A stretch of DNA of 47,750 nucleotides from Clostridium sp. (GTDB lineage Bacteria > Bacillota > Clostridia > Clostridiales > Clostridiaceae). Below the pieces are notes generated by a model. The model saw nothing but the letters and a program-made list of their open reading frames with translations, was not told the DNA's origin and did not search any database. This document shows, one piece after another, positions 1 to 47,750 of the stretch. Within the stretch, counting starts at the first letter, position 1; every line of letters starts with the position of its first letter. The stretch spans positions 1 to 47,750 of the forward strand of contig JALEZF010000017.1 in the NCBI GenBank assembly GCA_022773025.1, read 5' to 3'. A program made the position numbers and the translations under genes.

Positions 1-1237
1 TTTCACTTAATCTTTCAAAATCATCTCTTATCTTTATTTCATCAATACCATACATATCCGCAAAGTTTACTAATGCAACTTCTGTAGGGTCTCCTATTTC
101 TTTATGTCCATCTGTTATAGCATCACTACAAAGAAGTCCCATCATTAATAAGCTTTTTTCTAAAGTATCATCTAAATTTATAGATTCAGCTTCTTTTATT
201 TGATTATTTACAAAAACTTTTTTTACAGTCATTTTATTTTGAGTAAGAGTTCCTGTTTTATCAGAACATATTATAGAGACACTTCCAAGTCCCTCTACAG
301 CTTGAAGCTTTCTTATTATAGCATTTTCCTTTGCCATCTTTTGAGTTCCAAGAGAAAGAACTATTGTAACTATAGAACTTAAAGCTTCAGGTATTGCTGC
401 TACAGCAAGAGCTACTGCAAACATAAAGGAATCCACGAGCGCCTGACCTCTTACCATATTTAAAATGAATACAATTATACTTATTACAAGTATCACAACA
501 GCAAGTTTTTTACCAAAGTTGTCCAAATTAACTTGAAGAGGTGTTTTCTTTTCTTTAGTTGTATTTAAAAGCTCTGCAACTTTTCCTATTTCCGTATCCA
601 TTCCTACTGCAGTAACTACAAGGGTAGCTCTTCCATAAGTCACAAGGCTTCCAGAAAAAGCCATGTTTTTTCTATCTCCAACTGGTATATCTTTTTCATT
701 TATAATTTCATCAGTTTTTAACACACTTTCTGACTCTCCAGTTAGAGAACTTTCATTAACCTGTAAGCTGTAATTTTCAATTATTCTTCCATCTGCACTT
801 ATAAAATCTCCTGCTTCAAGATACAATATATCTCCAACTACAACTTCTTTTGATGGTATCTCTATCTTTTCTCCATCTCTAAGGACCCTCGCAACTGGCG
901 ATGACAGTGCCTTTAGACTGTTTAAAGACTGTTCTGCTTTAACATGTTGCACAGTTCCTAAAATAGCATTGATTATTACAACAACAAATATAACTATTGC
1001 ACTCTCCACATTTCCTAAAAACATAGAAATGGTTGCTGCTATTAAAAGTATAATAACAAGCACATCTTTAAACTGCTCAAGAAATACCTGAAATATACTT
1101 TTCTTTTTTCCTTCCTTCAATTCATTAGTTCCATACTTTTCACGTCTACTCTCTACATCACTCTTTGACAAACCATTAGGTTTCACTTCTAGAGAATTCA
1201 TAAGTTCTTCTTTTGACATTTCATAGGGTCTTTTCAT
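1..1237 (-). CDS. P-type cation-transporting ATPase, N-terminal part (Mn2+/Ca2+ type)
   Basis: Only the first 412 codons lie in the window; the gene runs off the left edge. It is a membrane pump that exports divalent cations using ATP. Visible landmarks are the actuator motif LTGES, the TM4 ion-binding motif PEAL (as in Ca2+/Mn2+ pumps) and the phosphorylation site CSDKTGTLT. Transmembrane stretches flank these, and the N-terminus is of the cation-ATPase type (MKRPYEMSKEELMNSLEVK). The ATG at 1237 is preceded by a strong GGAGGA (1245-1250). The leader carries a yybP-ykoY riboswitch and terminator, so expression should rise with Mn2+. Mn2+ export is therefore the likely main role, as for other P-type pumps under this riboswitch. 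Ca2+ transport cannot be excluded from sequence alone. Confidence 0.93.
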   Translation of the reverse strand, partial: MKRPYEMSKEELMNSLEVKPNGLSKSDVESRREKYGTNELKEGKKKSIFQVFLEQFKDVLVIILLIAATISMFLGNVESAIVIFVVVIINAILGTVQHVKAEQSLNSLKALSSPVARVLRDGEKIEIPSKEVVVGDILYLEAGDFISADGRIIENYSLQVNESSLTGESESVLKTDEIINEKDIPVGDRKNMAFSGSLVTYGRATLVVTAVGMDTEIGKVAELLNTTKEKKTPLQVNLDNFGKKLAVVILVISIIVFILNMVRGQALVDSFMFAVALAVAAIPEALSSIVTIVLSLGTQKMAKENAIIRKLQAVEGLGSVSIICSDKTGTLTQNKMTVKKVFVNNQIKEAESINLDDTLEKSLLMMGLLCSDAITDGHKEIGDPTEVALVNFADMYGIDEIKIRDDFERLSE

Positions 1238-1302
1238 TTGTATGTCCTCCTTAAAACTTTAGTCTGTGTTTTTTAAAACATACTACTGATATTAGTATTA
1301 AT

Positions 1303-1361
1303 AAAAAACAAGACTTTTAATACAATCTTAGAATTTTTCTAAGATCATATTAAAAGTCTTG
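1303..1361 (-). terminator. Riboswitch expression-platform terminator
   Basis: A long hairpin has perfect outer arms CAAGACTTTTAATA (1309-1322) and TATTAAAAGTCTTG (1348-1361) and inner arms TCTTAGAA (1326-1333) and TTCTAAGA (1337-1344). A six-U tract (1303-1308) follows on the minus strand. It lies between the aptamer and the ATPase start and uses the aptamer's 3' P1 strand, as expected for transcription attenuation. Confidence 0.9.
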
Positions 1362-1450
1362 TAACCATAAAAGGTGTATAATACCAGGTAATATAAAAAT
1401 TAACCGCGATGTTGACATTATACTTGTAACTACTCCCTATTAATATAATA
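1345..1450 (-). promoter_or_regulatory. yybP-ykoY (Mn2+-sensing) riboswitch aptamer
   Basis: Read on the minus strand, the leader of the ATPase contains the conserved yybP-ykoY blocks in order: GGGAGTAG (1437-1430), GTCAACATCGCGG (1416-1404), ACCTGG (about 1387-1382), and TTACAAGACTTTTAATAT (about 1365-1348). The last matches the conserved AGCAAGACCUUU end. The P1 strands ATATTAA before GGGAGTAG and TTAATAT after CAAGACTTT can pair. The 3' P1 strand is also the left arm of the following terminator, so metal binding should prevent termination (an ON switch). This is a pattern call with no covariance search, but the conserved blocks and the downstream pump agree. Confidence 0.88.
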
Positions 1451-1587
1451 AAAGTAATATTTAATTTAATAAAATATTACACGATATCTTGTCCATCGTC
1501 AATATGTTTTTAATAATTTAAAGTCGAATTTTAATTAAAATACACTTTTATCCATTTTATATGTCATTTATTGTTTCACTTTTTACA

Positions 1588-1617
1588 AAACAAGTTTTTA
1601 CATATAAAAACTTGTTT
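1588..1617 (-). terminator. Terminator of the eutJ-like gene
   Basis: Arms AAACAAGTTTTTA (1588-1600) and TAAAAACTTGTTT (1605-1617) form a 13-bp hairpin at the stop codon of the minus-strand gene, followed by TGT-rich sequence. It separates that gene from the Mn2+ riboswitch. The rest of the 378-bp gap 1238-1615 holds the riboswitch, its terminator and AT-rich promoter sequence. Confidence 0.75.
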
Positions 1618-2446
1618 AATCTTTTGCTTCGCTACTCATGGCTATTCCTATTGGAGTTACTAAAAGAGGATTATATGTTTTTATTGTTTTTACTTTAGTG
1701 TATTTTTCCACTATAGATTCTATATTTTTTAGGCAACATGTTCCTCCAACAAGATAAATTGTATCCACATCATATCCCTTTATGTGATGAGAAACTATGT
1801 CAGCCATCTTTTCTATTACAGGTCTTACTAGATTAAAAACCATATTATAATTTTCATCTTGAATCTTGAAGTTATCAGCCTTCTCATATTGAAACCCCAA
1901 ATTTCCCGATATCACTAATGTTAAATGATGACCTCCTGTAGGCTCATCACCAGAATATATAACCTCTCCTTGTTTCAATATTGATATTCCTGTAGTTCCT
2001 CCACCTATATCAACCACTGCTCCATTTTTGATATTAAGAACTAAGGAAGCCGCTGTAGGTTCATCAATTACGTTTGTTACTTCAAAGCCTGCTGCTTCAA
2101 CTACATTTCTTATAACTTTAGTATTTCCTTCGCCAATACCAGGAGGTATTGCTGTAGCCGCATAATCAAGGACCCTATTCAGCTTTTTTTCCAAATTCTC
2201 TTTTAACTTTTTTACGATGGTAACAGCATTTAAGTAATCCACAACTATGCCGTCTCTAACTACAGATGCCTTGTAAAGTTCTCCTGCCACAGGTTTATTA
2301 TTTTCATCTAAAACCACAAGAACTATATTTGATGTTCCTAAATCCACCCCTACTTTAAGTTTTTTATTCTTATCTATAGCCTTTGGCTTTAGAAAAGTGT
2401 TTTCCACATCTTTTATGTATTCATTAGCTTCTCTTAAGCTTTCCAT
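1616..2446 (-). CDS. eutJ: EutJ-like ethanolamine-utilisation chaperone (Hsp70 fold)
   Basis: This 276-aa protein has the actin/Hsp70 ATPase fold without a substrate-binding domain, the size and layout of EutJ. Motifs are the phosphate-1 loop VGVDLGTSNIVLVVLD (about residues 32-47), the phosphate-2 loop VVDIGGGTTG (about 144-153) and the adenosine motif YLVGGTCC near residue 230. EutJ is encoded in ethanolamine microcompartment operons and is thought to act as a chaperone or reactivase. Its exact role is not settled. No microcompartment shell or ethanolamine ammonia-lyase gene is in the window, and the gene has its own terminator, so it appears detached from a eut operon. The start has AAGGTGAT upstream. 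An FtsA/PilM-like actin homologue is the main alternative, but the spacing of motifs favours EutJ. Confidence 0.75.
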   Translation of the reverse strand: MESLREANEYIKDVENTFLKPKAIDKNKKLKVGVDLGTSNIVLVVLDENNKPVAGELYKASVVRDGIVVDYLNAVTIVKKLKENLEKKLNRVLDYAATAIPPGIGEGNTKVIRNVVEAAGFEVTNVIDEPTAASLVLNIKNGAVVDIGGGTTGISILKQGEVIYSGDEPTGGHHLTLVISGNLGFQYEKADNFKIQDENYNMVFNLVRPVIEKMADIVSHHIKGYDVDTIYLVGGTCCLKNIESIVEKYTKVKTIKTYNPLLVTPIGIAMSSEAKD

Positions 2447-2549
2447 ATAATCACCTTTTCTTTCAAATACATATGAGTTTTAAATTCTATACTTCTAAAC
2501 TTCACCTATGTAGTATTTCCAAGTTTTTATATTGATATTAAAGAAAAAT

Positions 2550-2592
2550 AAAAACAGAGATATTAAGCTTCTAAGCTTCTATCCCTGTTTTA
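2550..2592 (-). terminator. Terminator of galT operon
   Basis: AAAACAG (2551-2557) pairs with CTGTTTT (2585-2591), with inner paired AAGCTT repeats. On the minus strand it is followed by TTTTTATTTTT. It lies directly after the stop of the 104-aa gene. Confidence 0.8.
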
Positions 2593-2595
2593 AAA

Positions 2596-2910
2596 TTAAA
2601 GTTCTTCACTAGTTTTTTCTATGAGTTTTATGAAGTTTTCTTGACCTTTCTTTGTAATATACATATCTAAAAGAGTTCTCAAAGGAAGATTGTTCAATCC
2701 TTTATTTTTGTTTTCCAAAAGGGTTTCAAGGATAGATCTAAATTCTTCTTTGTCACTATTTAACGCATCTATCATTTTTTCTGCCATATCATCTACTAGA
2801 TCTTTTTTTATATTTTCCCTAAGCTTCTCTCTAAAGCCATAAATATAAAATCTAGTATCCTCATCATATTTTGAAATATCTCCATCAATGAGTTCATTTA
2901 TATTAAACAT
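2596..2910 (-). CDS. Small hypothetical protein downstream of galT
   Basis: This is a 104-aa, charged, probably all-helical protein that I do not recognise. It has no signal peptide or membrane segment. It begins 24 bp after the galT stop, with AAAAGGA upstream of the ATG, and ends at the shared terminator, so it is the second gene of a galT operon. The residue pattern (many D/E/K, few aromatics, MAEKMIDALNSDKEEF) suggests a soluble cytosolic helical bundle. Function is unknown. Co-transcription with galT hints at a sugar-related or housekeeping accessory role, but that is only inference. Confidence 0.7.
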   Translation of the reverse strand: MFNINELIDGDISKYDEDTRFYIYGFREKLRENIKKDLVDDMAEKMIDALNSDKEEFRSILETLLENKNKGLNNLPLRTLLDMYITKKGQENFIKLIEKTSEEL

Positions 2911-2934
2911 AACGTCATTCCTTTTCTGTTTACT

Positions 2935-4497
2935 TTATAAATTAATTTTGCTATTTATCTCATTTACAAATCTATAGAAAGCCTCTTTTCTATTCCCCAT
3001 TCTAAATACACTGCAACACTCTAGTACTGACATAAATTTCATACCAACCTCGTGTTGAAGTATTTCCTGTACATTGGATTCATTTATATTATCGTACTTA
3101 CTCATAATTTTTAAACACCAGTCTTTATGCTTTTCTAGGTCTTCTGTATCTAAAAGACTCACATCTTCCTTTTTTACCATGACACTTTCTAACAGCTTAA
3201 GCTCTTCCTTTAGTCTAGCTGGAAGTACTGCAAGACCCATAACTTCTATAAGTCCTATATTTTCTTTTTTGATATGATGAAGAGATTCATCAGGATGATA
3301 AATTCCATAAGGATGGTTTTCATCTGTTCTGTTATTTCTAAGCACCAAATCTAGTTGAAACTTTCTCCCTCTTCTTCTAGCTATAGGAGTTATAGTATTG
3401 TGAGGAGTATCTTTAGAAAAAGCTTCAATTCCTATTTCTTTATGAGTGTACTTTTGCCATATTGTAAAGATCTTGTATGCCAATTCACTAAGTTCATCTT
3501 TGCTATTTCCAGTTATTCTAATGACATCTAGAGGCCAGTTTATATACTGAACATTTACACCTTCATAACCATCTATAGAAGCCTCATATAATTTTTCTGC
3601 CTTTGCCATAGGAAATTCATAATTTCCTCCTTGAAAATGGTCATGAGAAAGTATAGAACCTCCCACTATTGGAAGATCAGCATTGGACCCTAAAAAATAA
3701 TGTGGAAACTGCTCTATAAAGTCTAGTAGTCTTTTAAATGTAGCTGCCACTATCTTCATAGGACTGTGCTCCTTTTTGAACACTATGCAATGCTCATTAT
3801 AATATACATACGGTGAATACTGAAGATACCATTTTTCATCATTTAAATCAAGTGGAATAACCCTGTGATTTTGCCTTGCAGCTTGATTTATACTTCCTTC
3901 AAAACCCACATTTTCATAACATAAAGCACATTTAGGATAGTTATTTTGAGGCATATTCCTAGCTAAAGCTATAAGCTTTGGGTCTTTTTCTGGTTTTGAT
4001 AGATTTATTGTTATATCAAGATCACCATACTTTGTTTTGCTTTTCCACTTCAAGTTTTTCTTTATCCTGTCTTTCCTTATGTAATTAGAGGCTATAGATA
4101 AGCCATAATAATAATCCGTAGCTTTTCTTTTGTCCTCTTCATATAATTCCTTAAATCTCCTATTTATAACTGATGGATTATTCATTAAGCAATTCATTAT
4201 TTCAGTATCTAAAATATCTCTGTAAGTAACATCATTATTTTGAAGCACTCTGCATTCATAAGCAAAATCTAAAATATTGTCTAATATTTCATGTAATGGT
4301 GTGTCACCTATATTTAAGTCTTCAAGAATCACAAATTCTTTAAGCTTCAAAATTGCTATTATTCTATTTGCTATATAGATCATATCTTCTTCTTCTATAA
4401 GATTTTCACGAATTCCATATTGAAGAAGTCTATTTATTTCATAATTTATATCTATACTAATAGGCCCTTTTTCCATTAACTTTTCTTCATATGCCAT
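2935..4497 (-). CDS. galT: UDP-glucose--hexose-1-phosphate uridylyltransferase (class 2 GalT)
   Basis: GalT transfers UMP between UDP-glucose and galactose-1-phosphate in the Leloir pathway in the cytosol. At 520 aa it is the long Gram-positive type. The active site is visible as GGSILSHDHFQGG (about residue 280), and SINQAARQNHRVIP near residue 205 is another family block. The start ATG has GGGGGAGAT upstream. No galK or galE is next to it, so the Leloir genes are probably scattered. It is followed 24 bp later by a 104-aa gene in the same transcript. Confidence 0.95.
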   Translation of the reverse strand: MAYEEKLMEKGPISIDINYEINRLLQYGIRENLIEEEDMIYIANRIIAILKLKEFVILEDLNIGDTPLHEILDNILDFAYECRVLQNNDVTYRDILDTEIMNCLMNNPSVINRRFKELYEEDKRKATDYYYGLSIASNYIRKDRIKKNLKWKSKTKYGDLDITINLSKPEKDPKLIALARNMPQNNYPKCALCYENVGFEGSINQAARQNHRVIPLDLNDEKWYLQYSPYVYYNEHCIVFKKEHSPMKIVAATFKRLLDFIEQFPHYFLGSNADLPIVGGSILSHDHFQGGNYEFPMAKAEKLYEASIDGYEGVNVQYINWPLDVIRITGNSKDELSELAYKIFTIWQKYTHKEIGIEAFSKDTPHNTITPIARRRGRKFQLDLVLRNNRTDENHPYGIYHPDESLHHIKKENIGLIEVMGLAVLPARLKEELKLLESVMVKKEDVSLLDTEDLEKHKDWCLKIMSKYDNINESNVQEILQHEVGMKFMSVLECCSVFRMGNRKEAFYRFVNEINSKINL

Positions 4498-4630
4498 GCT
4501 ATCTCCCCCTAAATTCTTATAGTTTATTTATTAGGCAAAAATCTATAAATTCCTTTAAAGATTCTTGCTGTTTAATTTAGGTATATAGCTATTATAAGCA
4601 ACATATATAATGCTTTTAAAGCATAATTTC

Positions 4631-5830
4631 TTAGGCTGCTGCCTCATTATTTTCTTCTTTTTTAAGAAGTTTTTTATAGCTAAGGTCTATGGCAAGAGAC
4701 CCAAGGGGTGCCGTTATAAGAATTGCTAGCACTGCTACAGTTAGCACCATGTTTCCACAAGCTAAACCCATAGCTAATGGAATACCTCCTATGGCAGCTT
4801 GCACTGTAGCTTTAGGAGAATATGCAAATACGCAAAATATCCTCTCCTTCAAATTGAGATCTGTACCAATTAAAGAAAAAACTACTCCTATAGCTCTAAA
4901 TATAAGTCCTCCTAATATTACTATCACTGCAGCTGTTCCTGACATTGCTATATATTTTGGATCTACAGTTGCTCCTACAAGTACAAATAATATTATCTCA
5001 GCTCCTACCCATAGCTTATTAAATTTTTGCGAAAGTCTATGAGCTAGAGTTTTATAATTTTTCAATAAAGAAATCCCCATAGTCATTATGGACAAAAGTC
5101 CTGAAAGGGGCAATATATTTTTTAGTGCTTCTTCCAAAGCAAGAAGCAAAAATGAAATGCTTAATATTATTAAGACTTTCATAGAATCTCTCATATGTAT
5201 ATTTCTAAATATCTTTGCCAATAAAAATCCAACTGCCATCCCTAAGATTATTCCACTTATTATTGATAGGGGAACACTTACAAAATTCCCAATGGACATA
5301 TCTCCGCCTTGAACTAAGGTTGTACAAGATGTAAATAGCACAATTACAAATACATCATCAACAGAGGCTCCAGCCATTATAAGCTGAGGTATACTCTTAG
5401 AAGTGCCATATTTTTCATCCATAAGTTTTATCATACTGGGCACAATAACTGCTGGTGATACTGCTGCTGTCACAGCTCCTATAACTGCTGCTTCAGCTAC
5501 TGTCACTCCTAAAATTTTAGGCCCTATTAAAACTATACCTAAAATCTCGAAAGATGCTGGTATAAAACACATTAGTATAGCTGGTCTTCCAACTTTCTTT
5601 AATTCCTTCACGTCAAGAGCTAGTCCAGCTCTAATTAAAATTATTATAAGGGCTATTTTTCTAAGGTCCGCTGAAATTCCAAGTATGGTTCCATCTAAAA
5701 CATTAAGTACATAAGGACCTAATAATATCCCTCCAACTATCATCCCCAATAATCTAGGCAGTCTAAGTTTTTTTAAAATATCTGCTAAAATTAAACCTGA
5801 TAAAAATATAAGTGCTAGGCTTGTAAGCAT
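4631..5830 (-). CDS. Cation/proton antiporter (CPA family) under fluoride riboswitch
   Basis: This 399-aa polytopic membrane protein has about 12 hydrophobic segments. The N-terminal block LPRLLGMIVGGILLGPYVLN is typical of CPA-type Na+/H+ and K+/H+ exchangers. The GASVDDVFVIVLFTS block (about 177-191) carries the paired aspartates of the ion-binding site in this superfamily. AAGGAGGA precedes the ATG. The leader holds a crcB-type fluoride riboswitch with terminator, so the gene should be induced by fluoride. Antiporters of this kind are a known class of fluoride-riboswitch-controlled genes. The role is inferred as protection from fluoride stress; whether it moves F- or restores cation/pH balance cannot be read here. 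Confidence 0.88.
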   Translation of the reverse strand: MLTSLALIFLSGLILADILKKLRLPRLLGMIVGGILLGPYVLNVLDGTILGISADLRKIALIIILIRAGLALDVKELKKVGRPAILMCFIPASFEILGIVLIGPKILGVTVAEAAVIGAVTAAVSPAVIVPSMIKLMDEKYGTSKSIPQLIMAGASVDDVFVIVLFTSCTTLVQGGDMSIGNFVSVPLSIISGIILGMAVGFLLAKIFRNIHMRDSMKVLIILSISFLLLALEEALKNILPLSGLLSIMTMGISLLKNYKTLAHRLSQKFNKLWVGAEIILFVLVGATVDPKYIAMSGTAAVIVILGGLIFRAIGVVFSLIGTDLNLKERIFCVFAYSPKATVQAAIGGIPLAMGLACGNMVLTVAVLAILITAPLGSLAIDLSYKKLLKKEENNEAAA

Positions 5831-5884
5831 AACTTTCCTCCTTATTATGTTTTTAATCTTTTATAATTTGAAGTATTACAAAAC

Positions 5885-5929
5885 AAAAAGCTGATAACCC
5901 TGTGATTAGTAATCACAGAAGTCATCAGC
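5885..5929 (-). terminator. Fluoride riboswitch terminator
   Basis: On the minus strand GCTGATGACTTCTGTGAT (starting 5929) pairs with ATCACAGGGTTATCAGC (ending 5890), followed by UUUUU (5889-5885). The left arm contains the GCTGATGACTTC block required for the aptamer pseudoknot, so ligand binding and termination compete. Confidence 0.9.
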
Positions 5930-5983
5930 CTAAATTCAGCAGTTTTAGCATAAATAATGCTACGGGAGAACTTCATTCCCTAT
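5921..5983 (-). promoter_or_regulatory. Fluoride (crcB motif) riboswitch aptamer
   Basis: Read on the minus strand the leader starts GGGAATGAAGTTCTCCC (5980-5964), a stem in which the loop GAAGT can form a pseudoknot with ACTTC at 5923-5919. It continues through an optional hairpin (TAGCAT/ATGCTA) to AAACTGCTGAATTTAGG and the conserved GCTGATGACTTCT. These blocks match the known fluoride aptamer (GGGC.AUGAGG..GCCC ... AAACUGC ... GCUGAUGGCCUCU) in order and pairing. The downstream antiporter is a typical target. No covariance search was run. Confidence 0.87.
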
Positions 5984-6031
5984 ACTTTTATAAGTTTATC
6001 ATGGTACTTTTAAGTAGTCAATTAAATATTT

Positions 6032-7912
6032 CTATTTCATTATCCTGCATATACTATTTGTAAACTCTAGTGGATCTTCCAATGTAAGTCCTTCTATTAA
6101 AATAGCCTGATTGTATAAAAGGTTAGTGTATAGTGCAAATTTATCCTTGTCATTTTCATAAGCTTCTTTTAAAGCCTTAAACACATCATGATGAGCATTT
6201 AATTCTAAAACCTTTTCTGCTTTAATCTTCTGATTGTTAGGCATAGAATTTAGAACCTTCTCCATTTCAATAGTTATCTCACCATCTGTAGCTAAGCACA
6301 CTGGATGATTCTTAAGTCTTTTTGATACCCTTACAGCTTTAACCTTGTCAGATAATATTTCCTTCATTGAAGAGAATAAATCCTTGTTTTCCTCTTCGAT
6401 AGCTTTATCTTCATTTTCTTCTTTATCAGATTCTATCCCTAAATCACTATCTGAAACCGACTTAAAGTCCTTTTCTTTGTACTTCATAAGCATCTTTATT
6501 GCAAATTCATCTACATCCTCAGTGAAATAAAGGATCTCATATCCTTTTTCTAGAACCATTTCTGTTTGAGGAAGCTTTTCTATTCTATCTATAGATTCTC
6601 CTGAAGCATAGTAGATATATTTTTGATCCTCTGGCATTCTAGATACGTATTCTGCCAAAGTCACAAGTTTCTTTTCATTTGATGAGTAGAACATAAGCAA
6701 ATCTTGAAGTACATCTTTGTTTGCTCCAAAGTCACTGTATACGCCATATTTTAGTTGACGTCCAAAAGTTTTAAAGAACTTTTCATACTTATCTCTGTCA
6801 TTCTTTAACATAGACTCAAGCTCGCCCTTTATTTTGTTCTTTATATTCTTAGCTATAAGTTTTAATTGTCTGTCATGCTGTAACATTTCCCTAGAAATAT
6901 TAAGAGATAGGTCCTCAGAATCAACTATTCCCTTTACAAAACCAAAGTAATCAGGAAGTAAGTCAGAACATTTATTCATTATCATAACTCCACTAGAATA
7001 TAGCTCTAACCCCTTTTCATACTCCTTTGTATAAAAGTCATAAGGCATATTTTCTGGAATATATAAAATTGCATTGTAACTAACCATTCCATCTACGCTT
7101 ATATGAACATGAGATAAAGGTGTATCAAAGCCATAGTGCTTTTCATGATAAAAGTTTTCATAATCTTCCTTTGTAAGCTCACTTTTATTCTTTCTCCAAA
7201 TAGGAACCATGCTGTTTATGGTTTGTTCCTCTTTGTAGTCTTCGTATTCATCCTCACTGCCCTCTTTAAGTCTTGAAGATGTAACTTCCATCTTTATAGG
7301 ATATCTTACGAAATCAGAATATTTCTTTATAAGAGATCTTAACTTGTACTCTTCTAAATATTCATCATAATTCTCTTCTTCACTATTTTCCTTTATCTTT
7401 AAGATTATTTCTGTACCTACTGTTTCTTTTTCACATGGCTCTATGCTATATCCGTCAACTCCTGATGACTGCCATTTGTATGCTTCATCACTACCTAAAG
7501 CTTTACTTATAACAGTAACTTCATCTGCTACTAAAAATGAAGAGTAGAATCCAACTCCAAATTGTCCTATTATATCATAGCCTTCTTTAGCTTCATTTTC
7601 TTTCTTGAACTGCAATGAACCACTCTTAGCTATAACTCCAAGATTTTCATCAAGCTCTTCCTTAGTCATTCCTATACCGCTATCTATTATTTTTATAGTT
7701 CTATTTTCTTTGTCTGCCTCAATCTTTATATAATAATTAGATTTTTCGAAGCTCAAAGACTCATCCATAAGAGCTTTGTAGTAAATCTTATCAATAGCAT
7801 CGCTGGCATTTGATATGAGTTCTCTTAAGAAAATCTCCCTATGCGTATAAATTGAATTAATCATAAGATCCAATAGTCTTTTTGATTCCGCTTTAAACTG
7901 TCTTTTTTCCAA
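6032..7912 (-). CDS. htpG: Molecular chaperone HtpG (Hsp90)
   Basis: Cytosolic ATP-dependent Hsp90 chaperone. N-terminal GHKL ATPase motifs are [19 protein letters not shown] and [15 protein letters not shown]. The middle and C-terminal dimerisation domains follow, about 626 aa in all, which is usual for bacterial HtpG. I place the start at the TTG at 7912 ([17 protein letters not shown]), because the AAGGAA ribosome site lies 8-9 nt upstream of it and family alignments begin there. The GTG at 7921 abuts the ribosome site. A sigma-A promoter and perfect CIRCE element lie just upstream, so HrcA repression is expected. Confidence 0.97.
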
Positions 7913-7948
7913 TTCAAACACTTCCTTATTTCTATGTTTTAATTTTTA

Positions 7949-7975
7949 TTAGCACTCATTATAGTCGAGTGCTAA
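7949..7975. promoter_or_regulatory. CIRCE operator (HrcA site)
   Basis: Perfect TTAGCACTC-N9-GAGTGCTAA inverted repeat (7949-7957 and 7967-7975) between the htpG promoter and its start codon. HrcA should bind here and repress until heat shock. Confidence 0.97.
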
Positions 7976-7986
7976 TACATAACTTT

Positions 7987-8015
7987 TATATACCACTTTT
8001 CCTTTATTATGTCAA
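7987..8015 (-). promoter_or_regulatory. Sigma-A promoter of htpG
   Basis: On the minus strand TTGACA (8015-8010), 17-bp spacer, TATATA (7992-7987). Transcription would start close to the CIRCE element, which fits repression by HrcA. Confidence 0.85.
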
Positions 8016-8206
8016 TATCTATAGTTTTAAAAATATTTTTTCGTTACACTAGTTTTAATTTTTTTAACTTATTTTTTGCTATTTTTCCCCATACAAAAAT
8101 ATTCTTTTTACTTTTTTCATCATTTTATTTATAATTAAAGAGCTGCATTTTAATGTAGATATAATCTAATTAACTTTATTTAATTATAAAAAAATGGAGG
8201 ATTTCA

Positions 8207-10531
8207 ATGTTTTCAAAAGGCACTACCACTAAAATTTTAAGTATTTGTACAATTTTTACGTCTATAATCTATATAATTTGGCGAACTTTTTTCACTCTTC
8301 CTTTTGGATTTGGTTTTCTTCCAATGACTTTAGGAATTTTACTTCTAGTAGTAGAAATCATAGGCATGTTTGAATCTGCAATTCACTTTTACAATATGAC
8401 AGGTATAGAGGTTCCTGAAAAACCTGAAATGATTAAAAGCCTTTTTCCTGATATAGATGTATTTGTAGCTACATATAATGAACCTTCTGATCTTTTATAT
8501 AAAACAATAAATGGATGCCTTAACATGGATTATCCTGATAAAAGTTTAGTTCACATTTATATATGTGATGATGGGAATAGAGCTGAAGTTAAAGCTTTAG
8601 CAAAAAAAATGGGAGTTAACTATATAACTCGTGAAGAAAGAGAACATGCAAAGGCAGGAAATTTAAATAATGCTTTAAGTAAAACCTCTTCTCCACTTAT
8701 AGTTACCTTTGACGCGGATATGATTCCGATGAGTGATTTTCTGATGACTTGTGTACCTTATTTTTATGGTGATGAAAAAATCGGATTTATACAATTACCT
8801 CAAAGTTTTTATAATCCCGACCTTTTTCAATATAACCTTTACTCAGAAAATAGAATACCAAATGAACAAGATTACTTTTATAGAGACATACAAGTGGCCA
8901 AAAATAAAACTAATTCTGTAATCTACGGAGGGTCTAATACAGTCCTTGCTAGACAGGCCTTAGAAGAGATAGGTGGCTTTTATACAGGAACTATCACTGA
9001 GGATTTTGCTACAGGTCTTTTAATAGAAAGTAGTGGCTATCGTTGTTATGCATTAGATGAAATCCATGCATCAGGACTCTCTCCATCAGATTTAAAAAAC
9101 CTTGTAAGCCAGCGTTCACGTTGGGCGAGAGGCTGTATCAAAACAGGCAGAAAAGTTAACATACTTTTTAGACGTGGTCTTACCTTTTCTCAAAGGATGA
9201 GCTACTCTGCTTCAGTTTCGTACTGGTATTTCGGTTTTAAGCGGTTAGCTTATATAATGAGTCCAATTTTATTCTCCGTATTTAATATAATGGTAGTTAA
9301 ATGTGATATAGTTCAAATACTTTTATTTTGGCTTCCTATGTATTTGTTTACTCAAGCTTCTCTTAAGAAGCTTTCGAGAAATATACGTACATTAAAATGG
9401 ACAAGCGTTTATGAAACAATACTTTTTCCTACTCTTATTATTCCAGTATTCTTAGAGACCTTTGGAATCTCTCAGAAGAAATTTGTTGTTACAAAAAAGG
9501 AGCGCTCTAGGGATGAGGAAAAATTAGATCATCTACGTTTTGCAATACCTCATATAATTCTTGCAATATTATCCTTTATAGGTATTGGTAACTCCATAAG
9601 ACTCATGTTTACTACGGGTTCTCCTGGATATATAGTAGTACTGTTTTGGCTTGTTTCTAACCTTTATAGCATTTTCATGGCTCTTTTCTTCCTTCTAGGA
9701 AGAAATATGTTTAGAAATAGTGAGCGATTTCAAATTAAGTGTCAATGCAACCTTCATTTGGATGATAAAAATACTATGACCTGTGAAACATTTGATATTT
9801 CGGAAGGCGGAGTTTCAATAATAACTTCTTTTCCTGAATATATTAATCCAGAAGAAGATATAAAAATTTTTTTATCAGACTCCAAATATAGCTGTGAATT
9901 TTATGGGAACATAGTTCAAGTAGATATGAAAGATGATAAATGGAAGTATTCCTTTAAGATAAACAAGATAGACCCTGAAGATTATAAAGATTTGCTTCAT
10001 ATAATTTATGACAGAGTTCCACCTACAACTCACGAAATAGTTGAAGACAGCATTTATGAAGATTTATTTTTAAATATAAATAAAAGAAAGAAAAAGAACA
10101 TTCCTTTTTCTCGAAAGCTCCCTAGAATACCGCTGTCATTAGAAATTAAAGCTTTTGATGACCATAAAAACGCCTATAATTTCACTTTATTAAATTTCAA
10201 CTATCAATATATGATGCTTAAGAGCTCAGACATAGGTGAATTTGAGAATCTATCTATTCCTATAGAAAATAATTTCATAAAGCTTCAAGCTCATGATACT
10301 TTAGCAAATCAAGTTGATGCTAGGTCATGTTCTCAAAATGGATATGAAAAGCATACAAAGCTCTTTAAAATCACCAATTATCAGGAGCTTATAAATTCCG
10401 ATAGCTTTCAAGACCTAGTTGCTTCATGGATGAATCTAAGCAAGGAAAATTTAAAAAATGAAGCAAAAAAATCTGCTGACATTAACACTAAAAATCAAGA
10501 TGAGGACTTTGATGAAATGTCCTTAATATAA
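8207..10531 (+). CDS. ccsA: Cellulose synthase catalytic subunit (BcsA/CcsA-like) with c-di-GMP-binding PilZ domain
   Basis: Membrane family-2 glycosyltransferase that should polymerise glucose from UDP-glucose and extrude the chain. N-terminal TM helices (residues about 8-65) are followed by GT motifs CDDGN, HAKAGNLNNAL, DAD (TFDADM), TED (ITEDFATG) and QRSRWARG (the QxxRW motif), then more TM helices. A PilZ domain follows with the RxxxR switch (RNSER, about 505-509) and DISEGG (about 527-532), so c-di-GMP activation is expected. The C-terminal 180 residues contain a second PilZ-like beta region (KLPRIPLSLEIKAF) in which the D/NxSxxG motif is replaced by NFNYQYM, so it is probably not a ligand site. 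GGAGG precedes the ATG. It is the first gene of a four-gene operon resembling the clostridial ccs cluster. The exact glycan is inferred. Confidence 0.9.
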   Translation: MFSKGTTTKILSICTIFTSIIYIIWRTFFTLPFGFGFLPMTLGILLLVVEIIGMFESAIHFYNMTGIEVPEKPEMIKSLFPDIDVFVATYNEPSDLLYKTINGCLNMDYPDKSLVHIYICDDGNRAEVKALAKKMGVNYITREEREHAKAGNLNNALSKTSSPLIVTFDADMIPMSDFLMTCVPYFYGDEKIGFIQLPQSFYNPDLFQYNLYSENRIPNEQDYFYRDIQVAKNKTNSVIYGGSNTVLARQALEEIGGFYTGTITEDFATGLLIESSGYRCYALDEIHASGLSPSDLKNLVSQRSRWARGCIKTGRKVNILFRRGLTFSQRMSYSASVSYWYFGFKRLAYIMSPILFSVFNIMVVKCDIVQILLFWLPMYLFTQASLKKLSRNIRTLKWTSVYETILFPTLIIPVFLETFGISQKKFVVTKKERSRDEEKLDHLRFAIPHIILAILSFIGIGNSIRLMFTTGSPGYIVVLFWLVSNLYSIFMALFFLLGRNMFRNSERFQIKCQCNLHLDDKNTMTCETFDISEGGVSIITSFPEYINPEEDIKIFLSDSKYSCEFYGNIVQVDMKDDKWKYSFKINKIDPEDYKDLLHIIYDRVPPTTHEIVEDSIYEDLFLNINKRKKKNIPFSRKLPRIPLSLEIKAFDDHKNAYNFTLLNFNYQYMMLKSSDIGEFENLSIPIENNFIKLQAHDTLANQVDARSCSQNGYEKHTKLFKITNYQELINSDSFQDLVASWMNLSKENLKNEAKKSADINTKNQDEDFDEMSLI

Positions 10532-10567
10532 ATTGTACTATTTTTTACGAGAGGAGCCTTGCAGCAA

Positions 10568-11695
10568 ATGAAGAAATCTTTAAAACTCATGTCACTGTTT
10601 TGTGTGATTTTTTCCATAATTATATATTCAAATAGTACCTTAGCCTATGCTGAAGTCTCTAAGGAAAATTTCAATTCAACAATGACTAAAGATTTAAAAA
10701 CATGGAACGATGGTCCAACAATTCACCTTAATTACGACTCCTTAAATGGAGTAAATATAAAAACATCCACTGGGGGGCTTTCAGAGGGCTATTATTCTTC
10801 ATATATATTTCAATCAACTGAAAGCTATAAAAACGGAGACTCTAGCTTAAGTCCTTTAGCTAGTAACTGGTCCTCTTATGAGGGTGTCTCCTTTCACATT
10901 AAAAATAACAGCAGCAAAGCAAAGATTAATATTTCTCTTTTAGATAAAAGCCTGGGAAAGCTCTCTGTAATAGATGATAATCCTGTGGTCTTAAAAGAAG
11001 GAGCTACTTCTCTAGTGTCTTATGTAAGAAACAATACTATATCTCTGCCTGCTGATTTTGACGGCATTATATATATACCTTTTTCATCTATGCGTGATGA
11101 TGATGAAAAATTTAAAGGAGTTCAATCCTTCGGCATTACAATTTTAAATAAGGAAAATGAAGAAACAAATATTTCTATTAGGGATTTTTCTCTATTCACT
11201 TCTGATGACACTTTAGAGATGGACAAACTAATTGGAATTTCTATAATAGGGAAAACTGTTATTACTATCCCTACTGCTGGTTCTTCCATATTTCAATATA
11301 GTGCTAAAGTTAGAGATTTAAAAAACAATTCCATTGATCAAGAGGTTTCCTTCTATTTAAAAGAATCTATTGAGGGAGTTGAACTAAAAAATCAAGGAAC
11401 TTTATCTCTAAATAATAAGGCTAAACCTGGTTCTATAAGGCTTTATGCTTCCTCTAATAAAGGCAATAATTCAATAGGCTATATAGATTTAGAAATCGTA
11501 GAAAAGGATATGAGTAATCTCACATCTTTAGAGGATGGGATAGTTCTTACTATACCAGAGCCAGAAGAAATGAAGAATTATAATGAAGTTTACAGCTGGC
11601 TCTTGAGTGATAAGAATAAGAATTATATCTTAATGGGTACAGGTATATCCGCTATAATATTTTCCTTTATTCTTTTTAAAATACTAAAATCATAA
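10568..11695 (+). CDS. ccsB: Secreted, C-terminally anchored polysaccharide synthase partner (CcsB-like)
   Basis: The protein begins with a signal peptide (MKKSLKLMSLFCVIFSII...LAYA) and ends with one transmembrane helix (about 350-372) and a short basic tail, so it is an outside-facing membrane-anchored protein. The middle (about 35-210) reads like a jelly-roll carbohydrate-binding or CIA30-type sandwich (EGVSFHIKNNS, DGIIYIPFSSM, FGITILN). A second beta domain follows, with Ig-like SIRLYASSNKG. It sits 36 bp after the synthase, where BcsB-type partners usually lie, so I infer that it guides the nascent chain. I chose ATG 10568 because it gives a clean signal peptide; the TTG at 10559 is also possible. 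Sequence is poorly conserved and CcsB identity rests mainly on context. Confidence 0.7.
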   Translation: MKKSLKLMSLFCVIFSIIIYSNSTLAYAEVSKENFNSTMTKDLKTWNDGPTIHLNYDSLNGVNIKTSTGGLSEGYYSSYIFQSTESYKNGDSSLSPLASNWSSYEGVSFHIKNNSSKAKINISLLDKSLGKLSVIDDNPVVLKEGATSLVSYVRNNTISLPADFDGIIYIPFSSMRDDDEKFKGVQSFGITILNKENEETNISIRDFSLFTSDDTLEMDKLIGISIIGKTVITIPTAGSSIFQYSAKVRDLKNNSIDQEVSFYLKESIEGVELKNQGTLSLNNKAKPGSIRLYASSNKGNNSIGYIDLEIVEKDMSNLTSLEDGIVLTIPEPEEMKNYNEVYSWLLSDKNKNYILMGTGISAIIFSFILFKILKS

Positions 11696-11708
11696 GGAGG
11701 AGAAGCTT

Positions 11709-13130
11709 TTGGTTTTTTCAAGTGTACCTTTTTTATTTTATTTTTTACCATTAGTTTTAATAATTTATTATTGTTCTTTTTTCTCCAAGGGCCTGAAAAA
11801 CTCAGTTTTGCTTATTTTCAGCTTATTCTTCTATGCCTTTGGAGAGCCGAAATTTGTATTATTAATGATACTTTCAATACTAGTGAATTACTTTTTAGGC
11901 CTTCTTATAGATAGATTTAAATCTAATCATAGTAAAGCCAAATTAATTCTTATAATAGCCCTAATATACAACTTAGGGATGCTATTTGTATTTAAATACC
12001 TTACATTCTTTTTAGAAAACTTTAATATATATTCTAAAGTCATGGTCCATGTTCCAAAGATAGTTCTGCCTATCGGTATATCATTTTTTACCTTTCAGGC
12101 ATTGTCCTATGTTATAGATGTTTATAGAGGTGATGCTAAAGTTCAGAAAAGTCTCTTAAACATAGGTCTTTATATATCTTTCTTTCCTCAATTAGTTGCA
12201 GGACCTATAGTAAGATATACAACCATAGAGGAGCAAATAAATAATCGAACTGAAACCTTCACTAAATTTTCTGTTGGAACCTGCAGATTTATAGTGGGAT
12301 TATCTAAAAAGGTTTTGATATCAAATACTATGGCCATAATAGTAGATCATGCATTTTCAATGAGCTCTATAGCCCCTATTTCTACAAGCTATGCATGGCT
12401 TGGCGCCATAGCTTATACTCTTCAGATATATTTTGACTTCTCAGGATATTCTGATATGGCTATAGGCCTTGGTCTTATGTTTGGTTTTAAATTTGATGAA
12501 AACTTTAATTACCCATATATCTCAAAATCCATCAGCGAATTTTGGAGAAGGTGGCATATATCTCTTGGTACTTGGTTTAAGGATTACGTATACTTCCCTC
12601 TAGGAGGTTCACGAGTACGCAATAAGGATAAAATGATTAAAAATCTTTTCATAGTTTGGATTCTTACAGGTATATGGCATGGTGCTGAGTGGACATTTTT
12701 AGTATGGGGATTATGGCACTTTACTCTTATTGCCTTTGAAAAAGTAACCAACTTTCATAGATCCAATAAGCATCCAATTTTAAGAACTATATATGTTCTT
12801 TTTGTAGTTGTAATAGGATGGGTGATCTTTAGGTCTCCAAACTTAAAGGAAGCTGGTACATACTTAGGTTCTATGTTTGGCCTTAATGGAGCTCCCCTTT
12901 GGTCTAAGGAAACTATTATGTTTTTAAGAGAGTATGGCATCTACCTTGCTTTAGGTATTTTATTCTCTACCCCTATAGCTAATAGAATAAATAAAAAGCT
13001 TGCCTCTAGAGTAAAACTAAGCTCAGTTATAGATTTTATTTATCCTATAGTTCTTATGATTTTATTCTTTATATGCGTCACAAACTTAGTTAAAAGCGTT
13101 TATAACCCATTTATATACTTTAATTTCTAG
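11709..13130 (+). CDS. ccsH: MBOAT O-acyltransferase (AlgI/CcsH-like)
   Basis: Polytopic membrane O-acyltransferase of about 473 aa that passes acetyl groups across the membrane for polysaccharide acetylation. Diagnostic blocks are the N-terminus MVFSSVPFLFYFLPLVL, the DFSGYSDMAIGLGLMFGF segment, EFWRRWHISLGTWFKDYVYF, and the catalytic histidine in TGIWHGAEWTF. The TTG start has AAGGAGGAG upstream, 13 bp after the previous gene, so translation is tightly coupled. With the AlgX/AlgJ-like gene behind it, the pair should acetylate the product of the synthase. DltB is the alternative family member, but no dlt genes are nearby and the AlgX-type partner favours polysaccharide acetylation. Confidence 0.9.
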   Translation: MVFSSVPFLFYFLPLVLIIYYCSFFSKGLKNSVLLIFSLFFYAFGEPKFVLLMILSILVNYFLGLLIDRFKSNHSKAKLILIIALIYNLGMLFVFKYLTFFLENFNIYSKVMVHVPKIVLPIGISFFTFQALSYVIDVYRGDAKVQKSLLNIGLYISFFPQLVAGPIVRYTTIEEQINNRTETFTKFSVGTCRFIVGLSKKVLISNTMAIIVDHAFSMSSIAPISTSYAWLGAIAYTLQIYFDFSGYSDMAIGLGLMFGFKFDENFNYPYISKSISEFWRRWHISLGTWFKDYVYFPLGGSRVRNKDKMIKNLFIVWILTGIWHGAEWTFLVWGLWHFTLIAFEKVTNFHRSNKHPILRTIYVLFVVVIGWVIFRSPNLKEAGTYLGSMFGLNGAPLWSKETIMFLREYGIYLALGILFSTPIANRINKKLASRVKLSSVIDFIYPIVLMILFFICVTNLVKSVYNPFIYFNF

Positions 13131-13184
13131 GGTTAAATGCTCATAGTATAAAATATTTCAAAACTAGAGGTGATTATAAAAAAT

Positions 13185-14381
13185 ATGGATTACAAGATAT
13201 TTTTCAGAAAATATATAACAACAATATTGTTCCTTGTAATGCTGTTTACTTTTTCCTATAAAACCTTAGTAAATTCTTATAGTCCTATAAAGGAAAGTAT
13301 AAATTTTCAAAGTTCTTTAAAGGAAAACATAAAGAGTGTTGAAACTGCTATGAAGGAAAATGTCTATGGCAGGTACGGTTTTATAGAGGCTTACGGCTAT
13401 ATGCAAAGACTTATGAATAAAGATGAAGTATCAAATTTCGAAGTTGTAAAAGATAAAAATGACTTTCTCCATTACTCATACTTTGCAACTGGTCCTAACG
13501 AAACAGATTTTTTAGTATCAAGGATGAAATCTCTAAAAGAAAGCATAAAAAATCCTGATACAAAGCTTGCATATATAATGACTCCTGACAAGTATATAAA
13601 AGGTTATACGGAGTTCAAATCTGGTATGCCATACAGCTATGCCAATGAAACTGCTGATAACTTTCTTTATGGACTTAAGGAAAATCATATAGATTATCTT
13701 GATCTGCGTGAAAATATAAAATCCAGCGGAATTCCAATGGATAAATTATTTTTTAAGACAGACCACCACTGGACTATAGAAACATCCTTTTGGGGATTTC
13801 AACAGATTGTACGCTTTATAAATAATAATTTTCAGGTAAATTTAGATCCTGAGAACTTTTATACTGACAAAGAAAACTATAATTCTTTAGAGTATAAAGG
13901 AGTATATCTAGGTTCCATGGGAAGAAAGACAGGACTTGCTTATGATGGGCTAGATGACTTTACTATAATATATCCTAAATTTGATACCTCCTATATATTT
14001 CAATATACTGATGGAGAAAACTACACTCTTCAAGGAAATTTTGAGGATGCTTTATTTTCCGCTCATGCCTTTAGACGTGAAGATGATTTATATAACGCGG
14101 ATAAATATTTTGCATATTTAAAAGGGAACTATCCTTTTGGCCATATAATAAATACCAAAAATTCTGAAGGTCCAAAAGCTTTATTCGTAAAGGATTCTAT
14201 GATGGTTCCACCTATATCATTTTTGTCATCTATGTTTTCGGAAATATATATAGTTGACCCAAGATATTACATGGAGGATATTCCAGCTTTAATAAATAGT
14301 CTTCCTTTAGATTTTGTATTTGTATCCTTTTACCCACAAAACTTAGTAGATGAATTTTTCCCTTTCTTTAAGGAAAAATAA
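13185..14381 (+). CDS. ccsI: AlgX/AlgJ-like SGNH-fold acetyltransferase (CcsI-like)
   Basis: Type II membrane protein with an N-terminal anchor (about residues 10-30) and an extracytoplasmic SGNH-hydrolase-like domain. The family's catalytic Asp-x-His block is visible as FFKTDHHWT (about 185-193), and a KDSMM motif near residue 335 is the likely nucleophile-serine position (GDS in relatives). Such proteins accept acetyl groups from the MBOAT partner and put them on the polymer. I chose ATG 13185 because AGAGGTGAT lies about 10 nt upstream; GTG 13170 overlaps that site. It is the last gene of the operon and is followed by a strong terminator. Confidence 0.82.
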   Translation: MDYKIFFRKYITTILFLVMLFTFSYKTLVNSYSPIKESINFQSSLKENIKSVETAMKENVYGRYGFIEAYGYMQRLMNKDEVSNFEVVKDKNDFLHYSYFATGPNETDFLVSRMKSLKESIKNPDTKLAYIMTPDKYIKGYTEFKSGMPYSYANETADNFLYGLKENHIDYLDLRENIKSSGIPMDKLFFKTDHHWTIETSFWGFQQIVRFINNNFQVNLDPENFYTDKENYNSLEYKGVYLGSMGRKTGLAYDGLDDFTIIYPKFDTSYIFQYTDGENYTLQGNFEDALFSAHAFRREDDLYNADKYFAYLKGNYPFGHIINTKNSEGPKALFVKDSMMVPPISFLSSMFSEIYIVDPRYYMEDIPALINSLPLDFVFVSFYPQNLVDEFFPFFKEK

Positions 14382-14387
14382 AAATGA

Positions 14388-14424
14388 AACTCCAGCATAA
14401 CGATTATTTAATCATGCTGGAGTT
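14388..14424. terminator. Bidirectional terminator between the ccs operon and the unknown operon
   Basis: Arms AACTCCAGCAT (14388-14398) and ATGCTGGAGTT (14414-14424), with TTTTTATTTT after it on plus and TTTCATTTTTATTTT on minus. It serves two convergent transcription units. Confidence 0.9.
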
Positions 14425-14442
14425 TTTATTTTGAAAATGACT

Positions 14443-14931
14443 TTACCAAATCAGCTCTATATCTTCATTTTCCTTCTTATAATAAGCTATGACTTCATCT
14501 AAAAATCTTTTAATATTCTTTTTGCTAAACATAACATGAGTTATATCCCTTTGAAGACCGCTTTTAGTATGTATTTCTAAGGTTATATCATCACTAGAAT
14601 TATCGTAATAAGTATAGTCTATATCCTCATATCTTATCATAAATTCCTTGTATTTATTCTTTGGAGTCTTTACGTAAATAGCAGTGGTTGTAAAGATTAT
14701 CCCCTCTGCTACTGTTCCCCAATCTGAAAGATAGCATATTACATCACTTCTCTCATCTCTTCCGTTTATTATATCCTTCATTATGTCGTCCATTAATTTG
14801 CAGGTTCTGCTCTTATTATAGGAAAATCCAACATCAGGGGAAGACCACAGTTTTGTCCTGATAAGAAATCCATTTTCTTCATTTATATCATATATAAGCT
14901 TTTCTAAATATTCCTTCTTTGACGTACTCAT
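14443..14931 (-). CDS. Unknown 162-aa protein, third gene of an uncharacterised three-gene operon
   Basis: I do not recognise a named family. The protein is soluble with no signal or membrane segment. The centre alternates short beta-like strands (GIIFTTTAIYVKTPKNKYKEF, IRYEDIDYTYY, DITLEIHTKSG) and ends in an amphipathic helix (KKNIKRFLDEVIAYYKK). That order, strands then one C-terminal helix, resembles bacterial PH-like domains that bind membranes or peptides. It starts 39 bp after the pore-like gene (AAGGAG about 10 nt upstream of ATG), so it is co-transcribed with it. A role as sensor, adaptor or immunity partner of the two larger proteins is inference. Confidence 0.75.
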   Translation of the reverse strand: MSTSKKEYLEKLIYDINEENGFLIRTKLWSSPDVGFSYNKSRTCKLMDDIMKDIINGRDERSDVICYLSDWGTVAEGIIFTTTAIYVKTPKNKYKEFMIRYEDIDYTYYDNSSDDITLEIHTKSGLQRDITHVMFSKKNIKRFLDEVIAYYKKENEDIELIW

Positions 14932-14970
14932 TTTCTTTTAGCTCCTTACTCTTTTGTAAATAAACTTTTC

Positions 14971-16005
14971 TTATATTGAATTAAGGTTTTTCAAATAATT
15001 TTCTCCATCCCTTATAAGAGCTTCTGTAGCGTCATCTAATTCTCCATTTTCCTTTAGTAGGGATGTATCTAATATTGATTTTATTGTTTGAGCCACCTGA
15101 ACACATTTATATATGTCCTGTTTTTCTAAGGTGCTATAACTGTTCCAGTCACAGCCTTTTTCTTCTAAAGTCTTTACCATTAAATCTACATATTTAACTA
15201 AATGCTTATCAAGGTTCTTCAGTAGTTCAGTAATTTGATTTGCTCTTATAAATACAGCTTTAAGTGCAAGGCCTATATTTTTAGCCTGAGCTTTGAAGGC
15301 TATAGCCTTGTCATAATTGCCATAGGAATCATTTAATGCCGTCCTAGATTTACTAGCAAATATGGCCCCTCCTACAGCAAGAGCTGGTCCCACAACAAGA
15401 CCTCCTAAAACTGCCATTCCTCCAGCCATTCCAAAGCCTCCTGCACTAAGTGCACCTCCACCAAGCCAAGCTAAAGTTGCATTTACTGCGGCAGCTCCTG
15501 ATAGTGTTCCTATAGCTGTACCTGTTGTAGCAGTTACTATAACACCTCCAAGGCCACTCATAACTACACTGTAAGTTCCATAAGCTAATAGAGCACCTGA
15601 ACCTATAGCTGCAAGTCCATTTACAGCAATTTCTTTTGCTTCAAAAGATGCCTCTTTAAGCTTTTTAAAATTCTCACTAGATGAATCGAAATTTTTTAGT
15701 TCATCTATACCTTCAGATTCTTTCAGATTAATATTTTTTATCTTTTCAAAATTTACTATAAAATCATTTATAGATGTAGTAAGAATTTTTATCTTTTCAC
15801 GTCCAAGACTCTCTATAGCACCTTTACTTTTATCCTTTGCCATAGCTATAAAATTCTCTGCCTCTTTTGCTACAGCTGAAGCTGCTTCGTTCACCTCTTC
15901 TGCTTCATTCATATTCTTTTTAGCTTCTACTCCATCTTTAATTCCTTTTCCTGCAGCTGCTGTGGCTGCTACTCCTAAGATAACTGGTATAAGCGGTAAT
16001 GGCAT
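14971..16005 (-). CDS. Unknown 344-aa helical protein with long glycine-rich hydrophobic core (pore-former-like)
   Basis: The layout is a short hydrophobic start (MPLPLIPVILGVAATAAAGKG), then an acidic/basic helical arm (about 30-120). A run of about 80 almost uncharged glycine/alanine/valine residues (about 127-215, e.g. SAGGFGMAGGMAVLGGLVVG) follows, then a second helical arm (about 225-344). Helix, hydrophobic hairpin, helix is the architecture of alpha-helical pore-forming toxins and of some membrane-acting effectors, but I see no motif that assigns it to a named family. There is no signal peptidase site, so it is probably cytoplasmic or inner-membrane. RBS GGGAGGAT precedes the ATG. It lies 58 bp after the 523-aa gene and 39 bp before the 162-aa gene. 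Confidence 0.78.
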   Translation of the reverse strand: MPLPLIPVILGVAATAAAGKGIKDGVEAKKNMNEAEEVNEAASAVAKEAENFIAMAKDKSKGAIESLGREKIKILTTSINDFIVNFEKIKNINLKESEGIDELKNFDSSSENFKKLKEASFEAKEIAVNGLAAIGSGALLAYGTYSVVMSGLGGVIVTATTGTAIGTLSGAAAVNATLAWLGGGALSAGGFGMAGGMAVLGGLVVGPALAVGGAIFASKSRTALNDSYGNYDKAIAFKAQAKNIGLALKAVFIRANQITELLKNLDKHLVKYVDLMVKTLEEKGCDWNSYSTLEKQDIYKCVQVAQTIKSILDTSLLKENGELDDATEALIRDGENYLKNLNSI

Positions 16006-16063
16006 AACTTTTATCCTCCCTTGTAATCTAGTAATATATATTTATGAAATATAATTTATATAT

Positions 16064-17635
16064 CTAAAAATCTAAGCTCTTCTCCTTGTCCATCATAAAA
16101 TCATCAAATTCCTGAAAATCTTTAAACTGCAAGGCAGATCCCATTTCTAAAGCTATATTATTTAAAGCCTTAGTGAACTTATCTAAATCCTCATATTTTA
16201 TAGCAGTATCTATGTCTTTTAAACTATTTTCGAAAACTTCCTGTCTATTTGAGTAAAATTCTTCTATGCTTTTGGACAGTTCTTTTCTTTGTATATCCAT
16301 AGATTCAATAGCAGCTTTTGCTAAAGCATGTATTTTGAGTCTTTTTTCTTCTGATAATCTCTCATCCCTTAAAACCTCCATGGCTGCTCCATACACAGAG
16401 GAACTTGTCATGTATCCTATCATTCCACCTATGGCAGTGCCTACCCCTGGGAATATTGCTGTACCTATAGCTGCTCCCCAGCTTGCTGCCATCATGCCTG
16501 TTCCTTTTTCCCCCAGCTCCTCCATAAGCTCCACTCCATCTATTTCTCCATTAGCATACCTCACAAGAGATTTGCTCACTTGAACTGTTACTGTTGCAAT
16601 GGTTGCTGGAACATTGGTTTTAGATAAGTTTTGAAATATGCTGTTCTTCCCTGAAGCCATAAAGCCTCTTATAGCTGTATCAGAAGCTCCAATGATATAT
16701 GCAGTTGCACTTCCTTTTGCAGTATCTAATGCCACATCCTTTAATGCTTCACTTATCTCTTTTTCTCCCCTTACCACAGAGACTATGTTTTTTGATGTGG
16801 ATATAGCCGATGACATTACTGCTGCTGCCTTTGCCTGCTCTACTCCAGAGCTGTGTGCAGTTTTGGCTACATATTTAGCTGTGGCTAGTTTAGGATGCTC
16901 TCTCAAAAACATAGCTTCTTTAGAGCTTATTCCACTATCTGTTATATCTTTAGCAGTTTGGCTATATTTTTTAGCCTGGCGTTCTAAAGCTTTAGCTTTC
17001 TCTACGTTTCCATTTTCATAAAGTTCCTTTGCTTTCTCAGTAAGGTTCTTTGCCTCCTTCTCTGCATACTCTTTTGCTATTTTTGCCTGTTCTGATGGAA
17101 CTAGGACCTTGTTTCCACGATACCTGTCCCACTTTTCACCTACAAGCTTCTTTACAAGGTTCTCCGAGCTTTCTTTTATTTGAGCTTCACTTTCATAAGC
17201 TCCACAAAACTTCATCTGAGCACTCCATAAAGGTTCTCCATTTGGAATTATAACAGGATTACCATTATTGTCTACAGACAAAACATCAAATTTAGTATGA
17301 TTCCCAAGTCCAACATCATTAGATCTGGCTACTCTTTCAGATTTTCTATTTATTATATTTTCTGCGTTAGTCTTATCTACATAATTCACCTCTGCAGAGA
17401 AACCAGCCTGCTGCTTTAGGTTTTGATACTTGAAGTCAGGATTGACTTTTGACTCTGCTATATGCTTAAGTCCTTTTCTTATAACCTCTCCATTTTCTCC
17501 TATCTCTCCACTATATCCTTTTAAATATTCAGCTGCAGCTCTTCCATATCTCTCCACATTTTCAGTTGTGGTAGCCCCAATAACAGAATCTATAACACCG
17601 CTATGTTCCTCATTTTTATCTTTTCTTTTGTCCAT
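16064..17635 (-). CDS. Unknown 523-aa protein: nuclease-like N-terminal region, coiled coil, glycine-rich membrane segment
   Basis: First gene of the unknown operon. I start it at ATG 17635 (MDKRKDKNEEHSG) because AAGGGGA lies 5 nt upstream; the longer reading adds 11 residues without a ribosome site. Residues about 70-155 contain KQQAGFSAEV, a conserved-looking NAENIINRK block, KFDVLSV and SAQMKF. The E...D...QxK order is suggestive of a PD-(D/E)xK nuclease-like fold but not proven. A long Ala/Lys/Glu coiled coil follows (about 165-290). A glycine-rich hydrophobic stretch comes near 390-425 (WGAAIGTAIFPGVGTAIGG), then helices and an aromatic C-terminus ending FQEFDDFMMDKEKSLDF. Function is unknown; nuclease/membrane effector roles are inference. 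Confidence 0.78.
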   Translation of the reverse strand: MDKRKDKNEEHSGVIDSVIGATTTENVERYGRAAAEYLKGYSGEIGENGEVIRKGLKHIAESKVNPDFKYQNLKQQAGFSAEVNYVDKTNAENIINRKSERVARSNDVGLGNHTKFDVLSVDNNGNPVIIPNGEPLWSAQMKFCGAYESEAQIKESSENLVKKLVGEKWDRYRGNKVLVPSEQAKIAKEYAEKEAKNLTEKAKELYENGNVEKAKALERQAKKYSQTAKDITDSGISSKEAMFLREHPKLATAKYVAKTAHSSGVEQAKAAAVMSSAISTSKNIVSVVRGEKEISEALKDVALDTAKGSATAYIIGASDTAIRGFMASGKNSIFQNLSKTNVPATIATVTVQVSKSLVRYANGEIDGVELMEELGEKGTGMMAASWGAAIGTAIFPGVGTAIGGMIGYMTSSSVYGAAMEVLRDERLSEEKRLKIHALAKAAIESMDIQRKELSKSIEEFYSNRQEVFENSLKDIDTAIKYEDLDKFTKALNNIALEMGSALQFKDFQEFDDFMMDKEKSLDF

Positions 17636-17670
17636 ATAAATCCCCTTAAATTGTTTTAATTTGTACAAAT

Positions 17671-17679
17671 ATTATATCA
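17671..17679 (-). promoter_or_regulatory. Extended -10 promoter of the unknown operon
   Basis: Minus-strand TGATATAAT (17679-17671) is an extended -10 (TGnTATAAT) about 35 bp upstream of the 523-aa start. No good -35 is visible, which is usual for extended -10 promoters. The intergenic stretch 17636-17812 also holds a TATAAT at 17780-17785 on the plus strand that may drive the divergent decayed genes. Confidence 0.6.
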
Positions 17680-17818
17680 TAGGAAACATTTATATATAAA
17701 TAGAAAAATCTCCTTAAGAGCTAGCAATAAAAATTTTTCTTATGGCCCTTTCACATGTAAAAAAGACTTTTAACGCGCATATAATGGTAAAAACATAAAA
17801 TATTAGGATGGGTTGATT

Positions 17819-18589
17819 TTGTCTAATTCTTTGAGCAATCTAAATTTTCAAGACATTATTGATAGCTGTGCAGATTTACGTTCACAGCTAGACAGAAGTG
17901 ATGTAGAAACTATCATCGTCAATGACTTTACTAAGACCTTTGAAAGTAATTATACAGAAGGAAAAGAAATATATCAAAACCTTAAAGATGGTATAAGTGA
18001 ATTTTATAGTAGTATGAATGAAACAGCAGATTATACACCTTATGATGCCTTTGCAGATTCTATTCGTCAGAATATCATGGATGAAAAAGATTCCTTACTT
18101 TTATATTCTTATGCTGCATATAAGAAAACTCGAATATCTTCCGATAAGTCAAAGGAATTTAATGGATTATTTTCATGATGATATAATCCCTATAGAAAAA
18201 GCAAAAATTTTTGAGGCTCTTATCATGGATTTTGAGACTTGGTATTCTCAGCTAAGTGTAAAGAATCAGCTTCCAAAGGTATTATAGAGAATGAACCTTT
18301 TTTATACCCGTTTCAATTCTAAACAATCTATCAATAAGAGTTTTTTATCGAGGATAAGTTCCGAATTTCTCTAAAACTTACATCAACTAAAAAAAACATT
18401 TATGACATGACGACAGCTAAGATTGAAATTCCCCCTATATATACTGAAGTTCTAGAATTTATAGAGGGTTATGCTCCTTGTATTTTACCTGAGAAAGGTT
18501 TAAATAAAACTAATCCATTAGGAGAGAATTCTTTTTTTCATGAGAATTACAGCTATGTCTCTAACTTTATAAAAATCACCTATCCTTGA
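17819..18589 (+). pseudogene. Frameshifted helical protein, first remnant of the decayed locus
   Basis: A TTG start at 17819 behind AGGATGGG opens a frame of about 119 codons (MSNSLSNLNFQDIIDSCADL) that stops at 18176-18178. Near 18155-18165 the protein sense continues in another frame (MDYFHDDIIPIEKAKIFEAL). A further shift near 18250 leads to KESASKGIIENEPFLYPFQF, then stops at about 18320. A third open piece (KFRISLKLTS ... FIKITYP) ends at 18589. Coding-like composition across all pieces, broken by several frame changes and stops, marks a decayed gene. The family is not recognised; the intact part is helical and acidic. It is transcribed away from the unknown three-gene operon and leads into a WG-repeat remnant. 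Confidence 0.7.
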
Positions 18590-18622
18590 ATTTATGTTAA
18601 ATATCAAAATAACAAATTAGGA

Positions 18623-19250
18623 ATGTTTAATAGGGTGAATCATACTATACTTCAAAAACAGTATGATAATATTGATTTTCAATTTTCATGTAATAATATT
18701 TTGAAAGCAGAATTCAATAATAAATATTCTTTTCTAAAATTCTCTGAAAATCAAGTCTTAATCTATGGAGACTATGATTATATATATGAATTCCACCATG
18801 GATATGCCATAGTCCAAATTAACAAACGTAATGGTGAATCCCTTTATGGATTAGTAGATAGCAATTGTAATTTAGTAGTTGATACCCTTTGGACCGATTA
18901 TTCACTGATGGACAAAGAATATTTCTTTAGACGCATAAAGTTTTGGGGTACACCTGCTATATACTACACTTTTGAAGGTAAAGAATATTCTTCAGATGGC
19001 TATTTTCAGTGCGATAGATCTTTAGTTTTTGATGACGAGCTTAAGCAATACGGATATATTGATGAAAAAGGTAATTTGGGGATATGAAATAGCTATGGTT
19101 CAGAATGAATCAAAAAAATGTGTGCCTAATCGCATTGATCCTTTAAACAAGATATGGCATAGCAAAAATATTTATCCTCTTATTCCTGTAAATAAGTATG
19201 TGATAAGGAGTGAAGATGTCAGTGAGACAATCTATAAAATCTTTATGTAA
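18623..19250 (+). pseudogene. WG-repeat protein remnant, frameshifted
   Basis: The frame from 18623 encodes beta-rich repeats of WG type (GYAIVQINKRNGESLYGLVDSN and QYGYIDEKGNLG). At about 19070-19085 the frame ends in TGA, while the neighbouring frame continues with plausible protein (GYEIAMVQNESKKC ... IYKIFM) to 19250. A single-base shift in the G or A runs near GAAAAAGGTAATTTGGGGA therefore explains the break. There is no clear ribosome site at 18623, so the true N-terminus may lie further upstream in the decayed region. WG repeats are structural beta modules found in surface and ATPase-linked proteins. The 3' end overlaps the start of the next gene by 35 bp, so the two were probably translationally coupled. 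Confidence 0.65.
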
Positions 19251-19962
19251 GACCCTAATGGATTTGCACAAATCCCAGGTGTGCCCTATACTACTAAACA
19301 TAAATTACTATGATGATTTAGAAGAAGTAGTTGAATGTTTAATTTTAAGACACTATTTCAATGAAGGAAAGATATTAGTTCTCAAAAAGCTTAGATTTAA
19401 TGAAGAGAGCTATGATAAGGTAAATGAAATTAAACGGTCTTATGGTTATCAATTTGCATACTATAATAAAATCTCTAAAAACATAACTTCTGATTTTTAT
19501 CCTTCTCTAATCTTTAAAGACAACTATCTTGAGCAAATACCCATGAATGATAAAAACTTTATACTAATAGCTTTAGAACACCTTTCATCATTATCAGATA
19601 AGGTTGAAGTCATCATAATACCTAATATTAATGAGATTTTTGAAAAAATAAAATCAGTACATAGCAAACTTCTTCATTCCTTTAGGTGCTTAAAAGAAAT
19701 TGATATACAAAGAATACTTAGTCTTTCTTTTTTAAAAGCTTTTAATCCCTTAGAAGATAATGCCTATGCCATAATTGATATTGCACAAAAGGAAAAAGAG
19801 CAGCTAGCTTTGAAAACCGGTTTGCTTGAATGGATTAAAGCCCCAGATAAAGACGAGGTAGGCGGTCTTGGAAATGTACGTGGTTGGTTGAAAATCCGTG
19901 CTAAAATATACGACAATATGGTTGTAGCAAAACAAAGTGGTGTAAATACCCCAAATGAATGA
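19216..19962 (+). pseudogene. N-terminal fragment of a Ycf46-like AAA+ ATPase
   Basis: ATG 19216 has AAGGAG (19204-19209) upstream; the longer GTG start at 19210 abuts the ribosome site. The 248-residue product reads like the N-terminal region of Ycf46-type AAA proteins, ending with the linker LLEWIKAPDKDEVGGLGNVRGWLKIRAKI that normally precedes Walker A. It then stops at VNTPNE, with no Walker A, Walker B or C-terminal lid. The ATPase core therefore seems deleted. Another frame just downstream encodes AIPGEGSK and a stop, which might be the old C-terminus, but this is uncertain. A terminator follows at 19999. Whether the fragment is still made is unknown. Confidence 0.65.
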
Positions 19963-19998
19963 CAATTTATGCAATACCTGGTGAAGGTAGTAAATAAC

Positions 19999-20042
19999 AA
20001 AATCTGCCTGCAAAATAATTTCTATATTTGCAGGCAGATTTT
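19999..20042. terminator. Bidirectional terminator between the decayed locus and cobalamin adenosyltransferase
   Basis: AAAATCTGCCTGCAAA (19999-20014) and TTTGCAGGCAGATTTT (20027-20042), a perfect 16-bp stem with T-rich sequence on both sides. It lies between convergent genes. Confidence 0.9.
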
Positions 20043-20050
20043 AATTTTAT

Positions 20051-20590
20051 TTATTCATTATATGCTTCATCGAAATTCATAGGTATTATATCTTTTTCTA
20101 GATATCTAGCCAAAGCATAAAGTGTATCTGAAAGTCTATTTATATATTTAACTAATATCTCCACATCTTCTACACTTCTTAGATGAATCACTCTTCTTTC
20201 TGCTCTTCTGCACACAGTTCTAGCTACATGAAGGGCTGCAGATGCTTTAGATGTACCTGGAACTATAAAGGCATCTACTTTTGGAGTCTTTGCTATATAT
20301 TTGTCTATAATATCCTCCAGCTCCTTTATATCCCCTTCCTTAATCTTATATTTGAATTTTTCTTTATCGATAGTTGCAATTTGACCTGCTACAAAGAACA
20401 GCTTCTTTTGAATTCTAATAAGCTCTCCATTTATATCTTTGTCTTCTATAAATGTATCAGCTAATCCTATAAAAGAACTTAATTCATCTATAGTTCCATA
20501 AGCTTCTACTCTATCAGAATCCTTATCCACCCTTGTGCCATCAAATAAAGATGTCTGCCCTTTGTCTCCAGTTTTTGTGTATATCCTCAT
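20051..20590 (-). CDS. pduO: ATP:cob(I)alamin adenosyltransferase (PduO type)
   Basis: Transfers adenosyl from ATP to cob(I)alamin, giving adenosylcobalamin. The 179-aa protein is only the PduO N-terminal catalytic domain. Motifs visible are the ATP loop MRIYTKTGDKGQTSLFDG, DRVEAYGTIDELSSFIG and the helix CRRAERRVI with its essential arginines. GGGAGG precedes the ATG. It lies 88 bp after the GntP-type permease and may be in its transcript, though the functions are not obviously linked. An AdoCbl enzyme such as ethanolamine ammonia-lyase could be the consumer, given the EutJ-like gene at 1.6-2.4 kb, but none is in the window. Confidence 0.93.
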   Translation of the reverse strand: MRIYTKTGDKGQTSLFDGTRVDKDSDRVEAYGTIDELSSFIGLADTFIEDKDINGELIRIQKKLFFVAGQIATIDKEKFKYKIKEGDIKELEDIIDKYIAKTPKVDAFIVPGTSKASAALHVARTVCRRAERRVIHLRSVEDVEILVKYINRLSDTLYALARYLEKDIIPMNFDEAYNE

Positions 20591-20678
20591 ATGTTGTTCC
20601 TCCCTTTCCTTTGTTCTCTAATAATCTATATCATATATTATTATCCTTTTGTAATAATTTTATTTTTCTCTATTTCCT

Positions 20679-22019
20679 TTATCCTGCTATCATCGGTCCT
20701 ATAAATGACCATATCATTACCCATATCCAAAGTGCACCAGCTCCTATCCAGCACGCCTTCAGAACTTCTTTCATATTATTACATCTAGCAATACCCAGCT
20801 GACCTGCCAAATTTGCTGTTGGATATAATGATCCAGTAATTCTTGTAGCTGCTAAGATTGCAGTTGCCCATATAACCATTGGAAGTCCAACAGATGTAAC
20901 TAAGTCTATAAACATCTTGTGTACTATTGTTATCTCAGCAACAGCAGCTGCCTCTATGCCAAATCCTCCAACTAAAGATGCTATGATTAATACTCCAGCT
21001 TTTCCACCACCTGCAACAATTCCTGTCAAAAGGTCTCCTAAAGCATCAAAGCCTCCACCTAAATTTATCATAGAAAACATTACTTCAAAGAAAATAAATA
21101 CTAAAAACATATTAGACATCTTTGATACTCCGTCTACAAATGTGTCTATAGCAGAATCTATTTCTAATCTGCTGCTTATAGTAAGTATTATAGATAATAT
21201 AAGCATTACTATGATAGCATAATTTGTTCCTTGCTTTGTTATTACTCCGAAGCCAACTAAAAGCACGAAAGCTATCAAAAACAATATAGTTGTACGTTTT
21301 TGTTCTGGGGTTATAACTATTTTATTTATATCTATCATATCGTCAGTTATTTCATAAACTTCAACGCCTTTTAATTTCTTTTGTATTCTCATAGCTGAGA
21401 ATATAGTTGCTCCAAGCCAAACTATGCTGAAAGGAATTACTGCCCATAGCATAAGCTGTCCATAAGAAAGGCCTGTTACCCCCATAGTTGCTATAGTAAC
21501 TCCAGTAAGAGGTCCAATAATTAATCCAACTTCTCCTGCAACCTTAAGAAGTATGCAAGTAGCACTTGGAGTTAGTCCAACAGCTGCTACAACTGGAATT
21601 ATAACTGGAGCTATAATAGCATTACCACCAGCTAAAGTTCCAAGAAGTCCGCAGATTAATATGGATGTAATTATAATTGCTACCATACCTTTTTTCTCTG
21701 TATTTACTCCTATACCTTTTACTATCCAATAAACCATAGTATGGCTTACCTTTGTTTTGTTCATCAAATAGCCAAGTCCACTTCCAAACATTATTATTAT
21801 TCCAATGATTGCAAGGAATGAACCTAATGAATTAGCAAATATTTTTGACAACCCTACAAGGCCTTGTCCTGTTAAGATTGCTGCAACTATTACTCCCACT
21901 ATTAATCCTGCTAGATTAGATTTGTTTCTGAAAACCATAATTAAATATACTAGCAGTGGTAAAAGTGCAAGAAGAGATGGTGCTGAAAGTAAAGCGTATT
22001 TCCCTAGTTCTAATTCCAT
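20679..22019 (-). CDS. GntP-family permease
   Basis: A 446-aa, very hydrophobic protein with about 12 membrane segments and the glycine-rich blocks of the GntP/ion-transporter superfamily (GLLGTLAGGNAIIAPVIIP, GEVGLIIGPLTGVTIATMG). These are symporters for gluconate-like or other organic acids. It lies 27 bp after a D-aminoacylase gene in the same operon, and such pairs are typical of uptake of N-acyl-D-amino acids or D-amino acids, so that substrate is inferred. AAGGGGG precedes the ATG. Confidence 0.85.
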   Translation of the reverse strand: MELELGKYALLSAPSLLALLPLLVYLIMVFRNKSNLAGLIVGVIVAAILTGQGLVGLSKIFANSLGSFLAIIGIIIMFGSGLGYLMNKTKVSHTMVYWIVKGIGVNTEKKGMVAIIITSILICGLLGTLAGGNAIIAPVIIPVVAAVGLTPSATCILLKVAGEVGLIIGPLTGVTIATMGVTGLSYGQLMLWAVIPFSIVWLGATIFSAMRIQKKLKGVEVYEITDDMIDINKIVITPEQKRTTILFLIAFVLLVGFGVITKQGTNYAIIVMLILSIILTISSRLEIDSAIDTFVDGVSKMSNMFLVFIFFEVMFSMINLGGGFDALGDLLTGIVAGGGKAGVLIIASLVGGFGIEAAAVAEITIVHKMFIDLVTSVGLPMVIWATAILAATRITGSLYPTANLAGQLGIARCNNMKEVLKACWIGAGALWIWVMIWSFIGPMIAG

Positions 22020-22046
22020 GAATTTGCCCCCTTTTATTTGTTTATA

Positions 22047-23624
22047 TTATTTTTTTAATATTAAACTACCTTTTATCTTTCCAGTTTCGTGTCCATTCAA
22101 AATAGCAGGTTCTCCTGATATAAACACATCATATATACCTCTAGGTCTCATAGGTGAATGTAAAAACGTAGACATATCCTTGATTTCTTCATAATCAAAA
22201 ACTGTTATATCAGCAATATTTCCTTCTTTTAATACTCCTCTATCTTTTAATCCCATAACATCAGCTGGAAGTCCAGTGATCTTGTATACAGCATCTTCTA
22301 TTGGCATTAAATTATTTTCTCTAATCATCTCTAAAAATTTAGGGAAGGTTCCAAAACTTCTTGGATGTGGATTAAACTTAAGGTCATAGGTGAAATTATA
22401 TCCATCGCTTCCTACGGATATATACATTTCTTTCATTATATTTATCACATCATCTAAATTTAGAGAGTAGTATATAGCTGCCGTATCCCCTTTAGTGTCA
22501 AGCAATACTTTTATAACTGTATCCTCTGGTGAAAGGTTGTACATCTTAGAAATCTCTTCTATATTCTTTCCTTCAATTTCTGGCAAGATATTGTGTGTAG
22601 AAGAAACACCTACACATTTTGCTCCTCCTCTCCTGTCCATTTCTGATATTATATCTTTTATTATCTTAGGTTCATGAGTTGCTATTCTTTCGAGCATCTT
22701 TGAATTTCCTCCATCATGGGCCCAAGCTGGAACTAATGCCGAAAGACCTGTTGAAGTGGCTTCATATGGATATTGGTCACAAGTTATATTACATCCTTTT
22801 TCTTTTGCCTCTTTTATTTTATCTAAAAGCTCCTTGGACCTTCCCCATTGAGGTTTCCCTATGAGCTTAAGATGAGATATCTCAAGATGGACCCCAGATT
22901 TTTGGGCTACTTCTATCATTTCATCTACGGCTTCAAATACTAAATCACTTTCGCTCCTCATATGAACAGATAAAATTCCATCATATTCTTTTATAACCTT
23001 TGCAAGCTCTACAATTTCTTCTAATCCAGCATAGCTACTTGGAGGATAAATGAGTCCTAATGACATTCCAAAGGCTCCATTTTTAAGTTCATTATGAAGG
23101 AGAGCCTTCATCTTTTCTATTTCTTCTGCAGTGGCTTTTCTATCATCAAATCCAATTACACATGCTCTAAGAGTTCCATGTCCTATAAGAATTGCATTAT
23201 TTATAATGAAATTCTTTTTCTCACATAACTTTCTGTAGTCTTCCAAGGAGTTTATTTTCAAATTCTTATCCTCAAGATCAATCTCTATAGTCCTTCTAAA
23301 AAAGTCCATTATCTCTTCTCGCATCGAGTCATTGCAAGGCATTAATGAAATACCACAATTTCCATTAAGCTCCAAAGTTATTCCTTGATTCACTTTGCTT
23401 TGAGCCTTATTTAAGTTTAGTGGGCAAGCATCTGAATGCGAGTGTATGTCTATAAATCCTGGAGAAATAATCTTTCCTTCACAGTCTATTGTACAGTTGC
23501 CTTCACATTCTTCTTTGTCAGTAATTTTAGAGATTCTATCTCCATGTATCCCTATGGACCCTTTAAAAGGAATTCTTCTAGTTCCATCTACAATTAATCC
23601 GTTCTTTAAAATAAAATCATACAT
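22047..23624 (-). CDS. N-acyl-D-amino-acid deacylase (D-aminoacylase)
   Basis: Cytosolic zinc amidohydrolase of about 525 aa that removes the acyl group from N-acyl-D-amino acids. Visible metal-site motifs are HSHSD (HxH, about residue 63), HMRSESD, EISHLKLIG, CDQYPYEATSTGL and the late aspartate in GSDGYNF. I start at ATG 23624 (MYDFILKNGLIVDG) because AGGAGGGG lies 4-12 nt upstream; the upstream-extended frame has no ribosome site. It is first in an operon with the GntP-type permease, giving a transport-plus-hydrolysis unit. A dihydroorotase/hydantoinase-like role is the alternative, but the motif set favours D-aminoacylase. Confidence 0.88.
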   Translation of the reverse strand: MYDFILKNGLIVDGTRRIPFKGSIGIHGDRISKITDKEECEGNCTIDCEGKIISPGFIDIHSHSDACPLNLNKAQSKVNQGITLELNGNCGISLMPCNDSMREEIMDFFRRTIEIDLEDKNLKINSLEDYRKLCEKKNFIINNAILIGHGTLRACVIGFDDRKATAEEIEKMKALLHNELKNGAFGMSLGLIYPPSSYAGLEEIVELAKVIKEYDGILSVHMRSESDLVFEAVDEMIEVAQKSGVHLEISHLKLIGKPQWGRSKELLDKIKEAKEKGCNITCDQYPYEATSTGLSALVPAWAHDGGNSKMLERIATHEPKIIKDIISEMDRRGGAKCVGVSSTHNILPEIEGKNIEEISKMYNLSPEDTVIKVLLDTKGDTAAIYYSLNLDDVINIMKEMYISVGSDGYNFTYDLKFNPHPRSFGTFPKFLEMIRENNLMPIEDAVYKITGLPADVMGLKDRGVLKEGNIADITVFDYEEIKDMSTFLHSPMRPRGIYDVFISGEPAILNGHETGKIKGSLILKK

Positions 23625-23754
23625 TTTACCCCTCCTGACAAAAGTTATTTTCTGAATATTCATGCAATTTAATTCTATCATATTTTACTAATTATTGTAA
23701 ATATATATTTAATTTATATATATTCAATAATTATATTATTTGGTTTCAATTTAA

Positions 23755-23792
23755 AAAGCTGACGAATGTTTTTTTATACATTCATCAGCTTT
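23755..23792 (-). terminator. Terminator after the 148-aa gene
   Basis: AAAGCTGA (23755-23762) pairs with TCAGCTTT (23785-23792), extended by GAATGT/ACATTC. On the minus strand it is followed by TTTTTAA. Confidence 0.8.
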
Positions 23793-23801
23793 AAAAATAT
23801 A

Positions 23802-24248
23802 TCAAGTTAAGTTTATATCTTCTGGATTTTCAACTTTATTTTTATAAGTGATTATATTATCTATTGTTCTTTCGTAGACTATGAATAATGCTAATCCATC
23901 TAAAAAGTGGTTTAATTTATTTGAATTATTTTTTATAGGATTATCAGTATTAGTTTCACTGCTCTGCTTTGATAAATTAAAATAAAATGTTAGAGCTTCA
24001 ATAACTAAAGCGCTTGATAACAATCTTCTTTGAAATATATCAGTTCCTATATTAGAACTGTCACTTGTTGTAGCATTTGCATTATTTAAACTATCAATAA
24101 GTTGTTGTTTTTGTGCCTCTAAATTTTCATATGACAAAACTACAGATGCCATAATATATCTTAAATATTTCTGAGATTCAGTTAAAATATTTATCTGTTC
24201 CTCTAGTTCCTTTATTTGTTCTTCAGATAGTGTTGAATTTGTACTCAT
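23802..24248 (-). CDS. Hypothetical helical protein (148 aa)
   Basis: Not recognised. The N-terminal half is a charged, heptad-like helix (SEEQIKELEEQINILTESQKY), followed by a Ser/Thr/Asn-rich linker and a more hydrophobic C-terminal half. No signal peptide or clear transmembrane segment is seen. AAGAGG precedes the ATG, and the gene has its own terminator and no close operon partner. The composition, with two helical halves and a low-complexity linker (NNANATTSDSSN), fits a small phage-like or sporulation-linked helical protein, but nothing fixes its role. Confidence 0.65.
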   Translation of the reverse strand: MSTNSTLSEEQIKELEEQINILTESQKYLRYIMASVVLSYENLEAQKQQLIDSLNNANATTSDSSNIGTDIFQRRLLSSALVIEALTFYFNLSKQSSETNTDNPIKNNSNKLNHFLDGLALFIVYERTIDNIITYKNKVENPEDINLT

Positions 24249-24394
24249 TATAACAACCTCTTAAAACTTTATATACTATCAAAAACATTACTTATCATAT
24301 ATTTTGCGTAAGTATTTTCTAATTATTATATGATTTTCCTATCACTTATGCTACTTTCAAATATATCAATAAAATAAATAAGACCATGATAAAC

Positions 24395-25216
24395 TTATTC
24401 TTCCACCCTTATCTGTATCTGACCTAATGACTTTTCACTATCATCTGTTCCTCTTCTAGTCATTATATATATTTCATAAAAATCCCCTGTAACCTTTATA
24501 TGATGTTTTTCTATATATTCTAATATTTTGCTGTAATATTTGGAGGTATCTTTGTAGTCATCATCAAAGTTTATCGTAACATAGGTACCTTCCTTAAGAG
24601 TTACAACTTCATTGTATCTAAAAATCGATGTATCATTTATGTTTATCATCATGGCGTCATATTCAAGGATTCCTCTATCTTTAAAATCTTCATAGGATGT
24701 TAGAAATGCAAGTTCTTTATTGTAGCATCCTCTCTCCTGCTCTATAGAGGATAAGATTTTACTAAGATTGATTTCGAACTCTTCTGTGTATCGCTTTGTG
24801 TTATTGTATTTCACAAACTTCTTTTCTTCACTATACTTTAGAAAAACTTCATTTATTCCTTCCTTAAGAAGGGTTTGTACTCTATCCTCTAAAAATAATA
24901 TATTATTTTTTATATTTTGGAGCTCAACCATCTTTTTTTCTATAAGCTCTTTCTGATTCGTTATTATATCCAAAATAGAATCAACAGATGTATAATTGTT
25001 TACAATATTCTTTATCTCATCCAAAGATAATCCTATGGCCTTACATTGCTTTATAAGGTCGATTATTATAAAATGTTTTACTGAATAATATCTATAATTG
25101 CTATTTTCATTTACGTATGCTGGCTTTAAAAGTCCTATCTTATCATAGTGTCTTAAGGTTTGCACTGAAATATTGTGAAGCTTTGCCACTTCTCCAATGG
25201 AAAATCTAGTGTCCAT
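24395..25216 (-). CDS. MerR-family regulator with GyrI-like effector domain
   Basis: The 273-aa protein has an N-terminal winged HTH of MerR type (MDTRFSIGEVAKLHNISVQTLRHYDKIGLLKP) and a coiled-coil linker (about 80-115). Its C-terminal beta-rich drug-binding domain is of BmrR/GyrI kind (KKFVKYNNTKRY, GTYVTINFDDDY). Such proteins twist long-spacer promoters on ligand binding and activate drug pumps. The next gene upstream is a MATE exporter whose promoter has a 19-bp spacer with a dyad. GGAGGTGAG precedes the ATG. It is likely an activator of the MATE gene and itself part of the same unit. Confidence 0.88.
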   Translation of the reverse strand: MDTRFSIGEVAKLHNISVQTLRHYDKIGLLKPAYVNENSNYRYYSVKHFIIIDLIKQCKAIGLSLDEIKNIVNNYTSVDSILDIITNQKELIEKKMVELQNIKNNILFLEDRVQTLLKEGINEVFLKYSEEKKFVKYNNTKRYTEEFEINLSKILSSIEQERGCYNKELAFLTSYEDFKDRGILEYDAMMININDTSIFRYNEVVTLKEGTYVTINFDDDYKDTSKYYSKILEYIEKHHIKVTGDFYEIYIMTRRGTDDSEKSLGQIQIRVEE

Positions 25217-25261
25217 TTTCTTCTCACCTCCATTTAGTTATTTTAACCTAAAATCTAAACT

Positions 25262-25295
25262 AAAAAAAGCCATGTCCTTTTAAGACACAGCTTTT
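25262..25295 (-). terminator. Hairpin at the end of the MATE gene
   Basis: AAAAGC..TGTC (25265-25276) pairs with GACA..GCTTTT (25284-25295) around an AAAA-type loop, followed by a T run on the minus strand. It overlaps the stop codon at 25280-25282, so it may partly stop transcription into the MerR gene. Confidence 0.6.
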
Positions 25296-26605
25296 AAATC
25301 TGAATTATTAATAGCTTCTTTAGTGGAAGTCTTTATATTTGATATTATACTTATAGTTATAAATGTAAGGCTTTCTGATGCTATTGTACCTGCCCATATA
25401 CCATTGGTTCCAAATATCTTATAAAGTACAAGAAGACTTATTGGAAGATATATGACAGACCTAAAAAGGCAACTTAAATTTGAATATTTCGGTCTTTCTA
25501 TGGCTTGGAAATAAACTAAAGTATTTAAATTTATTCCTACTACTAGATAACTGACACTAGCTATTTTAAGAGCAGTATATGCCATATTTAGTATAGCTTG
25601 ATCTTGTGTAAATATTCCTATAAGATTTTTTCCAAATAGGAAACTTATAACAATAAAAGCCGCACTAACTGTTAATGAAGAAATACAGGTTATATTAAAG
25701 AAACCAAGCATTTTATCTCCATCTTTACGACCATAATTATAGCTTATAAGTGGTTGCACTCCCAAAGTAAGTCCATATAAAACCATATAAGTATTAGTTG
25801 TTATATAATTTATTATACTATAAGCTGAAATTCCCATTTCTCCAATGAAGTTTACTAAAACTATATTGTGTATTAATACCATTATAGAATAGCTAGCTTG
25901 GGCAAAGAATGATGGGAAGCCTATTAAAGAAAATTCTTTAAGATCATTTTTATTTATCTTTACCTTTCCAAAAGTTAGATAACCTTTTTTCATTAAGAAA
26001 TGAGGCAATAAAATTGATACTGTTATAATCTGTCCTAATCCAGTAGCTATTGCAGCTCCCTTTATTCCAAGACCTAATTTAAAGATAAACACATAATCTA
26101 GTATTATATTTGTCACGGCTCCTGCTATAGTTGATACCATGGCAAGCTTTGGTCTTCCATCATTTCTTACAAAACTGCTTAAAACTATTCCTATAAGGTT
26201 TGGAATACAGAATATAGCATAAAATCTTAGATATTGTACTGCAAGTCCTTTTAAAGTTTCCGTTGCGCCTAATACTGTAACGATTTGTTCTGTGAATATT
26301 ATACATACGATACTTATGATTCCGCTTATTATAAGAAGAAATTTGAATACCTGCCTGAAGATATTCACCGCTCTATTTATATTTTTAGCCCCTATATTTT
26401 TGGATACCATAGCTCCACCACCAATTGCAAACATGGAAGCTAGTCCAAATAACATAACTGTAAATGGAAGTACTATATTTACCGCTGCTAAAGCTGCATC
26501 TCCTACTCCCTGACCTACAAAGATTCCATCTATTACTGTATATAAAGACGAAATAAACATGGCAAGTGCCGATGGTATTGCATATTTGAAAAATTCCTTT
26601 ATCAT
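25280..26605 (-). CDS. MATE-family multidrug efflux transporter
   Basis: About 441 aa with 12 membrane segments. It is an exporter of cationic compounds driven by Na+ or H+. The MATE-type N-terminus is MIKEFFKYAIPSALAMFISSLY and the internal repeat block is VDGIFVGQGVGDAAL. I start at ATG 26605 because GGAGG lies 5 nt upstream; an upstream TTG has no separate site. It is transcribed from a MerR-type promoter at 26641-26671 and followed by the MerR gene. Confidence 0.92.
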   Translation of the reverse strand: MIKEFFKYAIPSALAMFISSLYTVIDGIFVGQGVGDAALAAVNIVLPFTVMLFGLASMFAIGGGAMVSKNIGAKNINRAVNIFRQVFKFLLIISGIISIVCIIFTEQIVTVLGATETLKGLAVQYLRFYAIFCIPNLIGIVLSSFVRNDGRPKLAMVSTIAGAVTNIILDYVFIFKLGLGIKGAAIATGLGQIITVSILLPHFLMKKGYLTFGKVKINKNDLKEFSLIGFPSFFAQASYSIMVLIHNIVLVNFIGEMGISAYSIINYITTNTYMVLYGLTLGVQPLISYNYGRKDGDKMLGFFNITCISSLTVSAAFIVISFLFGKNLIGIFTQDQAILNMAYTALKIASVSYLVVGINLNTLVYFQAIERPKYSNLSCLFRSVIYLPISLLVLYKIFGTNGIWAGTIASESLTFITISIISNIKTSTKEAINNSDLKAVS

Positions 26606-26640
26606 ATTTACCTCCAATTATAATTTTTACGCTATTTTAT

Positions 26641-26671
26641 ATGATAAAGTCTATACTAAGGATAGAGTCAA
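26641..26671 (-). promoter_or_regulatory. MerR-type promoter/operator of the MATE gene
   Basis: Minus-strand TTGACT (26671-26666), 19-bp spacer, TATCAT (26646-26641). The spacer holds the dyad TCTATCCTTAGTATAGA. A 19-bp spacer with a central palindrome is the signature of MerR-family control, matching the neighbouring regulator. Confidence 0.88.
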
Positions 26672-26697
26672 GAGTTTTTTAACTTTCCAAAGCAAAA

Positions 26698-26786
26698 ACT
26701 TCTGCTATTTGAACTGACCTCTCATAAGTTAGATTTTTATGTCTAACTTATTGGAATCACATCAATTATTTAAAGTAGCAGAAGTT
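26698..26786 (-). terminator. Two-level terminator of the ABC exporter operon
   Basis: Outer arms AACTTCTGCTA (26698-26708) and TAGCAGAAGTT (26776-26786) enclose a second hairpin ATAAGTTAGA/TCTAACTTAT (26724-26733, 26742-26751). On the minus strand the outer stem is followed by TTTTT. It lies after the ABC genes and before the MATE promoter. Confidence 0.7.
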
Positions 26787-26797
26787 CTTCTAAATTC

Positions 26798-28543
26798 TTA
26801 GTTCCATGTTAATTTTTCTAATGCAATATGACTGCGATACCACTGATCATTCTTCAAAAGCATTTCTGGCGAACCAGAATTTTTAATTTTTCCTTTATCT
26901 AAAATTACCATAGTATCACTGGCAATCATAGATGACAATCTGTGAGATATTGATAATATTGTGTGGGTTTCACTGGCTTTTGCAAGAACATTTACTATGT
27001 TACTTTCAGTTAATGAATCTAAATTTGCTGTAATTTCATCTAAAAGAAGAATTGGAGGATTCGTAACTATTGCCCTTGCTATGGCTAAAAGCTGCTTCTG
27101 TCCTTGGGAAAAAATATTATCATCAACTATCTCAGTGTAAATCCCATTTTGTAAGGACTCCACATATTCTGTAATGCCCACAAAATCTAAAGCATTCATA
27201 ACTTGTCCTAGAGTGATATTATTATCCTGCAAAGTGATTTGATCCATTACATTGCCCTTTATCATATGAAAACTTTGATCTACATAACCAAATATATTAC
27301 GCTTTTCTGAATTTGGTATATCATAAACATCAATACCATTTATAGTGATACTGCCCTCGCATGGCTTTAAAATCCCCATAATGAGCTTGAACAATGTAGA
27401 TTTACCAACACCAGTTCTTCCTATAAAGGTCACCTTTTCATTTGGATTTATATTAAGCTTTATATTTTGTAGTACTTCTGTATCTTCATCATACTTGAAA
27501 GTCACATTATTAAAGCTCATTTTGACGTTACACCTATCTGTTATTATATCCTCTACTTTAAGTTCCTCGTTCTTCCCTAAGTCTTCCTGTTCATTGTAAA
27601 ACTCATCCACTCTTTTAATTCCAGATACTGCCTGCTGTATATTTTGAAGTTCCATTCCTAAATTCTCTATAGGTGAAAATAAATTAGATATAAGTTCAAT
27701 AGATGCTGCAACCATCCCTAAAGATATTCCTAAATAATTAAGTTCTTTAGATGATAAAATTACAATAGCTGCAATAACTATTGCTCTTGTTATCTGTATT
27801 ATTGGTGAAAATACAGAGTCATAAAAGTTAACCTTTTCAATGGTTTTATAATTATCAAGAAGATATTTGGTATAATTTTTTTCCATATAAGCTTCCTTGC
27901 TGTAGGCCTTAATCATTTGAATGCTTTTTAAGCTCTCGGAAATATGATTGTTTACTTTCCCTACCAATATACGATTTTCAATTTGAGCTTTAAGCATTTT
28001 TTTCTGAAAGCCTCTTGTTATACCATAAATTATAGGCAATAATACTAAAGTTAAAGTACCAAGCTTTATACTAAACATACATATAGAAACTACTATCCCT
28101 ATGATTTTAAAGCAATCAACTATCATACTTATTATTCCACTAGTAAAGAGAGAATTTATAGCTTCAACATCGTTTATAAATCTAGAAACTACCGCTCCAG
28201 AGCCATTACTTGAAAAAAACGACATATTTAGTCTTTCAAGTTTTTCCATCATTTCAATTCTTATTTCCTTGGTAATTTTTTGTCCTAATATAGTAATCAG
28301 TGCTTCTTTCACAAAATCGAATACCCCAACAAATATAAGTACACAAATATATGACATTGCCATTATTAAAAGTTTATGACTATTTTTAGGAACAAGATTG
28401 TAATCTATTATATATTTAAGTATTTGAGGGGGAATAAGTGATGCTATTACCACGGCAACTATTGCAAATGCTAATGTGATAGTTGTTATAGCATTATTTC
28501 TAAATACCTTCATTGCAGATGATTTTATCAAACTAGTCTTCAT
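26798..28543 (-). CDS. ABC exporter half-transporter (permease-ATPase) 2
   Basis: A 581-aa fusion of six TM helices (about residues 1-310) and a nucleotide-binding domain. Walker A is IGRTGVGKSTL, Walker B is ILLLDEITA, the H-loop is SISHRLSSM. The signature is degenerate (FSQGQKQLLAIARAI in place of LSGGQ), so this ATP site is only partly conserved, as in heterodimeric exporters where one of two sites is impaired. GGAGGTGGAT precedes the ATG. Its start overlaps the upstream partner by 11 bp, so the two are probably made together as a heterodimer. Substrate unknown. Confidence 0.9.
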   Translation of the reverse strand: MKTSLIKSSAMKVFRNNAITTITLAFAIVAVVIASLIPPQILKYIIDYNLVPKNSHKLLIMAMSYICVLIFVGVFDFVKEALITILGQKITKEIRIEMMEKLERLNMSFFSSNGSGAVVSRFINDVEAINSLFTSGIISMIVDCFKIIGIVVSICMFSIKLGTLTLVLLPIIYGITRGFQKKMLKAQIENRILVGKVNNHISESLKSIQMIKAYSKEAYMEKNYTKYLLDNYKTIEKVNFYDSVFSPIIQITRAIVIAAIVILSSKELNYLGISLGMVAASIELISNLFSPIENLGMELQNIQQAVSGIKRVDEFYNEQEDLGKNEELKVEDIITDRCNVKMSFNNVTFKYDEDTEVLQNIKLNINPNEKVTFIGRTGVGKSTLFKLIMGILKPCEGSITINGIDVYDIPNSEKRNIFGYVDQSFHMIKGNVMDQITLQDNNITLGQVMNALDFVGITEYVESLQNGIYTEIVDDNIFSQGQKQLLAIARAIVTNPPILLLDEITANLDSLTESNIVNVLAKASETHTILSISHRLSSMIASDTMVILDKGKIKNSGSPEMLLKNDQWYRSHIALEKLTWN

Positions 28544-30278
28544 CTTTTCTATCCACCTCCATACATTGAAGATTATAAATAGTCTTATAAACAGGCGATT
28601 TTTCTAACATTTCTTTATGAGTTCCATATTCTGCAGTTTTATCACTATTTAGTAATATTATCTTATCAATCTTATTAAATACTGCCAGTCTATGGGATAC
28701 TAAAATTATCAAACTATCCTTGTAATTATTTTTTAGATTATCAATGATATCATCCTCTGTTTTCATATCAACTGCAGAAAATGGGTCATCTAAAATTATA
28801 ATCTTGCTTTTATTTAAAAGAGCTCTAGCCAGAGCTATTCTCGCCTGCTGTCCTCCACTAAGCCTTATGCCGCTATTTCCAACCAAGGTATCTTCTCCAT
28901 GAATCATTAGTGACAAGTCTTTATTAAAACATACATCCCTAAGGACATCTGTTATAGTTTTATCTTCGCCTAAAGTTATATTGTTATATATACTGTCAGA
29001 AATAAGCTGTGGATTGTGTCCTAAATAAGCAATCATGCTGCTTCTCTCATATTCTGAATACTCCCTAAGCTCTTTTCCATCTATTTTTATACTACCTGAA
29101 TAAGGATATAGTCCAAGTAAAGCTGATATAAGAGTTGACTTTCCAGAAGCTATAGGCCCTGTAATTCCTATTATTTCTCCAGCTCTTCCTTCAAAACTTA
29201 TTTCCTTTACTATATATTCTTTTTCTTCATCATATCCAAAACTTAATTTTTCTACTTTTAGCATGGTGCCCTGTTCTCTTATATTCTTTGTGGTATCTTT
29301 CTTTTCATATTCATTCAAATAAGGCTTAATCCTTTTCCATGAAACCTGAGATTTTTGAACTGAATTAAAAAGTTTTGCCGCCTTACTTGCTTTTACTCCC
29401 ATAGCAGTAAACATAGCTATATAAGTAGAAAATACTCCAACAGTCCACGCTCCTTCTATAACTTTTGACCCTCCAAGGTATATAACTATAACTACTCCCA
29501 TCATAGCTATACTATTATATATAGGCTGCATGGAATTTTCTAAAATATTTGCCTTTGTGGCTTTTATTTGCAAATCCTGAAGTTCATCACAGTATTTTTC
29601 TCTATTTTTGCCCTCCATGCCGTTTACACGGTATAACATTGAGTTTTCAATTATGTCATATGTAAGGTCAGTAATTTCGCTACTTTTTTTGCGAAATTCT
29701 GCTGAATATTTGTATATGACACTCTTTAACTTCTCAGCTAAAAACATGGCTACTGGTATAAAAATAATTGATTCTATTGTTATTCTTACATCATAAAATA
29801 ACATGGACACCAAATAAGATATCATGAGTACCCCTGTGTCAAAAACTTCTGTAGTGAATTTTCTCATACCTTCTACGCAAAGCTCTACATCTGATATAGT
29901 TCTAGTCATAAGATTCCCCAAATTCTCATCATCCAATTCTTTTGATGTCTTATGCATTATATTGTTGTATATCATAAGTCTCATAGTAGCACTTGTACTG
30001 TTTGCAAATCTTCTTATATAAAATCTTTTAAAATATCTTAATAATTGAATAGTTCCAATGAGTGCCACATAGACTACTGCGACAGTTAGAACTGATTTTA
30101 AATCTTCCCCTGCTACAATAGAGTCTATAAGCTTTCCTTGATATATAGGCCCCAGTACAATTGATATATTAAAGGATAATCCAAAGATAATTATGCATGC
30201 TACTACAAATTTTTCTTTCTTCCAGTAATTTATAATCCTATCCGGATTTTTCATAGGTTCTACCTTTAAAACTGACAT
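28533..30278 (-). CDS. ABC exporter half-transporter (permease-ATPase) 1
   Basis: About 581 aa with N-terminal TM domain and C-terminal ATPase. Walker A is ITGPIASGKSTL, the signature is LSGGQQARIALARAL, Walker B is IIILDDPFSA (D in place of the usual catalytic glutamate), and the H-loop is VSHRLAV. This subunit has a standard signature but Asp at the catalytic position; its partner has Glu there but a degenerate signature. The sites therefore complement each other as in heterodimeric exporters. I start at ATG 30278 because the AGGAAGGG stretch lies just upstream; a TTG at 30323 cannot be excluded. Confidence 0.9.
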   Translation of the reverse strand: MSVLKVEPMKNPDRIINYWKKEKFVVACIIIFGLSFNISIVLGPIYQGKLIDSIVAGEDLKSVLTVAVVYVALIGTIQLLRYFKRFYIRRFANSTSATMRLMIYNNIMHKTSKELDDENLGNLMTRTISDVELCVEGMRKFTTEVFDTGVLMISYLVSMLFYDVRITIESIIFIPVAMFLAEKLKSVIYKYSAEFRKKSSEITDLTYDIIENSMLYRVNGMEGKNREKYCDELQDLQIKATKANILENSMQPIYNSIAMMGVVIVIYLGGSKVIEGAWTVGVFSTYIAMFTAMGVKASKAAKLFNSVQKSQVSWKRIKPYLNEYEKKDTTKNIREQGTMLKVEKLSFGYDEEKEYIVKEISFEGRAGEIIGITGPIASGKSTLISALLGLYPYSGSIKIDGKELREYSEYERSSMIAYLGHNPQLISDSIYNNITLGEDKTITDVLRDVCFNKDLSLMIHGEDTLVGNSGIRLSGGQQARIALARALLNKSKIIILDDPFSAVDMKTEDDIIDNLKNNYKDSLIILVSHRLAVFNKIDKIILLNSDKTAEYGTHKEMLEKSPVYKTIYNLQCMEVDRKDED

Positions 30279-30416
30279 GATAATTTCTTCCCTTCCTGTG
30301 GTATTTTGAAACATGTCCCTCAAATTAATACTACTACCTTTTTACATCATATTCAATTATTAATATATTAAAATACAATTAATTAATGTTAAATATCAAA
30401 GTTTTACATTTTAAAA

Positions 30417-30445
30417 TTGACCATACCTATTAATTAATATATAAT
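30417..30445 (+). promoter_or_regulatory. Sigma-A promoter of the HTH_17 gene
   Basis: TTGACC (30417-30422), 17-bp spacer, TATAAT (30440-30445), 54 bp before the gene. Confidence 0.8.
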
Positions 30446-30498
30446 TTCACTTATATCATTAGAAGATTTTTTTAAATTAAATAAATTGGAGGTTTCTT

Positions 30499-30942
30499 AT
30501 GAATAGTGATATTTTAAATTTAGAGCAAGCTTGTGATTTCTTAAGCGTCAGCGAGAGAACTCTTATAAAATTATTACGTGAAGAACATATACCTGCTAGA
30601 AAGATAGGCAGAGAGTGGAGATTTAGCAAAACTGCTCTCATGAATTGGATTTCATCTGGAGATTCTTATGAATACGCAAATAAAGAAGAAAAATTTGAAA
30701 TTCTAGAGGATTCTACAGGCCAGTGTGAAATTCTTCTTTCAGATCTAATAAATATGGCGAGAAATCTAAAAGATAATGTAAAGATAAATACTCTTTTAAA
30801 AGATGTGCCTGAAATGATAGATATACCTTCAAATATAACCCTTAGAGTGAGCTATAAACAAAAGAGAGATATGGAAAAGCTTGCTTTCAAACTATTTTGG
30901 CCTCAAAGAGAAGACTATAGGATGCCTTTAAAGGATAAATAA
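30499..30942 (+). CDS. HTH_17 (excisionase-like) DNA-binding protein
   Basis: The 147-aa protein has an N-terminal winged HTH of the excisionase/MerR-like class (LEQACDFLSVSERTLIKLLREEHIPARKIGREWRFSK), residues about 8-52. A mixed C-terminal region with no recognised ligand domain follows. GGAGG precedes the ATG. It is single-gene with its own promoter and terminator. Such proteins without a phage or integrase nearby are usually small chromosomal regulators; the target is unknown. It lies between the ABC operon and the reductase locus, and control of either neighbour is only inference. Confidence 0.85.
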   Translation: MNSDILNLEQACDFLSVSERTLIKLLREEHIPARKIGREWRFSKTALMNWISSGDSYEYANKEEKFEILEDSTGQCEILLSDLINMARNLKDNVKINTLLKDVPEMIDIPSNITLRVSYKQKRDMEKLAFKLFWPQREDYRMPLKDK

Positions 30943-30945
30943 AAT

Positions 30946-31014
30946 GGAGTTCTGAAAGGTTACCAGAAACACCTATATTTAGGATATACATTTCTGGCAG
31001 CCTTCTAGAACTCC
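30946..31014. terminator. Convergent terminator between the HTH gene and the reductase operon
   Basis: Nested stems: outer GGAGTTCT/AGAACTCC (30946-30953, 31007-31014) and inner CCAGAAA/TTTCTGG (30963-30969, 30991-30997). It lies between two converging genes. Confidence 0.6.
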
Positions 31015-31038
31015 TATTAATTATGGAATACTGTTTTA

Positions 31039-32349
31039 CTATTTTTCAAAAACTGTTTGTTCTGTTATTTCAGTTTGTAATGCTTTAAGTGCTCTTTCCA
31101 CTAATTGACGTCTTAGCTTTTTGCTTCCTTCCTCTGGAAGATTAGGATTTCCAAGAGGATGAGGTATACTTATAGCTGGAACTATTCTATTTGCTCCAAT
31201 TGTAAGTGAAATAGGGACTATGGTAGCCATATGAACTACAGGTATTCCTGCTCTTTCAACTTCTTTTACCATTGTTGCACCGCAACGTGTACAAGTTCCT
31301 CATGTAGATACTAATAATACAGCTCCCACCCCATCTGCTACTAGCTTTTTACTGAATTCTTCTCCAAATCTCTTAGCATTTCCTACAGAAGTTCCAGTAC
31401 CAGTAGTTGCTACAAAATAATTGCATAATTCTCCTATAACACCTTCACGCTCAAGATCTCTTAAAACATCAAGAGGGATTACAAGATTAGGATTTTCAGT
31501 AACAAAGGCTCTATCATATCCACCATGGATTGTCATGAAATCTTTTTTGCTCATGGAATCCATTCCTGTGATATCATAAATGCCATACTTTGTAGCACTT
31601 GAAGATTCTATTCTATCTGGATTTCCTTGAGGTACTATTCCTCCAGATGTAACTACAGCAACCTTAACCTTTGACATATCCTTTATTGCTGGAAGTGGAG
31701 CAACTCTATCAAATACAGGCATTGGATATTCTGTCTTAAACTCTTCTTTCTTAATCTTCTTTAGAAGCATTTCAACAGCACGTTCAGAACCTCTTCTTTC
31801 ATTGAAATAGTTAACCCTTATATCTCTTTCAATGTATCCTTCGGCAGCTGGAGATCCTATGTCTTCTTTATTTACAAGTTTCTTTGCAAGAACAGCTATC
31901 TTGTCCATAGCATTTTTCATCTTTGCAGCAGATATTTCTGTCTCTATTATATACAAATCCTTCTTGAACATATCAACTCCAGGATTTTCTTTGTACATTC
32001 CAGTTATAACAGGTATGTTAAGTTCCTCTAATACCACCTTAGCCATTGTTCCACAAGCAACGCCATATCTTCCAGCATTAAATGCAGGTCCAGCTACAAA
32101 TAAATCAGGATTATTCTCTTTTATCATTTCTATTAATTCAGCTTTTGCTTTTTCTAAATTGTCTCCAAAGTATGAGTCTCCACATATTACAGTTGCAACT
32201 ATTTCATAATCAGGACCTAAATTAGCTGCTAATAAGTTTCCTGGGCCAACTATTCCCTTAACTACTTGTGGAGGCACGTCTGCCTTTTCTTCTCCACCTA
32301 TTTGAGCAAAGAATTGATTAATATATTGAACTACCTTATATTTACTCAT
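31039..32349 (-). CDS. Glycine/sarcosine/betaine reductase protein B selenoprotein subunit (GrdB/GrdF/GrdI family), UGA read as selenocysteine
   Basis: One 436-aa gene is split in standard translation by an in-frame TGA at 31302-31300. The upstream part ends GAVLLVST and the downstream part goes straight on with GTCTRCGATMVKEVERAGIP, giving the selenoprotein motif STUGTCTRC with Sec at residue 350. This is the protein B catalytic subunit, which attacks the amino group of its substrate and passes the carboxymethyl group on to GrdA selenium. A GTTGC-GGT-GCAAC hairpin at 31286-31274 follows the UGA and may be the SECIS element. It lies 12 bp after the alpha/beta subunit gene. The substrate (glycine, sarcosine or betaine) cannot be told here; the absence of grdA between the two genes favours sarcosine or betaine. 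Confidence 0.93.
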
Positions 32350-32361
32350 AATAACCTCCTA

Positions 32362-33648
32362 TTAAAATCCTTGCGCTGCAAGTTTATTGTATCCATTTGC
32401 TATTGTTGAAGCTATGATTATTTGAATTTCAGCTTCTATGCTTCCATCTTCCTTAAGGCTGCCTTCATAACCACCTATCATAGTTTCAATATAATCAAGA
32501 GTGCCTATAACCTTGTCCATTGGAGGGAAATATTCTATGATATTACCATTACCACAAGAAACTACTGCATCTGCTTCTTCTGCAGTATCAGCTACAGATT
32601 GAGACTTACCATCTCTTCCTGGGAATTCATCAGTTATAAGAACTACATTAACCCCTTCCCTAGAAACTTTCTTGCAATTCATCATTAAATCTGTATCTGG
32701 ATTACCATAGCCTTCCTCAGTAACTATAACTCCATCTAATCCTAAATGCCTGCAAAGTTTAGCAGTCATATCTGAAGAACGTTCCTTGTCCATAAGCCAA
32801 ACGTTTTCGTTTGTAAGTATAACTCCTATAAAGTTAAGGTCTTTTCCATGTCTCTTATATAAGTCTTCTATTACTGGATTATTGAAGTGATGGAAAGTTG
32901 TAACCTTATCACAAGGAGCAACACAGTTACCACTTACTATAGCTCCATCCATTATTTCTGTTGGATACATGAATGTAGGAATCATAACCTTTGCATCTAC
33001 ACCATAGTAATATGTGTCGTGTAATAGACCTTGAGATTGAAGCATATGAACATAACCTATCTTTGGAAGGTCTGGATACTCTTTAATTTGATCTAATAGA
33101 GGTTTTGTTTCATAGGTAACGATTTCATCTGGTTCTACATTTCTTCCTGCTTCTCCTACATATTTTGCAACCTTTAATCCTGCCATTCTTCCTGCTTCTT
33201 CATAAGCGTGAGTATCTAAATCTGCTCTTCCTTCTATAACTACGCATACATTATTAGTTTGAGAAAATGGTGTATATTTTGCAGTAGGACCGCTCATATC
33301 TATAAGTCCCTCTTGGAAACCAACTATCTTTCCACAGGTTATTACTGTAGCTCCAACTAATGCATGGGTTCTTCCTGAACCAACTGTCTTAACTTTGTCT
33401 AATATTCCTGGGAAGATTCCACCTTCTCCAGAAACCTTTACTCTTGGCTCTATTACATCTTTTACAGGAGCAATACGTACTGATTCGCCAGGTCTTGCAA
33501 GCTCAACATCAGCTTTTATAAGCCTCTCATCTTCTAGCACAAGATCAATAATCTTCTGCTTATTTACAAAAAGGGTTCCATTTTCAACCTTTGTCTCTGC
33601 TCCAAATTGAACATCAGAGATCTTAATTTTACCTAACTCTAACTTCAT
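32362..33648 (-). CDS. Glycine/sarcosine/betaine reductase protein B alpha/beta proprotein (GrdE/GrdG/GrdH family)
   Basis: About 428 aa, the proprotein that is cleaved at an internal cysteine to give a pyruvoyl-bearing subunit. The cleavage block NCVAPCDKVTTFHHF is visible near residue 240. Start chosen at ATG 33648 (MKLELGKIKISDVQFG), 8 nt after AAGGAG; an ATG two codons earlier overlaps the site. It forms protein B with the selenoprotein encoded 12 bp downstream, and the operon begins with grdX and a sigma-54 promoter. Protein A and protein C genes are not in the window. Confidence 0.93.
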   Translation of the reverse strand: MKLELGKIKISDVQFGAETKVENGTLFVNKQKIIDLVLEDERLIKADVELARPGESVRIAPVKDVIEPRVKVSGEGGIFPGILDKVKTVGSGRTHALVGATVITCGKIVGFQEGLIDMSGPTAKYTPFSQTNNVCVVIEGRADLDTHAYEEAGRMAGLKVAKYVGEAGRNVEPDEIVTYETKPLLDQIKEYPDLPKIGYVHMLQSQGLLHDTYYYGVDAKVMIPTFMYPTEIMDGAIVSGNCVAPCDKVTTFHHFNNPVIEDLYKRHGKDLNFIGVILTNENVWLMDKERSSDMTAKLCRHLGLDGVIVTEEGYGNPDTDLMMNCKKVSREGVNVVLITDEFPGRDGKSQSVADTAEEADAVVSCGNGNIIEYFPPMDKVIGTLDYIETMIGGYEGSLKEDGSIEAEIQIIIASTIANGYNKLAAQGF

Positions 33649-33693
33649 AATCATCTCTCCTTTTGATATAGTAATGATTTTTTATATTAATAA

Positions 33694-34131
33694 TTAAAAA
33701 ATAATTGAGTGCTGTCTTAAAAAAGCGCCGTCTATAAATGATAAGTCTAAGGTTCTAAAGTCCTTAAGACATTTTTCTGACCAATTGGGAAGTTTTCTTT
33801 GCTTCAAAAACTTCAAAGCACTTTCTATAGCATTTTCTATTAAGGTTATACTTTCGTAATCAATTTTGTCTACCTTTACAAGCAGCACTGATTTGTAAGG
33901 GGTTTGATTTGGCTTTAAACTTCCTGCCATAGGATGAGTTAGTAGTACATATCCTAAATGAATCTTATTTCTTATCTCATACAATGTACTTATATAGCTA
34001 TCATCCCTAAATTCAACTTTTATCATATCCTTGTACTTTTCATAGGCATCACAGTTATTTGTTATAAGACAGAGTTTTTCTATATGTTCTATTTCTGGCA
34101 CCTCCTTATAGTGATTTAAATTTTTCTGCAT
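33694..34131 (-). CDS. grdX: GrdX family protein
   Basis: A 145-aa cytosolic protein of unknown function that accompanies reductase operons in clostridia. The family core LITNNCDAYEKYKD, HLGYVLLTHPMAGSLKPNQTPYKSVLL and the acidic C-terminal helix are visible. It is first in the operon after the sigma-54 promoter. A better ribosome site (AAGGAGGTG) lies inside the frame at about codon 9-11 than before the ATG at 34131 (GAAAG), so translation might start further in, though no standard start codon is correctly spaced there. Confidence 0.85.
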   Translation of the reverse strand: MQKNLNHYKEVPEIEHIEKLCLITNNCDAYEKYKDMIKVEFRDDSYISTLYEIRNKIHLGYVLLTHPMAGSLKPNQTPYKSVLLVKVDKIDYESITLIENAIESALKFLKQRKLPNWSEKCLKDFRTLDLSFIDGAFLRQHSIIF

Positions 34132-34158
34132 AAGTATAACTTTCTAAAACTTTTCTAA

Positions 34159-34171
34159 ATTCACCCTCATA
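34159..34171. repeat. Shared 13-bp motif ATTCACCCTCATA (copy 1 of 2)
   Basis: ATTCACCCTCATA occurs here in the grdX leader and again at 35459-35471 before the YkvI-type transporter gene; both are followed closely by CGTA. A 13-base match repeated only at these two leaders suggests a shared regulatory site. Confidence 0.45.
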
Positions 34172-34191
34172 TTTCGTATACTATTAACCTT

Positions 34192-34207
34192 AGCAAGGTT
34201 CATGCCA
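34192..34207 (-). promoter_or_regulatory. Sigma-54 promoter of the grdX operon
   Basis: Minus-strand TGGCATGAACCTTGCT (34207-34192) has GG at -24 and GC at -12 with ten bases between them, the sigma-54 signature. It lies about 60 bp upstream of grdX and is divergent from a gene for a sigma-54 activator. Confidence 0.88.
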
Positions 34208-34318
34208 AAATATGTATTTATAATAAAACCCTATAGTTTAGTCAAATTCCATTGATAAATTTAATTTTTTTATTTTTATATTTTATAAAAAATCTAGAAA
34301 AACTATGAAATAAACTTC

Positions 34319-34347
34319 TTTACAACGAATTTTTTTTCATATATATT
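34319..34347 (+). promoter_or_regulatory. Sigma-A promoter of the sigma-54 activator gene
   Basis: TTTACA (34319-34324), 17-bp spacer, TATATT (34342-34347), with AAGGAG and a TTG start following. Confidence 0.65.
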
Positions 34348-34379
34348 GGAAATATATAGATATTTAAGGAGTGATCCAA

Positions 34380-35381
34380 TTGACTTTCAAATCATCTCTT
34401 TTGGAGAATTATAAATTAAACAGTAAAAGTCCAAAATATATTAAAATGCTAAATGCTTGTGAGAAGGTAGCAAAATCAAAAGCAAACATCCTTCTTCTTG
34501 GTGAGTCAGGTTCTGGTAAAGAAATCGCAGCAAAATATATTCATGCCTGCAGTAACAGAAAAAACAAAAAATTTGTTGCCATAAACTGTAGTTCTTACGT
34601 ATCTAATCTCTTGGAATCCGAGCTTTTTGGTTATGAACCAGGGGCTTTCACTGGTGCTAATAAATCTAAGGCAGGAAAAATTGAAACTGCTAATGAAGGA
34701 ACTTTATTTCTAGATGAAATCGGCGACATAGATACAACAACTCAAATTAAGCTTCTTAGAGTTTTAGAAAGTAAAAGCATTTCAAGAATAGGAAGTAACG
34801 CGGAAAGTTTAGTTGACTTTCGGCTTTTAAGTGCTACAAATAGAAATCTTATAGAAGCTGTTGAAGAAAAAGAATATCGTGAAGACTTTCTTTATAGAGT
34901 CAGCACTATCGTAATAGAGGTTCCACCTCTTAGGGAAAGGTCAGAGGATTTAAAGGATTTAATAAATTTCTTCTTGAAAGCCTCTCAAGAAGAAAATAAT
35001 ATAACTATAAAAAGTATTTCTAAAGAAGCTCATAACTTCTTATACGAATATGATTATCCTGGAAATATAAGAGAATTAAAAAGTATAGTTGATAGAATGG
35101 TAGTGCTTTCGGAAGATGGAGTTATCACAAAAGATGGTATCCCCATAATAAAATCTATAAAGCGTCCCTTATCTCAGGATGATAATGAAAGCTATAACTC
35201 ATCTAAAAGACACTTCACAGAAATAATGCCATTCAAAGAATATCAAAGACTTTGTGAAAAAGAATATTTGATATGGGTATTGGAAAAATGCGGATGGAAC
35301 GTAACAAGAGCCTCTAAAGAACTACAAATAAGTTCTAGGCAGCTATTCAATAAAATTAACACGTACAATATAAGGCGATAA
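34380..35381 (+). CDS. Sigma-54-dependent transcriptional activator (AAA+ and Fis HTH only)
   Basis: About 333 aa with a central AAA+ domain: Walker A GESGSGKE, the sigma-54 contact loop GAFTGA, Walker B LFLDEIGD. It ends in a Fis-type HTH (NVTRASKELQISSRQLFNKI). No receiver, PAS or GAF domain precedes the AAA+ module, so like PspF it may be constitutive or controlled by a partner protein. I start at TTG 34380, 8 nt after AAGGAG; GTG 34371 overlaps that site. Divergent from the sigma-54 promoter of grdX, which it presumably activates. Confidence 0.92.
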   Translation: MTFKSSLLENYKLNSKSPKYIKMLNACEKVAKSKANILLLGESGSGKEIAAKYIHACSNRKNKKFVAINCSSYVSNLLESELFGYEPGAFTGANKSKAGKIETANEGTLFLDEIGDIDTTTQIKLLRVLESKSISRIGSNAESLVDFRLLSATNRNLIEAVEEKEYREDFLYRVSTIVIEVPPLRERSEDLKDLINFFLKASQEENNITIKSISKEAHNFLYEYDYPGNIRELKSIVDRMVVLSEDGVITKDGIPIIKSIKRPLSQDDNESYNSSKRHFTEIMPFKEYQRLCEKEYLIWVLEKCGWNVTRASKELQISSRQLFNKINTYNIRR

Positions 35382-35398
35382 ATGTCTAACGAATTTTG

Positions 35399-35426
35399 TT
35401 GACATTAATTGTAAAGCCTGTAGAAT
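35399..35426 (+). promoter_or_regulatory. Sigma-A promoter of the YkvI-type transporter gene
   Basis: TTGACA (35399-35404), 16-bp spacer, TAGAAT (35421-35426), giving a leader of about 100 nt that contains the shared motif and a hairpin. Confidence 0.65.
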
Positions 35427-35458
35427 TATTTATATAAATACTCTTTATTAATACAGAG

Positions 35459-35471
35459 ATTCACCCTCATA
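35459..35471. repeat. Shared 13-bp motif ATTCACCCTCATA (copy 2 of 2)
   Basis: Second copy of the motif at 34159-34171, here in the leader of the transporter gene, same orientation on the plus strand. Confidence 0.45.
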
Positions 35472-35491
35472 GAATCGTAATGTATTAAGCA

Positions 35492-35514
35492 AATTGATAG
35501 AGATACTATCAATT
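35492..35514 (+). promoter_or_regulatory. Leader hairpin before the transporter gene
   Basis: AATTGATAG (35492-35500), loop AGATA, CTATCAATT (35506-35514), ending 4 nt before AAAGGAG. It is too short of T residues for a terminator; it may be an operator or mRNA-stability element. Confidence 0.5.
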
Positions 35515-35530
35515 GTGAAAGGAGCTATTT

Positions 35531-36655
35531 ATGAGTAAACAAGATGTTAGTTTAAAAACCGTCATTAAATTTGCTGGAGCATTTACCGCTTTCCTAATAG
35601 GGTCAGGCTTTGCTACTGGTCAAGAGGTTCTTCAATATTTCGCGTCTTATGGATACTTAGGCGTTTTAGGCGCCATTTTGACATTGCTTCTTTTAACTTA
35701 CGTGGGTGTTAGTTTTTTAACTGTAGGTCAAAGAGAAAACTTTGATAAAGGTAGTGATATCTATAGATATTACTGCGGCAAAAAACTCGGAACATTCTTT
35801 GATTACTTCTCTACTTTCTTTTGCTTTTTATCTTTCACTGTAATGATTTCTGGTGCTGGTGCTACTTTAAATCAACACTATGGATTATCTGTGTATGCAG
35901 GTGGGATTTTGATGGCTGTTTTAGCCCTAATTACTGTTCTTATGGGACTAAACAAAATTGTAAATATCATAGGAAAAATCGGTCCTGTCATCGTAATAAT
36001 AGCAATTCTTTTGGGATTGATAGCAGTAATCCAAAATTACAGCAGCTTATCTCCATCAATAGTAAATGACTCACTAAAAGCTCTAGATTCTCAAGGGACT
36101 TTAATAAAAGCTTCTACTAATTGGGCCTTTGCAGCTTTTTCTTATGTTGGATTCTGCATGTTATGGCTTGCTGGTTTCTTAGCTTCTATGGGCACACAAG
36201 CTCAAAGTAGAAAAGAAGCAGCTGTAGGCGGAGCTCTTGGTGCAACCTCCTTCTCTCTTGCAGTTATCGTGGTAGCTTTAGGACTTCTTTCTTGCATAAA
36301 TACTGTAGCAGGAAGCCAAATACCTATGCTTCATCTAGCTACAAACATTCATCCAATCTTAGCAACAGTTTTCGCTATAATAATTATGGCTGGTATATAC
36401 ACAACTGCTGTTCCACTACTTTGGAATGTTTCTTCAAGATTCACCAAAGATGAAAGTAAAAATTTTAAGACCTTAACAATAGTCTTAGTAGTAGTTGGCA
36501 CGATAATAGGCTTATTACTTCCTTTTGCAAAACTTGTAAATATAATTTATGTACTAAATGGATATATCGGAGTAGGTCTTCTTATAATAATGTTTGTCCG
36601 CACCATCATAGGTATATTTAATAGAAAATCTATCCTTAAAGAAGAGGTAAAATAA
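35531..36655 (+). CDS. YkvI-like membrane transporter (APC superfamily)
   Basis: A 374-aa polytopic protein with about ten TM helices. The N-terminal block VIKFAGAFTAFLIGSGFATGQEVLQYF is the unwound-helix GSGFATGQE motif of YkvI/APC-type amino-acid or compatible-solute transporters. GGAG lies 6 nt before the ATG. It sits beside the reductase locus and its activator, so uptake of the reductase substrate (sarcosine, betaine or glycine) is the natural inference, but the family's substrates are poorly known. It ends at a strong terminator. Confidence 0.82.
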   Translation: MSKQDVSLKTVIKFAGAFTAFLIGSGFATGQEVLQYFASYGYLGVLGAILTLLLLTYVGVSFLTVGQRENFDKGSDIYRYYCGKKLGTFFDYFSTFFCFLSFTVMISGAGATLNQHYGLSVYAGGILMAVLALITVLMGLNKIVNIIGKIGPVIVIIAILLGLIAVIQNYSSLSPSIVNDSLKALDSQGTLIKASTNWAFAAFSYVGFCMLWLAGFLASMGTQAQSRKEAAVGGALGATSFSLAVIVVALGLLSCINTVAGSQIPMLHLATNIHPILATVFAIIIMAGIYTTAVPLLWNVSSRFTKDESKNFKTLTIVLVVVGTIIGLLLPFAKLVNIIYVLNGYIGVGLLIIMFVRTIIGIFNRKSILKEEVK

Positions 36656-36656
36656 T

Positions 36657-36694
36657 AAAAGCCCTGAACAACATTTTAGTTGTTCAGGGCTTTT
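36657..36694. terminator. Terminator of the YkvI-type transporter gene
   Basis: AAAAGCCCTGAACAAC (36657-36672) and GTTGTTCAGGGCTTTT (36679-36694), a perfect 16-bp stem with a T-rich tail; it also serves the convergent minus-strand gene. Confidence 0.93.
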
Positions 36695-36698
36695 CATT

Positions 36699-37667
36699 TT
36701 AAAACTTTACTTTTCCTGCCTCCATTAGAACTTCCCCATCAGCTACTATAGTAGCATCTCTCATTATTAAATCATAATGACAAGCTGCTCTAACCGTTCC
36801 CCCCAAAGTTATGCTTGTACCTATTCCTATATGCACTGATCCATATACACCTTCATCTTCTAACATAAAGCCCTTAAACTCACAGCACGGATTTAATCCA
36901 ACACCCATCTCTGCCACATTGTACACATTAGGGTCATTCTTGCTTCTTAAATCCTCTTCAAGAATTTTTGCCTGTCTACCTCCAAAAATTGAAGTTATAA
37001 AGCCATTCTCTATGGTTAGCTTAACTGGCTCATCTAATATCCCTATTCCAAGGTAAGGTATACTTCCATCTGCTATTACTACTCCATTAGCTGTGCCTTC
37101 AAGTGGTGAAACGTTCGCTTCTACTGTAGGAACTGTTGAGAATTGTCCTTTTTCAACCATACAATATAAAGCATTTCCTCGTCTGCCTAAAGCTGAATAT
37201 CTTAAGTTAGTTCCATTAACTGTAGTAAGCACTACTTCTTTTGAATTCTCAAGTTTCTTAGCCATAGTCTTACATATTGGAGCTATAGCCTCAAAGTCAG
37301 CCTCTAATCCTCCATGAATAAGCATTTCATCACTAAATTGTGTTAGAACTACTCCTCTCGAACCATTCTTTATGGCATACTTTACAGCATGTGTATGGGT
37401 TATAGATTTACCCACCACAGATATAAATGCATCACTAGCTTTCATCATTTCTGCAATACATTTGGGTGGTTCTGCACTATCTACATCTCTTGGCATCATT
37501 ACAGTTATTACTGGCTCTGCTCCCACCTCATATACTATAGAGGCTATAGTTTCAGCTATTGTAAGCTTTGATGGCTCAGTTATTATTGCAACTGTTTCAA
37601 GAGGTTTTACTCCAACACATATCTCTACAATCTTTCTTGCTCCCCTAGACATTAATATCTTTTTCAT
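36699..37667 (-). CDS. M29-like leucyl aminopeptidase family protein
   Basis: A 322-aa cytosolic protein with the layout of the aminopeptidase T-like (M29/NicX-type) metal-dependent family: an N-terminal Rossmann-like half (residues 1-130) and a C-terminal half. The C-terminal half carries EANVSPLEGTANG, AEMGVGLNPCCEF and the HIGIGTSITLGG block, where metal-binding His and Glu residues lie. Its role could be peptide breakdown or cleavage of another small substrate. No operon partner is present; it is convergent with the transporter gene. Confidence 0.8.
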   Translation of the reverse strand: MKKILMSRGARKIVEICVGVKPLETVAIITEPSKLTIAETIASIVYEVGAEPVITVMMPRDVDSAEPPKCIAEMMKASDAFISVVGKSITHTHAVKYAIKNGSRGVVLTQFSDEMLIHGGLEADFEAIAPICKTMAKKLENSKEVVLTTVNGTNLRYSALGRRGNALYCMVEKGQFSTVPTVEANVSPLEGTANGVVIADGSIPYLGIGILDEPVKLTIENGFITSIFGGRQAKILEEDLRSKNDPNVYNVAEMGVGLNPCCEFKGFMLEDEGVYGSVHIGIGTSITLGGTVRAACHYDLIMRDATIVADGEVLMEAGKVKF

Positions 37668-37838
37668 AATATCACCCCTAAATTATGTTTCCTTCTGTTT
37701 TTATTTATTTGTTTATTGTGGTCATATAAACTTATATTAATAATTTCCTTATATAATATATTATCTCTCTTCGAGAATACTCCTCTTATTTTATGGTTAA
37801 TCTATAAAATAAATTTATCTATATAGGAGATACTCTCA

Positions 37839-38579
37839 ATGGAGAACACATTAAAAGATTATTATTCAAAAATCCAAGCTCTTCCATTAAAGACAACCTA
37901 CACTAAAGAAGAGCTCTTAACACCTGATTTTCTTATAGCCAAAGATAAAAATCTTGAAATATATTACTGTACTCACAATGAATATATAAATCATAAAGCA
38001 AAAATTTTTATTATAGGTATAACACCCGGATTTTTTCAAATGAATAGATCCATAGTCATAGCCAGAGAAGCTATAGAAAGAGGCATACCTATTTCTGACA
38101 TTCCCTATCTTTGTAAAGTTGGTGCACGTTTTAGCGGTAGCATAAGAAAAAATATAATTTCAATGTTGAATGAGTTAAATATGTGCCATGCTTTAAATAT
38201 AGCTGATGCTAATTCTCTATTTGAAGAAAATAGCTACTTGCTTCATAGTACATCCTTGATACCTTTTTCTACATTTAGAAATCAAAAAAACTATACTGGA
38301 TATCAGCCACCACTGAAAAGTACCCCTTTTCTTATGAAATACGTAGAAGAAAATCTATATCCTCAATTAGACCTACTAAAAAATACACTTGTTATACCTT
38401 TAGGCAAATGTGTAGAGGGCATACTAGTAGATTATATAAAAGCCGGTTTATTAGATGATTCAAAATGTCTTTTAGGTTTCCCTCATCCTTCAGGAGCCAA
38501 TGGGCATAGAAAACTTCAATTTGAAATTCATAAAGAGGATTTTAAAAATAAAATTAAAAATTTTAATTTTGAAACATAA
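37839..38579 (+). CDS. Uracil-DNA glycosylase superfamily protein (uncharacterised subgroup)
   Basis: A 246-aa protein. Motif 1 of the superfamily appears as IIGITPGFFQM (about residues 49-59) and the late motif as GFPHPSGANGHR (about 209-220), in the right order for base-recognising glycosylases. The catalytic Asp seen in family 1 (GQDPYH) is absent, so it belongs to a divergent subgroup and its activity is not certain. AGGAGA precedes the ATG. It is single-gene with its own terminator. Confidence 0.75.
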   Translation: MENTLKDYYSKIQALPLKTTYTKEELLTPDFLIAKDKNLEIYYCTHNEYINHKAKIFIIGITPGFFQMNRSIVIAREAIERGIPISDIPYLCKVGARFSGSIRKNIISMLNELNMCHALNIADANSLFEENSYLLHSTSLIPFSTFRNQKNYTGYQPPLKSTPFLMKYVEENLYPQLDLLKNTLVIPLGKCVEGILVDYIKAGLLDDSKCLLGFPHPSGANGHRKLQFEIHKEDFKNKIKNFNFET

Positions 38580-38608
38580 AAAGTCACCAAACTTTTAGGT
38601 GACTTTTT
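38578..38608. terminator. Terminator after the UDG-like gene
   Basis: AAAAAGTCACC (38578-38588) and GGTGACTTTTT (38598-38608) followed by AATTATTT; usable from both strands. Confidence 0.9.
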
Positions 38609-38623
38609 AATTATTTATCTAAG

Positions 38624-39043
38624 TTAAGCATTTAGCTTTTTCTTCATTGCTGAGTATCCTATCCATACAATCCATACATAGGCATAGGCCTTTGGAATCA
38701 TAAGTGCTCCTACTGGTGGGATTGTTTTTGCTAACAGCACTACTGGTATATAACAAGCAAAGCTTATAACTATAGCAAGCCACATAAAACGGAAGTCTGA
38801 ATCCTTAAGCTCCTTAGCTTTTTTATAAAATAATACTATTATTAAAAGTCCAAGAAGTGCAAAAGGAATGTTTCTATATATCCCCCATGACAAAGGCGCA
38901 TCATAGCTAAGCCAGTGATTTTGTAGGAATAAGCATAGAATTATTCTTATATCAGCAAGTAAATATACTGCATAAGAAAGACCTTTGCTTTCTTTTACGT
39001 CGTAACGCTTTCTCCAACAAAATAAATAATACTCTTTAATATT
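38624..39043 (-). pseudogene. 5'-truncated small membrane protein remnant
   Basis: The open frame spans 39043-38624 with four likely TM helices, but it has no ATG/GTG start: the stop codon just upstream (39046-39044) is followed directly by coding-like sequence (NIKEYYLFCWRKRYDVKES). The only start inside is a TTG at 38893 with no ribosome site. It is probably the remaining C-terminal part of a larger membrane protein. Family not recognised. Confidence 0.55.
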
Positions 39044-39106
39044 TCAATCTATAATAAGCACATGGAACTTTAATTAAAGTCCTAATAAATAATTAATCAT
39101 ACTCTA

Positions 39107-39148
39107 AACAAAATAAGATACATAGGCATTAATCATTGCCAGTGTATC
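39107..39148. terminator. Terminator of the hut operon
   Basis: AACAAAATAAGATACA (39107-39122) and TGTATCTTATTTTGTT (39133-39148) with a GGCA/TGCC inner stem, just after hutI on the minus strand. Confidence 0.85.
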
Positions 39149-39171
39149 TTATTTTGTTATATTAAAATATA

Positions 39172-40431
39172 TTATTTTGTACGATTATGAACTAATACAC
39201 CATTCTTTATTACTTTCTGAACAATATTAACACCTGTATGATATGGAAGGAATTTGTAGGAATTATAATCTAGTATAATCACATCACCTTTTTTACCTGC
39301 CTCTATAGTTCCTATACTGTCAGCTCTTCCTACAGCTGCCGCTCCATTCAATGTCATAGCTACTATTGTTTCTTCTATAGTCATATTCATATAAATTGAT
39401 GCTAATGCAAACATTAATGGTATTGAATTTGTAAATCCACTTCCAGGATTAAAATCCGTTGCCAATGCTACAGCACAGCCATTGTCAATCATGTACCTAG
39501 CACGAGCAAATGGTTCTTTAAGACAAAAGGCAGTAGTTGGTAGTAGTGTACTCACCACTCCATTTTCAGCCATAGCCTTTATTCCATTGTCAGAAGCATG
39601 TAAAAGGTGGTCAGCTGATACAGCCTCAAGCTCTGCTGCAAGCTCTGAACCCCCAAGCTCTACAATTTCATCGGCATGAAGCTTAAGTTTCATACCAAGT
39701 TCTTTTGCCTTTAGAAGTAGTTTTCTTGACTCTTCTATAGAAAATACCCCTTCTTCACAAAACACATCGCAAAACTCTGCCAAATCTTCCTTTACCACAA
39801 TTGGAAGGACTTCATTAATTATAAACTCTATATACATATCTGTGCTGCCTTTGTACTCATTGGGTACTGCATGAGCTCCCAAGAATGTCCTTACTATATC
39901 CATAGGATGCTCACAATCAAGGTCTTTCATAACTTCTAATTGCTTAAGCTCTGTCCTATAATCAAGTCCATATCCGCTCTTTCCCTCTACAGTAGTAACT
40001 CCAAATTCAAGCATAGAATCAAGGCGCTTTTTCCCAAGTTCAAACAAACACTCCTTAGAAGCCTTTCTGGTATCCCTCACAGTATTTACTATTCCGCCAC
40101 CACGATTCATTATGTCCATGTAACTATCTCCGCGAAGCCTCCATGAAAACTCTTCTTCTCTATATCCCCCAAATATAAAGTGAGTGTGCGAATCAACAAA
40201 GCCTGGAAGTATTGATTTCCCCTCAGCATCAATAACTTCATACTTTGTTTCATCATATTTTTTTAATATGTCTAAAGTACTACCTATTTCCTTTATGATC
40301 CCGTCTTCTATTACAATAGCTCCATTCTCTATCCTTTTTAGTTCTTTCATTTTTGCTCCGAATTTCGCCGTTTTCCCAGTGGCAGTTACTATTTCTGAAG
40401 CATTTTTAATTATCATATTTCCTTTTATCAT
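39172..40431 (-). CDS. hutI: Imidazolonepropionase
   Basis: Third step of histidine breakdown: hydrolyses 4-imidazolone-5-propionate to N-formimino-glutamate. The 419-aa amidohydrolase shows the zinc motif HTHFIFGG (about 82-89), the HADEI block (about 253) and LATDFNPGSG with the catalytic Asp (about 325). AAGGGGG precedes the ATG. It follows hutU by 35 bp in one transcript. No hutH is in the window. Confidence 0.96.
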   Translation of the reverse strand: MIKGNMIIKNASEIVTATGKTAKFGAKMKELKRIENGAIVIEDGIIKEIGSTLDILKKYDETKYEVIDAEGKSILPGFVDSHTHFIFGGYREEEFSWRLRGDSYMDIMNRGGGIVNTVRDTRKASKECLFELGKKRLDSMLEFGVTTVEGKSGYGLDYRTELKQLEVMKDLDCEHPMDIVRTFLGAHAVPNEYKGSTDMYIEFIINEVLPIVVKEDLAEFCDVFCEEGVFSIEESRKLLLKAKELGMKLKLHADEIVELGGSELAAELEAVSADHLLHASDNGIKAMAENGVVSTLLPTTAFCLKEPFARARYMIDNGCAVALATDFNPGSGFTNSIPLMFALASIYMNMTIEETIVAMTLNGAAAVGRADSIGTIEAGKKGDVIILDYNSYKFLPYHTGVNIVQKVIKNGVLVHNRTK

Positions 40432-40466
40432 TGCCTTCCCCCTTAGGTTTTCCCTCTATAACTTTT

Positions 40467-42497
40467 TTAAAATTTATTAAATACTTTTTCTACAGCTTTT
40501 CTTACAACATCATTATCGGCAACATATGGAATTGTTATATGATCAGTCCCCATATTATTTTTATTAAATTCAATAGCTGTTTCGATTGAGTGTTCATTTC
40601 TAGCCCAAGAACGTCTAGCAACTCCACTCATAACATCCCAAGACATAGCTGATTTAATTATCTCATCAACTCTGTGACTTCCATCAAGAACTAGTCCAAA
40701 GCCTCCGTTTATTGACTTTCCTATGCCAACACCTCCGCCGTTATGAAGGGCAACAAGGCTCATACCTCTAGCTGCATTTCCTGCATAGCATTGAACGGCC
40801 ATATCTGCCATTACATTACTTCCATCTTTAATATTTGAGGTTTCTCTAAATGGAGAATCCGTTCCAGATACATCATGGTGGTCTCTTCCTATCATGATTG
40901 GTCCTACTTCTCCCTTTCTAACAAGTTCATTAAACTTAAGTGCTATATTTATTCTCCCTATGGCATCTTGATAAAGGATTCTAGCTTCTGTTCCAACTAC
41001 CAAGGAATTCTTTTCAGCGTCCCTTATCCAATTGTAGTTGTCTCTATCTTGATATCTTCTATCCGGGTCTATACATTCCATAGCAGCATGGTCTGTCCTT
41101 ACTAAATCTTCATGTTTTCCACTTAAGCAAACCCATCTGAAAGGTCCATATCCATAGTCAAACAATTGTGGTCCCATTATGTCCTCTACATAGGATGGCC
41201 ATATGAATCCGTCTTTTTCGTCTACCCCATTCTTTGAAATTTCCTTAACTCCTGCATCATATATGGCTTTCATAAATGAGTTTCCATAATCAAAAAAGTA
41301 AACGCCTCTTGATGTTAGAGTTTTTATAAGGTCAAAGTGATGTCTTAGTGTCTTATTTACAAGCTCTACAAACTTTTCTGGTTCTTCTGCCAAAAGTCTT
41401 GTTCTTTCATTAAAGCTTATGCCTTCTGGACAATACCCCCCTTGATATGCATTATGACATGAAGTTTGGTCTGAAAGTAAATCTATATGGATATTATTGT
41501 CTACTGCATATTGAAGAACATCTACTATATTTCCGTGATAAGCAATTGACATAGGCTCCTTCTTTTCAAGATATTCCTTTGCAATTTCAAATACCTCTTT
41601 TACATCTGAAGACCACTTTCTTATCCATCCTTGTTCAAGTCTTGTATCTATTCTAGACTTGTCTACTTCTGCTATTATTCCTACTCCATTAGCTATTTCG
41701 CAAGCTTTTCCTTGAGCTCCGCTCATTCCGCCAAGGCCTGATGTGACAAATAGTCTTCCCTTTAAATCTTCGTCATTAGGTATGCCAAGTTTCAATCTTC
41801 CTGCATTTAAAATTGTATTGAAAGTTCCATGAACTATACCTTGAGGCCCTATATACATCCAGCCTCCAGCTGTCATCTGTCCATAGTTTGCAACTCCCAT
41901 TTCCTCAGCTATTTCCCAATCTTTTATGTTGTCGAACATTCCTATCATAATAGCATTAGTTATTATTACTCTTGGAGCTTCTGGCTTTGATTTAAATAAT
42001 CCTAGTGGATGTCCTGATTCAAGGACTAAAGTTTGGTCATTAGTCATGACCTCTAAATACTTCTTTATAAGTCTATATTGCATCCAGTTTTGACACACGC
42101 TGCCTGTCTCCCCATATGTAACAAGCTCATATGGATATAATGCAACTTCAAAATCAAGGTTGTTGTCTATCATAACTTGAAAGGCTTTTCCTTCTATGCA
42201 GTTTCCCTTGTATTCGTCAATTGGTTTTCCATAAATTCTTCCCTCTGGTCTAAATCTATAGCCATAAATCCTTCCTCTTGTAGTGAGCTCCTCTAAAAAC
42301 TCTGGTATAAGCTCTTCATGATATTTTTGTGGTATATATCTTAAAGCATTCTTTAAAGCAATTTCCGTCTGTTCTTTTGTCAAATGAAAACCCCTGTCTG
42401 GAGCTCTTCTTATTCCCATTTGAAATTTAGGCATATTAGGTAAATAATCATCCAGTTTTACAGTCATAGCATCTGAAACATTAAAGTTATCTATCAT
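40467..42497 (-). CDS. hutU: Urocanate hydratase
   Basis: Second step of histidine breakdown: NAD+-dependent hydration of urocanate to imidazolone propionate. 676 aa, the long clostridial form. Motifs are the NAD loop GLGGMSGAQGKA, the nearby SDQTSCHNAYQGGYCPEG and the C-terminal LHNGGGVGIGKSINGG. AGGGGGAAG precedes the ATG. First gene of a hutU-hutI operon, with a dyad of TAGAC half-sites in the upstream region. Confidence 0.97.
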   Translation of the reverse strand: MIDNFNVSDAMTVKLDDYLPNMPKFQMGIRRAPDRGFHLTKEQTEIALKNALRYIPQKYHEELIPEFLEELTTRGRIYGYRFRPEGRIYGKPIDEYKGNCIEGKAFQVMIDNNLDFEVALYPYELVTYGETGSVCQNWMQYRLIKKYLEVMTNDQTLVLESGHPLGLFKSKPEAPRVIITNAIMIGMFDNIKDWEIAEEMGVANYGQMTAGGWMYIGPQGIVHGTFNTILNAGRLKLGIPNDEDLKGRLFVTSGLGGMSGAQGKACEIANGVGIIAEVDKSRIDTRLEQGWIRKWSSDVKEVFEIAKEYLEKKEPMSIAYHGNIVDVLQYAVDNNIHIDLLSDQTSCHNAYQGGYCPEGISFNERTRLLAEEPEKFVELVNKTLRHHFDLIKTLTSRGVYFFDYGNSFMKAIYDAGVKEISKNGVDEKDGFIWPSYVEDIMGPQLFDYGYGPFRWVCLSGKHEDLVRTDHAAMECIDPDRRYQDRDNYNWIRDAEKNSLVVGTEARILYQDAIGRINIALKFNELVRKGEVGPIMIGRDHHDVSGTDSPFRETSNIKDGSNVMADMAVQCYAGNAARGMSLVALHNGGGVGIGKSINGGFGLVLDGSHRVDEIIKSAMSWDVMSGVARRSWARNEHSIETAIEFNKNNMGTDHITIPYVADNDVVRKAVEKVFNKF

Positions 42498-42573
42498 AGA
42501 ACTTCCCCCTTACCATTTATAATTTAAAGTTAAACTTTTATAATCATTAGCTTCATTATATATTTTCCTCGTC

Positions 42574-42649
42574 TTTAAAACGTCTATATTTTTTATGTTT
42601 TTCAATTTTGACGAAATACCTAGACATTTATATTTGTAGACGTTTTAAA
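42574..42649. promoter_or_regulatory. Long inverted repeat between hutU and the EamA gene
   Basis: TTTAAAACGTCTA (42574-42586) and TAGACGTTTTAAA (42637-42649) form a perfect 13-bp inverted repeat 50 bp apart. Two more half-sites, CGTCT (42570-42574) and TAGAC (42621-42625), lie between and beside them. It sits in a divergent promoter region and probably binds a repressor or activator of hut and/or the EamA gene. Confidence 0.6.
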
Positions 42650-42752
42650 AGCTACTATTTCACATATATTTCGAATTTTCTACAATTGAAAATATAATCT
42701 TATGTCTTTAAAATATATAAGGTATACGTATTTTATTAAGGGGGAAATTTAC

Positions 42753-43634
42753 TTGAAGAAAAAATCACTTTACGCAGACATAGCCCTTCTAATGGTTGCC
42801 ATAGTATGGGGTGCTGGTTTCGTGGCTTCAAAGGAAGCTTTGGAAGTAGCGAAGCCTTTATATATACTTGCAATTAGATTTTCATTATCTTTTATATTGA
42901 TGTCCATAGTGCTTTTTAAACATTTAAGAAAGGTTACTAAAGAAGATTTAAAGGTTGGTCTTATAATCGGTACTATTTTATTTTTGGCCTTTGCAACTCA
43001 AACCATTGGCCTTCAATATACTCAAGCCTCAACTCAAGCGTTTTTAACAGGTACCAATGTAGTCATGGTTCCATTTTTATATTGGGCTCTTACAAAAAAG
43101 AAACCTGATATCTATGCAGTGTCTTCCGCTTTCCTTTCTCTAATAGGAATAGCTTTATTGACACTTCAAGGAGGTTTCAATCTGAATATTGGAGATATAT
43201 TAACTCTTGCATGTGCATTTTTCTTTGCATGTCATATAGTTGTAGTAGGCTATTTTGCTCAAAAGAAAGATCCTATAATACTTACTATACTTCAATTTGG
43301 AGTTGCATCAGTATTTTCTATTGTTCTAGCTGTTTTCAATGAACCCTTTCCTACAAGCATCACATTTAGAGGCGGTTTCTCATTGATTTACTTAGGTCTT
43401 TTCAGTACCCTTATAGCATTTCTCTTGCAGACTATGGCTCAAAAGCATACATCTTCAAGCCATACCGCTATAATACTATGTACTGAGTCAGTGTTTGGCA
43501 GTTTATTGTCTGTTTTAATACTGAAAGAGACCTTTACACTAGCCATGATTATAGGTTCAGTATTAGTATTTACCGGAATAATAATAAGCGAAACAAAATT
43601 AAGTTTTTTAAAGAAAAGGAAGAGCCGCAATTAG
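42753..43634 (+). CDS. EamA-family (DMT) transporter
   Basis: About 293 aa, ten TM helices in two EamA repeats (ALLMVAIVWGAGFVASKEAL in the first; ESVFGSLLSVLILKETFT in the second). Drug/metabolite exporter, substrate unknown. I start at TTG 42753 because AAGGGGG lies about 8 nt upstream and the repeat begins right after it; the ATG at 42702 has no ribosome site. Its stop overlaps the convergent Nudix gene. Confidence 0.85.
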   Translation: MKKKSLYADIALLMVAIVWGAGFVASKEALEVAKPLYILAIRFSLSFILMSIVLFKHLRKVTKEDLKVGLIIGTILFLAFATQTIGLQYTQASTQAFLTGTNVVMVPFLYWALTKKKPDIYAVSSAFLSLIGIALLTLQGGFNLNIGDILTLACAFFFACHIVVVGYFAQKKDPIILTILQFGVASVFSIVLAVFNEPFPTSITFRGGFSLIYLGLFSTLIAFLLQTMAQKHTSSSHTAIILCTESVFGSLLSVLILKETFTLAMIIGSVLVFTGIIISETKLSFLKKRKSRN

Positions 43635-43649
43635 CACAGCTCTTCCTTT
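43615..43649. terminator. Terminator shared by two overlapping convergent genes
   Basis: AAAGGAAGAGC (43615-43625) pairs with GCTCTTCCTTT (43639-43649). The loop holds the stop codons of both genes (TAG 43632-43634 plus, TAA 43633-43631 minus), so coding sequence and terminator overlap on both strands. Confidence 0.85.
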
Positions 43650-44245
43650 ATTATATCCGCAAAGGCTTTAAGGACTCTTGCAGTAAATCCCCATATTACA
43701 TAATTCTCATACTTATAAAAATATTGTGGCATGGTTCCTTGTGAAAACTTATAGTCCTTTCCTCCATTTATAAGGTCAAATGGGAAGTCATCATAATTTC
43801 TAGGTCCTATATTCATCTTATATTCATAAGGCTCTTCATTTACTAAAAATTCTATTGGAAGCTTTATTAATTCTCCTACCTCATCTTTGCTAGGATCACT
43901 AGGAAAATTATCTATAGTACTTACAAATGGATACAAAATAGATCCATATGGAGTTATGAAATAATCCATCTCACCAACATAATTTATCTCTTCCCTTTTC
44001 AAATTGAGTTCCTCCATAGTTTCTCTTAATGCTGCTTCTTTAGGTGTCTCCCCCTCTTCAAGCTTTCCACCTGGAAGGCATATATCACCAGGCTGACTTC
44101 TTAATGATAATGCTCTCTTTTCCAAAATCAAATAGCTTTCTCCTTGATTTTCATAAATCAGTATCATTATTCCATAAGTCTTGTATTTTCCTATTTTATT
44201 TCCCATTTTCCCATTGAAAATTTTCATTATTTTTTCTTTATTCAT
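43631..44245 (-). CDS. Nudix hydrolase, CoA pyrophosphatase-like
   Basis: 204 aa. The Nudix box is complete (GGKLEEGETPKEAALRETMEEL), preceded by RSQPGDICLPGG, the extra block typical of the coenzyme A pyrophosphatase (NudL/YeaB) subgroup. It should cleave CoA or related pyrophosphates, removing damaged cofactors. AGGAG precedes the ATG. It overlaps the EamA gene by 4 bp at its 3' end. Confidence 0.88.
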   Translation of the reverse strand: MNKEKIMKIFNGKMGNKIGKYKTYGIMILIYENQGESYLILEKRALSLRSQPGDICLPGGKLEEGETPKEAALRETMEELNLKREEINYVGEMDYFITPYGSILYPFVSTIDNFPSDPSKDEVGELIKLPIEFLVNEEPYEYKMNIGPRNYDDFPFDLINGGKDYKFSQGTMPQYFYKYENYVIWGFTARVLKAFADIIKEELC

Positions 44246-44268
44246 AATCAGTCTCCTGTGCTAAAATC

Positions 44269-44297
44269 TTGTTATTGTTATTTAATAATGATATACT
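44269..44297 (+). promoter_or_regulatory. Sigma-A promoter of the carboxypeptidase gene
   Basis: TTGTTA (44269-44274), 17-bp spacer, TATACT (44292-44297), 63 bp before the gene. Confidence 0.65.
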
Positions 44298-44359
44298 TAT
44301 TTATATTAAATTAACAACATAAATGTACAAAAATTTTATATTAAATGGAGAGATGAACT

Positions 44360-45622
44360 TTGAAGAAACGATTTATAACATCAATTGCCGTAACATTAGC
44401 TTTAACTATTCTATCACCACTTGGTACCGTTGCCAAGGCAGAAACTAATACTCCTAATATAATTGCTAAATCTGCTATAACAATGGACATGGAGACTGGT
44501 GAAATCATATATTCAAAAGACGCTGACAGTAAAAGATACCCAGCTAGTATATCAAAACTTATGACTGGACTTTTGCTTGCTGAAAATAAAGATAAAAGTG
44601 ATACTATAGTCTACTCAGAAGATGCTAAAAAGCAACCTGAGTATTCTTTCAATCTTAACATAAAACCTAGAAATGTTGGAGATTCCATGACAGCTTCTGA
44701 CTCTATGAAGGCCCTTCTTTTATACTCAGCTAATGATGAGGCTTATGCTATAGCTGATACTATAGCTGGAAGTGCTTCTGGTTTTGCAAATATGATGAAT
44801 GAGAAAGCTAAAGCTTTAGGAATGAAAAACACAAATTATGTGACTCCAAATGGGCTTCATGACGATAATCATTACACTACAGCTTATGATTTAGCTCTTC
44901 TTGGAAAAGCTGTTTATGACAATCCATGGACTAGAGAAACTATGGCTTTAAAGAAAGATACAGTTCAAACTTCTAACGGTACTATAGCTATAATAGAAAA
45001 TAGAAATAAAAATCTTGGAATAGATGGATGCATAGGTGGAAAGACAGGATACACTTCTCCTGCTGGAAGATGTCTTTTAGCTTTATATGAAAGAGACGGA
45101 CGTACTCTTGTAGGTGTTGTATTAAAATCTGCTTATGATGCTCAAGACACAGCAGCATTTAATGATATGAAATCAATTATCGACTGGAGCTATGCTGCAG
45201 AGAAGACTACTTTTTATAAGAGCGGTTCTACTTTAGAAACTATTTCTCTTCCTTACAAGACTTTCAGATTCTTTGGAAAAGAAAAGACTATAGATGTGCC
45301 TCTAGTTTTAAATAATGACATAGCGTACTATGATAATGATATAAACGCTAAAGAAACTGAATTAGTATTTAACACAGAAGAAATTAATCCTTGGAAACTT
45401 AACGGAAAAGATAAAGTTGCATCAGTTACTGTAAAGGAAAGAAACAGCTCTAAAACTTATGACTTATATAGCACTGTAAAGTCTAGTGATCTTTTAAAGG
45501 CAAACATGATGAGTTATATACTATTAGCTGCTGGCGTAATAGCTTTATTAGTTCTTATTATTTTCATAGTTTCAAGAATCAATAAAAGATCTAGAAAAAG
45601 ACATAGTAGAAGATATCGCTAA
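44360..45622 (+). CDS. dacF: D-alanyl-D-alanine carboxypeptidase (S11, DacF-like)
   Basis: Secreted penicillin-binding protein that trims the terminal D-Ala of peptidoglycan. Signal peptide (residues 1-28), then SISK (SxxK serine, about residue 65), SAN (SxN) and KTG (GGKTGYTSPAG). A C-terminal domain ends with a membrane helix (about 385-407) and a basic tail, so it stays anchored on the outer face. TTG start with GGAGAG 7 nt upstream; the ATG nearby is in another frame. 420 aa is usual for DacF/PBP5 forms. Assignment to DacF rather than DacA is tentative. Confidence 0.9.
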   Translation: MKKRFITSIAVTLALTILSPLGTVAKAETNTPNIIAKSAITMDMETGEIIYSKDADSKRYPASISKLMTGLLLAENKDKSDTIVYSEDAKKQPEYSFNLNIKPRNVGDSMTASDSMKALLLYSANDEAYAIADTIAGSASGFANMMNEKAKALGMKNTNYVTPNGLHDDNHYTTAYDLALLGKAVYDNPWTRETMALKKDTVQTSNGTIAIIENRNKNLGIDGCIGGKTGYTSPAGRCLLALYERDGRTLVGVVLKSAYDAQDTAAFNDMKSIIDWSYAAEKTTFYKSGSTLETISLPYKTFRFFGKEKTIDVPLVLNNDIAYYDNDINAKETELVFNTEEINPWKLNGKDKVASVTVKERNSSKTYDLYSTVKSSDLLKANMMSYILLAAGVIALLVLIIFIVSRINKRSRKRHSRRYR

Positions 45623-45645
45623 TATATTTTAAAGGATGACTAAAA

Positions 45646-46254
45646 ATGAGTAAACGTAATTTTAAAGGCAGTGTAATGCTGAATCCTGCTCCTGTAGTGC
45701 TTATAACATCTCAAAACAAAGAGGGAAAAGTTAATGTATTTACCGTAGCTTGGGTGAGCACTGTATGTACAAAAGATCCAATAATAGCTGTAGGTATAAG
45801 ACCTGAAAGACTTTCTTACGACTATATAAAAGAAAGTGAAGAATGCGTAATAAACCTTCCTCCAAAATCTATGGTGAAGATTGTGGACTATTGTGGTGTC
45901 AGATCTGGAAGAACGGAAGACAAGATAGAGCACTTTAATCTAAAGCTAAATGAAGGTGTTAGTATATCAACTCCATCTTTAGATGATAGTCCTATAGCCT
46001 TAGAATGCAAACTAAAATCTATAACACCACTTGGAACTCACGATTTATTCTTATTGCAGGTTACCAATGTGAAAGTAGATGAAGCTTTGATAGATGAAAA
46101 AGGCAAGATTCATTTTAATAAGGCAAACCTTATCTGCTACAGCCATGGAGAATATTTTGAGGTTAATTCCTCGCCTCTAGGTTCCTTTGGCTATTCAGTA
46201 AAAAAACCTTCTGCAAAGAAGAAAACTTCAAAGAAAACATCAATTAAAAAATAA
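45646..46254 (+). CDS. Flavin reductase-like FMN-binding protein
   Basis: 202 aa with the split-barrel flavin reductase fold: MLNPAPVVLITSQNKEGKVNVFTVAWVSTVC at the N-terminus and SYDYIKESEECVINLP as the family's FMN-binding region. It ends in a lysine-rich tail (KKPSAKKKTSKKTSIKK) that is not part of the fold and may bind nucleic acid or membranes. AAAGGATG precedes the ATG. It lies 23 bp after the carboxypeptidase gene. Confidence 0.85.
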   Translation: MSKRNFKGSVMLNPAPVVLITSQNKEGKVNVFTVAWVSTVCTKDPIIAVGIRPERLSYDYIKESEECVINLPPKSMVKIVDYCGVRSGRTEDKIEHFNLKLNEGVSISTPSLDDSPIALECKLKSITPLGTHDLFLLQVTNVKVDEALIDEKGKIHFNKANLICYSHGEYFEVNSSPLGSFGYSVKKPSAKKKTSKKTSIKK

Positions 46255-46255
46255 T

Positions 46256-46273
46256 GAGGGACATATGTCCCTC
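46256..46273. terminator. Palindromic terminator between flavin reductase and deacetylase genes
   Basis: GAGGGACATATGTCCCTC is a perfect 18-bp palindrome, followed by T-rich sequence on both strands and placed between converging genes. Confidence 0.7.
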
Positions 46274-47094
46274 TATTTATTTGCATCTTTAAACTTTTCT
46301 CTAAGCTGAGACATAGTTATAACTTCTATGTTTTCTTCTTTTAATCGAGACAGCTTATTCTTTATTCCTCTCACTGTAATGTCTCCCCCTTGAGCTCCGA
46401 CGTGACCTATTACAATTGAATATCCCTTTTTCTTTGAAACCTTTATGGCTTCCTCCATGGACTTTTCTACATTAGCTTCAGTACTTACATGATCTAAAAA
46501 TACATCCCTTGAATAAAGTTCTATGCCCTTTTCAGAGGCTACCTTATCTGCCACAGAGTTTTGTGTTGTTTTGCTATCTAAAAAGAACATTTCTTTATCT
46601 TTAAGACATTGAAAAACTACTCCTACTATCTTTTCATTTTGCATTATCCTTGACCCCATATGATTATTCATTCCCTTAGCATTAGCTAAGATAGTCATAG
46701 CATTTTCAGTTCTCTTTTTTACTTCTTCATCTGATAAATTCGCCGTAATAGGAGTCTTTCCAAGCCAGCTTGCCCTTCCCACCTCTGGTTCCATTGGCAT
46801 ATGTATTATTATTTCTTTTCCATTTTCCTCTGCCATCTTTGCATCCTTAACTGCCGTTTCACCAAAAGGCATTATAGCCGTCGTAATTGGAATATCAAGC
46901 TCCAGCATATCCTTTGTGCCTTTTCCACCTTCTCCAAAATCATCAATGACTATGACCATGTAAGTTCTTTCATTGTCTACTGATGTAAAGATAGCCTTTC
47001 CCCCCATCATAATTAATAATGCTGCAATTATAGCACCTATCACTATAAGAATATTTCTCATTACCTTCTTTCTTATCACTACTATCATTTTCAT
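46273..47094 (-). CDS. Divergent polysaccharide deacetylase family protein (YibQ-like)
   Basis: About 273 aa. An N-terminal membrane anchor (about 10-30) precedes an extracytoplasmic domain with the YibQ/DUF610 signature MVIVIDDFGEGGKGTKDMLE and MPMEPEVGRASWLG. NHMGS (about 155-159) holds the conserved His of the fold. Related to NodB-type deacetylases, but its substrate is unknown. I start at ATG 47094, where AAAGGGG lies about 11 nt upstream; a GTG at 47106 overlaps that site. Confidence 0.82.
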   Translation of the reverse strand: MKMIVVIRKKVMRNILIVIGAIIAALLIMMGGKAIFTSVDNERTYMVIVIDDFGEGGKGTKDMLELDIPITTAIMPFGETAVKDAKMAEENGKEIIIHMPMEPEVGRASWLGKTPITANLSDEEVKKRTENAMTILANAKGMNNHMGSRIMQNEKIVGVVFQCLKDKEMFFLDSKTTQNSVADKVASEKGIELYSRDVFLDHVSTEANVEKSMEEAIKVSKKKGYSIVIGHVGAQGGDITVRGIKNKLSRLKEENIEVITMSQLREKFKDANK

Positions 47095-47167
47095 AAAACC
47101 ATCCACCCCTTTAAATTTATTATATTAAATGGAATCCTATAAAATTACTGTATCTATATATTAGATT

Positions 47168-47750
47168 ATGAAAGATTCTTTTTCTTATAGAAATCTCTTT
47201 TGCGCAAAGCAATACATGAAACTTTTCATTGCCGATATAATCAGCCGTTTTGGAGATTCCATCGATTCTCTTGCTTTTAGTTGGATGGTATACGAAATCA
47301 CAGGTTCTCCTTCTTGGCTTGCTGTAATATTTGGAGTAAACTTTATTCCCTCAATAATACTTCAGCCTTTTGCTGGTGCCTTAGTTGAAACCCTAAATAA
47401 AAAGAAAACTATGATTATCTGTGATTTAGCTAGAGGAATAGTAGTTTCATTTACAGCTTTCCTTTTGTTTTTAGGTCATTTAACACCATGGCTTATCTTA
47501 ATATTCACTTTTATTAATTCAAGCTTGAAGCCTTTAGACTACCAACAGGCATCTCTATATTTCCTAAAATAATATCAAAAGAAAAATACACCTATGCCAA
47601 AAGCTTAAGCTCTTCAGCTTCTAGAATTTCAGAATTATTAGAACTAGCTTCTGTAGGAATAATAGTTGGTTTCATAGGAACTTCAGCTGCTCTCTTTATA
47701 GATGCTCTGACATTTTTCATTTCCGCAATAATTTTAAGCTTTTTATCTTT
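47168..47750 (+). pseudogene. MFS transporter, frameshifted and cut by the window edge
   Basis: The first 134 codons read as a normal MFS N-terminus (YMKLFIADIISRFGDSIDSLAFSWMVYEITGSPSWLAVIFG) and end at TAA 47570-47572. From about 47530 the next frame continues the protein (LEAFRLPTGISIFPKIISKE ... LFIDALTFFISAII) to the window end. Loss of a single base in TTGAAGCC, where TTGGAAGCC would restore Leu-Glu-Ala, explains the break. It is either a real pseudogene, a recent mutation or a sequencing error. There is no clear ribosome site before the ATG. Confidence 0.8.

Follow-up and report, generated by a model that had tools for sequence, protein, structure and literature searches.

A three-gene operon of Clostridium sp. 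with a glycine-rich membrane protein related to PDC-M09A and a nuclease-like partner: a candidate phage-defence cassette

The systems closest to the operon presented here are Bunzi and the phage-defence candidates PDC-M09 and PDC-M40, with Eleos/LeoABC as a weaker likeness. Bunzi has reportedly been the subject of experiments by Millman in 2022, and, save by kinship to Bunzi, we know of no activity for members of the present family. Candidates of the PDC type are putative and mostly untested according to PMC12988326, TerB is reported for Bunzi in PMC10952713, and the review PMC12926258 cites a 2025 preprint on Dionysus, a TerB-encoding system. The latter could overlap with the cassette described below.

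In silico analysis of the window, that is the whole stretch of 47,750 nucleotides of Clostridium sp. that was analysed, revealed a three-gene operon composed of g1, g2 and g3 (Table 1). The operon is real: the positions, lengths, minus strand and gaps of 58 and 39 bp given in an earlier sequence-only reading all agree with the present analysis, and the starts are preceded by the ribosome-binding sites AAGGGG (g1), GGGAGG (g2) and AAGGAG (g3). The extended -10 promoter placed upstream of g1 in that reading exists as a site, with TG before TATAAT, a -35 element TTTATA and a spacer of 18; however, such sites are not enriched in the stretch (40 against 35.0 expected by shuffles, sd 6.0). The proposed shared terminator corresponds to a strong hairpin, equalled by 0 of 200 shuffles, with T runs on both strands and placed between g3 and a convergent gene (13170-14381); a terminator pattern scan had no entry at this place, and the hairpin was found by folding instead. 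Since relatives of g1 and g2 adjoin in several phyla, the operon is more than a chance arrangement.

Table 1. Location of the genes, signals and protein segments of the operon, in positions of the window.
Feature	Position	Strand	Basis or remark
g1, 523 aa	16064..17635	-	nuclease-like front, long helical middle, glycine-zipper-like stretch, conserved C-terminal tail
g2, 344 aa, PDC-M09A homologue	14971..16005	-	long helix, glycine-rich hydrophobic core, long helix
g3, 162 aa	14443..14931	-	PH-like domain, C-terminal two thirds
Extended -10 promoter-like site, 5' of g1	17671..17700	-	consensus scan
Two-way intrinsic terminator, g3 / convergent gene	14387..14425	both	fold -20.2 kcal/mol, z -7.3
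PD-(D/E)xK-like front of g1, about residues 60-190	17066..17458	-	alignment and AF2 order
Candidate active residue E82 of g1	17390-17392	-	alignment of 19 fronts
Candidate active residue D117 of g1	17285-17287	-	aligned in 15/19 fronts
Candidate active residues Q140-M-K142 of g1	17210-17218	-	Q and K in 19/19 fronts
Glycine-zipper-like hydrophobic stretch of g1, residues 388-407	16415..16474	-	hydropathy
C-terminal tail of g1, about residues 425-523	16067..16363	-	common to g2 partners in many phyla
Near-invariant glycine-rich core of g2, residues 158-222	15340..15534	-	conservation over 35 sequences

The operon had been called unrecognised, which has to be qualified: g2 already matches the A component of PDC-M09 in PADLOC (E 2.3e-25 and 1.7e-23). 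As with g2 and g1 here, the A and B genes of PDC-M09 are adjacent. The window g1 gave no match to PDC-M09B at E<=1, and two g1 relatives matched that model (L028 at 1.6e-17, L063 at 2.4e-21). The differences from PDC-M09 extend to g3, which lies outside the two-gene candidate, judging by model names, and to the length of the A protein, the homologue in L078 being shorter (286 aa) and matching the model at 2.7e-114. The likeness to Bunzi concerns g3, which weakly resembles the N-terminal part of BnzA (5.2e-5; L015 1.5e-5). In contrast to Bunzi, the window operon encodes neither BnzB nor a full BnzA and carries the nuclease-like g1 instead. A search for the BnzA family gave no match in any genome, the controls likewise being without a match, so that it carries no information. 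A link between both systems is visible in L087, in which a BnzB homologue (2e-130) with a PDC-M09B-like end is accompanied by a PDC-M09A homologue (5e-101) as well as a TerB-like gene. PDC-M40 is connected through L084, whose g2 partner matches PDC-M40B (2.4e-63) and carries the g1 tail, whereas its front is HNH-like by eye and not of the E-D-QxK type. The weak similarities of g1 to LeoB (4e-5) and of a helical front in L022 to LeoBC (1.4e-8) fall in glycine-rich or coiled-coil stretches, the composition of which may inflate the scores; unlike Eleos/LeoABC with its dynamin-like GTPase, the three window proteins include no GTPase family according to Pfam. Because g1 does not match PDC-M09B, the trio is regarded as a variant near PDC-M09 and Bunzi and not as a member of either.

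The PD-(D/E)xK nucleases carry the residues E...D...(E/Q)xK in a helix-strand-strand-strand-helix order. Judging by a hand-picked alignment and the AF2 model, the front of g1 follows the same order of residues, helices and strands, and is PD-(D/E)xK-like, a candidate DNA-cutting domain. The model (mean pLDDT 69.1; front mostly 70-96) shows a helix at 66-95, strands at 101-104, 118-121 and 137-141, a helix at 150-164 and a strand at 176-179; E82 is located inside the first helix, D117 immediately precedes a strand, and QMK begins within the following strand and extends past it. In 19 aligned nuclease-type fronts G, E, Q and K are invariant (19/19) and D is aligned in 15, the remaining four having a D about nine residues before Q; the fronts were picked by eye, so that this fraction is not independent evidence. 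The set includes distant fronts from Campylobacterota, Acinetobacter and Bacillota, the PDC-M09B-type proteins of L077 and L078, and the PH-fused proteins of L118 and L119. The invariance of E, Q and K suggests a putative retention of catalysis. Strong fronts of the window type (QAGFSAE...QMKF; profile E<=1e-30) were found in 14 non-redundant loci ranging over Clostridia, Bacilli, Enterobacteriaceae, Azospirillum and Fibrobacter. The possible PD-(D/E)xK order noticed earlier therefore stands as an order of residues and structural elements, but fold and profile comparisons brought no confirmation. Searches of Pfam, NCBIfam and PHROGs with g1 gave no credible match, Foldseek and VIA on the whole g1 model found helical look-alikes only and no nuclease fold, and PDB sequence searches returned nothing useful. 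The comparison of the 19 fronts with 19 Mrr_cat domains by hhalign was not significant (E 0.17), the short aligned piece pairing the D and QxK of both sides.

The second protein had been described as helix, glycine-rich hydrophobic core and helix, in the shape of alpha pore formers. The architecture is recovered: hydropathy marks hydrophobic stretches at 1-23, 126-174 and 185-220, and the AF2 model (mean pLDDT 67.7) contains long helices at 12-86 and 213-283. The core itself is poorly modelled, with residues 150-217 below 50, and g2 may form a pore. A fold search with the model returned helical look-alikes only, with ClyA pores among the weak matches. The core is the most conserved segment, its mean majority-residue fraction being 0.82, compared with 0.36-0.60 in the rest of g2 (35 sequences), and is near-invariant in relatives from five phyla. 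An asparagine, prolines and leucines are among the invariant residues, so composition alone fails to explain this conservation. Both the conserved core and the ClyA matches would suit an arrangement in which the membrane pair itself acts as the effector, by forming a pore or disrupting the membrane, and the nuclease-like front serves for regulation or is inactive; this possibility is weighed below with the fronts.

The glycine-zipper-like segment that had been seen in g1 was found again by hydropathy and is modelled with pLDDT below 50. The tail which follows it would connect g1 with g2. At 41 of 51 g2 places (E<1e-25), a same-strand gene with the g1 tail lies within 2.5 kb, as detected with profiles and open frames; where more than 2.5 kb was available on both sides, this holds for 29 of 36. 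The 51 places omit the window itself and eight loci left out before the count (the duplicates L069, L070 and L083, the viral contigs L065-L068, and L064, which is without g2); several of them are close kin, and the second copy of L033 was credited with the tail of its neighbour, so that the counts lack independence. The distances of g2 and of the tail proteins (last 110 residues) are correlated (Mantel r 0.78, p 0.001, n=41), to which shared ancestry contributes. Ten places were without a detected tail: the partner is PDC-M09B in L078 and BnzB in L087, the partners in L077 and L088 are of about the same size, and no tail gene was detected in L034, L040, L046, L071, L079 and L082, the first three being near contig ends. 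The expectation that the trio is conserved together holds for the pairing of g1 and g2, and the full order g1-g2-PH gene recurs in five other loci (L015, L016, L019, L027 and L075).

The third protein had been thought to resemble a PH-like domain, and a profile likeness to bPH_3 is compatible with this (hhalign E 2.6e-4, probability 43%; controls 0.087-0.83), although Pfam gave no match. A g3-type domain is found beside 5 of the 51 g2 places. Other small genes are more frequent: CxxCxxCC-type genes lie beside 27 and TerB-like genes beside 12, and WYL genes are within 6 kb of nine, Pfam confirming examples of YkgJ-type (CxxCxxCC), TerB and WYL genes. Four loci (L015, L016, L019 and L027) encode a fusion of the CxxCxxCC and g3-type domains. 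The window g3 consists of the g3-type part only and lacks the YkgJ-type half; a search of the window's genome for PF03692 gave no match, and 9 of 14 control genomes were matched. The same reduced form is present in G445 (L075), in which g2 is broken. Matches to g3 were obtained in 5 of 147 relatives, its own genome included, one of them being a weak match interrupted by many stops. L118 and L119 each encode an E-D-QxK protein joined to a domain 47% identical to g3, with a WYL-type gene (by eye) next to it in L118 and a TerB gene in L119; this natural fusion ties g3 to the nuclease.

The fronts joined to the tail are not constant. The front of L020 is an LRAT domain (Pfam 29.3 bits, cut-off 24.3), and HNH-like fronts were recognised by eye from their motifs in L024, L080, L084 and the second copy of L033, Pfam giving no confirmation for them. 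L081 and L085 are the nearest kin of the HNH-like fronts by size and place. In Acinetobacter (L033) two versions of the cassette with different fronts lie side by side, and on the R. albus plasmid (L064) a nuclease front adjoins a HerA-like ATPase without g2. The tail also stands alone, as proteins of 136-152 aa without a front, in ten g2 loci. Since fronts are exchanged or absent elsewhere, the membrane pair is viewed as the platform and the enzyme as the interchangeable part. The ten tail-only partners, which bring no enzyme, add to the points noted above for a membrane pair acting as the effector. We nevertheless hold that arrangement unlikely: E, Q and K would not be expected to be invariant in all nuclease-type fronts of an inactive domain, and a merely regulatory part leaves the switch of front class unexplained.

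Polymorphic toxins typically combine a constant part with exchangeable toxin fronts, and the swapping of toxin-like fronts together with the alpha-pore-former shape of g2 (AF2) would fit an interbacterial toxin cassette, with g1 as a toxin whose delivery to neighbouring cells g2 would aid, and the small gene providing immunity. In most polymorphic toxins, however, the constant part is N-terminal; here it is C-terminal and the front N-terminal. Furthermore, none of the three window proteins has a known export or delivery domain in Pfam, g2 begins with a hydrophobic segment that is without the basic residues expected of a signal peptide, and the recurrent companions belong to conserved families (YkgJ-type, TerB, PH-like) and not to variable immunity proteins. 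Such a toxin function is thus quite improbable.

The search for g2 in 84,980 species genomes revealed 32 loci, which belong to Bacillota, Synergistota, Campylobacterota, Pseudomonadota and Fibrobacterota. Of 147 related genomes, 14 were matched at E<=1e-3, several weakly; phylum-wide, the figure at E<=1e-15 is 12 of 398. Both counts take in the window's own genome, and the same-genus genome G001 contained no g2 match. This patchy distribution suggests gain and loss. The AlgX-like gene flanking the cassette has only a 28% relative in the same-genus genome. As regards mobility of the trio, which had been put forward for checking, the results give no support: a phage search with g2 gave no match, g2 was found on one plasmid record and the Enterobacter g1 on two, and in viral contigs g2 had four weak relatives and g1 had none. 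The Enterobacter and Pseudomonas cassettes were not found in an E. coli collection, compared as DNA only, where the low-complexity filter of BLAST may hide g2.

Proximity to known defence genes, likewise put forward for checking, was seen around the relatives and not among the Pfam families listed for the window. For 32 other window proteins (Pfam, E<=1e-8), the 25 families listed of 40 include no defence family and are of metabolic, transport and envelope type. Around the relatives, 97 neighbouring ORFs (the longest of 308, one family member removed) matched 101 PADLOC models at E<=1e-15, against four models from 74 control ORFs; several models can match one protein, and the controls (twelve stretches from eleven genomes), taken from Bacillota only, are not matched by phylum to the neighbours, which span several phyla. 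The 25 models listed of the 101 include type III restriction and methylation, ZacABC, type II methylation, dGTPase and mad3, the last matched in both sets. A type III restriction enzyme adjoins L045. The metabolic surroundings in the window, together with the frequent TerB-like and CxxCxxCC genes, could also indicate a function of the cassette in envelope housekeeping or in the response to metal or membrane stress, such as has been proposed for TerB proteins, in place of immunity. The patchy occurrence in the phylum and the absence from the same-genus genome speak against this, nuclease-like and LRAT fronts do not suggest housekeeping, and we consider such a role very improbable.

The best explanation, to which we assign a probability of roughly 0.58, is a membrane-associated, self-contained nuclease cassette of the PDC-M09/Bunzi neighbourhood acting in phage defence. 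Defence is favoured because g2 is a PDC-M09A homologue, L087 includes BnzB, WYL genes lie nearby and the neighbours of relatives are rich in PADLOC matches. The earlier proposal of an effector, a pore and a small partner forming a defence cassette is consistent with the conserved anatomy, the pore remaining its conjectural element. In the proposed mechanism, g2 would use its glycine-rich core to sit in the membrane or on its inner face, as hydropathy indicates, and the tail of g1 would dock on it, in line with the conserved pairing. The small partner (g3, elsewhere YkgJ-type and/or TerB) may keep the pair silent or sense a membrane or metal cue during infection. Upon this trigger g2 would insert or open, and the front of g1 would cut DNA, leading to the destruction of phage DNA or the death of the cell.

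A broader interpretation, which we advance tentatively and rate at somewhat less than even odds, is that of a modular immune platform, in which a near-invariant glycine-rich membrane protein and a docking tail are combined with unrelated enzymes (PD-(D/E)xK-like, HNH-like, LRAT) or none and gated by small partners that sense metals or lipids (YkgJ-type, TerB, PH-like), uniting PDC-M09, PDC-M40 and Bunzi as a single superfamily. It is not described as such in the literature searched: PDC-M09 was named nowhere, searches on BnzB, LeoBC, PDC-M40 and BnzA returned, among the matches listed, mostly other meanings (a 2014 paper on the LeoABC dynamin included), further listings named no such cassette, and the main text on DefensePredictor (PMC13092281) contains none of the terms YkgJ, TerB, PDC, LRAT, glycine zipper and pleckstrin. 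If this interpretation is true, separately named candidates and the little-understood Bunzi share one platform, and a single study of mechanism would explain many of them. The almost frozen core of g2 between fast-changing helices predicts a precise task at the membrane, and the occurrence of an LRAT-type enzyme and of DNA nucleases on the same tail would show the exchange of effectors in defence.

The genes flanking the three-gene operon of the window are listed in the table. The MBOAT and AlgX-like SGNH genes form an O-acetylation pair, convergent with the operon. Upstream of the operon lie gene remnants, which are broken in appearance.

Plus-strand features flanking the operon
Feature	Position	Strand	Family assignment
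MBOAT acyltransferase, then AlgX-like SGNH protein	11709-14381	+	
Two overlapping ORFs (121 and 89 aa), differing frames	within 17813-19962	+	
WG-repeat ORF (154 aa)	within 17813-19962	+	Pfam, 2.3e-9
ORF of 250 aa	within 17813-19962	+	no family match

The architecture nearest to that of the window is found at L075 (8455-11753; coordinates count within each locus), which encodes g1 (nuclease-like front and conserved tail), g2 (PDC-M09A homologue), here interrupted, and a PH-only g3. The g1 tail also carries other fronts; in Synergistaceae (L020, 2436-4598) it bears an LRAT domain and is accompanied by g2 and a YkgJ-type (CxxCxxCC) gene. Acinetobacter pecorum (L033, 6001-12630) possesses two tandem g2 copies, whose partners differ in the front, E-D-QxK type versus HNH-like. 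A front of the window type is also present in a 515-aa protein of a Ruminococcus albus plasmid (L064, 3124-9311), adjoined by a 1000-aa HerA-like ATPase; g2 was not found at this locus.

In Pseudomonas hunanensis (L045, 5647-12396), the immediate neighbours of a tail-only cassette, which lacks the enzyme front, encode a type III restriction enzyme together with a DNA methylase. The operon-like row at L087 (5803-9740) consists of a BnzB homologue, an adjoining PDC-M09A homologue, a TerB-like gene and an additional 433-aa gene. The presence of both homologues in one row ties the defence system Bunzi (BnzA and BnzB) to the PADLOC candidate PDC-M09.
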